Origin: Chaetoceros tenuissimus
Lineage: Eukaryota > Bacillariophyta > Thalassiosirophyceae > Chaetocerotales > Chaetocerotaceae
Assembly (NCBI GenBank): GCA_021927905.1
Contig: BLLK01000020.1
Coordinates: 1 to 64,000 of the forward strand
Reading direction: 5' to 3'
Length of the DNA: 64,000 nt
The stretch's first letter is position 1. Each line of letters begins with the position of its first letter. The notes under the pieces are model-generated. The model saw nothing but the letters and a program-made list of their open reading frames with translations. It was not told where the DNA came from and ran no database searches. A program made the position numbers and the translations under genes. This document shows, piece after piece, positions 1 through 64,000 of this stretch.

Positions 1-3000
1 AACAACATTACGATTAGCTCACACTTACTCCACTCACCTGCTTCTGCTTCTCATTCAATCTCTGCTCTTCATCATCTCACCAATACCGTCATCATATTTC
101 AATCTATACCAACCACACAAATCTTCCTTTCTCTGTCTGCTATCTCCATCCATCATCATCTATTCTATCAAAATACTACATCCCTTCAATAAAACAAACC
201 CTATGTCTCAAAATTTCACTCTTCTATCTTCCTCCTCACATTCACACTTCTTCTAACAACATTACGATTAGCTCACACTTACTCCACTCACCTGCTTCTG
301 CTTCTCATTCAATCTCTGCTCTTCATCATCTCACAAATAACGTCATCATATTTCAATCTATACCAACCACACAATCTTCCTTTCTCTGTCTGCTATCTCC
401 ATCCATCATCATCTATTCTATCAAAATACTACATCCCTTCAATAAACCAAACCCTATCTCTTAAAATTTCACTCTTCTATCTTCCTCCTCACATTCACAC
501 TTCTTCTAACAACATTACGGTTAGCTCACACTTACTCCACTCACCTGCTTCTCATTCAATCTCTGCTCTTCATCATCCAATAACATCATACTCCAATCTA
601 TAACCTACACCCAATCTTCCTTTCTCTCTCTGCTATCTCCATCCATCATCATCTATTCTATCTTATACTACATACTTTCAATAAACGAAACCCTATCTCT
701 CAAAATTTCACTCTTCTATCTTCCTCCTCACATTCACACTTCTTCTAACAACATTACGGTTAGCTCACACTTACTCCACTCACCTGCTTCTCATTCAATC
801 TCTGCTCTTCATCATCCAATAACATCATACTCCAATCTATAACATACCCCCAATCTTCCTTTCTCTCTCTGCTATCTCCATCCATCATCATCTATTCTAT
901 CTTATACTACATACTTTCAATAAACGAAACCCTACCTCTCAAAATTTCACTCTTCTATCTTCCTCCTCACATTCACACTTCTTCTAACAACATTACGGTT
1001 AGCTCACACTTACTCCACTCACCTGCTTCTCATTCAATCTCTGCTCTTCATCATCCAATAACATCATACTCCAATCTATAACATACACCCAATCTTCCTT
1101 TCTCTCTCTGCTATCTCCATCCATCATCATCTATTCTATCTTATACTACATACTTTCAATAAACGAAACCCTATCTCTCAAAATTTCACTCTTCTATCTT
1201 CCTCCTCACATTCACACTTCATCTAACAACATTACGGTTAGCTCACACTTACTCCACTCACCTGCTTCTCATTCAATCTCTGCTCTTCATCATCCAATAA
1301 CATCATACTCCAATCTATAACATACACCCAATCTTCCTTTCTCTCTCTGCTATCTCCATCCATCATCATCTATTCTATCTTATACTACATACTTTCAATA
1401 AACGAAACCCTATCTCTCAAAATTTCACTCTTCTATCTTCCTCCTCACATTCACACTTCTTCTATCAACACTACGGTTAGCTTACACTTACTCCACTCAC
1501 CTGCTTCTCATTCAATCTCTGCTCTTCATCATCCAATACCATCATAATCCAATCTAAAACATACACCACACAATCTTCCTTTCTCTCTCTGCTATCTCCA
1601 TCCATCATCATCTATTCTATTATATTCTACCTCCCATAAACCAAAACCCTACCTCTCAAAATTTCACTCTTCTATCTTCCTCCTCACATTCACACTTCTT
1701 CTAACAACATTACGATTAGCTCACACTTACTCCACTCACCTGCTTCTGCTTCTCATTCAATCTCTGCTCTTCATCATCTCACCAATACCGTCATCATATT
1801 TCAATCTATACCAACCACACAAATCTTCCTTTCTCTGTCTGCTATCTCCATCCATCATCATCTATTCTATCAAAATACTACATCCCTTCAATAAAACAAA
1901 CCCTATGTCTCAAAATTTCACTCTTCTATCTTCCTCCTCACATTCACACTTCTTCTAACAACATTACGATTAGCTCACACTTACTCCACTCACCTGCTTC
2001 TGCTTCTCATTCAATCTCTGCTCTTCATCATCTCACAAATAACGTCATCATATTTCAATCTATACCAACCACACAATCTTCCTTTCTCTGTCTGCTATCT
2101 CCATCCATCATCATCTATTCTATCAAAATACTACATCCCTTCAATAAACCAAACCCTATCTCTTAAAATTTCACTCTTCTATCTTCCTCCTCACATTCAC
2201 ACTTCTTCTAACAACATTACGGTTAGCTCACACTTACTCCACTCACCTGCTTCTCATTCAATCTCTGCTCTTCATCATCTCACAAATGCGTCATCATATT
2301 TTCAATCTATACCAACCACACAATCTTCCTTTCTCTGTCTGCTATCTCCATCCATCATCATCTATTCTCAAATACTACATCCCTTCAAACCAAACCCTAT
2401 CTCTTAAAATTTCACTCTTCTATCTTCCTCCTCACATTTCACACTTCTTCTAACAACATTACGGATTTAGCTCACACCTCCCACTCACCTGCTTCTGCTT
2501 CTCATTCAATCTCTGCTCTTCATCATCTCACAAATAAATATGTATTTCAATCTATACCAACCACACAAATCTTCCTTTCTCTGTCTGCTATCTCCATCCA
2601 TCATCATCTATTCTATCAAAATACTACATCCCTTCAATAAACCAAACCCTATGTCTCAAAATTTCACTCTTCTATCTTCCTCCTCACATTCACACTTCTT
2701 CTAACAACATTACGATTAGCTCACACTTACTCCACTCACCTGCTTCTGCTTCTCATTCAATCTCTGCTCTTCATCATCTCACCAATACCGTCATCATATT
2801 TCAATCTATACCAACCACACAAATCTTCCTTTCTCTGTCTGCTATCTCCATCCATCATCATCTATTCTATCAAAATACTACATCCCTTCAATAAAACAAA
2901 CCCTATGTCTCAAAATTTCACTCTTCTATCTTCCTCCTCACATTCACACTTCTTCTAACAACATTACGATTAGCTCACACTTACTCCACTCACCTGCTTC

Positions 3001-6000
3001 TGCTTCTCATTCAATCTCTGCTCTTCAACATCCAATAACATCATTATACAATCTATAACATACCACACAATCTTCCTTTCTCTCTCTGCTATCTCCATCC
3101 ATCATCATCTATTCTATCAAAATACTACATCCCTTCAATAAACCAAACCCTATCTCTCAAAATTTCACTCTTCTATCTTCCTCCTCACATTCACACTTCT
3201 TCTAACAACATTACGGTTAGCTCACACTTACTCCACTCACCTGCTTCTGCTTCTCATTCAATCTCTGCTCTTCATCATCTCACAAATAACGTCATCATAT
3301 TTCAATCTATACCAACCACACAATCTTCCTTTCTCTGTCTGCTATCTCCATCCATCATCATCTATTCTATCAAAATACTACATCCCTTCAATAAACCAAA
3401 CCCTATCTCTCAAAATTTCACTCTTCTATCTTCCTCCTCACATTCACACTTCTTCTAACAACATTACGGTTAGCTCACACTTACTCCACTCACCTGCTTC
3501 TGCTTCTCATTCAATCTCTGCTCTTCAACATCCAATAACATCATTACCCAATCTATAACATACACACAATCTACCTTTCTCTCTCTGCTATCTCCATCCA
3601 TCATCATCTATTCTATCTCATACTACATCCCTTCAATAAACGAAACCCTATCTCTCAAAATTTCACTCTTCTATCTTCCTCCTCACATTCACACTTCTTC
3701 TAACAACATTACGGTTAGCTCACACTTACTCCACTCACCTGCTTCTCATTCAATCTCTGCTCTTCAACATCCAATAACATCATTACCCAATCTATAACAT
3801 ACACACAATCTACCTTTCTCTCTCTGCTATCTCCATCCATCATCATCTATTCTATCTCATACTACATCCTTTCAATAAACGAAACCCTATCTCTCAAAAT
3901 TTCACTCTTCTATCTTCCTCCTCACATTCACACTTCTTCTAACAACATTACGGTTAGCTCACACTTACTCCACTCACCTGCTTCTCATTCAATCTCTGCT
4001 CTTCAACATCCAATAACATCATTACACAATCTATAACATACACACAATCTACCTTTCTCTCTCTGCTATCTCCATCCATCATCATCTATTCTATCTCATA
4101 CTACATCCCTTCAATAAACGAAACCCTATCTCTCAAAATTTCACTCTTCTATCTTCCTCCTCACATTCACACTTCTTCTAACAACATTACAGTTAGCTCA
4201 CACTTACTCCACTCACCTGCTTCTCATTCAATCTCTGCTCTTCATCATCCAATAACATCATACTCCAATCTATAACATACACCCAATCTTCCTTTCTCTC
4301 TCTGCTATCTCCATCCATCATCATCTATTCTATCTTATACTACATACTTTCAATAAACGAAACCCTACCTCTCAAAATTTCACTCTTCTATCTTCCTCCT
4401 CACATTCACACTTCTTCTAACAACATTACGGTTAGCTCACACTTACTCCACTCACCTGCTTCTCATTCAATCTCTGCTCTTCACACAATCTTCCTTTCTC
4501 TCTCTGCTATCTCATCCATCATCATCTATTCTATCTATACTACTATTTCCATAAACGAAACCCTACTCTCAAATTTCACTCTTCTATCTTCCTCCTCACA
4601 TTCACACTTCTTCTACAACACTACGGTTAGCTTACACTTACTCCACTCACCTGCTTCTCATTCAATCTCTGCTCTTCATCATCCAATAACATCATACTCC
4701 AATCTATAACATACACCCAATCTTCCTTTCTCTCTCTGCTATCTCCATCCATCATCATCTATTCTATCTTATACTACATACTTTCAATAAACGAAACCCT
4801 ACTCTCAAAATTTCACTCTTCTATCTTCCTCCTCACATTCACACTTCTTCTAACAACATTACGGTTAGCTCACACTTACTCCACTCACCTGCTTCTCATT
4901 CAATCTCTGCTCTTCATCATCCAATAACATCATACTCAATCTATAACATACACAATCTTCCTTTCTCTCTCTGCTATCTCCATCCATCATCATCTATTCT
5001 ATCTCATACTACTATCTTCAATAAACGAAACCCTATCTCTCAAAATTTCACTCTTCTATCTTCCTCCTCACATTCACACTTCTTCTAACAACATTACGGT
5101 TAGCTCACACTTACTCCACTCACCTGCTTCTCATTCAATCTCTGCTCTTCAACATCCAATAACATCATTACCAATCTATAACATACACACAATCTACCTT
5201 TCTCTCTCTGCTATCTCCATCCATCATCATCTATTCTATTATATTCTACATCCCTTCAATAAACGAAACCCTATCTCTCAAAATTTCACTCTTCTATCTT
5301 CCTCCTCACATTCACACTTCTTCTAACAACATTACGGTTAGCTCACACTTACTCCACTCACCTGCTTCTCATTCAATCTCTGCTCTTCAACATCCAATAA
5401 CATCATTACCAATCTATAACATACACACAATCTACCTTTCTCTCTCTGCTATCTCCATCCATCATCATCTATTCTATCTCATACTACATCCTTCAATAAA
5501 CGAAACCCTATCTCTCAAAATTTCACTCTTCTATCTTCCTCCTCACATTCACACTTCTTCTAACAACATTACGGTTAGCTCACACTTACTCCACTCACCT
5601 GCTTCTCATTCAATCTCTGCTCTTCAACATCCAATAACATCATTACCCAATCTATAACATACACACAATCTACCTTTCTCTCTCTGCTATCTCCATCCAT
5701 CATCATCTATTCTATCTCATACTACATCCTTCAATAAACGAAACCCTATCTCTCAAAATTTCACTCTTCTATCTTCCTCCTCACATTCACACTTCTTCTA
5801 ACAACATTACGGTTAGCTCACACTTACTCCACTCACCTGCTTCTCATTCAATCTCTGCTCTTCATCATCCAATAACATCATAATCCAATCTATAACATAC
5901 ACACACAATCTTCCTTTCTCTCTCTGCTATCTCCATCCATCATCATCTATTCTATCTATACTACATCCTTCAATAAACGAAACCCTATCTCTCAAAATTT

Positions 6001-9000
6001 CACTCTTCTATCTTCCTCCTCACATTCACACTTCTTCTAACAACATTACGGTTAGCTTACACTTACTCCACTCACCTGCTTCTCATTCAATCTCTGCTCT
6101 TCATCATCCAATAACATCATAATCCAATCTATAACATACACACACAATCTTCCTTTCTCTCTCTGCTATCTCCATCCATCATCATCTATTCTATTATACT
6201 ACCTCCAATAAACGAAACCCTATCTCTCAAAATTTCACTCTTCTATCTTCCTCCTCACATTCACACTTCTTCTTCAACACTACGGTTAGCTTACACTTAC
6301 TCCACTCACCTGCTTCTCATTCAATCTCTGCTCTTCACATCCAATACATCATATCCAATCTAAAACATACACACAATCTTCCTTTCTCTCTCTGCTATCT
6401 CCATCATCATCATCTATTCTATCTATTCTACCTCCCTTTAAAAAACCCTATCTCTCAAAATTTCACTCTTCTATCTTCCTCCCCACATTCACACTTTTCT
6501 ACAACACTACAGTTCACACTTACTCCACTCACCTGCTTCTGCTTCTCATTCAATCTCTGCTCTTCAACATCCAATAACATCATTACACAATCTATAACAT
6601 ACACACAATCTACCTTTCTCTCTCTGCTATCTCCATCCATTATCATCTATTCTATCTCATACTACATCCCTTCAATAAACGAAACCCTATCTCTCAAAAT
6701 TTCACTCTTCTATCTTCCTCCTCACATTCACACTTCTTCTAACAACATTACGGTTAGCTCACACTTACTCCACTCACCTGCTTCTCATTCAATCTCTGCT
6801 CTTCATCATCCAATAACATCATACTCCAATCTATAACATACACCCAATCTTCCTTTCTCTCTCTGCTATCTCCATCCATCATCATCTATTCTATCTCATA
6901 CTACATCCCTTCAATAAACGAAACCCTATCTCTCAAAATTTCATTCTTCTATCTTCCTCCTCACATTCACACTTCTTCTAACAACATTACGGTTAGCTCA
7001 CACTTACTCCACTCACCTGCTTCTCATTCAATCTCTGCTCTTCAACATCCAATAACATCATTACCCAATCTATAACATACACACAATCTACCTTTCTCTC
7101 TCTGCTATCTCCATCCATCATCATCTATTCTATCTCATACTACATCCCTTCAATAAACGAAACCCTATCTCTCAAAATTTCACTCTTCTATCTTCCTCCT
7201 CACATTCACACTTTTTCTAACAACATTATGGTTAGCTCACACTTACTCCACTCACCTGCTTCTGCTTCTCATTCAATCTCTGCTCTTCATCATCCAATAA
7301 CATCATTACACAATCTATAACATACACCCAATCTTACCTTTCTCTCTCTGCTATCTCCATCCATCATCATCTATTCTATCTCATACTACATACTTTCAAT
7401 AAACGAAACCCTATCTCTCAAAATTTCACTCTTCTATCTTCCTCCTCACATTCACACTTCTTCTAACAACATTACGGTTAGCTCACACTTACTCCACTCA
7501 CCTGCTTCTCATTTAATCTCTGCTCTTCAACATCCAATAACATCATTACCCAATCTATAACATACACACAATCTACCTTTCTCTCTCTGCTATCTCCATC
7601 CATCATCATCTATTCTATCTCATACTACATCCTTTCAATAAACGAAACCCTATCTCTCAAAATTTCACTCTTCTATCTTCCTCCTCACATTCACACTTCT
7701 TCTAACAACATTACGGTTAGCTCACACTTACTCCACTCACCTGCTTCTCATTCAATCTCTGCTCTTCAACATCCAATAACATCATTACCAATCTATAACA
7801 TACACACAATCTACCTTTCTCTCTCTGCTATCTCCATCCATCATCATCTATTCTATCTCATACTACATCCCTTCAATAAACGAAACCCTATCTCTCAAAA
7901 TTTCACTCTTCTATCTTCCTCCTCACATTCACACTTCTTCTAACAACATTACGGTTAGCTCACACTTACTCCACTCACCTGCTTCTCATTCAATCTCTGC
8001 TCTTCAACATCCAATAACATCATTACCCAATCTATAACATACACACAATCTACCTTTCTCTCTCTGCTATCTCCATCCATCATCATCTATTCTATCTCAT
8101 ACTACATCCCTTCAATAAACGAAACCCTATCTCTCAAAATTTCACTCTTCTATCTTCCTCCTCACATTCACACTTCTTCTAACAACATTACGGTTAGCTC
8201 ACACTTACTCCACTCACCTGCTTCTCATTCAATCTCTGCTCTTCAACATCCAATAACATCATTACCCAATCTATAACATACACACAATCTACCTTTCTCT
8301 CTCTGCTATCTCCATCCATCATCATCTATTCTATCTCATACTACATCCTTTCAATAAACGAAACCCTATCTCTCAAAATTTCACTCTTCTATCTTCCTCC
8401 TCACATTCACACTTCTTCTAACAACATTACGGTTAGCTCACACTTACTCCACTCACCTGCTTCTCATTCAATCTCTGCTCTTCAACATCCAATAACATCA
8501 TTACCCAATCTATAACATACACACAATCTACCTTTCTCTCTCTGCTATCTCCATCCATCATCATCTATTCTATCTCATACTACATCCCTTCAATAAACGA
8601 AACCCTATCTCTCAAAATTTCACTCTTATATCTTCCTCCTCACATTCACACTTCTTCTAACAACATTACGGTTAGCTCACACTTACTCCACTCACCTGCT
8701 TCTCATTCAATCTCTGCTCTTCATCATCCAATAACATCATACTCCAATCTATAACATACACCCAATCTTCCTTTCTCTCTCTGCTATCTCCATCCATCAT
8801 CATCTATTCTATCTCATACTACATCCCTTCAATAAACGAAACCCTATCTCTCAAAATTTCATTCTTCTATCTTCCTCCTCACATTCACACTTCTTCTAAC
8901 AACATTACGGTTAGCTCACACTTACTCCACTCACCTGCTTCTCATTCAATCTCTGCTCTTCAACATCCAATAACATCATTACCCAATCTATAACATACAC

Positions 9001-12000
9001 ACAATCTACCTTTCTCTCTCTGCTATCTCCATCCATCATCATCTATTCTATCTCATACTACATCCCTTCAATAAACGAAACCCTATCTCTCAAAATTTCA
9101 CTCTTCTATCTTCCTCCTCACATTCACACTTCTTCTAACAACATTACGGTTAGCTCACACTTACTCCACTCACCTGCTTCTGCTTCTCATTCAATCTCTG
9201 CTCTTCAACATCCAATAACATCATTACACAATCTATAACATACACACAATCTACCTTTCTCTCTCTGCTATCTCCATCCATTATCATCTATTCTATCTCA
9301 TACTACATCCCTTCAATAAACGAAACCCTATCTCTCAAAATTTCACTCTTCTATCTTCCTCCTCACATTCACACTTCTTCTAACAACATTACGGTTAGCT
9401 CACACTTACTCCACTCACCTGCTTCTCATTCAATCTCTGCTCTTCAACATCCAATAACATCATTACCCAATCTATAACATACACACAATCTACCTTTCTC
9501 TCTCTGCTATCTCCATCCATCATCATCTATTCTATCTCATACTACATCCCTTCAATAAACGAAACCCTATCTCTCAAAATTTCACTCTTCTATCTTCCTC
9601 CTCACATTCACACTTCTTCTAACAACATTACGGTTAGCTCACACTTACTCCACTCACCTGCTTCTGCTTCTCATTCAATCTCTGCTCTTCAACATCCAAT
9701 AACATCATTACACAATCTATAACATACACACAATCTACCTTTCTCTCTCTGCTATCTCCATCCATCATCATCTATTCTATCTCATACTACATCCCTTCAA
9801 TAAACGAAACCCTATCTCTCAAAATTTCACTCTTCTATCTTCCTCCTCACATTCACACTTCTTCTAACAACATTACGGTTAGCTCACACTTACTCCACTC
9901 ACCTGCTTCTCATTCAATCTCTGCTCTTCAACATCCAATAACATCATTACCCAATCTATAACATACACACAATCTACCTTTCTCTCTCTGCTATCTCCAT
10001 CCATCATCATCTATTCTATCTCATACTACATCCCTTCAATAAACGAAACCCTATCTCTCAAAGTTTCACTCTTCTATCTTCCTCCTCACATTCACACTTC
10101 TTCTAACAACATTACGGTTAGCTCACACTTACTCCACTCACCTTGCTTCTGCTTCTTTAATTCAATCTCCATCCATCATCATCTATTCTATCTCATACTA
10201 CATCCCTTCAATAAACGAAACCCTATCTCTCAAAATTTCACTCTTATATCTTCCTCCTCACATTCACACTTCTTCTAACAACATTACGGTTAGCTCACAC
10301 TTACTCCACTCACCTGCTTCTCATTCAATCTCTGCTCTTCATCATCCAATAACATCATACTCCAATCTATAACATACACCCAATCTTCCTTTCTCTCTCT
10401 GCTATCTCCATCCATCATCATCTATTCTATCTCATACTACATCCCTTCAATAAACGAAACCCTATCTCTCAAAATTTCATTCTTCTATCTTCCTCCTCAC
10501 ATTCACACTTCTTCTAACAACATTACGGTTAGCTCACACTTACTCCACTCACCTGCTTCTCATTCAATCTCTGCTCTTCAACATCCAATAACATCATTAC
10601 CCAATCTATAACATACACACAATCTACCTTTCTCTCTCTGCTATCTCCATCCATCATCATCTATTCTATCTCATACTACATCCCTTCAATAAACGAAACC
10701 CTATCTCTCAAAATTTCACTCTTCTATCTTCCTCCTCACATTCACACTTTTTCTAACAACATTATGGTTAGCTCACACTTACTCCACTCACCTGCTTCTG
10801 CTTCTCATTCAATCTCTGCTCTTCAACATCCAATAACATCATTACACAATCTATAACATACACACAATCTACCTTTCTCTCTCTGCTATCTCCATCCATT
10901 ATCATCTATTCTATCTCATACTACATCCCTTCAATAAACGAAACCCTATCTCTCAAAATTTCACTCTTCTATCTTCCTCCTCACATTCACACTTCTTCTA
11001 ACAACATTACGGTTAGCTCACACTTACTCCACTCACCTGCTTCTGCTTCTCATTCAATCTCTGCTCTTCAACATCCAATAACATCATTACACAATCTATA
11101 ACATACACACAATCTACCTTTCTCTCTCTGCTATCTCCATCCATCATCATCTATTCTATCTCATACTACATCCCTTCAATAAACGAAACCCTATCTCTCA
11201 AAGTTTCACTCTTCTATCTTCCTCCTCACATTCACACTTCTTCTAACAACATTACGGTTAGCTCACACTTACTCCACTCACCTGCTTCTGCTTCTCATTC
11301 AATCTCTGCTCTTCAACATCCAATAACATCATTACCCAATCTATAACATACACACAATCTACCTTTTCTCTCTCTGCTATCTCCATCCATCATCATCTAT
11401 TCTATCTCATACTACATCCCTTCAATAAACGAAACCCTATCTCTCAAAATTTCACTCTTCTATCTTCCTCCTCACATTCACACTTCTTCTAACAACATTA
11501 CGGTTAGCTCACACTTACTCCACTCACCTGCTTCTCATTCAATCTCTGCTCTTCAACATCCAATAACATCATTACACAATCTATAACATACACACAATCT
11601 ACCTTTCTCTCTCTGCTATCTCCATCCATCATCATCTATTCTATCTCATACTACATCCCTTCAATAAACGAAACCCTATCTCTCAAAATTTCACTCTTCT
11701 ATCTTCCTCCTCACATTCACACTTCTTCTAACAACATTACGGTTAGCTCACACTTACTCCACTCACCTGCTTCTCATTCAATCTCTGCTCTTCAACATCC
11801 AATAACATCATTACCCAATCTATAACATACACACAATCTACCTTTCTCTCTCTGCTATCTCCATCCATCATCATCTATTCTATCTCATACTACATCCCTT
11901 CAATAAACGAAACCCTATCTCTCAAAATTTCACTCTTCTATCTTCCTCCTCACATTCACACTTCTTCTAACAACATTACGGTTAGCTCACACTTACTCCA

Positions 12001-15000
12001 CTCACCTGCTTCTGCTTCTCATTCAATCTCTGCTCTTCAACATCCAATAACATCATTACCCAATCTATAACATACACACAATCTACCTTTCTCTCTCTGC
12101 TATCTCCATCCATCATCATCTATTCTATCTCATACTACATCCCTTCAATAAACGAAACCCTATCTCTCAAAATTTCACTCTTCTATCTTCCTCCTCACAT
12201 TCACACTTTTTCTAACAACATTACGGTTAGCTCACACTTACTCCACTCACCTGCTTCTGCTTCTCATTCAATCTCTGCTCTTCAACATCCAATAACATCA
12301 TTACACAATCTATAACATACACACAATCTACCTTTCTCTCTCTGCTATCTCCATCCATCATCATCTATTCTATCTCATACTACATCCCTTCAATAAACGA
12401 AACCCTATCTCTCAAAATTTCACTCTTCTATCTTCCTCCTCACATTCACACTTTTTCTAACAACATTACGGTTAGCTCACACTTACTCCACTCACCTGCT
12501 TCTCATTCAATCTCTGCTCTTCAACATCCAATAACATCATTACCCAATCTATAACATACACACAATCTACCTTTCTCTCTCTGCTATCTCCATCCATCAT
12601 CATCTATTCTATTTCATACTACATCCCTTCAATAAACGAAACCCTATCTCTCAAAATTTCACTCTTCTATCTTCCTCCTCACATTCACACTTCTTCTAAC
12701 AACATTACGGTTAGCTCACACTTACTCCACTCACCTGCTTCTGCTTCTCATTCAATCTCTGCTCTTCAACATCCAATAACATCATTACACAATCTATAAC
12801 ATACACACAATCTACCTTTCTCTCTCTGCTATCTCCATCCATTATCATCTATTCTATCTCATACTACATCCCTTCAATAAACGAAACCCTATCTCTCAAA
12901 ATTTCACTCTTCTATCTTCCTCCTCACATTCACACTTCTTCTAACAACATTACGGTTAGCTCACACTTACTCCACTCACCTGCTTCTCATTCAATCTCTG
13001 CTCTTCAACATCCAATAACATCATTACCCAATCTATAACATACACACAATCTACCTTTCTCTCTCTGCTATCTCCATCCATCATCATCTATTCTATCTCA
13101 TACTACATCCCTTCAATAAACGAAACCCTATCTCTCAAAGTTTCACTCTTCTATCTTCCTCCTCACATTCACACTTCTTCTAACAACATTACGGTTAGCT
13201 CACACTTACTCCACTCACCTGCTTCTGCTTCTCATTCAATCTCTGCTCTTCAACATCCAATAACATCATTACACAATCTATAACATACACACAATCTACC
13301 TTTCTCTCTCTGCTATCTCCATCCATCATCATCTATTCTATCTCATACTACATCCCTTCAATAAACGAAACCCTATCTCTCAAAATTTCACTCTTCTATC
13401 TTCCTCCTCACATTCACACTTCTTCTAACAACATTACGGTTAGCTCACACTTACTCCACTCACCTGCTTCTCATTCAATCTCTGCTCTTCAACATCCAAT
13501 AACATCATTACCCAATCTATAACATACACACAATCTACCTTTCTCTCTCTGCTATCTCCATCCATCATCATCTATTCTATCTCATACTACATCCCTTCAA
13601 TAAACGAAACCCTATCTCTCAAAATTTCACTCTTCTATCTTCCTCCTCACATTCACACTTTTTCTAACAACATTATGGTTAGCTCACACTTACTCCACTC
13701 ACCTGCTTCTGCTTCTCATTCAATCTCTGCTCTTCAACATCCAATAACATCATTACACAATCTATAACATACACACAATCTACCTTTCTCTCTCTGCTAT
13801 CTCCATCCATTATCATCTATTCTATCTCATACTACATCCCTTCAATAAACGAAACCCTATCTCTCAAAATTTCACTCTTCTATCTTCCTCCTCACATTCA
13901 CACTTTCATCTAACAACATTACGGTTAGCTCACACTTACTCCACTCACCTGCTTCTGCTTCTCATTCAATCTCTGCTCTTCATCATCCAATAACATCATA
14001 CACAATCTATAACATACACACAATCTTCCTTTCTCTCTCTGCTATCTCCATCCATCATCATCTATTCTATCTTATACTACATCCCTTCAATAAACGAAAC
14101 CCTATCTCTCAAAATTTCACTCTTCTATCTTCCTCCTCACATTCACACTTCTTCTAACAACATTACGGTTAGCTCACACTTACTCCACTCACCTGCTTCT
14201 CATTCAATCTCTGCTCTTCAACATCCAATAACATCATTACCCAATCTATAACATACACACAATCTACCTTTCTCTCTCTGCTATCTCCATCCATCATCAT
14301 CTATTCTATCTCATACTACATCCCTTCAATAAACGAAACCCTATCTCTCAAAGTTTCACTCTTCTATCTTCCTCCTCACATTCACACTTCTTCTAACAAC
14401 ATTACGGTTAGCTCACACTTACTCCACTCACCTGCTTCTCATTTAATCTCTGCTCTTCAACATCCAATAACATCATTACCCAATCTATAACATACACACA
14501 ATCTACCTTTCTCTCTCTGCTATCTCCATCCATCATCATCTATTCTATCAAAATACTACATCCCTTCAATAAACCAAACCCTATCTCTTAAAATTTCACT
14601 CTTCTATCTTCCTCCTCACATTCACACTTCTTCTAACAACATTACGGTTAGCTCACACTTACTCCACTCACCTGCTTCTCATTCAATCTCTGCTCTTCAT
14701 CATCCAATAACATCATACTCCAATCTATAACCTACACCCAATCTTCCTTTCTCTCTCTGCTATCTCCATCCATCATCATCTATTCTATCTTATACTACAT
14801 ACTTTCAATAAACGAAACCCTATCTCTCAAAATTTCACTCTTCTATCTTCCTCCTCACATTCACACTTCATCTAACAACATTACGGTTAGCTCACACTTA
14901 CTCCACTCACCTGCTTCTCATTCAATCTCTGCTCTTCATCATCCAATAACATCATACTCCAATCTATAACATACACCCAATCTTCCTTTCTCTCTCTGCT

Positions 15001-18000
15001 ATCTCCATCCATCATCATCTATTCTATCTTATACTACATACTTTCAATAAACGAAACCCTATCTCTCAAAATTTCACTCTTCTATCTTCCTCCTCACATT
15101 CATACTTCTTCTAACAACATTACGGTTAGCTCACACTTACTCCACTCACCTGCTTCTCATTCAATCTCTGCTCTTCATCATCCAATAACATCATACTCCA
15201 ATCTTTAACATACACCCAATCTTCCTTTCTCTCTCTGCTATCTCCATCCATCATCATCTATTCTATCTTATACTACATACTTTCAATAAACGAAACCCTA
15301 TCTCTCAAAATTTCACTCTTCTATCTTCCTCCTCACATTCACACTTCTTCTAACAACATTACGGTTAGCTCACACTTACTCCACTCACCTGCTTCTCATT
15401 CAATCTCTGCTCTTCATCATCCAATAACATCATAACTCAATCTAAAACATACACACAATCTTCCTTTTCTCTATGCTATCTCCATCCATCATCATCTATT
15501 CTATCATATTCTATCTACCTCCAATAAACCGAAACCCTAACTCTCAAAATTTCACTCTTCTATCTTCCTACTCACATTCACACTTCTTCTATCAACTCCA
15601 CGGTTAGCTTACACTTACTCCACTCACCTGCTTCTCATTCAATCTCTGCTCTTCATCATCCAATAACATCATAACTCAATATAAATCATATTCACAATCT
15701 TCCTTTCTCTCTCTGCTATCTCCATCCATCATCATCTATTCTATCTCATACTACTATCTTCCATAAACCAAAACCCTACTGCTCAAATTTTCACTCTTCT
15801 ATCTTCCTCCTCACATTCACACTTCTTCTATCAACACTACGGTTAGCTTACACTTACTCCACTCACCTGCTTCTCATTCAATCTCTGCTCTTCATCATCC
15901 AATACCATCATAATCCAATCTAAAACATACACCACACAATCTTCCTTTCTCTCTCTGCTATCTCCATCCATCATCATCTATTCTATCATATTCTACATAC
16001 TTTCAATAAACGAAACCCTATCTCTCAAAATTTCACTCTTCTATCTTCCTCCTCACATTCACACTTCATCTAACAACATTACGGTTAGCTCACACTTACT
16101 CCACTCACCTGCTTCTCATTCAATCTCTGCTCTTCATCATCCAATAACATCATACTCCAATCTATAACATACACCCAATCTTCCTTTCTCTCTCTGCTAT
16201 CTCCATCCATCATCATCTATTCTATCTTATACTACATACTTTCAATAAACGAAACCCTATCTCTCAAAATTTCACTCTTCTATCTTCCTCCTCACATTCA
16301 CACTTCTTCTAACAACATTACGGTTAGCTCACACTTACTCCACTCACATAGCTACTGCTTCTCATTCAATCTGCCAATAGCTACATCATCTCACAAATAA
16401 CGTCATCATATTTCAATCTATACCAACCACACAATCTTCCTTTCTCTGTCTGCTATCTCCATTCCATGTCATCCTATTCTATCAAATACTACATCCCTTC
16501 AATAAACCAAACCCTATCTCTTAAAATTTCACTCTTCTATCTTCACTCCTCACATTCACACTTCTTCTAACAACATTCACGGTTAGCTCACTTACTCCAC
16601 TCACCTGCTTCTGCTTCTCATTCAATCTCTGCTCTTCGCCAAACTCCTGCAAATAACGTCATCATATTTCAATCTATACAACCACAATCTTCCTTTCTCT
16701 GTGCTATATCTCCATCCATCATCATCTATTCTATCAAAATACTACATCCCTTCAATACACCAAACCCTATCTCTTAAAATTTCACTCTTCTATCTTCCTC
16801 CTCACATTCACACTTCTTCTAACAACATTACGGTTAGCTCACACTTACTCCACTCACCTGCTTCTGCTTCTCATTCAATCTCTGCTCTTCATCATCTCAC
16901 AAATAACGTCATCATATTTCAATCTATACCAACCACACAATCTTCCTTTCTCTGTCTGCTATCTCCATCCATCATCATCTATTCTATCACAATACTACAT
17001 CCCTTCAATAAACCAAACCCTATCTCTTAAAATTTCACTCTTCTATCTTCCTCCTCACATTCACACTTCTTCTAACAACATTACGGTTAGCTCACACTTA
17101 CTCCACTCACCTGCTTCTCATTCAATCTCTGCTCTTCAACATCCAATAACATCATTACCCAATCTATAACATACACACACTCTACCTTTCTCTCTCTGCT
17201 ATCTCCATCCATCATCATCTATTCTATCTCATACTACATCCCTTCAATAAACGAAACCCTATCTCTCAAAATTTCACTCTTCTATCTTCCTCCTCACATT
17301 CACACTTCTTCTAACAACATTACGGTTAGCTCACACTTACTCCACTCACCTGCTTCTCATTCAATCTCTGCTCTTCATCATCCAATAACATCATACTCCA
17401 ATCTATAACATACCCCCAATCTTCCTTTCTCTCTCTGCTATCTCCATCCATCATCATCTATTCTATCTTATACTACATACTTTCAATAAACGAAACCCTA
17501 CCTCTCAAAATTTCACTCTTCTATCTTCCTCCTCACATTCACACTTCTTCTAACAACATTACGGTTAGCTCACACTTACTCCACTCACCTGCTTCTCATT
17601 CAATCTCTGCTCTTCATCATCCAATAACATCATACTCCAATCTATAACATACACCCAATCTTCCTTTCTCTCTCTCTGCTATCTCCATCCATCATCATCT
17701 ATTCTATCTTATACTACATACTTTCAATAAACGAAACCCTACCTCTCAAAATTTCACTCTTCTATCTTCCTCCTCACATTCACACTTCTTCTAACAACAT
17801 TACGGTTAGCTCACACTTACTCCACTCACCTGCTTCTCATTCAATCTCTGCTCTTCATCATCCAATAACATCATACTCCAATCTATAACATACCCCCAAT
17901 CTTCCTTTCTCTCTCTGCTATCTCCATCCATCATCATCTATTCTATCTTATACTACATACTTTCAATAAACGAAACCCTACCTCTCAAAATTTCACTCTT

Positions 18001-21000
18001 CTATCTTCCTCCTCACATTCACACTTCATCTAACAACATTACGGTTAGCTCACACTTACTCCACTCACCTGCTTCTCATTCAATCTCTGCTCTTCATCAT
18101 CCAATAACATCATACTCCAATCTATAACATACACCCAATCTTCCTTTCTCTCTCTGCTATCTCCATCCATCATCATCTATTCTATCTTATACTACATACT
18201 TTCAATAAACGAAACCCTATCTCTCAAAATTTCACTCTTCTATCTTCCTCCTCACATTCATACTTCTTCTAACAACATTACGGTTAGCTCACACTTACTC
18301 CACTCACCTGCTTCTCATTCAATCTCTGCTCTTCATCATCCAATAACATCATACTCCAATCTTTAACATACACCCAATCTTCCTTTCTCTCTCTGCTATC
18401 TCCATCCATCATCATCTATTCTATCTTATACTACATACTTTCAATAAACGAAACCCTATCTCTCAAAATTTCACTCTTCTATCTTCCTCCTCACATTCAC
18501 ACTTCTTCTAACAACATTACGGTTAGCTCACACTTACTCCACTCACCTGCTTCTCATTCAATCTCTGCTCTTCATCATCCAATAACATCATAACTCAATA
18601 TAAATCATATTCACAATCTTCCTTTCTCTCTCTGCTATCTCCATCCATCATCATCTATTCTTTCTCATACTACTATCTTCCATAAACCAAAACCCTACTG
18701 CTCAAACTTTCACTCTTCTATCTTCCTCCTCACATTCACACTTCTTCTATCAACACTACGGTTAGCTTACACTTACTCCACTCACCTGCTTCTCATTCAA
18801 TCTCTGCTCTTCATCATCCAATAACATCATAACTCAATATAAATCATATTCACAATCTTCCTTTCTCTCTCTGCTATCTCCATCCGTCATCATCTATTCT
18901 TTCTCATACTACTATCTTCCATAAACCAAAACCCTACTGCTCAAACTTTCACTCTTCTATCTTCCTCCTCACATTCACACTTCTTCTATCAACACTACGG
19001 TTAGCTTACACTTACTCCACTCACCTGCTTCTCATTCAATCTCTGCTCTTCATCATCCAATAACATCATAACTCAATATAAATCATATTCACAATCTTCC
19101 TTTCTCTCTCTGCTATCTCCATCCATCATCATCTATTCTATCTCATACTACTATCTTCCATAAACCAAAACCCTACTGCTCAAACTTTCACTCTTCTATC
19201 TTTATCTCACTTCTGCTTCGGAAGCTTATACTGTATTCACAATCTTCCTTTCTCTCTGCTATCTCCATCCATCATCTATTCTATCTCATACTATCTTCCA
19301 TAAACCAAATCCTACTGCTCAAACTTTTCCTCTTCTATCTTCCTCCTCACATTCACCTTCTATCAACCTTTTCACGGTTGGCTTACACTTACTCCACTCA
19401 CCTGCTTCTCATTCAATCTCTGCTCTTCATCATCCAATAACATCATAACTCAATATAAATCATATTCACAATCTTCCTTTCTCTCTCTGCTATCTCCATC
19501 CATCATCATCTATTCTATCTCATACTACTATCTTCCATAAACCAAAACCCTACTGCTCAAACTTTCACTCTTCTATCTTCCTCCTCACATTCACACTTCT
19601 TCTATCAACACTACGGTTAGCTTACACTTACTCCACTCACCTGCTTCTCATTCAATCTCTGTTCTTCATCATCCAATAACATCATAACTCAATCTAAATC
19701 ATACACACAATCTTCCTTTTCTCTCTCTGCTTTCTCCATCCATCATCATCTATTCTATCTAATACTATCTTCCATAAACTCAAACCCTACCTCTCAAAAT
19801 TTCACTCTTCTATCTTCCTCCTCACATTCACACTTCTTCTATCAACACTACGGTTAGCTTACACTTACTCCACTCACCTGCTTCTCATTCAATCTCTGCT
19901 CTTCATCATCCAATAACATCATAACTCAATATAAATCATATTCACAATCTTCCTTTCTCTCTCTGCTATCTCCATCCATCATCATCTATTCTATCTCATA
20001 CTACTATCTTCCATAAACCAAAACCCTACTGCTCAAACTTTCACTCTTCTATCTTCCTCCTCACATTCACACTTCTTCTATCAACACTACGGTTAGCTTA
20101 CACTTACTCCACTCACCTGCTTCTCATTCAATCTCTGCTCTTCATCATCCAATAACATCATAACTCAATCTAAATCATATTCACAATCTTCCTTTCTCTC
20201 TCTGCTATCTCCATCCATCATCATCTATTCTATCTCATACTACTATCTTCCATAAACCAAAACCCTACTGCTCAAACTTTCACTCTTCTATCTTCCTCCT
20301 CACATTCACACTTCTTCTATCAACACTACGGTTAGCTTACACTTACTCCACTCACCTGCTTCTCATTCAATCTCTGCTCTTCATCATCCAATAACATCAT
20401 AACTCAATCTAAATCATATTCACAATCTTCCTTTCTCTCTCTGCTATCTCCATCCATCATCATCTATTCTATCTCATACTACTATCTTCCATAAACCAAA
20501 ACCCTACTGCTCAAACTTTCACTCTTCTATCTTCCTCCTCACATTCACACTTCTTCTATCAACACTACGGTTAGCTTACACTTACTCCACTCACCTGCTT
20601 CTCATTCAATCTCTGCTCTTCATCATCCAATAACATCATAACTCAATATAAATCATATTCACAATCTTCCTTTCTCTCTCTGCTATCTCCATCCATCATC
20701 ATCTATTCTATCTCATACTACTATCTTCCATAAACCAAAACCCTACTGCTCAAACTTTCACTCTTCTATCTTCCTCCTCACATTCACACTTCTTCTATCA
20801 ACACTACGGTTAGCTTACACTTACTCCACTCACCTGCTTCTCATTCAATCTCTGCTCTTCATCATCCAATAACATCATAACTCAATATAAATCATATTCA
20901 CAATCTTCCTTTCTCTCTCTGCTATCTCCATCCATCATCATCTATTCTATCTCATACTACTATCTTCCATAAACCAAAACCCTACTGCTCAAACTTTCAC

Positions 21001-21496
21001 TCTTCTATCTTCCTCCTCACATTCACACTTCTTCTATCAACACTACGGTTAGCTTACACTTACTCCACTCACCTGCTTCTCATTCAATCTCTGCTCTTCA
21101 TCATCCAATAACATCATAACTCAATATAAATCATATTCACAATCTTCCTTTCTCTCTCTGCTATCTCCATCCATCATCATCTATTCTATCTCATACTACT
21201 ATCTTCCATAAACCAAAACCCTACTGCTCAAACTTTCACTCTTCTATCTTCCTCCTCACATTCACACTTCTTCTATCAACACTACGGTTAGCTTACACTT
21301 ACTCCACTCACCTGCTTCTCATTCAATCTCTGCTCTTCATCATCCACTAACATCATAACTCAATATAAATCATATTCACAATCTTCCTTTCTCTCTCTGC
21401 TATCTCCATCCATCATCATCTATTCTATCTCATACTACTATCTTCCATAAACCAAAACCCTACTGCTCAAACTTTCACTCTTCTATCTTCCTCCTC
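1..21496. repeat. Satellite array A, monomer about 239-254 bp, roughly 88-90 copies
   Basis: Head-to-tail copies of one unit fill this stretch. The landmark 'aacaacattacg' recurs at 1, 255, 508, 747, 986 and 1225, giving periods of 254, 253, 239, 239 and 239 bp. The + strand is C/T/A with very little G; G is confined to a few fixed spots such as 'cctgcttc', 'ctctctgc' and 'acggttagc'. Four monomer variants form blocks: a long type with 'caccaataccgtcatc' (mainly 1-3.4 kb and near 16.4-17.0 kb); a type with 'catactccaatctataac' (0.5-1.5 kb, 14.6-18.5 kb); a type with 'cattacccaatctataac' (about 3.5-14.5 kb); and a type with 'ctactgctcaaactttc' (18.6-21.5 kb). Damaged monomers lie near 10.14-10.18, 16.35-16.70 and 19.20-19.38 kb. 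The window starts inside the array, so its full length is unknown. No transposon protein or plausible gene is inside; the open frames there are by-products of low G content. Centromeric or subtelomeric location is possible, but the sequence does not show which. Confidence 0.97.
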
Positions 21497-21905
21497 ACAA
21501 CAAAACCTATCTACTTGTCATATCCATCTCCAAACACCTTACACCTTAATATTCATTTCTATCCACTTACAAACTCACTTTACTCATTCAACATTCTCTC
21601 ATTACACTTCACATCCACCATTCATCTCTCTTTCTCTTCTCCATTAATCAATCATCAAAATATTACTCACTTTACACACCTTCATCTACACTTATCTTAC
21701 CCCTGCCACAACACAATTTCATTCCTTCATACATCAACAAAACCTATCTACTTTTCATATCCATCTCCAAACACCTTACACCTCAATATTCATTTCTATC
21801 CACTTACAAACTCACTTTACTCATTCAACATTCTCTCCTTACACTTCACATCCACCATACATCTCTCTTTCTCTTCTCCATTAATCAATCATCAAAATAT
21901 CACAT
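21497..21905. repeat. Satellite B, about 1.7 copies of a 237-bp unit
   Basis: A second, different tandem repeat follows array A directly. The landmark 'caacaaaacctatctac' occurs at about 21498 and 21735, a period of 237 bp, and the copies are nearly identical. It has the same G-poor C/T/A bias as array A but no obvious sequence relation beyond 'ctcctcaca' at the junction. The second copy is cut off near 21905, where the retroelement relic begins. A 168-codon open frame across this block is a composition artefact, because it repeats itself every 79 residues. Confidence 0.9.
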
Positions 21906-21906
21906 C

Positions 21907-22548
21907 TCAGGAAATGCCACCTGTAAATACTCTCTCCACATTCAAGAGGCACAGTGTCAATATGTGTTTTGATTGGAAGTTGCTTGTTTCTTTAAACAGA
22001 TCATCTTGTTTACATGTATGATGCCATCTATGTTGAGCTTTAATGAGATTTGTATGTTTCCCTTGTGCCATTGTTTTAATGTATCTTTCTAACACTTCCC
22101 AGTTTACTGTATCAAACTGGTGTGAAGACCATCCTGTTGTTTCCATTATATACTGCTGTAATTTTTCTCCCTGTAAGTGGAGAAGTAGTTGCTGATGGAA
22201 ATCCTTGAGTAATTGGTATTCCATTTAATAGAATCTGTGCCTTTTCACTGACAAAGAAAGGTAGCTTTTTTGGCAATTATAAATCTTTTAGCTAATTGAA
22301 CTGTACTGAAGAAGCATTTTCCAAACTTACATTTGAGTCCAACATTCTCAAGTAGGAAAAAAACTTTTTCCAGCTTCTCCAGATGCTTCAAATATGAACC
22401 ATGGGTAATTACCAAGAGATCATCAATGTAGATGTAGCAATGTACTGAAATGCACACTCCAATATGTAACCTATTATAGGAGTTCTTGCCAAAAGGTGTA
22501 GAAATAGTATAGATTTCCTTTGCATTTATAGATAATGTTATTATAGAA
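21907..22548 (-). pseudogene. Ty3/gypsy-type reverse transcriptase relic
   Basis: On the - strand, the frame from about 22548 to 22245 carries an RT palm signature. It has a 'TPFGK' segment and a degraded 'RLPMGV'-like stretch (read as RLHIGVCIS), then directly 'YIYIDDLLVITHGS' (the YxDD catalytic motif), then 'HLEKLEKVF' and 'VGLKCKFGKC'. This order is typical of Ty3/gypsy RT. The usual 20-30 residues between the PMG motif and YxDD are missing, so there is an internal deletion. A second - strand frame (22224-21907) begins about 20 bp further on. It has a 'FDTVNWEVLERYIK' stretch of the kind found in the 3' part of algal retroelement polyproteins. No LTRs, RNase H or integrase could be recognised. 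The relic ends at the satellite B boundary. Confidence 0.75.
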
Positions 22549-22741
22549 GAAGTTGTGATAAAAAGGGGTCTATCTGGAAAAAAAGAAGGTTGAGATGCTG
22601 GGTGCTACTTTTTTATTCTCCTTCCTTCATTTTCTATACAAATGTGTAGACATGGATGTAAAATGGAACAAGTATGTACAGTTAGGTTTTTCACAGCATT
22701 ATAGATTTTAGGGGGAGTCCAACAATCATTTTTTCCTTATG

Positions 22742-22855
22742 TAGCTAGAAATTGGGGTTAGGTCCCATCTTCGTCTATATAGCTAGGGTTTAGGGTTAGG
22801 TCCCATCTTCGTCTATATAGCTAGAGATTAGGGTTAGGTCCCATCTTCTTGTCAA
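22742..22855. repeat. Three tandem copies of a 38-bp unit with telomere-like core
   Basis: The unit starts with 'tagctag' at 22742, 22780 and 22818 and contains 'ggttaggtcccatcttc'. The middle copy reads 'gggtttagggttagg', close to two turns of a TTAGGG/TTTAGGG telomere repeat. Copies differ by a few bases. Confidence 0.85.
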
Positions 22856-24540
22856 CTATATATTGATAGAATATTGGCAGGTTCTGATCTTTTCGATGAA
22901 TCGAACATCATTGGAATTGTCGTCGTCATATATCGAACATCATTGTGAGATCGATACAGATCGAATATGTACTTACAAAGTATTCGACGTCATAAAAAAG
23001 ATTACTTACTAAACTACACCATGCGACATGATTGGAAATTCATTTAGTAAACTGGCTACAGAACCACTACGGGAGCTTATCATTAATAATATCAGTTGTT
23101 AGTGCTGGTACTCAAGTACGTCGATGTCAATGCGTTGACAGAGCTAACTCTATGCATTTATTAATGATAATGCTCTGATAGCCAATCACATCGCTCCTTA
23201 TTAATGATAAAGAGAGCTTTATTAATGATAACGAGAACTTTTTAAAGCTTGATTTAACTGCCGTACTTACTCGAACTAAATGAGCTATGACCTCATTTTT
23301 CCGCGGTCATTATCAAGATACATTGAAACTCATAGATTCATACATTCGAACTGCTGTAGTGAATTCATTTCACTGTATCATACCCAAATACCAATTTGAT
23401 ATATACTAAAAATAACTTAGCTGCGAAGCTGTGGTGTGAAAGGTTCGAAGTATACGAAATGAATAAAGGAAAATGAGGAAATATGAGCAGCTGCTGTGGA
23501 ATTTGAAGATAGGTTCAAGAAGGTGCATCATTATATCTTTGCGAGGAATGCGCTTTTCTCTTTCATGATTACGGGTTCACATACTTGTTTCAATTTTATC
23601 TCTCCATGGATCTGTCAGTAATGTGAAAGCGAGTCCGTACATGAGTACTTTTTCATAAGAGATATCTTGACGAGCTGCTTGAATTTGGCTTGTTGTGTCG
23701 GGTTTAATTGATGCTACCACTTACCACTGAAGGCAAAAAAAGGATACACCGACGCAGGAATTGAATCAAATGAGGTTGTATATTTCTTAATCAGATTCTC
23801 GATTCAGTGCTTTGTGCGAATGTCAGGGGTATAAAAATTCAAGATGAGGGCGAGTATCCAATAGAGATACTGTTGCGAAAAGGAATGGCTGACGTTTAAA
23901 TACACAGCTCAACAATCAACTGGCTATTATATCTCGACACAAAATGGTTTAGATTATATAGGATACGCAGAAAGATGTTTTTGAAGACTACAATGGGATC
24001 AACTGAAATCGTTTTCAAATCGTCATTGTTATTTCTATACTATACGATGTCAATAAAAAGAATTGCGCATTTCCTGTTTACCATAGAACACAATGAAAGC
24101 GCTATAAAAGTATTCGTTAGATAAAATAATTAGTTCCAATCAATATGATGAAAAGGATTGTTGCTTTCGCTATAGTTTCTCCTAAAATTCGACAAAAATA
24201 CAAAATTTTGCTCTAGAAGAAAGATTCTACATATAAATCTTATTCAAGGTGAGTCTATCTAGTATCTTTGCAATACCTTCATCGATTCGATTGAGCATTG
24301 TTGTCATGTTTTCAATTTCGTACGCCAAATAAGGAAAGAGAACTGAAAATGACTGCAAGTCATTGGAAATGAAAAATCTCCCTCTTTTTTCCTCCTTTTT
24401 TTCGCTTCTAGTTTAATATCAACTCCCGTAGTGGTACCAAAGCCAGTAAACTGGACAACGAGAAACGAAGTGGAACTACACCAAGGTATCTCTCTGCCAT
24501 ATTTTATATTTACAACATCTCTCTCCAATACATAAAGTAA
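22856..24540. other. Intergenic, no supported gene
   Basis: No coding frame here resembles a protein. The only small structures seen are the word 'atcgaacatcattg' twice (about 22900-22945) and 'attaatgataa' three times (about 23160-23230). An 80-codon frame on the - strand at 24304-24543 shows no family features. Confidence 0.6.
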
Positions 24541-24858
24541 CACATTTATAAAAAAGATGACATCAAGAACGTCGGCGACTTTACTGACTCTTCATCTTCA
24601 TCTCTGCCTCACCAATATTCAACTAGTATCACATCTTCCGTGGCATCGTCGTCATTCTCATCTTCACATGCATGCAGCATCTTCGTCTATGAATCTGACC
24701 AGCAGCAACAACATGACACCGGAAATTTATTTATCGCGAGTCTTGGATGTCTCTCAGAAGTATATTCAATCTGCACTCGATCAAATGAAGTCACTTCTAT
24801 TTCCTATGAAAATGAATTCATTTATGTCATGAGCCAAAAAGAAATGAATTCAAGATGA
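24541..24858 (+). other. Unassigned open stretch, possible exon fragment
   Basis: A frame is open from just after an in-frame TAA at 24538 to a stop ending at 24858, about 105 codons. Its first ATG is at 24640. It starts Ser/Thr-rich (DSSSSSLPHQYSTS) and continues as ordinary mixed sequence. I do not recognise it. It could be the last exon of a lost gene or chance. No splice acceptor or partner exon can be argued for. Confidence 0.2.
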
Positions 24859-24943
24859 CTAAGAAAAGATGCCGTGTAATGGTCTCCGATCATTTGGTTG
24901 CAGCCTATGGCAGCATATCTTCGCTAGCAACAAGATCGAATTA

Positions 24944-25212
24944 ATTGAAATAAACAAGCCAAGGAAGAAAATTTTCAATATGCGAGATATGATAAGAATC
25001 ATTTCTTCAAATAAACATATGACTTTGCCTTTTTTGTATCTATGGAACAAATGTTAAAAATCAGAAATGAGAGATTAACATGATTGAGATAAACAAGCCA
25101 GGGAAGCAAGGTTTGAATATGCGAAAAATGATAGGAATTATTTCTGCAAATAGCGAGAAATGTTTTTGTATTTGTATCTTTGGAGCAACCATTAAAAATC
25201 AGAAATGACAGA
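24944..25212. repeat. Imperfect tandem duplication, unit about 139 bp
   Basis: The block beginning 'attgaaataaacaagcc' (24944) recurs as 'attgagataaacaagcc' (25083) and both end in 'ttaaaaatcagaaatga'. The copies differ at many positions, so the duplication is old. Small open frames over it are not conserved between the copies, which argues against coding. Confidence 0.8.
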
Positions 25213-25517
25213 GCCTCTTATGCATTCATTCGTTGGGCTTTATTGGGATATTCGTTGAAATAAATTGAATTATGGATAGTGTTTCAGTTTCCGAAAGTAT
25301 GAGAATAGAAAATATCAGTCGTAAAAGCCTCAAAAAGAAATGCTGTACAAACGGATCATGCAATCCTAAAAGAGTTGGAATCTTTATTTTTTAAAATCAA
25401 TCAAAGTTAAAGGAATTCTATATACTAACTTATTTCAAAGTCAATTCTAACTTTTATTTCAGCATCAAGCCTAGTGCAAAATCACATTCGACCGACCGAA
25501 ACTTCTCATTACCATTT
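25213..25517. other. Intergenic, nothing recognised
   Basis: AT-rich sequence downstream of the - strand membrane-protein gene, probably including its 3' UTR. No frame or repeat of note. Confidence 0.5.
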
Positions 25518-26829
25518 TTAAATCTTGCTTTCGACGTAAAAGGATCCCTTGTAATGCTTGGAGTCATGCAATTTCAAGATATTCTTCAATTTCACGATAT
25601 ACATGGCAACGAATACGATACCAACAACGAATAAACCAATGAACCCATCAGCAACAGTCGATCTTTTGGATACAATCGCATATCCTTCCGCCGAAGTTCC
25701 AACTTTGATTCCCTTGATATAATCACAAGCATAATCATATTCACCCGACTTCATATTAGTTTCACATTTACCAGATGCATCATATAGAGTAGAGCATGAA
25801 TCACGTGGATATCCGAAATCATAGGTCTTTTGATTGACTCCTCCCTTTGGTGCATTCATGAGATAGATGTAGTCTGTTGAAAAAGAAGTAAAAATAGAAT
25901 GAGAGACACGAAAATAACATAGTATATCTCATCATATATACATCAAAACAATAATTTCACTTACTCTCAGAACATGGAATACATGGATCTTCGACCAAGC
26001 TATCTTTCGAGTACGGCAAATCATTTCCAGTGGCCGACTTGTAACAATCAGCACCTCGTGTCGATCCCCCATTACATTTCGCCAAAGTCGAACAGGTATC
26101 ATCTGTAAATAGATTGAATTTAATAGATCCTCCTTGTGCAGCACAGTATGGACCCATATAATATTGAACCGCATTTCCTTCGTCATTCATGTACATATCA
26201 TCAGTTCCATCAAAGTCAAAAGCTGCACAGGTGGCATAATCATTAATATCAAATGCATTATTTCCATCATCATTGTAATACAATTTACGATATCCATAAT
26301 ACTGATCATTGCCATCACCGTCATTTCCATCGTCGCCATTATTGACATCGTCATCTCCTGCATAGAATGCTTGATATTCTGCTTTAGTGTCGAGATATGC
26401 AGCGACAAAGGTATCCATGTCAACGACGTAATCTCCATAGTCTGCTCCTTTGATACTCTTTAGCAAATGACTCTCATCAAGCCACGGGTTGTATTTGCTA
26501 CAGGAAGCATAAGGCACCAATCTGTATCTCACAAGTCTCTTTGTAGAAACTCTAATGTCGTCTTCGTCAGCTGCATCTTTGTTCCAGTGTTTAATAGTGT
26601 GACAGCCTTGGAACTGAATCGAATATTTCTCGATATCAGCAGCTTGTACGTACTGATTGTTGTTCTGATTATTGGCATTGTACTCATTGTTGTAATTTGC
26701 ATAATTATAGTTCTTCAGGTCTCGTTCACTTTGATTGAGAAGTCTCGACAGAGCCGCCTTCTTCATTGGAATATCTGTAGCAGCAGAGATGCTCTCTTCC
26801 TTTACTTGAGTCTTGGCTTGACTTGTCAT
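25518..26829 (-). CDS. Single-pass membrane protein of a conserved, unnamed algal family (2 exons)
   Basis: Two exons: 26829-25965 and 25873-25518. The 91-bp intron has a GTAAGT donor (25964) and a CAACAG acceptor, and joins codons in frame to give 406 aa. An in-frame stop lies upstream of the ATG, so this start is the first Met of that frame. Seen: Asn/Tyr-rich stretch at residues 40-60; a conserved-looking 'YSIQFQGCHTIKHWN' block; 'YGDYVVDMDTFV'; an Asp/Gly/Asn-rich acidic insert near 155-178; about a dozen Cys in the second half; one hydrophobic span at 365-382 (IGLFVVGIVFVAMYIV); and a 24-residue basic tail. The layout suggests a large Cys-bonded outer domain and a short cytosolic tail. 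From memory, proteins with the 'QFQGCHT...W' pattern are common in diatoms, but I know of no function. No signal peptide is visible at the N-terminus, so an upstream exon may be missing from this model. Confidence 0.85.
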
Positions 26830-28009
26830 TGTTGAATAATAATATATGATGAAAGATTCTTTAGAGAATGCAATGCAAAAAAGGTAGACAGGTAGATACT
26901 TCTATTGCATCGTCTTTTCGTTTCCATCAGCGAGAGAAGAGGATGCATGGCTTCCGTTGAGACAAAAGATTGATATATGTTTGACGGTTAGGGCGGTTAA
27001 ACACATCTTCTGGCTATTTTTATTGAAAAATGAGGTTGTCGTTTCTTGTTTATCGCAGAAAGATGCAAAAGTTCTGTTTGCAGAAGAACGCTTCCTTTGC
27101 TTTACAAAACAAAGAATTCAGTTCTTCTCTTCTAATAACTATCGATTAGATTGAAATGGCTCCAAGACTAACTATCCACGTGCAATACTGATGCGGATGA
27201 GGTGCGTACCAAATAGAATCGAATCAAAAATGCTTATTAATAGTCGTTCTTGCTTTTTTTCAATAGCAATTGAAGCAAACTTCAATGACTACTATTCTTG
27301 CTTTTTTTCAATAGCAATTGAAGCAAACTTCAATGACTAACACTACTAGCTACCTTTCTTTCATCTTCCGCCTTCCGCCCAATAGACTACATTCGTTATT
27401 ATAAAATGCTACATACATTCCTCATGTCTCAACCATTTGCACCAGATATCACAATCACAGAACAAATGGATTCTAGCATCACCTGTAATTTCGAAGTGAC
27501 CATTGTGGAATTGAAAAGGTTGATTCATACCGGACATCAAGAAGGTGCTATGGGAATGATGGCTGATTCATGACAGATTCCAATGACTGAGTCCAAAATG
27601 AATGCTATTGCAATTCATATTGAAGATGCTCTAGAAGAACTATAAATAGGAATTGGGTTGTCATTTTTTATTCTTTGACAAACATGGAGGTATACACAGA
27701 ATTTTGTACGTATTAAAACAGATGAGAAGTGAATGACGGAATATGAAGAAGGAAACGAATATTCATATCTTGAAAAAGTGCTTCAGCAGGCATATTTCTC
27801 ATCTTCCTATGTTGTGCATAAACCATAATTTTATTTTCAATCATTATTCCTAGCGATTTCGTGTTAACTTCATGGATGTAATCAAAAAGACCTTGGATAC
27901 ATGGAATAACTACAGTCGAAAAGAAATGTTCATGTGTCCAAGGTAGAAGCCAAAATATTGTAAAACTTATTTGCAATCAAGAAAACTACACACAGATCAA
28001 TGACATATA
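26830..28009. other. Intergenic, no supported gene
   Basis: This region holds the 48-bp repeat listed separately and a 49-codon ATG frame at 27424-27573 that has no recognised relative. A - strand frame at 27713-27976 (87 codons) just downstream of the sulfotransferase-like gene has a hydrophobic start but no motif; it is probably 3' flank. Most likely this is flanking and UTR sequence of the two - strand neighbours. Confidence 0.5.
27247..27342. repeat. Two perfect tandem copies of a 48-bp unit
   Basis: The unit containing 'ttcttgctttttttcaatag' starts at 27247 and again at 27295. The two copies are essentially identical, so the duplication is recent. Confidence 0.9.
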
Positions 28010-29086
28010 TTAGTTTTTACTCCTATCTATTTTATTGGGCAACTTTTCTCGATTTTTGCAATAAAGTTTCATAGTTGTAATGAAAAGATCTTTGTCAATA
28101 CTCTTCTTGATAATGCCTCTACTCAAATAAGCACTGAAACCAAAGTCCTCGAGTGAGCATTCGTTCCGTACCTTTTTAAGTTTAGTAATATTGTTAGATT
28201 TCATTGTGTCTACATCTCCCACACTAACAGATGGCATGATGTTGCATTTTGTTTCCAACTCTTTGACAACTCGTTGTTGCTCATTTTGTAAATTGTCTAT
28301 ATTGTCATAGGAAGATCTAACTGTGCACAACTTGCGATCTTTCATATTGTATATTGAATAACGATGATGAAGGATCCATCTATGTAGTTCTTCATTCGTT
28401 ATGCTTTCATCCGGTAATTTTGATGCTGCATTCTCAAGAGGATGACTTGTGATCCATACTATAGCTGGTTGAACTTTCAAGAAATGCAACCACGTCAATA
28501 AGGTGACGCTCAATTGAGGATCCGCAGCAACATACGTATGATAGCGATTGTGTTCTTCTTCTTTGTCTACTGTTTCAAAGACGTATAGTTTATGTAGAAA
28601 TTCTTTCAAATGTTCAAAGTCGATCTTCCATTGACGTATCCTTTCTATTGCAAGAGCATTATCAAACTTCGAATTGTGTTTCATTTCAAAGGACTGGTCA
28701 TGAAGTATGATTTGACTTTGTTTCTCGACATCTTTATCGACGAATGTATCTTTATTTTCTTTCGGCCTATAGTACATACCCGATGTGACGAGTTTCTGTG
28801 TTAAATTCAATGGATCTGAAACATCATTGCTGATTATAAAGAGTAAATTTGGTCGTGTCGTATCTGTTCTTTGTGATGTGGTCGATATGCCTTTGTCTTC
28901 TTTTTCTATAGTAGCACCCTCATGTATGTTGGACGACGAAGCAATATACCAAAGTAAACCAAATGATGCGATAGACATTGTTACAAATATGATTACCTTT
29001 ATTTGAGCATGTATGTTCCTTCTTTTCCTTGAATGGTGTAATTTCATTTTCATTCTCTCGCTCTCAGATATATATTTTGATCTCAC
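28010..29086 (-). CDS. Type II membrane-anchored sulfotransferase-like protein with degraded PAPS-binding motifs
   Basis: 358 aa, single exon. A basic N-terminus (KRRNIHAQIK) precedes one hydrophobic span at about residues 30-49, the layout of a Golgi type II enzyme. Residues 80-106 (LLFIISNDVSDPLN ... SGMYY) align in position with the P-loop strand and helix of sulfotransferases but lack the usual RSGT/KTGT. Residues 188-242 (DPQLSVTLLTWL, then WITSHPLENAAS, then ELHRWILHHR) match the second half of the fold: the 'DPR...L' strand, the 'RHPLE' 3'-phosphate loop and the 'W..Y' helix. The loop Arg is replaced by Ser here. Family membership is inferred from this order. Loss of both cofactor signatures suggests a pseudoenzyme or a very divergent member. 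A shared sequence block lies about 100 bp upstream (29189-29421). Confidence 0.6.
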   Translation of the reverse strand: MRSKYISESERMKMKLHHSRKRRNIHAQIKVIIFVTMSIASFGLLWYIASSSNIHEGATIEKEDKGISTTSQRTDTTRPNLLFIISNDVSDPLNLTQKLVTSGMYYRPKENKDTFVDKDVEKQSQIILHDQSFEMKHNSKFDNALAIERIRQWKIDFEHLKEFLHKLYVFETVDKEEEHNRYHTYVAADPQLSVTLLTWLHFLKVQPAIVWITSHPLENAASKLPDESITNEELHRWILHHRYSIYNMKDRKLCTVRSSYDNIDNLQNEQQRVVKELETKCNIMPSVSVGDVDTMKSNNITKLKKVRNECSLEDFGFSAYLSRGIIKKSIDKDLFITTMKLYCKNREKLPNKIDRSKN

Positions 29087-29188
29087 GTTCTTCTCATTTC
29101 ATTCCAAACGTCAAAGACAAATGTCGGCAGTCGCGCGAACAGTGAATGTATCTACTCTGTTTTTGATCCTAGAAGTCAAGGAGCATAA

Positions 29189-29421
29189 CAGATGCTGATA
29201 AACTCTTCAGCAGTGTAAAGAAAATTCCAAATAGATCCATTTTGCTTTTGTTCTTTTTGCGAAATTCAGTCGCATCTTTCTATGTCAGTCGCCAATAAAA
29301 AGAGAAAAGAAAGGGAAAAGAAAGGGAAAAGAAAGGGAAAGTCATTCGCGAGTCCCGCAACCTCAAAAGTCGCAGATCAGCCAACCTCACAAATTTCGGG
29401 CGAAATGAAAAACGAAGGAAA
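29189..29421 (+). repeat. Dispersed direct repeat R1, upstream of two neighbouring - strand genes
   Basis: This block resembles 31881-32062 in the same orientation. Shared words include 'aactcttcagca', 'cagtcgcatctttc', 'atgtcagtcgccaataaaaa', 'cattcgcgagtcccgcaa' and 'gggcgaaatga'. Between them is a purine run (aaagggaaaag repeats) of different length in the two copies. R1 sits about 100 bp upstream of the gene at 28010-29086. It may be a duplicated promoter or a small mobile or regulatory unit. Confidence 0.85.
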
Positions 29422-29568
29422 TCTAGATAATAAGGCTGGATGATTCAGCGCTTACGGAAAACATGAAAGATGAAGAGTAAATTCATACAATGATGACGCA
29501 AACTTTGGAAAATTAGGTTAGGGTGTCCACCCTACTTGAGCTACATTCTTGAAATAATCTTGTACCGT

Positions 29569-31536
29569 TCAAATTGTCAATTTCAATGAAAAAGATTTCT
29601 TCATTTCCTGAAAGAGCTCTTTCTTCATTTCCCAACCACTGTCGGAGCATTCGCAAGAAACTAGCATCGCAATGGCTTTGTCGCAACATTCTTTCATCTT
29701 TGTATCATCGACCAAAACAGATTTGACTAGTGAATCTCTATAGATATATGCTGCTCTTTGGTATATATCGAGTAACTTTGGATTGTGTTTGCCATATGTC
29801 AACTCCATTGCTGGTAGCGCTAAATCAAGATATCTCCTAGCAATCTTTTTCTTGCCCTGTATCCAATACACTTCAGAAAGTCCGAAAATTATTTCAGCTA
29901 GGTCTCGATTTGTTTCTATTGCAGATGTTGGCATTTTTTCTAATGCATGTAATATTTGTTCAGGTGTACATTCATTGACAATACCAAATGAACCATCACA
30001 AATGTCTTTTTGATTGAAATATTCCTTTGCTAGAGGTAATGATTTTGGCATATTTTCCAAAGTTTGTAATGCTTGTTGAGGTGTATCGTTCTTCACAGTG
30101 CTAAATGAATCATCACAAACCTCCTTTCTTAGTGCTTCGTTGAAGTATTGTTGTGCTAGAGGTAATTCAGACCTTCTAAACATTTTGTAAGCTCTTACAA
30201 AAGCCATTCTTCCCATATTTGCAAGCGCATGTTTGTATTCTTTAGGATGCTTCAAGGCAAACCCAGAAGCGTCCAATTTCTGTTTTGTTTCGTTAGCTTC
30301 TTTCCAGGCCTCATCATACCAGTCATGGTCAACTTTTAAAGTATTATTCATGATCGTTTCTAAAAACACTCTATTCTTATCCATGCGAATAAAAAGTTGT
30401 TCATCACTGTTTTCAGAAGCAATTTTCTCAGCATGACACAACGCAGAATATGCCCTGAGAACTTGACCATTATCCATGAATAGAGATGCCATACATCGTA
30501 CAATTTCAGTCATTAAAGGATCCTTTTCATATTCAGGAGTAAGAGCATTTTTTGCATCGCGATAGAAATACATTGCTGTGCCTCCAAAGCCTTCCTCTTG
30601 CCAGAACTTTCCAGTTTGAAGACATAATTCTGCAAGCTCTCGTTTCTTTGAAGGGTCTCGAAGTGTATATAGTACTCTCGCTACACAGTCGACAAATACT
30701 AATCGGAGACACCTACGGACTTCTTCTCGAATTTCCTCATTAGCTTTGGTTGCATTACCGAGTTGCTGTAGAAGCTGTTTCTTATCCTTTGACTTCGGCG
30801 ACTCAGCCTCACGAACATTGATGTCATTTAAAATTTTATAAAGTATCTTGAAATCTCCGACTTTGATTGCATCAAACATTTTTCGCTGTACGCTTGAAGG
30901 AATGTATAGTTGAAGAACTGGTTTATTTTTGTATTCTGTTTTGTCTTGTTCCCAAGCACACATAACACTTTTCTGTTGCTGGAGCAAAGTAGAAAAGGCT
31001 TCGTCGTTCGAGGATGGAAGCTTGTCTCCTGTAAAAGATTGCATAGCATTGTCGAAAAGCTCCATGTACAATTGATTCGTATTGACTCCAAATTTTCTTT
31101 GAATATTCTCGTCAACCACATCACTATTTGCTTTTCGTGCTGTAGCTTCTTTGTAAGATCTTTGGCTTTCTTCGATAAAATCGTCAATGTACCTCTTGTT
31201 ATTTTCTTCAAAGTCTTGTCCAAATCTCATCTTTTTCATTATTTTCAAATCTTTGTCAGCGTCTATCTCCAATTTTTCTGCAAGGTAGTAAAAGAAAAAG
31301 CCGAAAGAAGCAACAAAAGATGTTATTGCAGCAGTGTCTCTAATTTCTACAAGTCTTTCCGTAGACGAGGAGGCATTGGTAGTGCGGCTGTAAAATTTCC
31401 TGCTTGGATTCAATTGAGTCATGATTCTATTACAATTCATATCCGGTGACTGTTGAAGGAATTGGCGAGCAAGATTGCCTGTATGACAAGTGCTGGAAAG
31501 AAGTCTTGATCTTCTGACAAGAATATTTGGAATCAT
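29569..31536 (-). CDS. TPR-like membrane protein, probably mitochondrial
   Basis: 655 aa, single exon. The first 55 residues are rich in Arg, Ser and Gln with few acids (e.g. LVRRSRLLSS), as in a mitochondrial presequence. One hydrophobic span follows at about 68-87 (AAITSFVASFGFFFYYLA). The rest is helical. The C-terminal part (about 536-610) contains a TPR-like pair resembling kinesin-light-chain-type repeats (LAEIIFGLSEVYWIQGKK then ARRYLDLALPAMELTYG). Residues about 457-493 and 500-534 are an internal duplication: 'PLAQQYFNEA ... TPQQALQTLENMP' against 'PLAKEYFNQK ... TPEQILHALEKMP'. Role inferred: a scaffold or assembly protein of the inner or outer mitochondrial membrane. No specific orthologue is recognised. 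A shared block (R2) lies about 350 bp upstream. Confidence 0.75.
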   Translation of the reverse strand: MIPNILVRRSRLLSSTCHTGNLARQFLQQSPDMNCNRIMTQLNPSRKFYSRTTNASSSTERLVEIRDTAAITSFVASFGFFFYYLAEKLEIDADKDLKIMKKMRFGQDFEENNKRYIDDFIEESQRSYKEATARKANSDVVDENIQRKFGVNTNQLYMELFDNAMQSFTGDKLPSSNDEAFSTLLQQQKSVMCAWEQDKTEYKNKPVLQLYIPSSVQRKMFDAIKVGDFKILYKILNDINVREAESPKSKDKKQLLQQLGNATKANEEIREEVRRCLRLVFVDCVARVLYTLRDPSKKRELAELCLQTGKFWQEEGFGGTAMYFYRDAKNALTPEYEKDPLMTEIVRCMASLFMDNGQVLRAYSALCHAEKIASENSDEQLFIRMDKNRVFLETIMNNTLKVDHDWYDEAWKEANETKQKLDASGFALKHPKEYKHALANMGRMAFVRAYKMFRRSELPLAQQYFNEALRKEVCDDSFSTVKNDTPQQALQTLENMPKSLPLAKEYFNQKDICDGSFGIVNECTPEQILHALEKMPTSAIETNRDLAEIIFGLSEVYWIQGKKKIARRYLDLALPAMELTYGKHNPKLLDIYQRAAYIYRDSLVKSVLVDDTKMKECCDKAIAMLVSCECSDSGWEMKKELFQEMKKSFSLKLTI

Positions 31537-31880
31537 GATTTCCAGTTGGCTGAAAATAAACTGTTGGGATAAATTTTATACTCTGAACTAGCCAGTTCTT
31601 TTTGAATTCATTTGCAAAGTACTGTGGATTATCGATTTCATAGGAGTTCCAATGTTTTCGCATGTGTTCTTTGAATAAATAGGGTTCTCAAGATGTCAAG
31701 ATTTCAATGACGCTAAAACAATGACGATGATCTAAATAGGCTTATTAGCATGTCAAAGCAGTTTTGGTTTGATAGATCGTGTATTTCCCAGATTTGTACT
31801 CATATATCCATACCATATTTAATCAAGAATATAGACATTGTAGTTATCAGTAGAATAGGCTAATAAGTCAAATTTCAAAG

Positions 31881-32062
31881 CAGATGTTGACAAACTCTTC
31901 AGCATCTAATAGAGTTCCAATCTTTCTTTTTTCAGTCGCATCTTTCATGTCAGTCGCCAATAAAAAGAGAGAAAAGAAAGGAGAAGAAAGAAAGAAGAAA
32001 GGCATTCGCGAGTCCCGCAAAAATCTTCCATAAAAGTGAAGGGCGAAATGAGAAGGAAGCCT
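31881..32062 (+). repeat. Dispersed direct repeat R2, in the divergent promoter region
   Basis: Second copy of the block at 29189-29421, same orientation. It lies between the TPR-like gene (- strand, start 31536) and the MYND gene (+ strand, start 32323), so it can serve as upstream sequence for either. Its purine run is shorter and differently arranged than in R1, while the flanking words (cagtcgcatctttc, cattcgcgagtcccgcaa) are kept. Confidence 0.85.
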
Positions 32063-32322
32063 TGATCTTTTCATTCATACTTTTTCCATATCTATTAGTC
32101 TCATCTATTCCAAGAATCTATAGAAGTTGAATCACAGTCAAGCAATTAAAAAAAAGACTTCATCGAAGGAAAGAAGAAGGGCAAAGAGCAGCAGCACCAA
32201 CAAGAATAACAAGCAGCCAGCAGCACCACAAGAAGAAGAACAAGCAGCAGCGCAGCAGCAGCCAGCAGGCAGTTCCATCGAGAGAAGCTGCCGATCATAT
32301 AATTATTATAGCTATAAGAGCC

Positions 32323-34540
32323 ATGGGTAAAAAGAGCAAACGTCGCACTGGCAAAACAAGGCAACAGAAGGCTGTAGCAGCAAATAATGGTAAGTCTATT
32401 CATGTCGTAAATACTACGTGTAGGTCGTCATCATTGCTGAAGTCGTTCTTTACATCATGAAAAATTGACCGCTTTCCTTTTCCTATTAATAGTAGCTTCT
32501 CAGGATGACCAAGTAGAACAACAAATAGAAGACATGACTCTTGAAAATACTTCAAACGCTTCGTCTCAAAATAATTTTGTATCATCAGATATGAAGCAAG
32601 ATGATTACTATGAACTGTCAATTGAAAATCTTCAAAAGGAAGAAGACAAAAATATTCAAAAGTTTGTGCCAAAGAGTAATATAGATACGCAGGTCGCAAA
32701 CGCAGTTCCACAACGTCAACCGATACCAACTGGACCTCATCAACAAGGAATTGAAAGGAAAATACGTTTGACTACAGAGGGAAGAAATGATTTGACTCAA
32801 GCTGTTTTATCATCATTGAGAGATCCACAAGGATCATCATTGAGAGATCCACAAGGAAAAATGGACCCTGCGTTACTTCAAAAAGCAAAGCAAAGTACTG
32901 GTCTTAAAGAAAAAGCTATTCTCAAAGCAGCGACCATGGCGAGAGAAAAAGAATTGGCAAAAAGACAAGAAGCTGCACGGAAATCTGCAACGGAAAATCC
33001 TAATAGAGCTGATTCAAACCTTACAGCTGCTGTCGCCCCTTCATCAGCAGTAGCTTCAACCTCTCAATCTCAAGATGAATCTAAAACGAAATCTCGGGTT
33101 GCAAAACGACAGTTACAAATTGACGCAATACTGTCTACCGATGAAGAAAAAGAAGCATTTGAAGAGTTTATGATATGGTCTCTCAGCGATGAGGCCGAAA
33201 TGAACCCAAAGAAATTTGCAAAACATGCATCTGGTATAGCTAAACTCTTCATCGCTGGTGAAATCTCAATCCGTAAGCTTTTGAATAAAAGGCGTGCCAC
33301 TCTAACAAAGATGGAGATGAAAACAAAAGAATATGAATACCAAGAATGTTTTCAATTTTTATTCTCTGAAATGAATTTCGGTAGTCCGGAATATGAAGAT
33401 GATTTTAGGCAGCAAATTTATCAGACCCTGATAAAGAGAGACAGGATCGAGCATAGTGAAACTCCCATGTACATGGTTCTATATGATTCTTTTCAAGAAG
33501 TTCTTTCCAAATGGTCAAATGCAAGCAAAGTATGTCTAGACGATGATTGTATCTTCGCTGGGGCTTCAAGAGAAGAGTTTGATAAACTGTTTTCTCATAT
33601 ACTTCAAGAGAAGATTAAATACCAAGTAGATTCGGGAAATAAAACAGGAATGATGAAAGATAAACTGTTTCAGAAATATTACTTGCATCCATTTGCGAGG
33701 GGAGAAGAATATTTGGGAAAAGGAAGAGTCTATGCCAATAATATTCTGAATTCAGTTCTTCGTTTATATGAGGAATCACATAGATGTTGGAGATGCAATC
33801 AATTACATGGTCAAGGGAACGAAACAAAAGCTCTCATTTGTGCTCGATGTAAATGTGCTGTCTACTGCTCTAAGGAATGCCAAGAAAAACATTGGAAAAA
33901 AGGAGAAGAGTTTTCACATTCGCATAAGAAATGCTGTGAAGGAGGTCTTGATGAACGCTGGTCTGTATACAAAAGTAATACGAAACGTGTCGAAAGAGCA
34001 CTTCGAAAAGGAAGAATATTCACAAAGCCACTCATTGTCAATGAGACAGAGAAAGAATGCTTCTTGCGTCCATATGAGTCGTTTGATTACTTTCTTTGCA
34101 AACCCTCTTCCTTACATGCCTTGTGCGAATCCATGGAAACGTTCTATAAAAATATTGCAACATTGGCTTGTGGGGGAAAGCATTTACTATTTGGTGATGA
34201 AACAATAAGTTCTCAACTTGAGGAGAAGATTCGAATATGCTACGAAGATGTAATTTTTGAGTTTGATCCCGGAACCTTGAAGGAAGAGGAGATTAGTGAT
34301 ATGGAAAGGACCGCAGAAATGCTCCGGCTTGAAGAGAGTTACTGGACCAAGTATCATACTTTGTGGTATGAAGAGAGTTACTGGACCAAGTATCATACAA
34401 AAAGAAGCAGTCTTTCTGTTGAGAGATTCATTACTCTATATATTTGTTTGGGTTTCCATCCTGGCAAGAAAAGGGGAAATTTGGATAAATTCAAAATAGA
34501 AACAAATTTTGTCCAAGCATTGAGGTATCGCCACTGGTGA
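32323..34540 (+). CDS. MYND zinc-finger protein (2 exons)
   Basis: Exon 1 is 32323-32389, starting ATG GGT AAA AAG (MGKKSKRRTGKTRQQK). A GTAAGT donor follows at 32390. The acceptor is 'tattaatagtag' before 32493 or 32496; both choices keep the frame and differ by one Val codon. With the first acceptor the product is 704 aa. The N-terminal third is basic, Gln/Ala-rich and low-complexity; the middle is helical. A MYND finger starts at about residue 454 with CWRC, then CARC, CSKEC and HSHKKCC, the C-x2-C / C-x2-C / C-x3-C / H-x3-C spacing. MYND fingers bind proline-rich peptides, so a protein-interaction role is inferred. Two in-frame tandem micro-duplications are visible: 'SSLRDPQG' twice (about 32815-32860) and 'EESYWTKYHT' twice (about 34333-34398). 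The 5' UTR carries a CAG/GCA-rich run at about 32187-32272. Confidence 0.85.
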
Positions 34541-34966
34541 CTGAGTAAAAATATGAAATAAATTAGAGACTGTATGTTTGTAGTTCCATCATAAATCGTG
34601 GTGTATATTTTTCTTGTACCAGAGATCGTAGATACTCCCGTACAAAGAGAGTGATAATGAGAACCAAGAATTTATCCAGTGAAAGACTATCTATTGATAC
34701 ATTCATCACTCTATATATTTGCTATATGCCTTTTAATTTAGGCAGTCAATCATGCTTTACAACGACTGTGAACAAGTTCATCGTTGAAACGTGATTTAGC
34801 AATAAAGTGAAATATTTTAGAGACTATGTATGTTTTAATTAAATCAACATTATATTTATTTTATTGAAATAAAACGAGCTTCATTTCAAATTGAGTATTG
34901 ATTTCATGTCAACACATTCTTTACAAACCGAACGACGATACATATCACTTGAAGCCCAATATCATC
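34541..34966. repeat. Intergenic, with a decayed copy of the MYND gene's 3' end
   Basis: From about 34677 to 34865 the sequence resembles the last part and 3' flank of the preceding gene. 'attcatcactctatatatttg' is close to the copy at 34424, and 'tttagagactatgtatg' is close to 34560. It has no open frame. This suggests an old tandem duplication of the gene of which only the tail remains. Confidence 0.55.
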
Positions 34967-35860
34967 TTAACAAAAGCCACAGCTCTTGACGCATTTCTCC
35001 CTAATCTCTTCATCATAATATTCTCCATCGGTGTAACAATACTTTGGTTGCCGTTTGTAGCCATTCCCATTCTTGTTGAGCCAAGAACAAGATTCCATGG
35101 CATTACTACCTCCCAATTTAAAACTAAAGGAACTATCATCACTGCATGAACTGGTACAATCAAAATCGCATGTATCTGGACAGAGCCACTTTACATCTCC
35201 GAATTTACAGTATTTGTCACTACGAATAGATTTCTTTGCTAGCCAAGCACAAGTCTCGTCTCCAACATTATTAGTAAGAAATGTACCTGTAGAACTATCG
35301 TTACAACTCTGAACTGGACTTGCAGTTGGTGGAGAAGGCGATGGACCATCAGGAGAAGGAGGAGAAGGACTGGAAGATCCACAGAAGCCACAGCCTTCGC
35401 TACAATTGGTTCTCACGGCTTCATTGTAGTATTCTCCACCCTTGACACAATATCTGCTACGTCTCAAATCGGAATTTTTTCCTTCGAAAAAGGAACACTC
35501 TTCGACCTTGCCAGTGTTCAAAGCAAACTCAAATCCTTCTGTATCTTCGCATTCACTGTCGCAAAAGTTACAAGTGACTGGACAAAGAACTTTCACATCT
35601 CCAAAGCTGCAGTATTTGGTGATTCTTGCATCCTTTTGTTTCAACCAATCGCAATCTTGAGCTCCTACATAATTCGTCTCAAAGGTTCCAGTTGCACTGT
35701 CTTGACAACTTGATACTGGTGATGCAGTCGGGGATGAAGATGATGGAGACTTTGATGAAACTGTCGGAGATGGTGCTTTGCTAGAGCTTGGAGTTTTAGT
35801 GGAAGTCTGAGCTGATGCAACTGAAGCAGTCACTACAAAGATTAGAGAAAAGAGCTTCAT
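34967..35860 (-). CDS. Secreted protein with four Cys-rich (ShKT-like) modules and Ser/Pro-rich linkers
   Basis: 297 aa from the ATG at 35860. The frame is open for another 30 codons upstream, but the Met at 35860 is followed at once by a good signal peptide (KLFSLIFVVTASVASA), so I chose it. A Ser/Thr/Pro-rich linker follows, then two homologous halves separated by a second Pro/Ser linker (SPSPPSPDGPSPSPP). Each half has two modules. The first has 'CxDS.TGTF ... W ... YC.FGDVK.LCP.TC'. The second has '..C.F/W ... YC ..GEYY.E..R..C ... CGFC'. The six-Cys spacing with a final CxxC/CGFC resembles ShKT-like domains common in diatom secretomes. Likely a cell-wall or extracellular-matrix protein; the ligand is unknown. 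Confidence 0.8.
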   Translation of the reverse strand: MKLFSLIFVVTASVASAQTSTKTPSSSKAPSPTVSSKSPSSSSPTASPVSSCQDSATGTFETNYVGAQDCDWLKQKDARITKYCSFGDVKVLCPVTCNFCDSECEDTEGFEFALNTGKVEECSFFEGKNSDLRRSRYCVKGGEYYNEAVRTNCSEGCGFCGSSSPSPPSPDGPSPSPPTASPVQSCNDSSTGTFLTNNVGDETCAWLAKKSIRSDKYCKFGDVKWLCPDTCDFDCTSSCSDDSSFSFKLGGSNAMESCSWLNKNGNGYKRQPKYCYTDGEYYDEEIREKCVKSCGFC

Positions 35861-36414
35861 GTCAGCTAGAAGATTAGAGATGTATATAATCTGAAAAACT
35901 ATAAACGAGTTCGAGTTCGATAATGAAGATTCTTGAGATGAAGCTGCCACCCATTATGTCTCATCTTTCTTCCTTCCCTTGATTCAAAGTATAAAAAGAT
36001 TTCGAGTAGAAAAGATTCTCCGATGACGTTTATTGCGCGATGAGGAAAGTTAGCCAAAAGCAGGACTTGAAAAAAGAAATATGAAAATAGAAGGGTGATC
36101 AAAATGTAGTGCATATATACTTTGGAGTACAATCAATGAATCTAGAAGATAGAAGTTTATTTATTTACTCGAACTATTTATTTTGTAGACTTTTAAGTCA
36201 ATTGCATATACAAAGTATTACAATGAAATAGAAAAAATCTTGCATCAATCAGTCGTGCCTAAATTATTGTAAATCAAAAGTTGACGCTCAATCAATCATG
36301 CGAAATTTCATTTTCTACACGTTTTCGAAATACCATTTCCCGAACTTCTCTTCTCGAGAAAAGCATATGTACCGTATGGATTGTACAAAAGTCTGCTTTA
36401 CATGTAAAATTTTA
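35861..36414. other. Intergenic: upstream of the secreted gene and 3' flank of SEC3
   Basis: AT-rich. No repeat, RNA gene or plausible frame was seen. The start region of the secreted gene and the end of SEC3 account for it. Confidence 0.5.
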
Positions 36415-39400
36415 TTAATTTTGTCGAGAATCCTTCTTCTCTTCATCAATCTTCTTTGCAGATATACCAGCTGCTTGCTTTGCGATGCGGACTACATCTG
36501 ATGCTGAAGGAACCAATGTAAATCGATAGCATTGACTACTGAGCTTTTCCCAACGACCAAACCATTCATACAATACTTTTACTAATGCTTTCCATGCCAC
36601 TGGTAGTAGTCCCCCTGATTCTGATAAATGCTTTTCCATACGGTAGTAAATTGCACCAATCTTTTCTTTTAAAATCTCACGATTGCATTCCTTTTCCAAT
36701 GTCTTTTGAAACGTTGATCGAGGTACATGAATTGGAACGTCTGCATCTCCTACTTCTCTACGAATTCTAGATATGGAAGCAAATAAAGTATGCAATGACT
36801 TGAATTCTCTCTTGATCATGAATCCCAAATAAGCATCGGTACTCTGCTTGCATATTGTACTTGCTGCAGTAATTTGCTTTTGGAATAATTCAGTTAGTTC
36901 GGGACCTCTTTGCTTGATGGTCTGAGTGAAGAAATAAGAATTCTCCATTCGCATGACATTTGCTGCGTACTCTTGATCTGTTGTTTCTCTTTCCGCGCAT
37001 TCATGTAAACTATCAAATAGTGCTGCTGCCATCTTTTGTAAATAGTATGTAACTACTTTGATTCTTGAAAGATTTGGAACGTGATCCATTGGTCTACCTG
37101 CCTTGCAACAAATCATGACATGATCGAGATACGATGGAAATCTTGAAAAAGACGTAAATACTCCAGCTCGCTTTCCGTTCAAAGGTACTCCAGGTGATGT
37201 CTTGATCCATTGAATCTGTTCTTCAACCCATGATACCCACTGTCTATCCACTCTTTTTCGAAGATCAAGAATTGTAGCACGAACATATGCCAAAGAAAGT
37301 GAATGATCTCCTCCCTTCTTCTTTCGATCTATATAGTTATCCATGGCTTCATTCAACATGATACTTGAAATGAGAGAAAGCATAGGATCCGCAAATACCT
37401 TCTTGCCCTCAGCATCTGCTTCCGATGCAATTCCACAGATACGCTTGATATAATATTTGAAATGTTTGGAAGAAAAGTCTACACTCTTTTTAGCCGAATC
37501 AAAATTCTTCTTTTTTTCTCTACCGCTAAGATGTTTTGCACTTAATCCAAACAGAGCAGCAGTGAAGAATGCTTCTCTTGCAATCTGTTCATAGAATGAT
37601 AAAGTTAGAAGAAGGAACTCTCAAAGCAACATGACTTGCGATATGTGAAACTTACCACTGGTAAAAGCTCCGAAAGTGCAATCTCTACGTCTTTTGCTTG
37701 AGCCGGTCTCATGATTGGGTGATTCGTATCTGTAATCGGAAGCGATCTAAGCGCCACTGATGGATAAACATTCAGATCAATAGTGTACATTTCCATATTG
37801 ACTGAACTCTTTCCAGGCAGTGATGTAAAGTAGTTCTTGAGTTTCTTTTTACTCAATATACCTTCAGAGACCAAGTTTGCGTAAGCATCTCGAACACTTG
37901 GTAGAATTGAAGGTTTCAACAGCTGCAAGATCTCGATGAGTTTAATGTACGTAAGAACAAACGTCTGGAATTGCTTTTGAGTCTGAGAAAGAATATGTTA
38001 GAACAGCATAGCAAATCTAAATCTTTCTAAAGATAAAACCTACCGATCGGATTGACTTGGACAAGGATGTATGACTTTCACTCTTTTCTTTCTTTTCTTC
38101 ATTATCAATCACCATGATAATTGTTTGTTTCATGATTGAAATAATGATCTTGGCGACCGCTTGACAAAAGTGATTTGAAACTTGTAAAAGCCCTTCGACA
38201 CGTTCATTCACTGCATGAAGATGAACTCCACCTTCATCTGCAACTTTGTCAAAAGTTTCCTTGAGAGCCTTTCCAGCCTCGTAGATTTCTTGAGCTCCTG
38301 CCTCACTCTTTTTGATATCTACCTCGCCGTTAGAATTGAGAACCATTTTGGAAGAAGGATCTTGAAGGATCTCTTCGATAGATGGATCAACATTAAGTCC
38401 ATCTAAAAGACGACCAAGTTCAATTTTAAGCAATTCGTAGGAATATTGCTGCTGCTCCATTTCTCTATTGACTTCTTCGACCTCACGACAGTCATCGGTA
38501 AGAGGCTTGATCGCTGCTGCTTTGTCACTTAGCCATTCTTCCAAATTATCCAAGTCTCTATCTAGCTGATCAAGTGTTTTGAAAAGTACAGATAGACTCT
38601 GACCTTCGTTAGTGTCATGTTTAGATGGAGTTGTACCTTCGTGAGAATACTTCTTTTCATCTTCCCACGCAATAAGACGACGACAGGTTTCAGCTTCCAA
38701 GTCTCTCATTCTCTTTTGAAGTAAGTTACTGAGTATGTCTGCAGTATCAATCTCATCCACTTTGAGCTTGACCATATCATTTTTAGACTCTTCATTTTCA
38801 TCCTCAACTCCCATGAGGCTTACTACGCTACCGGTTCCAGTCGGTTCCTCCGGATCAAATATGATGGAGTTCAAAATCTCTTCCGCATCAAACTTTTCTT
38901 CTTCCGTGTTGAATAATGCTAGACGATTGAAGTTCCCCATAATCATATCATAGGCGATACCATCCACTTCATCGTCTACCTCTCCATCACCACGAGCGGT
39001 CTTTTCTTCTTGAAAGTCTCCGGATCCACTTCTACCTCTATGTCCATGCTTGCCTCCAGCTTTACCTGCCTTCTTATCAACTCCAATTGCAAGGTTCCTT
39101 TGTCTCTCCAATAACGCACAAAGGATAGGATTGTCGGAAAGGAACCCATTGACGGTAGAAATGTATTGTAGTTCAGCTCTATCTACATTTTTCATATTGA
39201 GTTGAGGTAGGGCAGTAGCAGCGTGAACCTTTGCGTATGCAGAGTTACTCATTCGGATGTTTCTCTCCACTACAGAAGTACATAAAATTGCATGAATTTG
39301 CAACAGCGACCATAGAAATCGATTCTTGACGACCTGAGAAGATGGCGCCGGTACTGTACTTCTACTTTTTTCATCTTCTACATCGCAATCAAGTTCTACA

Positions 39401-40932
39401 ATGACACCATTTTGAAATACAAGCTTGACCATGGTAGTATTTGCAACATTTTCAATAGCCACAAGTTGATCAAGGTCAAGAATTTGTCGAACATCAGGAG
39501 TTCCATCATTAGTGATTGCCATAAATACAAGAGAAGGAAAGGATGTCTGTTCCTTTTCCGGGGAAAGATCTTTATGCTTTCTGGTCGGTCCTAAATCAAA
39601 GTCATCACTGGATACATTGACTCCAAACTTTTTCCCCTTTTTCTTTTTGGTAGGAGATGGGGAAGACCCAATATTGGCAACATCTCCTTTTCCATCTGGA
39701 TTAAAGAGTAGAGAGTAATCATCGTTATCTTCATCATCGTCCTCGTCCATATCTTCATCATTGTTAAAGTCATCATCACTATCGGAATCTTCTTCACCAT
39801 AAATGATATCATAATCATCTTCCAAGACGACTCGTCCATTACACACTACATTTCCAGTGACGGTCTGAATAGGATTGGCAGCATGTCCAGTATTACTATT
39901 GCCAGAGTATGCAATTCTCGCATTGGTAGAACGAGTAATACAGACATATCTCAATTTATTCTTGTTTTTGGGATTCATGGAACTCATATTTTTACGGAAC
40001 CCCCCAGAAACAGATACTTGCACGGAAACATCATCGGCTGCATCATTTAAATCTCCATCGGTAGCTGTGTTGGGTGTCAAAGCAATGGTTTTGGTAGTCA
40101 ATTTCCCATTTTGATCCATGAATTCAAATTTATTCACTCGTAACGCTAGTAAACATTCATTATGAAGATATTTCGGTGACGATTGCTGTTTGAGTAAATC
40201 TTCACTTTTGTCCATGTCATTGTTTGCAAAAATGGATGGATTCATGGGATGTATTTTATGTACCTTTTTTGGAGCGATATAAGTGACTAATTCCGAGACA
40301 GCATTGGAGTCGCTTGGATCCCTGATTGTAAATTTCCGATGTTTCATTGGTTTTGGAGATTTAATAGGATACGAGGAAGAAGAAGATTCAACACCTGCAC
40401 CAGATCCAAGACCATGAGAACCCGAAATGATATTTTTCTTTTTACCAAATTTCTTGGTTTTGGTCTTTGTAGTGATTGGCTGCGGTTCCTTTTTATTCTT
40501 GATAAACATGCTTTTGGTTTTCTTTAAACTGGATCTCATTTCATTTGGTGCTGATAATTTATCTGCTACATCGGAAGGAAACATGGATCCTGTACTTTTA
40601 CTCTTGCCATCATTGGCCCCGTTAGTACCTGTCGGGTTGGGTCTCGAAGTATCAATGGGTTGAACTGGATTGCTTGAAATGGAAGCTGTCGACTTTTTCA
40701 TGAATGCCGAGGAAACGTCTTCATCCTCGTCTTCTTCTCCAAATGGATTTCTGGAAGGTTTTTCGTTTTTAATTTTTGCAGTGTTGTCCATTTCATTGTT
40801 GAGACGACTAGAAGATCCTTTCCCAAAAAGTGACTTTTTAGGAGACGCCTTTCCGTCACTCTTTTTCTTGCTCCTTCGTAACATTTTATAAGGAGAGATG
40901 TTAGTAGAGGGTGATTGAGCTGTTAGCGTCAA
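36415..40932 (-). CDS. SEC3: Exocyst complex component SEC3 (EXOC1-like), 3 exons
   Basis: Exons are 40932-38044, 37982-37656 and 37584-36415. Introns are 61 bp (GTAGGT...CAG) and 71 bp (GTAAGT...CAG), both between codons. The product is 1461 aa. N-terminal 200 residues: basic, Ser-rich, low complexity. About 250-530: the region expected to hold the PH-like phosphoinositide/Rho-binding fold (LLALRVNKFEF near 256, RYVCITRSTNARIAYSG near 325), interrupted by an acidic run (about 378-407). About 770-870: the SEC3 coiled coil (LDNLEEWLSDK, then REVEEVNREMEQQ, then LLKIELGRLLDGLNV). The remaining 600 residues are the helical exocyst rod, spread over the three exons. Known family role: tethers secretory vesicles at the plasma membrane with the other seven exocyst subunits. 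A second possible start is Met17. It shares a divergent intergenic region with the SHxWGE family gene to the right. Confidence 0.88.
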
Positions 40933-41100
40933 TAGGCTTTAGTTTTTATTTTCTATTGCATTAGTTCCTATGAATGACACAACTTGTGTTGAAGATGAGA
41001 TGTGAGATGCTCCCTCTTGTTCTTGGCTTTGTCGCGGTGCTTCTAACCTATATATTGAATATTTAGTTGTAAGAAAGTGTATCTTTGTTGGGTTGGTGGT

Positions 41101-41135
41101 TTATGCGAAGCGTCGAGAGTAGAGTTCTCATTCAT
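41101..41135 (+). promoter_or_regulatory. Shared upstream module with initiator-like box (copy 1)
   Basis: 'ttatgcgaagcgtcgaga' begins at 41101 and 'gttctcattcatc' at 41124. The same pair at the same 23-bp offset occurs upstream of two other family members (53872 and 59427). The 'TCATTC' core resembles the initiator known from stramenopile (oomycete) core promoters, so transcription may start here, about 160-185 bp before the coding start. Confidence 0.6.
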
Positions 41136-41307
41136 CTATCGATCCATCTTCGTGAATGATTCATCTTCTTGTTTCATGAGCCAAAATACGAATCAATTCA
41201 ATAAACGCAATCAAATGTATATATACATTGGTATCGAAAGACAAGTTACATGAAAAACAAGAATAGACAACTATCAGAACAGCTATGGGTAATAATTGCG
41301 CTTGTCC

Positions 41308-43590
41308 ATGCGTCAAATTGTGAAGAAGGAAGGCGACGAAGAAGATATCTTTCCAAACAGACAAACAGTAGATCTACAAGTGCAAAGTAATCCCAACGCT
41401 GCTACCGACTTCCATGATGAAGAAAAAGATGCTATGAATATTCTAAAATCAAATGAAACACGAGATACTTTCAAAGAACTCATTGATGGATATGAAAACG
41501 ATGAGGGTGAATACATTGACATGAGTCAACCAAGAGGCGCTTCCTATTCTGTAAAAACAAAAACTAATCTATGGAATGGGAACAACATTGTGAAGCGCAC
41601 ATCTAGACTGGGACGAGATGCGAATCTTTCATCAAGGATACCAAACAAGGTCTTAGATATTTATCAAACTGTTACAACATCTGGACATGATTTACATAGT
41701 TTTAGATCCATGCCTATCGAGTTTAGAGGTGTCACTCTTCGACAACTAAGAGCTATTATCCCATTGATTAAACGCAGATGCGAAGAAGAAAACTGGACCC
41801 GTCCAATTTACAAAAATGGTGTCGAGACTGATGATTTTGAAAGAGTAACTCTGGAGAATGCTACAATGTATGATGTCAACGAATATATCATCAAGCCATT
41901 CACACAGTATTCTCAACAGTCGTTCATTGAAACACTACCATCGACAAAAGGTACACAGCCACCTATGGTTTGTCAGGTAAGTAAAAGATGCTACATTTTC
42001 TTCACTTCCCCAAAAGAAGGAACTAATGAATTGTATCAATAGCCATACTTGGGGTGAGCCATTCATTCACACTCTAGCATGCTTAGAGTGTTTAGCCCTT
42101 GATTTTGAAGCAAATTCTTCTACTAGAGCTAACAATGACCATGAGAAACGATGTGGAGGTATGACGGAGAATACTCCTGTTTGGATATATGCCTTTCCAG
42201 GCAATCAACATGATCATGAAGATGGACTGACTAGTAATCCTGTGTATTCGTCAGTCACAAAAGCTTTGGGGATTGCAGATTTTCGCTTCATGTTCATTTT
42301 AGATGTAAAGGCAGAAGTATTCAGTCGTATGTGGTGCCTGTATGAGTTGTACTTGGCGTTAACTCTGTCGAATGAGGATGGTATTGAGTGTCAACTTGGA
42401 ATATATCTCATCATGAGCATTCGCTTTGCAAATTTGATTATGCTCAAAGAATAGAAGACAAAGCGAGGTATGCAATAGGACTCATTGAAGGTGGCTGTAC
42501 AAGCGATTATTCTTTGTACTCGTCTATGCAGAGGCGACGTCATTTTCCACTACAGCGTTTAATCAAATCTTGGTCGACCTCCATTCAAGATACAATAGCT
42601 TCTAATGACAGTGACCGCAAACATATTCTAAATGCAATAGTAGGTCAGAAAGATGAAGATATGGAATATCTGATTTGTGATCACGAGAAGTACAAGGACT
42701 TTAATGATATTGTGCAGAAAGCTCTTTCCCGTTTTTTAAATGGACCTCCTATAACTCCTCTATCTTTGAACCAATTAAAATCAATTCAAACTTTGTCTCG
42801 GTTATCAATTGCGCATTGCATGGATCTTGATGAACAGTCTAGAATCGATTTGATGTGTTTATTCAAACTCTCCAAGGCAGATATCCTGAGTATTTGTTAC
42901 GAGGACGATTTCGAAGATAAGCAAAAGCAACAACAACTACTCTGTATACAACAAGAACAAGGAATGCATATTGGCTTCATGAATTTTGGGCAACATGATA
43001 CTGTAAGAATGTTTCATGAAAATTCTTTGCCAACTGGGTCATTATGTTTAGGTATTATAACTTATCCATATGGGCGAGAAGTAATGGACTCAGTCCTAGA
43101 TTGGCTTGAGAATACGTCTCCTCCTAATCTCGGCATGGCGGGGACATGTATTGGTTGGGAAATTGGTGGGAAGGAATGTGGCGAACGACTGGCAAGATTC
43201 TTAGCTAGAGAGGATTGCAATATAAATATGCTCCTTTTGAGTGATACTGATTTGATCGGATCGAGGAATGTGGGCACATGGATTGAATGTGTGAAAAGGA
43301 GTTGCAGCTAAAGGAATGGCTAAAAGTGTACAAAGTATGGATAGAAGTGGGGAATCTAATAGTTCATTTGATCCAAATTACAACTTCGCAGTCCCTGGTA
43401 TAGGTGGTATTATCTATTGGATGGAACCACCTTCCCAGATGCGACAATGTCAAAAGAGCAAGAAGAAGCATTTAAGGCAACATCATCTCCAGATAAAAGT
43501 ATTCATATTGGAACTTTTGTCGTGAAGAGGAAGAAGAGATTCTTAAATCTGTTTTCAAAGATGATTTCAAAAGACCAAAATATCAGTGCT
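41308..43590 (+). pseudogene. SHxWGE (TIR-like) plus LRR-like family member, copy A, frame-broken
   Basis: Closely related to copy B at 54013-56060 along its whole length. Exon 1 runs from about 41308 to 41976 (GTAAGT donor). The intron is 66 bp and exon 2 starts at 42043 after 'caatag'. Seen: the leading conserved block (RGVTLRQLRAIIPLIKRRC); then SHTWGEP across the intron; WIYAFPGNQHDH; ILDVKAEVFSRMWCLYELYL; the DRKHILNAIVGQ helix; and an LRR-like tail (CGERLARFLARE). Against copy B the frame is broken four times: two bases missing just before the conserved Trp (about 41964); one base missing near 42406; a stop at 43309-43311; and one base missing near 43420 in the tail. The first two sum to three, so the reading frame returns. 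Probably a recent pseudogene; assembly errors cannot be excluded from sequence alone. Confidence 0.75.
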
Positions 43591-43838
43591 TCTTGAGAGA
43601 GAATCAGTCAATGATAGAGTTTACATTTCAGTAGGGGGTCCTGACGAGCAATGCATAGCGTATAATATATGTCTCTCATTAATTCCCAAGTAATTTATAT
43701 CAGATCGAAATACGTAGAATAAGATTTTAGGATAATTATCTTGGAGAAAAGGAGAAAAATCGTTAGAGAGAATGCAGGTTAAGTACTGGTCAGTGCTACC
43801 CAATGACTTCTTGGTTTGCAACTGATAATCAGAACTTT

Positions 43839-44200
43839 TTAACACTCCTCTTCATTCAGCTGGCCTAGTAATTTCAAAATTCGTGTCTGACTTTCTTCCA
43901 AAGATGCTAAAGTAGAATTCACATCTTGAAACCCTCTCGTATATTTCTTTTTGTTCTTAATTGCTGTATTTTTTAGATCCTTCACATGGTTCTCTATTGT
44001 ATCCATTCTACCTTCTACATTTCTACTTTTGTTCTCTATTGGTCCATCGAATACATTTGAATAAATAGCAACAAGAATGATGAGAGGTGAAGCTATCACA
44101 AGTCCTCCCAAAATAATTGATGCAATTGACCATGCCGCAATATTATCTTTGATACCAGAAATATCGTTTCGACGAGGTACTCCAACAATGACTTTGCGAA
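43839..44200 (-). pseudogene. 3' end of the ankyrin/TRP-like channel gene, severed by the copia element
   Basis: On the - strand from 44200 the frame reads without a stop to TAA at 43839. It encodes a basic stretch (KVIVGVPRRNDISG), a hydrophobic span (SIASIILGGLVIASPLIILVA) and a helical, probably coiled-coil tail (EGRMDTIENHVKDLKN). It joins in frame to the other part at 50875-51025 if the element and one copy of CGAA are removed: 151 + 362 bases = 171 codons including the stop. The Met that opens the isolated frame here is therefore internal, not a real start. The stretch 43591-43838 beyond the stop is 3' flank shared with the convergent pseudogene. Confidence 0.8.
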
Positions 44201-44365
44201 TGAGAAAATCCCACTGTTAGGTTGGTAGATTATGAGAACCCGAATTCTTCACCCGAATTCTTCACCCGAATTCTGTTGGAGAATTCTTCTATGTTTTTGA
44301 TCAGAACTTTACATATTTTACATAACATAATTCTTATTTTGATACGAAACAACTCTATCTTTTCA
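44201..44365 (+). repeat. 5' LTR (165 bp)
   Basis: Starts TGAGAAAATCCCACTG and ends CTATCTTTTCA. It contains three 'cccgaattct' steps where the 3' LTR has two; otherwise the two LTRs are identical by eye. Very short for an LTR. Confidence 0.92.
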
Positions 44366-44721
44366 GTTTATCAATACCCAATAGCTCTAACCAAGAAAGA
44401 AATTTATGTAAGTGAATATTTGTTTGACTAGTGACAGTTTGGTGTGATTATACCTCGCATGCTGCTTCGGCCTCTGCAATGAAGGTGCACAAACTGATGA
44501 CATATCAAACGAGGTCCGAATATGAAACGGATAATGGAAAGTACTTGTGTTATACAACACAGTACACCTCGGCTCACGGATGGAAAGAACCTCTCTATTT
44601 AAACCTTATGTTTATAGAGAGCCCAACCAATAGCTTAGAACTCAGTCTGATCAACTGGAGTTATGGTTGGGAGCTCAGCAGAAGCCTATGGAGCAAGTAA
44701 CCGTGTGAGCATTCCTATGGA
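44366..44721 (+). other. Leader between the 5' LTR and gag
   Basis: An 89-codon frame inside it (44431-44700) has no gag-like features. No tRNA-complementary primer-binding site was recognised immediately after the LTR (gtttatcaataccc). This is the expected place for packaging and primer signals. Confidence 0.5.
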
Positions 44722-46440
44722 ATGAAATCAAAATATTTTGCTAATAAAATTTTCCAAATTTACCAAATAAATAGAATGGACGATGTTCCAACTTTCACTG
44801 CATTTGTGCAAAATGTTCTAGGCGTAGCCGTTGTAAGAGCTCGCACTGAACTTGTTGCTTATATTCCAACATTTAGAAGATTGATGACAATCTCAGAAGA
44901 AGACATTGATAGATTCATTTCACAAGTCCATTCTTCCAACTCTGGTCGTGCTGCTGCTCAGCGTATTGTCTATGGGCCTGCTTTGGCTGCGAATCTTAAG
45001 GCATTATCTTTCACTCTTAAAGATAGAGCAAACTGTAATGCTCTCTACGATGCTGCAGGTCTTGCTGCCTTGGATCAAGCCCAGTTAGCTCTCATGCAGA
45101 ATTATCGTGACCAAGCACTACAAGATAAAGATAATGATGATGCTGTAACTCTACCAGATATCGATGTGCCAAAGTTTACTACAGACAATTATGATGATTT
45201 TATGGCTAAATTCCTAACTGTCATCTCACGTACAAAAGGTGTATATGGCGTATCTATCGATTACATTATTCGTCAAGCTGATGGAAATTTCAATGACATT
45301 CATCCAACTCGAAAGTTGAAGATGAGAGCATGTTTGGCCAGAAGAGGTCCGAAATTCCAAGAAGACTCCAAGACTCTCTTTGGCTTGTACCTCCAGTACA
45401 TTGGTACAACAGGACATGGAGCAAATCTTGTGAAACAGTTTCAACCTCGTCATCAAGGCTTTAATTTGCACTTTGCTTTTGTTAACCACTTTGCAAATGC
45501 TACACACCTTCAAAACAAAGCAGCTCAAGCTGCAACAGACTTGACTAAACTGAATTACTCTGGAGATAAGATGCGCTTCAAAATGGAAGATTATTATAAT
45601 CGTATGACACAGTGTTTTAATGACTTAGCAAATGGTGGTGCCCAGTATGCTTTGAATGATCACCAGAAGATCCAGGCCTTCTGTCAGGGATTGAAGAATG
45701 CAACTGCGGTCAGATACCATGTGGATGCAAAGCAGGCATGGGATGCCATCCAAGGACTAAAAGATTTCGATACCTATTACAATTTGTTCTCGTCTAAACT
45801 TCAACAATACCGTACTTTGATAGGAGATGGATCACATACCGACAATAGACGAATCAATAATGTTGATACAGGAGGTAGAGGCAGAGGACATGGTGGACGA
45901 TTTGGAAGAGGAGGTGGTAGAGGTCGTGGTCGTGGACGTGGTAGAGGTAGAGGCTCTTACCACAATAACAATCCTTACCACAATTCCTCAGGTCTTCCTA
46001 ACTTTACTGCAGAGGCTAGGAACTACCCTCAAGAGATGTTTTCCAAGATGTCCAAAATGCAGAAGGCTGCTGTACAACAAGCGAAAATCGATAATGGATG
46101 GAAAGATGGCCGTACACCACCTGATGGCTTTACTGTAAATGGTAACGGTTATGCCATTCCTTCCCCGAGCATTGTTGCTGCGATTCAGTCTCAAATGAAT
46201 ATTAGACAGTTCCAGCAGGTACAGACCCCTGGTGCTGGTACACCACTTCCACCACCACCACCGCCTCCGCCAGCTGCTCCTCCTATTCCTGGAACCATCA
46301 CTACCAATAATGCAGGTCAAGCTTTTGGCTCGTCTGCATCAAGGGGAGGAAATGGTGATGCTTCTAGTATTATTTCTACTGTCAATGGTCGGGCATACAA
46401 TGGACATGTGTATGATGCGAACGGTAATAGAATCTCCTGA
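44722..46440 (+). CDS. gag: Copia Gag protein with RG-rich nucleic-acid-binding tail
   Basis: 572 aa from ATG 44722; a second in-frame ATG at 44776 (MDDVPTFTAFVQNVLG) is an equally good start. The first 370 residues are helical and resemble copia-type capsid regions (DTYYNLFSSKLQQY at the end). About residues 376-416 are an Arg/Gly array (GGRGRGHGGRFGRGGGRGRG and more). Then comes a segment with 'FSKMSKMQKAAVQQAK', a polyproline run (LPPPPPPPPAAPPIPG) and a glycine/asparagine-rich end. No CCHC zinc knuckle is present; the RG array probably replaces it for RNA binding. It ends with TGA and is followed immediately by pol in the same frame. Confidence 0.9.
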   Translation: MKSKYFANKIFQIYQINRMDDVPTFTAFVQNVLGVAVVRARTELVAYIPTFRRLMTISEEDIDRFISQVHSSNSGRAAAQRIVYGPALAANLKALSFTLKDRANCNALYDAAGLAALDQAQLALMQNYRDQALQDKDNDDAVTLPDIDVPKFTTDNYDDFMAKFLTVISRTKGVYGVSIDYIIRQADGNFNDIHPTRKLKMRACLARRGPKFQEDSKTLFGLYLQYIGTTGHGANLVKQFQPRHQGFNLHFAFVNHFANATHLQNKAAQAATDLTKLNYSGDKMRFKMEDYYNRMTQCFNDLANGGAQYALNDHQKIQAFCQGLKNATAVRYHVDAKQAWDAIQGLKDFDTYYNLFSSKLQQYRTLIGDGSHTDNRRINNVDTGGRGRGHGGRFGRGGGRGRGRGRGRGRGSYHNNNPYHNSSGLPNFTAEARNYPQEMFSKMSKMQKAAVQQAKIDNGWKDGRTPPDGFTVNGNGYAIPSPSIVAAIQSQMNIRQFQQVQTPGAGTPLPPPPPPPPAAPPIPGTITTNNAGQAFGSSASRGGNGDASSIISTVNGRAYNGHVYDANGNRIS

Positions 46441-49400
46441 ATGATATGCCAGTTGTTACTGATGACTGGCCTATTTCTCTTGTTCCATAGACTGTTTCGG
46501 GAACTATTGCTTCGTTCCACTTGTACTCCAACTCATGCAATTAGAGCGTTCATTACAACTACCATCTCTGCAACTAGATCATCCTTTGATATTGAATCCT
46601 TTGTGCATCCTACTTTGACTGCAAATGAACATCAGCGTGGTACGAGACTTGGTATCGACTCATGGGCAGATACAAATTGTGCTGGAAAACATGCCTTTGT
46701 CGAAGAATTTGTTGTTGACAAGTTTGTTACTGCTGGTGGATTCAGTGCTTCACTTGGAACCATTCCAGATTTACCCATTGCAAATGTGCTCTACGCTTAT
46801 GATACTGATGATAGCAAGACATACATCATCGAATGCAATAACTCAATATACCTTGGTGATAGGATGGATGACTCTTTGATGAATCCGATACAGGCGGAAG
46901 AGTCTGATGTAAGGGTTGATACGAGACCTAAGCGATATTACTCTGATCCACATGCACAAACCATAAGTTTTCCCTGTGGTACCGTGATTCCTGTAGAATA
47001 TGATGGGGCACTGCCGTTCATTCCTATTCGTCGTCCTACTGCTGATGAAATTCATATCTGTCCAAGACTTGTCATGTCAGCTAAGTTCCCTTGGGATCCT
47101 AGTATTCCTGGTGGTAACTTCTCTCAGCCAAGATCTGTATTCTCTACTTCTTCAAGCATCCTTGATTCAGTGCAAGATGATCCAGTTGGATCTTCTCTCA
47201 TGTCACTGCATCTGCTATCTGCTGTGCAATCAACTTCTATACTCCATCTACATGAGGATACCTTTAAGTCATTACAAGCGATGAATTCGTATAAGAGCAA
47301 AGAAAGTATCAGTCCTGAGGAGTTGGCACGGTTGCTCAAGATCGGCTTGAAGACTGCCCAGAGAACTTTGCAGGCAACCACTTCGAAATTCATTAGAACT
47401 ACTGGTGCTCTCTCTCGGCGTTTCAAGACTGACAAGGCTCAGCTCCGATATAAACAATTGTCTAGAATCTTCGGCAAGTTTTATTGTGACTATCTCAAGG
47501 TCAATGCTACTTCGATTCGTGGATACAAAGGAGGAGTCATCTATACTAATGGACTTGGTTTCTATAAGTTTCTTCCATGTGAAAATGAGACTTCTGAAAC
47601 TACTGGTAGGACTCTTAGGTACTTCCTGCACGTTGTAGGTCTGCCGTATAGTTTGCACTCTGATAACCATGGTAACTTCAAGGATGGACTCTTCAAGAGA
47701 TTGATGAGGAAATTCGGAGTTTACCAGACCTTCACTGAGCCACACTCGCCATGGCAGAATAGGGCTGAGCCAGCCATTGGTGAGGTCAAGAAATACGCTA
47801 GAAAGATTATGATGAGTACTGATACACCTATTCGCCTTTGGTGCTTTTGTTATGAGTATACTGCTGACCTCTTATCACTTCTGGCAACAGCACGGTTCGA
47901 TCTCCAGGGGAGAACGCCGTACGAAATGATTATGCACTACACTCCGGATATCTCAGAATATGTATCATTTGGTTGGTTTCAGTGGTGTTACTACTTTGAT
48001 GAGGACTCCAAAAGTAAGAAGATCTGCCGTTGGTTGGGTCCTGCTCATGAGGTAGGACAGTCTTTCTGTCACTGGATACTCCTAAGCAACGGAAATTTTA
48101 TAGCTCGATCATCTGTCATTCCTATACCGGATCATGACCTAGAGTCCGATGAATTAAAGCGCCGTACCAAGATCTTCATGGATTGTATACATGAGAAAAT
48201 TGGAAATACAAAGGTACCAATCTATAACAATATCTACCCTCAGCGTGTTTATTATGATGCTTTTGACGACCCTGTCGAGGATGATGAGAGTCAATTACCA
48301 TATGGCGAAGAACTGCATGAAGCTAAGCTTGAAGATGTCAATGATAGATATCTCGAGGCACTTGACAATTACATTAATTCTGAGGTCATCATGCCTGACA
48401 AGGATGGTACTGCTGTACTTACCAAAGTGAAAGGTCGTAAGCGTGATGCTGCAGGTAACCCTGTAGGAGAGGCAAATGAAAATCCTATTCTTGATACCAG
48501 AGTCTATGAACTAGAATTTCCAGATGGCAGGATTGAGGAATATGCAGTCAATATGATTGCAGAGAACCTATTTGAGCAAGCTGACGAGGACGGCTGGGAC
48601 AGTGGTATCATTGAGGAATTTCTAGACATTCGCAAGGACGATTCTGTAGCTGTACCCAAAGAACAAGGCACGTACTTTAACAGTGCTGGAGTTGAGAGGA
48701 ACGTTGTAACAACCAAAGGATGGGAAGTCCAAGTCAAATGGAGAGACAAGTCTACGAGCTGGATTTCACTTAAAGACGCAAAGGAAGGTGATCCACTAGG
48801 TCTAGCTGAATTGGCTGTAGCATTGAAAGTACAAGATGAGCCTGCCTTTAAGTGGTGGACCAATCATGCCTTGAGACAACGAGCCCGACTGATCTCAAGA
48901 TTGAAATCAAATGTTATTAGAAAAGGCAAGACTAAGTTTGGGATACAGGTTCCTGGCACATGGAAGGAAGCTGTCAAGATTGATGAAGCAAATAATAATA
49001 CGCTTTGGCAGGACGCCATCAATAAAGAAATGGTCAATGCTAAATGTGCTTTCAAGTTATTGGCTCGAGGAGATAGACCGCCGCCTGGGTACAATGAGAT
49101 ACTGTGCCACTTGGTATTCGATGTCAAGCTGGATATGACTCGAAAAGCAAGATATGTTGCTGGAGGACACTTAACTAACGTTCCCGCAAATATGACCTAT
49201 TCTAGTGTTGTCTCAAGAGATACAGTCCGAATCGGATTCCTTGTGGCTGCTCTTAATGACCTTGATATATTAGCTGGTGACATCCAAAATGCTTTTCTTT
49301 CTGCTCCTACCGAAGAGAAAATATTCTTCTATGCAGGAGATGAATGGGGTGCTGACAAGGACCGTGTAGTCGTTGTAGTCCGTGCTCTATATGGTCTCAA

Positions 49401-50670
49401 ATCTAGTGCTTTACAATTTCGTAATCATCTTGCTGCAACACTTGGTAACAAGCTTGGTTTCAAGTCCTGTCTTGCTGATCCTGATCTATGGTACAAAGCA
49501 TGCATCGATTCCGATGGAAATGAGTATTACTCATACATTCTCGTATATGTTGATGACCTGTTGACTATTGATAAGAATCCGAAGCGATTTATGGAACAGA
49601 TCCAAGGTGACTTCACTGTCAAGAAGGAAAGCATCGGTCCTCCTGACAGATACCTAGGAGCTGACATCAGAAAAGTTGAGGATGATGGTGCCAAGCCATT
49701 TTGGACTATGAGTTCTAATTCCTATCTTGACAAGGCCATTAAGAACCTTAAGGCTAAGCTCAAGGAGAGCGGTTTGGAATACAACAAGAAACTTTCTGAT
49801 CCGAATTACAGTCCAAAGCAACCATTTACTACTGCATCTTATCGACCTGAACTTGATACTTCTGAAGAATGTACTGATGACCAAGTTACTCTATTTCAGA
49901 ACCTAATTGGGATATTGCGATGGGCAGTAGAACTTGGTAGGATCGATATTGGATATGAGGTATCAGTTTTGTCTAGATATTTAGTTTCACCAAGAACTGG
50001 ACATCTCTTACAAGCCATTCATGTATTCAAGTTTCTTGACATTCATAAGGACAACGAGTTAGCCTTTAGACCGAATTTGCCAAATCTAAGTCTCAATCAC
50101 GAGGAGATCAATGAACAGACAACGTATATGAAGAAGGCATATCCTGACACTGTTGAAGATTTACCTACTAACGCACCTGTCCCAAGAGGGAAACCATTGT
50201 CCATGTATGTGTTCGTGGATAGTGATCATGCTGGTGATAAGGTAACTAGGAGATCCCAGACCGGTATTCTATTATATCTGAATTCTGCTCCAATTATTTG
50301 GTATTCTAAGAGGCAAGCAACTGTTGAATCATCTACCTTTGGATCCGAATTTGTCGCACTCCGCGTTGCATCTGAATTGATTATTTCTATGAGATATAAG
50401 CTTCGTATGATGGGAGTTCCAATTGAGGGTCCGACTCATGTCTTTTGTGATAATGAGGCTGTTTACAAGAATTCTTCAATTGCTCATTCAACTTTGAAGA
50501 AGAAACATAATTCTATTTGTTTTCATCGAGTACGAGAATGTGTTGCTGCTGGTATCCAAGTTGTACACAAGGTTGACACTGCTGACAATTTATCTGACAT
50601 TCTAACGAAATCATTGCCTGCTCATATTAGGAAGAACCTACGATCCTTAATCATGTATATCAGGAACTAA
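46441..50670 (+). CDS. pol: Copia Pol polyprotein: protease, integrase, RT, RNase H
   Basis: 1409 aa, same frame as gag after one TGA; the first codon after the stop is ATG. Protease: GIDSWADTNCAG with the catalytic Asp at residue 73. Integrase core: D350 (KFYCDYLKV), D408 (HSDNHGNF) and E443 (PWQNRAEP). A chromodomain-like stretch follows at about 755-790 (GWEVQVKWRDKSTSWISL), a feature I recall from algal copia elements. RT: DILAGDIQNAFL, RALYGLKSS and the YVDD site at 1036-1039. RNase H: FVDSDHAG (Asp 1260), ESSTFGSEFVAL, FCDNEAV and DNLSDILTKSLP at the end. All catalytic residues I looked for are present, so the protein may be active. Expression after gag needs readthrough or re-initiation. 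Confidence 0.95.
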   Translation: MICQLLLMTGLFLLFHRLFRELLLRSTCTPTHAIRAFITTTISATRSSFDIESFVHPTLTANEHQRGTRLGIDSWADTNCAGKHAFVEEFVVDKFVTAGGFSASLGTIPDLPIANVLYAYDTDDSKTYIIECNNSIYLGDRMDDSLMNPIQAEESDVRVDTRPKRYYSDPHAQTISFPCGTVIPVEYDGALPFIPIRRPTADEIHICPRLVMSAKFPWDPSIPGGNFSQPRSVFSTSSSILDSVQDDPVGSSLMSLHLLSAVQSTSILHLHEDTFKSLQAMNSYKSKESISPEELARLLKIGLKTAQRTLQATTSKFIRTTGALSRRFKTDKAQLRYKQLSRIFGKFYCDYLKVNATSIRGYKGGVIYTNGLGFYKFLPCENETSETTGRTLRYFLHVVGLPYSLHSDNHGNFKDGLFKRLMRKFGVYQTFTEPHSPWQNRAEPAIGEVKKYARKIMMSTDTPIRLWCFCYEYTADLLSLLATARFDLQGRTPYEMIMHYTPDISEYVSFGWFQWCYYFDEDSKSKKICRWLGPAHEVGQSFCHWILLSNGNFIARSSVIPIPDHDLESDELKRRTKIFMDCIHEKIGNTKVPIYNNIYPQRVYYDAFDDPVEDDESQLPYGEELHEAKLEDVNDRYLEALDNYINSEVIMPDKDGTAVLTKVKGRKRDAAGNPVGEANENPILDTRVYELEFPDGRIEEYAVNMIAENLFEQADEDGWDSGIIEEFLDIRKDDSVAVPKEQGTYFNSAGVERNVVTTKGWEVQVKWRDKSTSWISLKDAKEGDPLGLAELAVALKVQDEPAFKWWTNHALRQRARLISRLKSNVIRKGKTKFGIQVPGTWKEAVKIDEANNNTLWQDAINKEMVNAKCAFKLLARGDRPPPGYNEILCHLVFDVKLDMTRKARYVAGGHLTNVPANMTYSSVVSRDTVRIGFLVAALNDLDILAGDIQNAFLSAPTEEKIFFYAGDEWGADKDRVVVVVRALYGLKSSALQFRNHLAATLGNKLGFKSCLADPDLWYKACIDSDGNEYYSYILVYVDDLLTIDKNPKRFMEQIQGDFTVKKESIGPPDRYLGADIRKVEDDGAKPFWTMSSNSYLDKAIKNLKAKLKESGLEYNKKLSDPNYSPKQPFTTASYRPELDTSEECTDDQVTLFQNLIGILRWAVELGRIDIGYEVSVLSRYLVSPRTGHLLQAIHVFKFLDIHKDNELAFRPNLPNLSLNHEEINEQTTYMKKAYPDTVEDLPTNAPVPRGKPLSMYVFVDSDHAGDKVTRRSQTGILLYLNSAPIIWYSKRQATVESSTFGSEFVALRVASELIISMRYKLRMMGVPIEGPTHVFCDNEAVYKNSSIAHSTLKKKHNSICFHRVRECVAAGIQVVHKVDTADNLSDILTKSLPAHIRKNLRSLIMYIRN

Positions 50671-50710
50671 CATTGTGATGCGAATTATTGAAATTGAAAT
50701 TTAAACATTC

Positions 50711-50718
50711 GAGGAGAG
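50711..50718 (+). other. Polypurine tract
   Basis: 'gaggagag' ends one base before the 3' LTR, the normal position for the plus-strand primer of reverse transcription. Confidence 0.75.
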
Positions 50719-50870
50719 TGAGAAAATCCCACTGTTAGGTTGGTAGATTATGAGAACCCGAATTCTTCACCCGAATTCTGTTGGAGAATTCTTCTATGTT
50801 TTTGATCAGAACTTTACATATTTTACATAACATAATTCTTATTTTGATACGAAACAACTCTATCTTTTCA
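50719..50870 (+). repeat. 3' LTR (152 bp)
   Basis: Same ends as the 5' LTR and identical by eye except for lacking one 13-bp unit. It is followed by CGAA, the target duplication. Confidence 0.92.
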
Positions 50871-53721
50871 CGAAAGCCTTCAGATGGAGGAATGATCTCA
50901 TTCCATTGTGCCACTAGAAAGAAGGCATGTATCCGCTCCACTAAATCAGGCATTTGGTGTTCTTGATCTGTTCTTTCAAACCAATGAATGAGCTTAAAGC
51001 AAGAAGAGGGGTAGCCTTTATACATCTATTTCGAATACGAATCACTGTTATCCCATTGTGTAAAGATTCTTCGTTTAGGAGTAATCTTGCTTGGAGAACT
51101 CATACAATCCATTGCTTTTACACCCAGCAATCCTTGCATTTCAACAATAAACCTGAGTCGTCCTAACCAAAAGGCATATTCGCTATTATCTTCAACCTTT
51201 TTGAAAGAATCATTCACCACAGCAATGAGAATGTTAAGTAGAATGATTCCAATGACCGCCGCAAAGATAAAGGAGAGTGTTGACCTAAGTCCTGACGGAG
51301 AATCAAAGAAAAGAAAGTCGCCGCTAAGAAGCATGGCGAAGGAATGGAAGTATGAGTCGTTCAATGAGCATGTCCATGTTTGATATTCATCTCTCAATTC
51401 CTTTACTGATGTGATACTTTCATCGAGACAAGATACATTGGATAGAGGGCCAGCAACGTGAAACATGTGGGCGAATGATATGACAATGATGGTTGTTACA
51501 AATATGAATGGTAAGAGATGTTTTGTGATCTAATAGAATAAAGAAGGACAGCTGTTAGTATATGAACAATGAGTAATACAACGATGCGAAAGCAACTTAC
51601 TGATTCAAGTGCACTGAGAAAAACTTTCACTTTGTATATTACATTGCTGCACACAAATATCAATCGCAGCCATGAAATTCCAACGCAGAAGACCTGTAGA
51701 TGCAACAGATTGATATCAACAATATCTCTCAAGAAAGTGCATATCATTAGGTAAATCTGAGTTAGATCTATTACGTTCGAAACATCACTAACATATGCCC
51801 AAAAGTTGGATGAGTAGAACTGTATCGCCTCACGAAGAGTTATCCAAAGAAATGAAAGAAGGAATAATATCCAAGTTGTGGCACTGAAGTTCATATTCTT
51901 GTCAATGTTAAACGAATATTCCCAGACAACTACTATTTGGACCAAAATATCCAATAGTATCACAGCTCGCACAATAGGTTGACTCATCTGATTGTTCAAA
52001 ACGGTCCACACATAATTTCCTTTCAGGGTATCTATTCTCTGCTTCTTTGGGAGATCCCGGATGCATTTCAGAGTTGCATGTTTCTGTTTAGCATCTTTCT
52101 TACTATTATTGCTCCTATCGTGAGGCAATTCATATCCATTTGGATCATGCTCGTACATGTATTCTTGCAAATGGATAATTTGTTGGGATGGATAATTAGT
52201 TCGTTTCTTGATCATACAGTCAAGTGGGTAATCTCCATCTTTCCCAATTTCAAAAGAAGCTTTCTTACTAGCAAGAAGGTCAATTACCTCCAAAGGTGTC
52301 GACGACGATGTGTAATGCAGTGCATTATTCCCTTTGCGATTAATAACATACCAATCATCTCCTAGGACATCGATAAATGTTCTAATAATTTGAACATCTA
52401 CGTTGTTCTTCACACAGTAATGGATAATTGAATTCCCCATGTCATCTTTTACTTTTAGTAAGCGCTTGCCCCCAACTTTCATCAAGAGACTAATGGTATC
52501 AAATTTCGCTTCTGCTGTGGAGCAAGCAACGTGCAAAATGCTCTTATTTTCATATTCCTCCAACTTCGATCGCACATGATGTGTAATCATAGTTCCACCA
52601 CCCAGATCAGTGAAAGGCATTAGCATGTTTGAAAACAACCCTCGTGCACATATTTTAAATAGTGCATTGATAACTTCATCACAGTCTATCTCATTTTGTT
52701 TCTTGTATGACTTCAAAAGAATTTCCAAAACAGAAGGATCAATACTGCGTGCGCATATAAAATGAAGAGCAGTATTTTTCTTTTTAGTCCCCATTCCAAC
52801 GATTTCGTGATGACCTCTGTTCACCAGCAGCTGAATTATCTCAGGTCTAGCATTGTTGTAGCAGGCATGATGTAGAGCTGTCCACCCATCAACAGTCTGC
52901 ATTGATACAAGGTCAGAAGGACCCTTCTCTAGAAGAATGTTGACTATGGACGAATCAGCGTCGGATCTACATGCATAGTGGAGAGAAGTGAAGTTGTCTC
53001 GATCGCAATCGGCAACAAGATTAGCTCCTCCACCTTTCTCAATAAGTAATTCAATTACTTCACGCGATGCTGAAAATGAACATGCACATCCAAGAGCATT
53101 CCTTTGTTCTCGATCTTTTTGAACAATGATTTCATCGCCGGCTATCTCGATAATTTTCTTTACTATTTCAAGTGTAGAATCAACAGCATAGAATAGGGCA
53201 TTTTGACCAATGTTATCAGTAGACCAGAGTAAGTCTTTCCCACCAGCATCAATCAAGTACTTGAGAATATCTAAAGGTGCTCTTTTCCGAAAAGCAACTT
53301 GAATAAGATTGCGACCTTTATCATCTCTATATCTTGTGAGCAGTTTCTTTATCAAACGTCGATGCTTCTCCTCACTATGATGTTTGCTACTTTTGAGATG
53401 CTCATCTACATCATCCCATGCTCTATTATGAAACCAATTTGGTGTTTTTGTCATGGAGTTTAGAGCTTTGAGAAGTTCACGCAACTTTACTCTAAGTTCT
53501 TTATCAATAGTGTTACTATCTAGAATAGAAGTCGTCGAGGACTCATCATCGCCATCAAAACCATGTATCAAAATCGGATCAATGTTTTTATCATTCATTG
53601 CAGGAGATCCTTCTGCTTCTTCTTTTGCACTTCTTTTGCGGTCTTCAGCATCTGGAACATTTTGAGGATTGTCATCAAAGCCATCCTCAGTACTACCAAT
53701 GAGATCAATTACTTCACCCAT
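50871..53721 (-). pseudogene. Ankyrin-repeat TRP-like cation channel, main part, truncated by the copia element
   Basis: Exon 1 is 53721-51601 (707 codons); the intron is 71 bp (GTAAGT...CTATTAG); exon 2 starts at 51529. Seen: an acidic N-terminus; about eight ankyrin repeats at roughly 140-540 (e.g. NFTSLHYACRSD, GWTALHHACYNN, NTALHFICAR, NNALHYTSSS); then several membrane spans (IVRAVILLDILVQIVVVW; ATTWILFLLSFLWITL; LLPFIFVTTIIVISFAHMF). A pore-like loop (YFHSFAMLLSGDFLFF) precedes a last span (FIFAAVIGIILLNILIAVV). This is the ankyrin-six-helix-pore order of TRP channels. An in-frame TAG at 51026-51028 falls exactly at the 3' end of a possible 96-bp intron (51121-51026, GTAAAA...AATAG, multiple of three). 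With that intron the gene is intact except for the copia insertion and would encode about 1013 aa; without it the gene also carries a nonsense codon. Confidence 0.82.
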
Positions 53722-53871
53722 TTTATTTACTATTTATAAATGTTAGGAGCCTTTTGAAGAAAGGTGAACATATAAAAGAAGCATCAACAATAATGAGGCT
53801 TCTCATTCGTGAAAATAGAAAAATGTATGAAGTTTTTCTACGACTTTGATTTCACCAGTTGGGTTGGGGAG

Positions 53872-53907
53872 TTATGAGAAGCCTCTTGTTCAGTGTTCTC
53901 ATTCAAT
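53872..53907 (+). promoter_or_regulatory. Shared upstream module with initiator-like box (copy 2)
   Basis: 'ttatgagaagcctcttg' at 53872 and 'gttctcattca' at 53895, the same 23-bp offset as at 41101 and 59427. It lies 141 bp before the ATG at 54013, or 51 bp before the ATG at 53923. Confidence 0.55.
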
Positions 53908-54012
53908 TGATAAGTAATTGGAATGCATCTCTCAACACACACGAACCATCTCTATATAATCAAAAAGAAAAAAACAAATCACTTCTGTAACCCTAAAAAA
54001 GCTTTAAGAAGA

Positions 54013-56060
54013 ATGTGGCAGTGTTGCTCTTCCAATGATGATGTGGTTGTAAATACAATCGAAAAAGAACAAACAAGTGACGAAGATATCGTCGAGGAAA
54101 GAGGAGGTCCAAAGAAGAACCCAAACGAATGTTCCGATGTTGGTGAGCGTACACCAAGTACAAAAGAACTCAGTACAAATGATCAAAACTATAACGAGAA
54201 AAAATTTAAGGAAGATTTCAAAGAGCTTATTTATGGATATCAAGATTGTGTGGGTGGATTTGTTGATATGAGTCGACCAAGAGATGCTTCCTATGCATCA
54301 AAAACAGAGCTTCAATTTTCTAGGAGAGGAAAATTGAAAATACTCAAAAAGAAAAGGCTTGGAAATGATGTAATTGGTCTGTTTAGTTATAGAAAGTTTT
54401 CTCTGTCCAGTAACAGAACCATGCCTACCGAAGTCAGAGGTATCACACTTCGACAGCTCAGAGCAATCATTCCGTTGATCAAACGCAGATGCAAAAAAGA
54501 AAACTGGACTCGTCCAGTTTACAAAGATGGTGTCGAAACTGATGAAGTAGAGAGAGTTACTCTCGAGAATGCTACATTGTATGATATCAATGAATACATC
54601 ACCAAGCCATTTACAAAGTATTCTCAAAAGTCATTTGTAGAAACATTACCATCCACAAAAGGTACACAGCCTCCACGATGGTTTGTAAGGTAAGGTAGCT
54701 TTATGCAAGTTGAATAAATATCCTTTGAAACATACGTTATAACTGACTTTATTCATTTATCCTCATTAGTCACTATTGGGGTGAGACTATTGTACATACA
54801 ATGGAATGCTTAGAGCAGATGGTGGAGGACTTTACAAGAAATTTTTACTACAAAGAAGACGATGAAAGAGGAGGTGGAATGACTGAAGACACACCTGTTT
54901 GGATATGCGCATTTGCAAATAACCAACACGATCTCAAGTCTGAAATTACATCCAATCCAGCTGACTCGGCCTTTGCCAAAGCTATGAGCATTGCAAACTT
55001 TCGTGTCATTTCTATTCTTGATGTGAACAATCAAGTGTATAGTAGATTGTGGTGTATGTACGAGTTGTACTTGACACTGATTCTATCAAAGGAGCAAGAC
55101 ATGAATGGTTTGCTAGCTATCTATACTTATCATGAGCATGGTGTAGAAGAGTATTTGAGTCCAAGTTATTTGAGTAAAACTATGCAGAAGTCTGCAGTGG
55201 GACTTGTTGACGGTCAACCTACAAACATTTCTTATGGGTACTATGAATCTCTAAATCATTTTCCAAAAGAACGCTTTTTCAAATCATTGTCCATTTCAAT
55301 CCAAGATACAAAAGCTTCTCGAGATGATGACCGCAAACATATTCTAAATGCATTAGTTGGTCGGCGTGGTGATGATATGGAACTTGAACCTTTAAAGGAT
55401 CATGAAAATTATGAAACAATCAATAATGCTGTACGTGGTGCAATGACATGTCTTCACTTCGCTGCTTCCGATGATAGAAAAAATGGATACTGGGATGAGA
55501 TTTTGCATGCAATGAAACATTCACTCACACAGAGTAGTATTGAATTTCATAATTACTTGGACGGTTTCAAGGCAGAAGATGTTGTTGATTTATTTCACAA
55601 TTTACCAATTGGACTGGAGCAACACAGGATATCAAATTGTCCTCATGGAAGAGTCGCAATGGATGCATTCCTTGACTGGCTTGAGAATACATTAACCAAT
55701 CTCAAGAAACTTTATATATTTGGGACATGCATAGGTGGAGAAGTTGGTGGTAAAGAATGCGGTGAACGACTTGCAAGATTTCTTGCTCGAGATGTTTGCA
55801 AAATTGACGGACTTATTTTGCATGAAACTGATCTTGTTGGATCAAGAAATGTCGATACATGGATTGAATGTTTGGAGAAAAATCAATCTTTGAAATATGT
55901 GAAGTTTAGAGGTATGGTTAATTTTGTAAAGTATGTTGGAGAGTCTGAGCTCCCCAATACATCCATTAATGTACCTTTAGGAGACGACAGTGGTAGCGGA
56001 ATGGCCAGTGATCGTCAGAAAAAGCACATTATCCATATGCAATCATTTCAACAGTATTGA
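54013..56060 (+). CDS. SHxWGE (TIR-like) plus LRR-like protein, copy B, intact, 2 exons
   Basis: Exons are 54013-54689 and 54770-56060. The 80-bp intron (GTAAGG...CATTAG) splits the Ser codon of the SHYWGE motif. The product is 655 aa, or 685 aa from the in-frame ATG at 53923. Order: a variable N-terminus (MWQCCSSNDD); a conserved block with RGITLRQLRAIIPLIKRRC; TQPPRWFVSHYWGE near 218-231; VWICAFANNQHD; ISILDVNNQVYSRLWCMYELYL; a helix 'ASRDDDRKHILNALVG'; then LRR-like repeats (LYIFGTCIGGEVGGKECG, FLARDVCKIDGLIL, LKYVKFRG). I recognise the SHxWGE ... ANNQHD ... ILD ... WC.YE order from many algal proteins. A TIR-like fold is inferred, because the first strand, the Trp-Cys and the Glu-rich helix fall where TIR boxes would. 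A sensor or signalling role is only a guess. The C-terminal 30 residues differ from copies A and C, which keep a WDGTTFPDA tail. Confidence 0.78.
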
Positions 56061-59046
56061 CTCATATCAGCTAAATATTGACTCATATCATCATCTACAA
56101 AGTGCACTTTTGGCGCCATATCAATCATCGTAATTGGCTCAAATGCGACAAAAATTGAATCATTTCAGTTTTGAAATTGACTCATATTTTCAATCCAAAA
56201 CAACTCATACAAGTAAAAGACTTGACTATGATAATCAAAGGAAATGTCTCATAAAATGTAATCTAGTGTATAAATAGAGTCGAATTTAATTATAAATCAT
56301 TCGAAGCTTTTGAAAATAGATGCATTTATTCTTATCAATATTATTCTATGTAAAACATTTAGGCTGGTTCTCAACACTTATTTGATTTTCCAAACTTAGA
56401 GATCCTATTCAAAGCAATACATCGCCCTCATTCATTCGTTCCAGTTAAGTACCAACCAGCCGCCTTGAAGATGATCGTATATGAAACAAAACTAAAAGAT
56501 ATGTGCCATCGAGTCTTTTTTGCCATTTCCGGAAATTTCTTTCCTTCGCTGCTGCCTAGTATTGATAGTCACATAGCATTACACTACTGATATATGAAAA
56601 GTGTTAGTCGATGTTGATAAGTGAAAGAAAGGAGATGTCGTGTTCATAATCGTTGAACTCACCTTATTCTTTGATTCATCTGTGGAGTAATTCCATCTTT
56701 GCCGTAGATTGATTCTATACACAAAGGAAAGAACGCGTATATCGATAGCACAAAGCGGGCAAGTACTAGAACAAAAGAGGAGGATGAGGGAAAAGAAGAA
56801 CAAGCAAGAGACAAGAAACAAATCTTCCATCGTCACTGTTACTCACCAAGAAACTAGATGCAACGGTAGCTATCCTCGCCCTTCTTTTCTATACATAATA
56901 AAAATAAATTTCTGTATCTCTTATGTATTAGCGTGTATTGTTTTTGATCAAATCATGCTGTGAAGTGGAGGTGTGTTGAATGAATTGATTTCCAATTTAT
57001 GTGTCGTTTGCCGTGTGCTGCTTCTGCCCGCTGCGCTTTTTTGAATCAGAATGACCGTTTCTCCGTGTTGACACAAATTCAAATCTTGTGTACGTATATG
57101 CCTTGGTAATATGACGTATTTGCAACGTCTGCATAACTGTTAAAGTTATACTCACGTATTAGAAAAATAATAAAATAGAAACAAGTAATTCAGCATCGAA
57201 AAGTACATTCATACAAGTATAGCTTTTTATTAATATTATGTTATATATCTTCTAATTCGTCATAAGTTTCATTTTATTGATACTTATGTATTTCACATAT
57301 GACTCGACCGTCATTGGTATTTATACTTAAATCCTTTCTTTCGCTCCTCCAAACTTGTATCGAGCCAAACATCGATTATAGGACAGCATAACATCTACCT
57401 AAGAACCATTAAAGTTGATTTTTAACGAGAGAAGTAAAGTGGAGGAGGCGTATTCATAACTTTAAGAGTCGCTGAGTTAAAGATGACTTACCTCGACCCT
57501 ATCTCGAGGTAATAATGTACCCAAATGGCACATTTTGGATAGTTGAAGTTTTTTGAGCATTTATACTTCGAACCCATACATATGTTAAGCCTTTTATATC
57601 CTACCTATCTTATTTTGAGAACGTCTACATACTTTTCTCAAGCTACTTGTTCCTTCACTAAGACTTTCAAATTTACTCAAAATATGCTATCGGTACTTGT
57701 ATTTTTATTACTCGAATAGATAGAGCTATAATTCGTAGCAATTGCGAACCACCATTACAAACAGATACTCTGACGAACTTTTGGAGCTTCTGAGACCACT
57801 ACAGATCAAACCATACGAAAAAGTAATGTTGGAATATCGCAAAAATAACGTTTTACAGCTATGCTATGTGAAGATAAGCTTAAATTTGTTGCTCGAGCTC
57901 GTGATCCTCATTATTTATATAGTAAAAGCGATTACTGATTAGCCATGCACGGCTGTATATTTAGATTATACTTAAATTGCATACATATTTACTTTTTGAG
58001 CAAGGAAACTGACTACATTATTTAGATTTACTCAAGTACCTTGGGCTCTAGAAGAGAAGTAAAACTTGAATGTATCAATTTAAAGTATGCTTCAACGGTG
58101 GTTTGTGCTCGTGCTCTTCAGTTTCATCGATAGAGGTGTCATCGAATCGCATATCGATTGAATTTCAGTTTGTTCTTTTTTTGAGTAATTTTTTTCACAA
58201 GTTGATTTGAACTCCTATTCATATGAAAAAGTCTGCTTGCTGTATACACCGTTCTTCTTCAATACCTAGACCGACGTTTTGAGCTATACAGCATCGAATT
58301 CTGTTGACTAAAACTTGATTTTTGCACTTTCTATTCCATTGTCGACCTTAAATATTCAAATTTGAAGGTCGATCCGACTCCAAATCTTGCTTGAAAATGC
58401 ATCAGTCCGTTATCCGAAGCCGCAGTGAGTTTACTATACATATGATATCAAAACATCGCCCTTTCTCAGCATTCTAAAACTCTCCAATCCTCATTCAGTA
58501 CCAAAACACTTCATTACTCGGCTCTCTTTTCCGTCTCACCAAATCTTGTAATCTATCGTCTAGCTCATCGATAAAAGTAAATCTCCAAAACTGCCACTCG
58601 CCCAAGGATCAAATAGGTGCATATATCGTTAATATATATGTTGGGTATCAAATTTGCAATTATTTCTTGCTGTAGGTGAAACGTTGTGAAGGAAAAGATG
58701 TGAAATAAAGTGTTGTGCTGTTTGTTGACGTAGTAGAAGATTCTTCATTCAACGCTCGACAAATAAGAGTCTGGCTAAAACAGCATAATAGGATCGCAGA
58801 AAAGTATCATTTAGCTTTGTTTAGGTCAGTCACGTTAATATTGTCCTCATTTCATTCATTTAGTATAATATAAGTCATTTCAAGAAGAAAGAGTCATTCG
58901 CGATGAAAATATAAGTCATCTGCAGTGCTCATATGAGCTATTATGAAAAACATGATCTATCTATGATATTATTGTCAAGTCAATGTATATTTTCCATGTT
59001 ATGATTGAATGATAAAAGTGCAGTTGGATAATGCGCTTTTTCTGAC
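56061..59046. other. About 3 kb without a supported gene
   Basis: AT-rich. The word 'ttgactcatat' recurs near 56085 and 56170, with 'tgactcatatcag' just after the stop of copy B. Short frames at 56579-56836 (-), 56709-56963 (+) and 57742-57942 (+) show no family features. No tRNA, rRNA or long repeat was recognised. It may contain further decayed family remnants too diverged to see. Confidence 0.5.
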
Positions 59047-59265
59047 GATGTAGAGGAAGTTGGCGAGTCTGAGATTCCTAATACACTCGTTGATGTAGCT
59101 ACCTTATGATTATGATCATACTAAAGGCAAGCTCTATTGGGATGGAACTACATTCCCTGATGCAACTTTGTCAAAACATCAAGAGGAGACATTGAAGAGA
59201 ACTCTGCCTGCTCTACGGCTATCAAGAGGAAAAGTAGAGTTCAAACTAGATTGTGGAATGATGAG
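59047..59265 (+). pseudogene. C-terminal remnant of the SHxWGE/LRR family, copy C
   Basis: One frame reads 'VEEVGESEIPNT', as in the tail of copy B (YVGESELPNT), then hits a TGA. The following frame reads 'GKLYWDGTTFPDATLSKHQEE', as in the decayed tail of copy A (WDGTTFPDATMSKEQEE). The body of the gene is absent upstream. Only the tail of an extra family member survives here. Confidence 0.7.
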
Positions 59266-59426
59266 TTGAGTGATTCTTCAATTCGATTCTTCAATTGAAA
59301 TGAGATGATAGGTGATTAGGTTGTGTTAGTCGACAAGTGGAAAAAATCTTTCCTGTTTTTCTACACTCCGCTTAGCTTTGTGAGACGACCATTTCAAGAT
59401 ATTGTACTTGTCGTGGTGTTGGTGAA

Positions 59427-59533
59427 TTATGCGAAGCGTCAAGAATGGGGTTCTCATTCGCCATCTAGATCCTCTTCGTGAACCTGACGTAACCATCGTA
59501 AAAGTAGCGTCGAGACTGGAGTTCTCATTCATC
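59427..59533 (+). promoter_or_regulatory. Shared upstream module, copy 3, with a second partial copy
   Basis: 'ttatgcgaagcgtcaaga' at 59427 and 'gttctcattc' at 59450, offset 23 bp as at copies 1 and 2. A second partial copy follows: 'gcgtcgaga' at 59507 and 'gttctcattcatctatcgat' at 59521, offset 14 bp as in copy 1, which also continues with 'catctatcgat'. It is upstream of family copy D. Confidence 0.6.
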
Positions 59534-59706
59534 TATCGATTTACGATAGTACACTTCTTCTTTTTGATCAATAAAAAACACAGTACTCGAAATTTGCTTA
59601 TTCATTCTTAATTATTATTCAATAAAATAAATTTTGAGCACAAGTGAGAAAGTGTTTAGATCAAATATAAGAGTAAAACCTAATAGTCAAGATCTTAAAG
59701 ATTACC

Positions 59707-60583
59707 ATGGATCGCTTCTCCCATTCAAAGATGAATAAGAAGGCCGCAATCGTGCGGCAACTAAGCGGAGACAAGAATACTGAAGCAAATGAATTCAAGA
59801 GTGAGAGAATAGAGCAGGAAAGCAATCCTAATGCTGCTACTGCCCTCGTTAAATCGACTAAGAGCAAAATGCCCGTGTATTTATCTTTTCGTCAGCATAT
59901 TAAAAGCAAAGATGACGATGATATCTTGACAACAAGCAGTAGCATCGAACAGAATTATTCAATAGGACATCAAGAATATAATCCTCGTAGGATCTCAATA
60001 GGTACAGAATTCAGAGAGCTCACTCAAGGGTATGAAAACCATGAAGGCGCATACATTGATATGAACACACACCCAGAGAATCATCTTACTCTACAAAAAC
60101 AAAGGAAGATCCTTGGTATCATGCAAATATTGTAAAAGAAACCTCTCGACTTGGAGCAGATGTAAGCCTTTCGATACGAATACCACACAAGGCAATCGAT
60201 ATTTACCATACTATTCAAATGCCCTTGGAGCAACAGAATGGTTTTAGATCAATTCCTTTTGAGCTTAGAGGTATTACCCTTCGACAACTCAGAGCAATTG
60301 TTCCAATAATCAAACGCAGATGCGCGGAGGAAGAATGGACTCATGTAGTGTACAAAGATGGTGTTGAGACTAATGATGTAGAGAGAATTACTCTCGAAAA
60401 TGCTACAATGTACGATGTCAACAAATGGCTTTGAGGACCTTACCACAAGACGAAGGCATCAAAAGTCTACTTGCAATTTATACATATTATTGTCATTTGT
60501 TCAACCGTCTCTTTTGTATAAATGGAGAAGAATCTAGATCTGCAGTAGGACTCATTGAAGGTTGCACAACAAGTCATTGGTGA
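59707..60583 (+). pseudogene. Core-deleted SHxWGE family member, copy D
   Basis: The first frame from ATG 59707 carries the N-terminal part (SNPNAATA and FRELTQGYENHEGAYIDM, as in copy A) and stops at 60135 after a frame shift near 60070-60090. The next frame continues the homology (RGITLRQLRAIVPIIKRRC, then ENATMYDVN) to a stop at 60434. About 20-30 bases later the homology resumes at 'LLAIYTYY' and 'SAVGLIEG', which lie well beyond the SHxWGE motif in copy B. So the whole core of roughly 150 codons plus the intron is deleted. It ends at TGA 60581-60583 without any LRR-like part. Confidence 0.75.
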
Positions 60584-61595
60584 TGTGATGCTGATGTTGT
60601 CTCAACGAATGTAAGGAGGGAAGGGTCAATGCTTTCTTGTGCATCAATGAGTTCTTGACAGCATGACTGAAATTGCTGTATTTTCGATTCGTTCATGATA
60701 TGGAAATGTATAGAGTTGTGTAGTAGACTATTGGTATTGAATGCGTCTACTTACGATGTTATTATAGAAGAGTTTGTTTGTTTTTCTGTTTTAGAATTAT
60801 TTTCAGTTCTAACGGAATGCCGTTATTGATGATGTACTATATAATTACGTACATATCTGAAACTCGTTGCTAGCTACATTGAATCAGTGGTCCGTCATTG
60901 TTTCTTTCAAACTGGGACTTGAAATTTATTTTTTTTGCTCACCTAAACAGACTCAAAATTGAAATTGTGATAATTTGCTTGAATTTTCTCTAAAATATGC
61001 TCATAATTGTAGACGGTATCTAATGGCCAAGGAGGAGCGACCAATAATGTAATCTGCGATCAAAAGCATTACTTTCACTTTATTTTCATTGACATTGTAA
61101 TTGGATACTATGAATACGTATACGTATACGTACACAAAGTTGTCAATGGTGTCACAATTTCTAAACATTTTCCAAAATTGTGAAATCGAACTCAGATCCT
61201 TGGTTATTAAAAAAGCGCAGTATAGAACTTAGTCCAGATAATTTTTTTTTTGACAAACAGCGTATTCCACGATAGTAGACAAAATAAAAATGTTCCTTTG
61301 CAAAATTAGTTTTTCCAAAACAAGACTCATCCTGTCTGATAGAAGAATAATGTCATTATGTGTGACAAATTTCAGAAAAGGATTTGATGAATAGCTATAG
61401 ACTAGCCATGAAAGCTTTCAGTCCTTTTTTACGAGTATCCAATACCTCACATATCTATGTTTCCAACTGAATGATAATCTGCTTCTCTACTACATTGGAA
61501 TATATGTACTTGGTGGGAAGACCTCTCTAGCCATAGAATAACAGAATAACTGTAGTCAAGGCTACCTTTCGATACTGCAATCCAAAAAGAGAAAT
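60584..61595. other. Intergenic, no supported gene
   Basis: It contains a (tacgta)-type palindromic run near 61115-61131 and a T-run near 61240-61252. No convincing frame. The last part is the 5' flank of the HA/RING gene. Confidence 0.5.
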
Positions 61596-63431
61596 ATGGT
61601 TTGGCTCGACAAATTTCAACAACTAGTTGAATACAAGTCAAAGTATGGACATTGCAACGTACCAAGTAAACATGAGGAGAATCAGTCACTTGGTAATTGG
61701 GTATCTGCTACACGTTCTCAATATAAACATTCATCATTGTCGAAAGAACGTATCAATATGCTGAATGATATTGGTTTTGAATGGACTGCACCTCAACAAC
61801 AAAGAAGAGATGATGTTTGGAATGATAAATTAGAACAGCTGAAACTTTACAAGTCAAAGCATGGAGATTGCAACATGCCACAAACATATGATAATCAGCC
61901 CCTTGCCAATTGGGTCAAAACTCAACGTTCTCAATATAAACATTCATCATTGTCGAAAGAACGTATCAAAAAGCTCAATGATATTGGATTTGTTTGGTCA
62001 ATGATCGAATACCAACCACCTCCAAGTAATGAAACAACTAAGATGAGAATGGAAAAACATGCTGTTGGAAATGAAATCGAAGAAAGCCGCAAGCGACCAA
62101 GAGAAGAAATGTTCGACGAAGAGATTGGACAAGCTCCAAAAATAATGAAGCAAAATTCTTGTAGTAAGGTAGCTAATGACAACAGCACTTCTTCTTCAGA
62201 GGAGATGAACGAGATGAATTCGGATTTAGAGAATGCTCAAAACTTACTCGATCGGCAGTTGAAAGAGAAAGGAGAGATGATGTTGAGGCTAAAAAACGAA
62301 AACGATGTCCAGAAGCAGCAAATTCATGATCTTACTATAAAGTATGATGAGCTTGAGAAGGAATTACAAACGAAATCTGAGGAGTATCAATCACTAGAGA
62401 GCAAGCGAAAGGAAGAACAACAGGTTCATGAAACTTTGTATCAGGAGAAAGACGAAAAGATAGCCGATCTATCAGAAAAGCTGAGGTCAAAAATAGAAGT
62501 GCATAACACAGAATTGAAAAGCCTATGTAGCACCAATAAATCCCTTGAAGAAAAATTAAAGGCGAAACAGAGCGAACATGACGGAGCTCTTTCAAAGAAG
62601 GATGATGAAATCAAGACTCTTCTAAGCAATGTGAGTGGATTAGAATGTCAGCTAGCTGCAAAACAGAAAGATATTGAAAACATGGTAACTTCAAATCAAC
62701 ACGAAAGAAAAAGTCTTGAGGTTGCGGTATCTCAGAAGGACGAGCAGATAAGAAAGCTAGAGTACAAGTTACAAACAAAGCAGAAAGAATATGATTTGTT
62801 AACAAAAACAAATGAAGAAATACAGCAGCAGATACTGTATCAGCAACATCAACTACAATGGTGGTCGCAACAACAGTATGAGCAACATCAACTACAGTGG
62901 CGATTGCAGCATCAATATGAGCAGTTGCAATCCCTGGAAAGGAAGCGAATCGAAGAACAACAGGCTCATCAAAAAGAAATCAACGACAAATTTATTGCTT
63001 TAGAAGAAGAAAAGCAAAAGTTGAACGATATGCTAGAGTTGAAAGAAGAAGAATGTTCTCAGCTTGCGATCGAGAAGGAGAAAAGAATAAGTGAAATAGA
63101 AACTTTGAACAATCACATACATGGCCTCAATCAGAATTTTAATAAACGACAAAAGGATTTTGAGAGCTTGTCCAAGCTTCAGCAGGATCTCAAGGAAGAG
63201 CTTGAGTGCCCCATTTGTATAGATACTTTTGAGAATCCATACATGATTCCAGAATGCTGTCATCGTTTTTGCAAACATTGTATTGAGGAGTCGCTTGCTA
63301 GAAATAGGAAGGAATGTCCCATGTGTAGGTGCATGGTTACAAGTAAAAGAGCATTGAGAAAAGATGAGCTGATTTGTAAAATATCAGAAGTGCTTACATG
63401 TAATGATCAGTCCAAAGATGAAAGTACATAA
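61596..63431 (+). CDS. Helicase-associated (HA) domain, coiled-coil and RING-finger protein
   Basis: 611 aa. Two HA-type repeats open the protein: 'WLDKFQQLVEYKSKYGHCNV ... LGNWVSATRSQYKHSSLS' (about 3-60) and 'WNDKLEQLKLYKSKHGDCNM ... LANWVKTQRSQYKHSSLS' (about 71-128). A basic/acidic linker with KRPREEM follows. About 200-530 is a long Gln/Glu/Lys coiled coil that includes a 39-bp in-frame tandem duplication (starts 62842 and 62881). A C3HC4 RING occupies 538-577: CPIC, CCHRFCKHC, CPMC. RING fingers usually give E3 ubiquitin-ligase activity; HA repeats are thought to bind nucleic acid. The combination suggests a nuclear E3-like factor, but this is inference. The first HA repeat begins almost at the Met, so an upstream exon is possible. 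Confidence 0.83.
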   Translation: MVWLDKFQQLVEYKSKYGHCNVPSKHEENQSLGNWVSATRSQYKHSSLSKERINMLNDIGFEWTAPQQQRRDDVWNDKLEQLKLYKSKHGDCNMPQTYDNQPLANWVKTQRSQYKHSSLSKERIKKLNDIGFVWSMIEYQPPPSNETTKMRMEKHAVGNEIEESRKRPREEMFDEEIGQAPKIMKQNSCSKVANDNSTSSSEEMNEMNSDLENAQNLLDRQLKEKGEMMLRLKNENDVQKQQIHDLTIKYDELEKELQTKSEEYQSLESKRKEEQQVHETLYQEKDEKIADLSEKLRSKIEVHNTELKSLCSTNKSLEEKLKAKQSEHDGALSKKDDEIKTLLSNVSGLECQLAAKQKDIENMVTSNQHERKSLEVAVSQKDEQIRKLEYKLQTKQKEYDLLTKTNEEIQQQILYQQHQLQWWSQQQYEQHQLQWRLQHQYEQLQSLERKRIEEQQAHQKEINDKFIALEEEKQKLNDMLELKEEECSQLAIEKEKRISEIETLNNHIHGLNQNFNKRQKDFESLSKLQQDLKEELECPICIDTFENPYMIPECCHRFCKHCIEESLARNRKECPMCRCMVTSKRALRKDELICKISEVLTCNDQSKDEST

Positions 63432-63696
63432 GTAAGGTGCATGATTTTAAATAAGTAAACTAATATATTTTGTATGAATATGTGCGAGGCGTATCAATAC
63501 ATCATTTGTATAGCAATTTCGATATTCTAGCTATGAGGATGAAACTCTTGAAGATTATGCCTCAACTACTCTCTGTCCATCTTATCAAACTCGAGGCAGC
63601 AAATCTTCGTATTCGATCTGGTGCATTGCCATGCTTGACAATTATGCTCCCCTAACACATTTCATCTCTCTCATTGTCTTCATATAATAACATATT

Positions 63697-64000
63697 TTAT
63701 AGCATTCGAAGTACTTTGGCAAATGCTTCATCTCTTTTATACGAACGATGTGATGTAACTCGACTTTTGCATACCATACACCCTTTCTTGTCTCCTACTT
63801 CTTCCTCAATACAAGTACCACAGTATCTATGACAGCACTCTTGGACAATGAAAGGGTCATCAAGATATTTCAAACATTTTGGGCAGCAAGTTGTATCTGC
63901 AATATCAGTAGAAGGACTTAACGGCGATATCTTGATGGACTGAAGCGATTTCATACCTTCCGCATCATTCGAAATTCTTTTCCTTGGAAACTCTGCGTTC
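63697..64000 (-). CDS. RING-finger protein, 3' end only (runs off the window)
   Basis: The frame is open from the window edge to TAA at 63697; the Met at 63954 is internal to an open frame (PRKRISNDAEG precedes it), so the real start is probably outside. The RING has CCPKC, CCHRYCGTC and CMVC and ends in 'RVTSHRSYKRDEAFAKVL', parallel to 'MVTSKRALRKDELICKIS' in the preceding gene. The two are therefore diverged paralogues, here tail to tail with about 265 bp between stops. Confidence 0.7.
   Translation of the reverse strand, partial: NAEFPRKRISNDAEGMKSLQSIKISPLSPSTDIADTTCCPKCLKYLDDPFIVQECCHRYCGTCIEEEVGDKKGCMVCKSRVTSHRSYKRDEAFAKVLRML

Follow-up and report, generated by a model that had tools for sequence, protein, structure and literature searches.

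A young copia insertion in what was a coding exon of the diatom Chaetoceros tenuissimus, and the 4-bp target duplications of its relatives

The window examined here (the whole stretch of 64,000 nucleotides at positions 1 to 64,000 of contig BLLK01000020.1 from Chaetoceros tenuissimus) includes a complete copia element that separates two parts of a minus-strand reading frame and is flanked by a 4-bp duplication. A target duplication of 5 bp is usual for Ty1/copia elements, though it is not a defining requirement. The locus raises the questions of whether the 4 bp are genuine and shared by related elements, and of whether this insertion was what broke the host gene.

The insertion site and the host gene

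The element (44201–50870, plus strand, 6,670 bp) lies antisense within the last exon of an ankyrin/TRP-like gene, and the features of the gene and of the insertion site are:

51601–53721, minus strand: host gene exon 1 (ORF; Pfam Ank_2, E=2.8e-34; exon limits from paralogue alignment)
51530–51600, minus strand: host intron, 71 bp, GTAAGT..TTAG (GT-AG), phase 0
50871–51529, minus strand: host exon 2, segment upstream of the insertion (paralogue alignment, PF00520)
51026–51028, minus strand: in-frame TAG (paralogue alignment)
50871–50874, plus strand: target-site duplication, right copy, CGAA
44197–44200, plus strand: target-site duplication, left copy, CGAA
43839–44200, minus strand: host exon 2, C-terminal part severed by the element (paralogue alignment)
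43839–43841, minus strand: host stop codon

The junctions read ..TTTGCGAA/TGAG on the left and TTCA/CGAAAGCC on the right, and the CGAA reported at both ends by the first-pass annotation is a perfect 4-bp duplication, 5 bp giving no match. Exon 2 is interrupted at 50871/44200, and when the sequence from 50871 is spliced in silico to that ending at 44196, removing the element and one CGAA, the frame remains open to the stop at 43839; the host frame hence provides the independent confirmation of a 4-bp duplication that had been claimed for it. Three paralogues (C32:3606855, 3611043 and 3614986; L003–L005) align through the junction at 36–39 % identity, each as a single open exon, and the junction falls in a conserved stretch (NEIIPPSEGFRKVIVGVPRR in the window, NEIIPPSKGMVKVIAGTHRR in L003). 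They also have an intron at the position of the 71-bp host intron, and two of them (L003 and L004) share the EC-stop ending of the host gene. The earlier identification of 43839–44200 as the channel C-terminus was thus upheld, and both chance and a wrong C-terminus are excluded. Both insertion flanks are single-copy in the assembly, other matches being short and only 70–74 % identical to the paralogues, and a search of the assembly (41.03 Mb, 68 contigs) with both flanks found no empty allele. That the copia element is young and complete, and that it occupies an exon which was once coding, is supported.

Exon 1, read from 53721 to 51601, encodes the N-terminus, ankyrin repeats of the kind present in the TRPA/C/V/N types and the first transmembrane helices, and the part of exon 2 upstream of the insertion encodes the pore and an S6-like region followed by the beginning of the C-terminal region. 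The match of the host protein to PF00520 (Ion_trans) is below the cut-off (19.8 bits versus 25, E=5e-4), and a search of the PDB returned weak TRPC/TRPM matches, the best being TRPC6 (E=0.012). On such weak matches, TRP-like is a fair description, one that falls short of proof of a TRP channel. The protein resembles the TRPC/TRPM channels in its ankyrin repeats and S6-like LLNILIAVVNDSF segment but differs in having an additional C-terminal hydrophobic helix. The three paralogues are arranged in tandem at C32:3588201–3615420, with copia reverse transcriptase matches nearby.

The first-pass annotation had the element splitting a channel gene. That the insertion alone broke an intact channel is not supported, as an in-frame TAG that was absent from that annotation is found 155 bp upstream of the insertion and directly before the ATG at 51025, between KRRIFTQWDNSD and CFKLIHWFE, both of which align to translated paralogue sequence. 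The TAG sits where the paralogues have homologous coding sequence, which leaves the ATG unconfirmed as the start of an exon; the previous count of 151 + 362 = 513 bases, or 171 codons, is correct if made from this ATG. Past the TAG, 170 codons stay open through the empty site (base composition gives P about 2e-6), so the host frame was under constraint until recently.

The gene may have been broken before the insertion, unless an unusual intron removes the TAG. Short introns that would excise it were tried by hand, and the splices either put the sequence out of frame or take with them the conserved KxxPxRRxFxxWD motif; a phase-0 GTAAAAG..AAATAG splice, for example, would remove the TAG but also this motif, which is conserved in the paralogues, and its loss argues against such an intron. 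A gene already dead from the TAG, with the insertion having no effect on channel function, is hence a serious possibility, though we rate it at somewhat less than even. The in-frame position of the TAG within a stretch translated in the paralogues speaks for it. Against this, the 170 codons remain open and no other lesion was seen, which points to a TAG that is also young. Both lesions look young, and either may have come first. In the disrupted gene, read-through beyond the TAG would append approximately 45 residues from the antisense LTR before a stop is reached.

Anatomy and age of the element

The features of the element, all on the plus strand, are:

44201–44365, plus strand: 5' LTR, 165 bp, TG..CA, three 13-bp units
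44238–44274, plus strand: 13-bp tandem unit ACCCGAATTCTTC in the 5' LTR (TRF)
44722–46440, plus strand: gag ORF, 572 aa, ending in TGA
46438–46440, plus strand: UGA stop of gag, in the frame of pol
46441–50670, plus strand: pol ORF, 1409 aa, with protease-like region, integrase, reverse transcriptase and RNase H
49114–49746, plus strand: reverse transcriptase domain RVT_2 (pol residues 892–1102)
50710–50718, plus strand: purine-rich tract CGAGGAGAG, directly 5' of the 3' LTR and also found in the other copies
50719–50870, plus strand: 3' LTR, 152 bp, two 13-bp units

The two LTRs are identical save for one 13-bp unit, as had been noted, with 0 substitutions and the 5' LTR longer by that unit. 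Nine other copies of the family have equal numbers of units in their two LTRs and none has three, and the best reading is that a unit was gained in the 5' LTR of the window copy, a gain private among the ten copies compared. The gag ORF gave no informative Pfam match; it includes a Gly-Arg-rich repeat (45883–45947), and a zinc knuckle was not found by Pfam.

In pol, RVT_2 scores 47.6 bits against a cut-off of 31.6 (E=2.1e-12), and rve (residues 381–437, E=0.015) is below its cut-off, with the catalytic D, D and E aligning. The integrase precedes the reverse transcriptase, which is the Ty1/copia order. An HHCC zinc-binding motif is usual for Ty1/copia integrases, though not decisive for the superfamily; it is found in many other copia families of this genome and had no match in the window pol, and a CxxC ahead of the first catalytic D is absent from the integrases of the window family and of families K, O, J and Q (see below). 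Based on the near-identical TG..CA LTRs, RVT_2 and the domain order, the element can be assigned to the Ty1/copia LTR retrotransposons (Pseudoviridae).

The absence of substitutions over 152 aligned LTR sites bears out the earlier view that the insertion is recent. With a mutation rate borrowed from P. tricornutum (4.77e-10; PMC6604790), the age has an upper 95 % bound of about 2e7 generations. Heterozygosity in C. tenuissimus NIES-3715 is 1.56 % (PMC8613185), and an insertion dating from the average haplotype split would show zero LTR changes with a probability of 0.09. It is plausible that the window insertion is present in one haplotype only, which is the common state for the CoDi copies in P. 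tricornutum (PMC2806351, PMC8147415). The closest sampled copy shares 99.5 % identity over 3.3 kb, hence the family has been spreading for some time.

Duplication length among the copia families

All ten window-family copies with scorable ends, including that in the window, have exactly 4 bp duplicated (CGAA, CTCG, TAAA, TTGA, TTGT, TTCA, ACTT, CAAA, TCTG and AGGC). Two more copies have no duplication and one other has a replaced 3' LTR tail; a missing duplication would be expected where copies have recombined with each other (compare PMC2806351). Other families were chosen from genome-wide RVT_2 matches, of which 15 loci were taken, and duplications were scored by eye in the reference loci and in three pairs with variable LTR ends (L109/110, L119/120 and L129/130). 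Copies without any duplication were excluded as recombined, an exclusion that leaves the contrast of 4 and 5 bp unaffected because either length would have counted. Two related families also have 4 bp, K in 5/5 insertions (TGGC, GTAT, ACTG, GTCA and GCAC) and O in 3/3 (AAAC, GTAT and GTGC), so that the three families together have exactly 4 bp in 18/18 scorable insertions. In families A, B, D, E, G, N, Q and S, 21 of the 22 scorable insertions carry 5 bp and the remaining one 7 bp, most of the 5-bp families being represented by one to three insertions each. No usable duplication was obtained for families C, I, J, M and R, and J has short repeats only, with no clear LTRs. The real pairings of the 18 left and right flanks gave 18 exact 4-bp pairs and 0 5-bp pairs, and left flanks set against shuffled right flanks gave a mean of 1.1 matches and a maximum of 7. 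The contrast with the usual 5 bp that was drawn from the window copy is, hence, real and common to a group of families rather than a quirk of one copy.

Two further accounts of the locus have to be set against these data. If the 4 bp were an accident of one copy, or the LTR end had been misplaced by one base, the family would truly make 5 bp, the usual length for the superfamily and that of a diatom case, ACAAG, published in PMC2806351. However, the agreement of all 18 insertions in three families stands against an accident, and a misplaced end is countered by the constancy of the TG..CA ends in copies with differing flanks and by the finding that identical scoring gives 5 bp in other families. 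We regard this account as very improbable. A misassembly, in which a repetitive copia copy was joined between unrelated host segments, would draw on the multi-copy nature of the family, where assemblers fail. Yet the flanks share a perfect duplication, the host frame and the paralogue homology run across the junction, and the extra 13-bp unit distinguishes the window copy from the nine copies compared with it, making a misassembly extremely improbable.

The whole account that we favour, recent copia integration with a 4-base stagger into the last exon of an ankyrin/TRP-like gene, is very likely to be correct. The element anatomy, the duplication, the host frame with its homology, and the split of 4 and 5 bp by family were observed directly. 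In this account, a member of a multi-copy family of diatom Ty1/copia elements recently inserted, using its own integrase, in antisense orientation into the last coding exon of a gene from an ankyrin/TRP-like channel family. The integrase of the 4-bp clade would join the element ends to target strands at positions 4 bases apart, a stagger deduced from the duplications, and gap repair would then yield the 4 duplicated bases (CGAA), as against 5 for other copia families of the genome. S1–S6 and the pore are thereby parted from the C-terminal hydrophobic helix and a coiled-coil-like tail, presumably with loss of C-terminal function, and the upstream nonsense TAG is a second lesion in the host frame.

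Relationships, shared traits and known elements

In an RT-RNase H tree of the copia families of this genome, the window family groups with K, O, J and Q with support of 100/100, and the window, K and O families form a clade with support of 83/80, rising to 100/99 when integrase, RT and RNase H are used. Family Q, which has 5 bp, falls in the larger clade around the 4-bp trio. Because the trio sits inside a larger clade with a 5-bp family, we infer that the simplest and best-fitting history would be one in which the common ancestor of the window, K and O families went from 5 to 4 a single time. It is probable that one copia clade in this diatom genome, the one sharing an altered protease motif and an in-frame UGA, switched its stagger from 5 to 4 bases once.

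The UGA at the end of gag is retained in 18/18 window-family copies (L051–L068), in the context UGA CUG/CUU (UGA CUN) in the more diverged copies and UGA AUG in the youngest; the context is UGA CUA in family K and UGA AAA in family O, all in frame with pol, and K has a second stop, TAA, 15 bases after the UGA. This arrangement suggests stop readthrough between gag and pol, which in young copies possibly gives way to reinitiation at UGAAUG. The protease motif DSWADT (46657–46674) is also invariant in 18/18 window-family copies, and the trio lacks the usual glycine of D-S/T-G-A (DSWAD in the window family, DNHAD in K and DNHAN in O), the motifs in J and Q being DGGAN and DSGCD. In the window, K and O families the internal region begins with GTTTATC, directly after the 5' LTR. 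The UGA, the protease motif and GTTTATC accompany the 4-bp trio, and none is a demonstrated cause of the stagger. The idea that integrases of the 4-bp clade have a shorter D-E spacing was rejected, since a residue count gave an equal spacing in family A.

In several 5-bp families (L076–L081) the internal region begins with GGTTATGAGCCCGA or CGCTTCCTCTGCGC, unlike the GTTTATC of the 4-bp families. These starts look complementary to the anticodon and D-arm regions of the initiator-Met tRNA. No relatives of the element were found in viral contigs. A preference for coding exons did not emerge either, since just two of the ten empty sites, that in the window and C27:1215238, lie in an open frame of unusual length.

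The CoDi elements are the Ty1/copia elements of diatoms (Maumus et al. 2009, PMC2806351). By their description in that paper, they resemble the window element in the order of the copia domains, in short LTRs (down to a reported 153 bp), in having recent copies, in a stop or frameshift that separates gag from pol, and in insertions often confined to one haplotype. They differ in that their duplications were called heterogeneous, the example given being of 5 bp. The main-text parts of PMC2806351 that were compared do not describe a strict 4-bp clade. Blackbeard, a copia element of another species, P. tricornutum, is similar by its description there in having a 163-bp LTR and a full-length, haplotype-specific insertion. 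Tca2 of Candida albicans, though fungal, also belongs to Ty1/copia and has its gag and pol separated by a UGA in frame, and the sequence flanking its UGA did not alone direct readthrough (PMC2194720); the comparison here is with UGA CUN in the older window-family copies and UGA CUA in family K.

Insertional mutagenesis by diatom copia elements, copia insertions and haplotype-specific copies are already known, and as an instance of a coding exon broken by a diatom copia element the insertion itself is clear yet ordinary. In the literature searched, main texts in part and without supplementary tables, neither a 4-bp copia clade nor a change in length within a genome is described for diatoms. Because 4–6 bp is often quoted for the duplications of LTR elements, the 4-bp clade is a variant rather than a new kind. 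This range was applied in PMC10886601. With three strict 4-bp families beside a 5-bp relative in one genome, and with young, exact ends, the relatives can be compared and the determinants of the target stagger of copia integrases become testable; a single switch, if true, would provide a natural comparison for the integrase features that set the spacing. Filters demanding 5-bp duplications would overlook 4-bp copia copies.

Elsewhere in the window, two plus-strand ORFs (42526–43311 and 54801–56060) that flank the host gene are alike (SISIQDTxAS..DRKHILNAxVG), and the former looks truncated, which suggests a local duplication. A 239-bp tandem array occupies the first 21.5 kb of the contig (positions 1–21499) and is a candidate satellite of a chromosome end or centromere.
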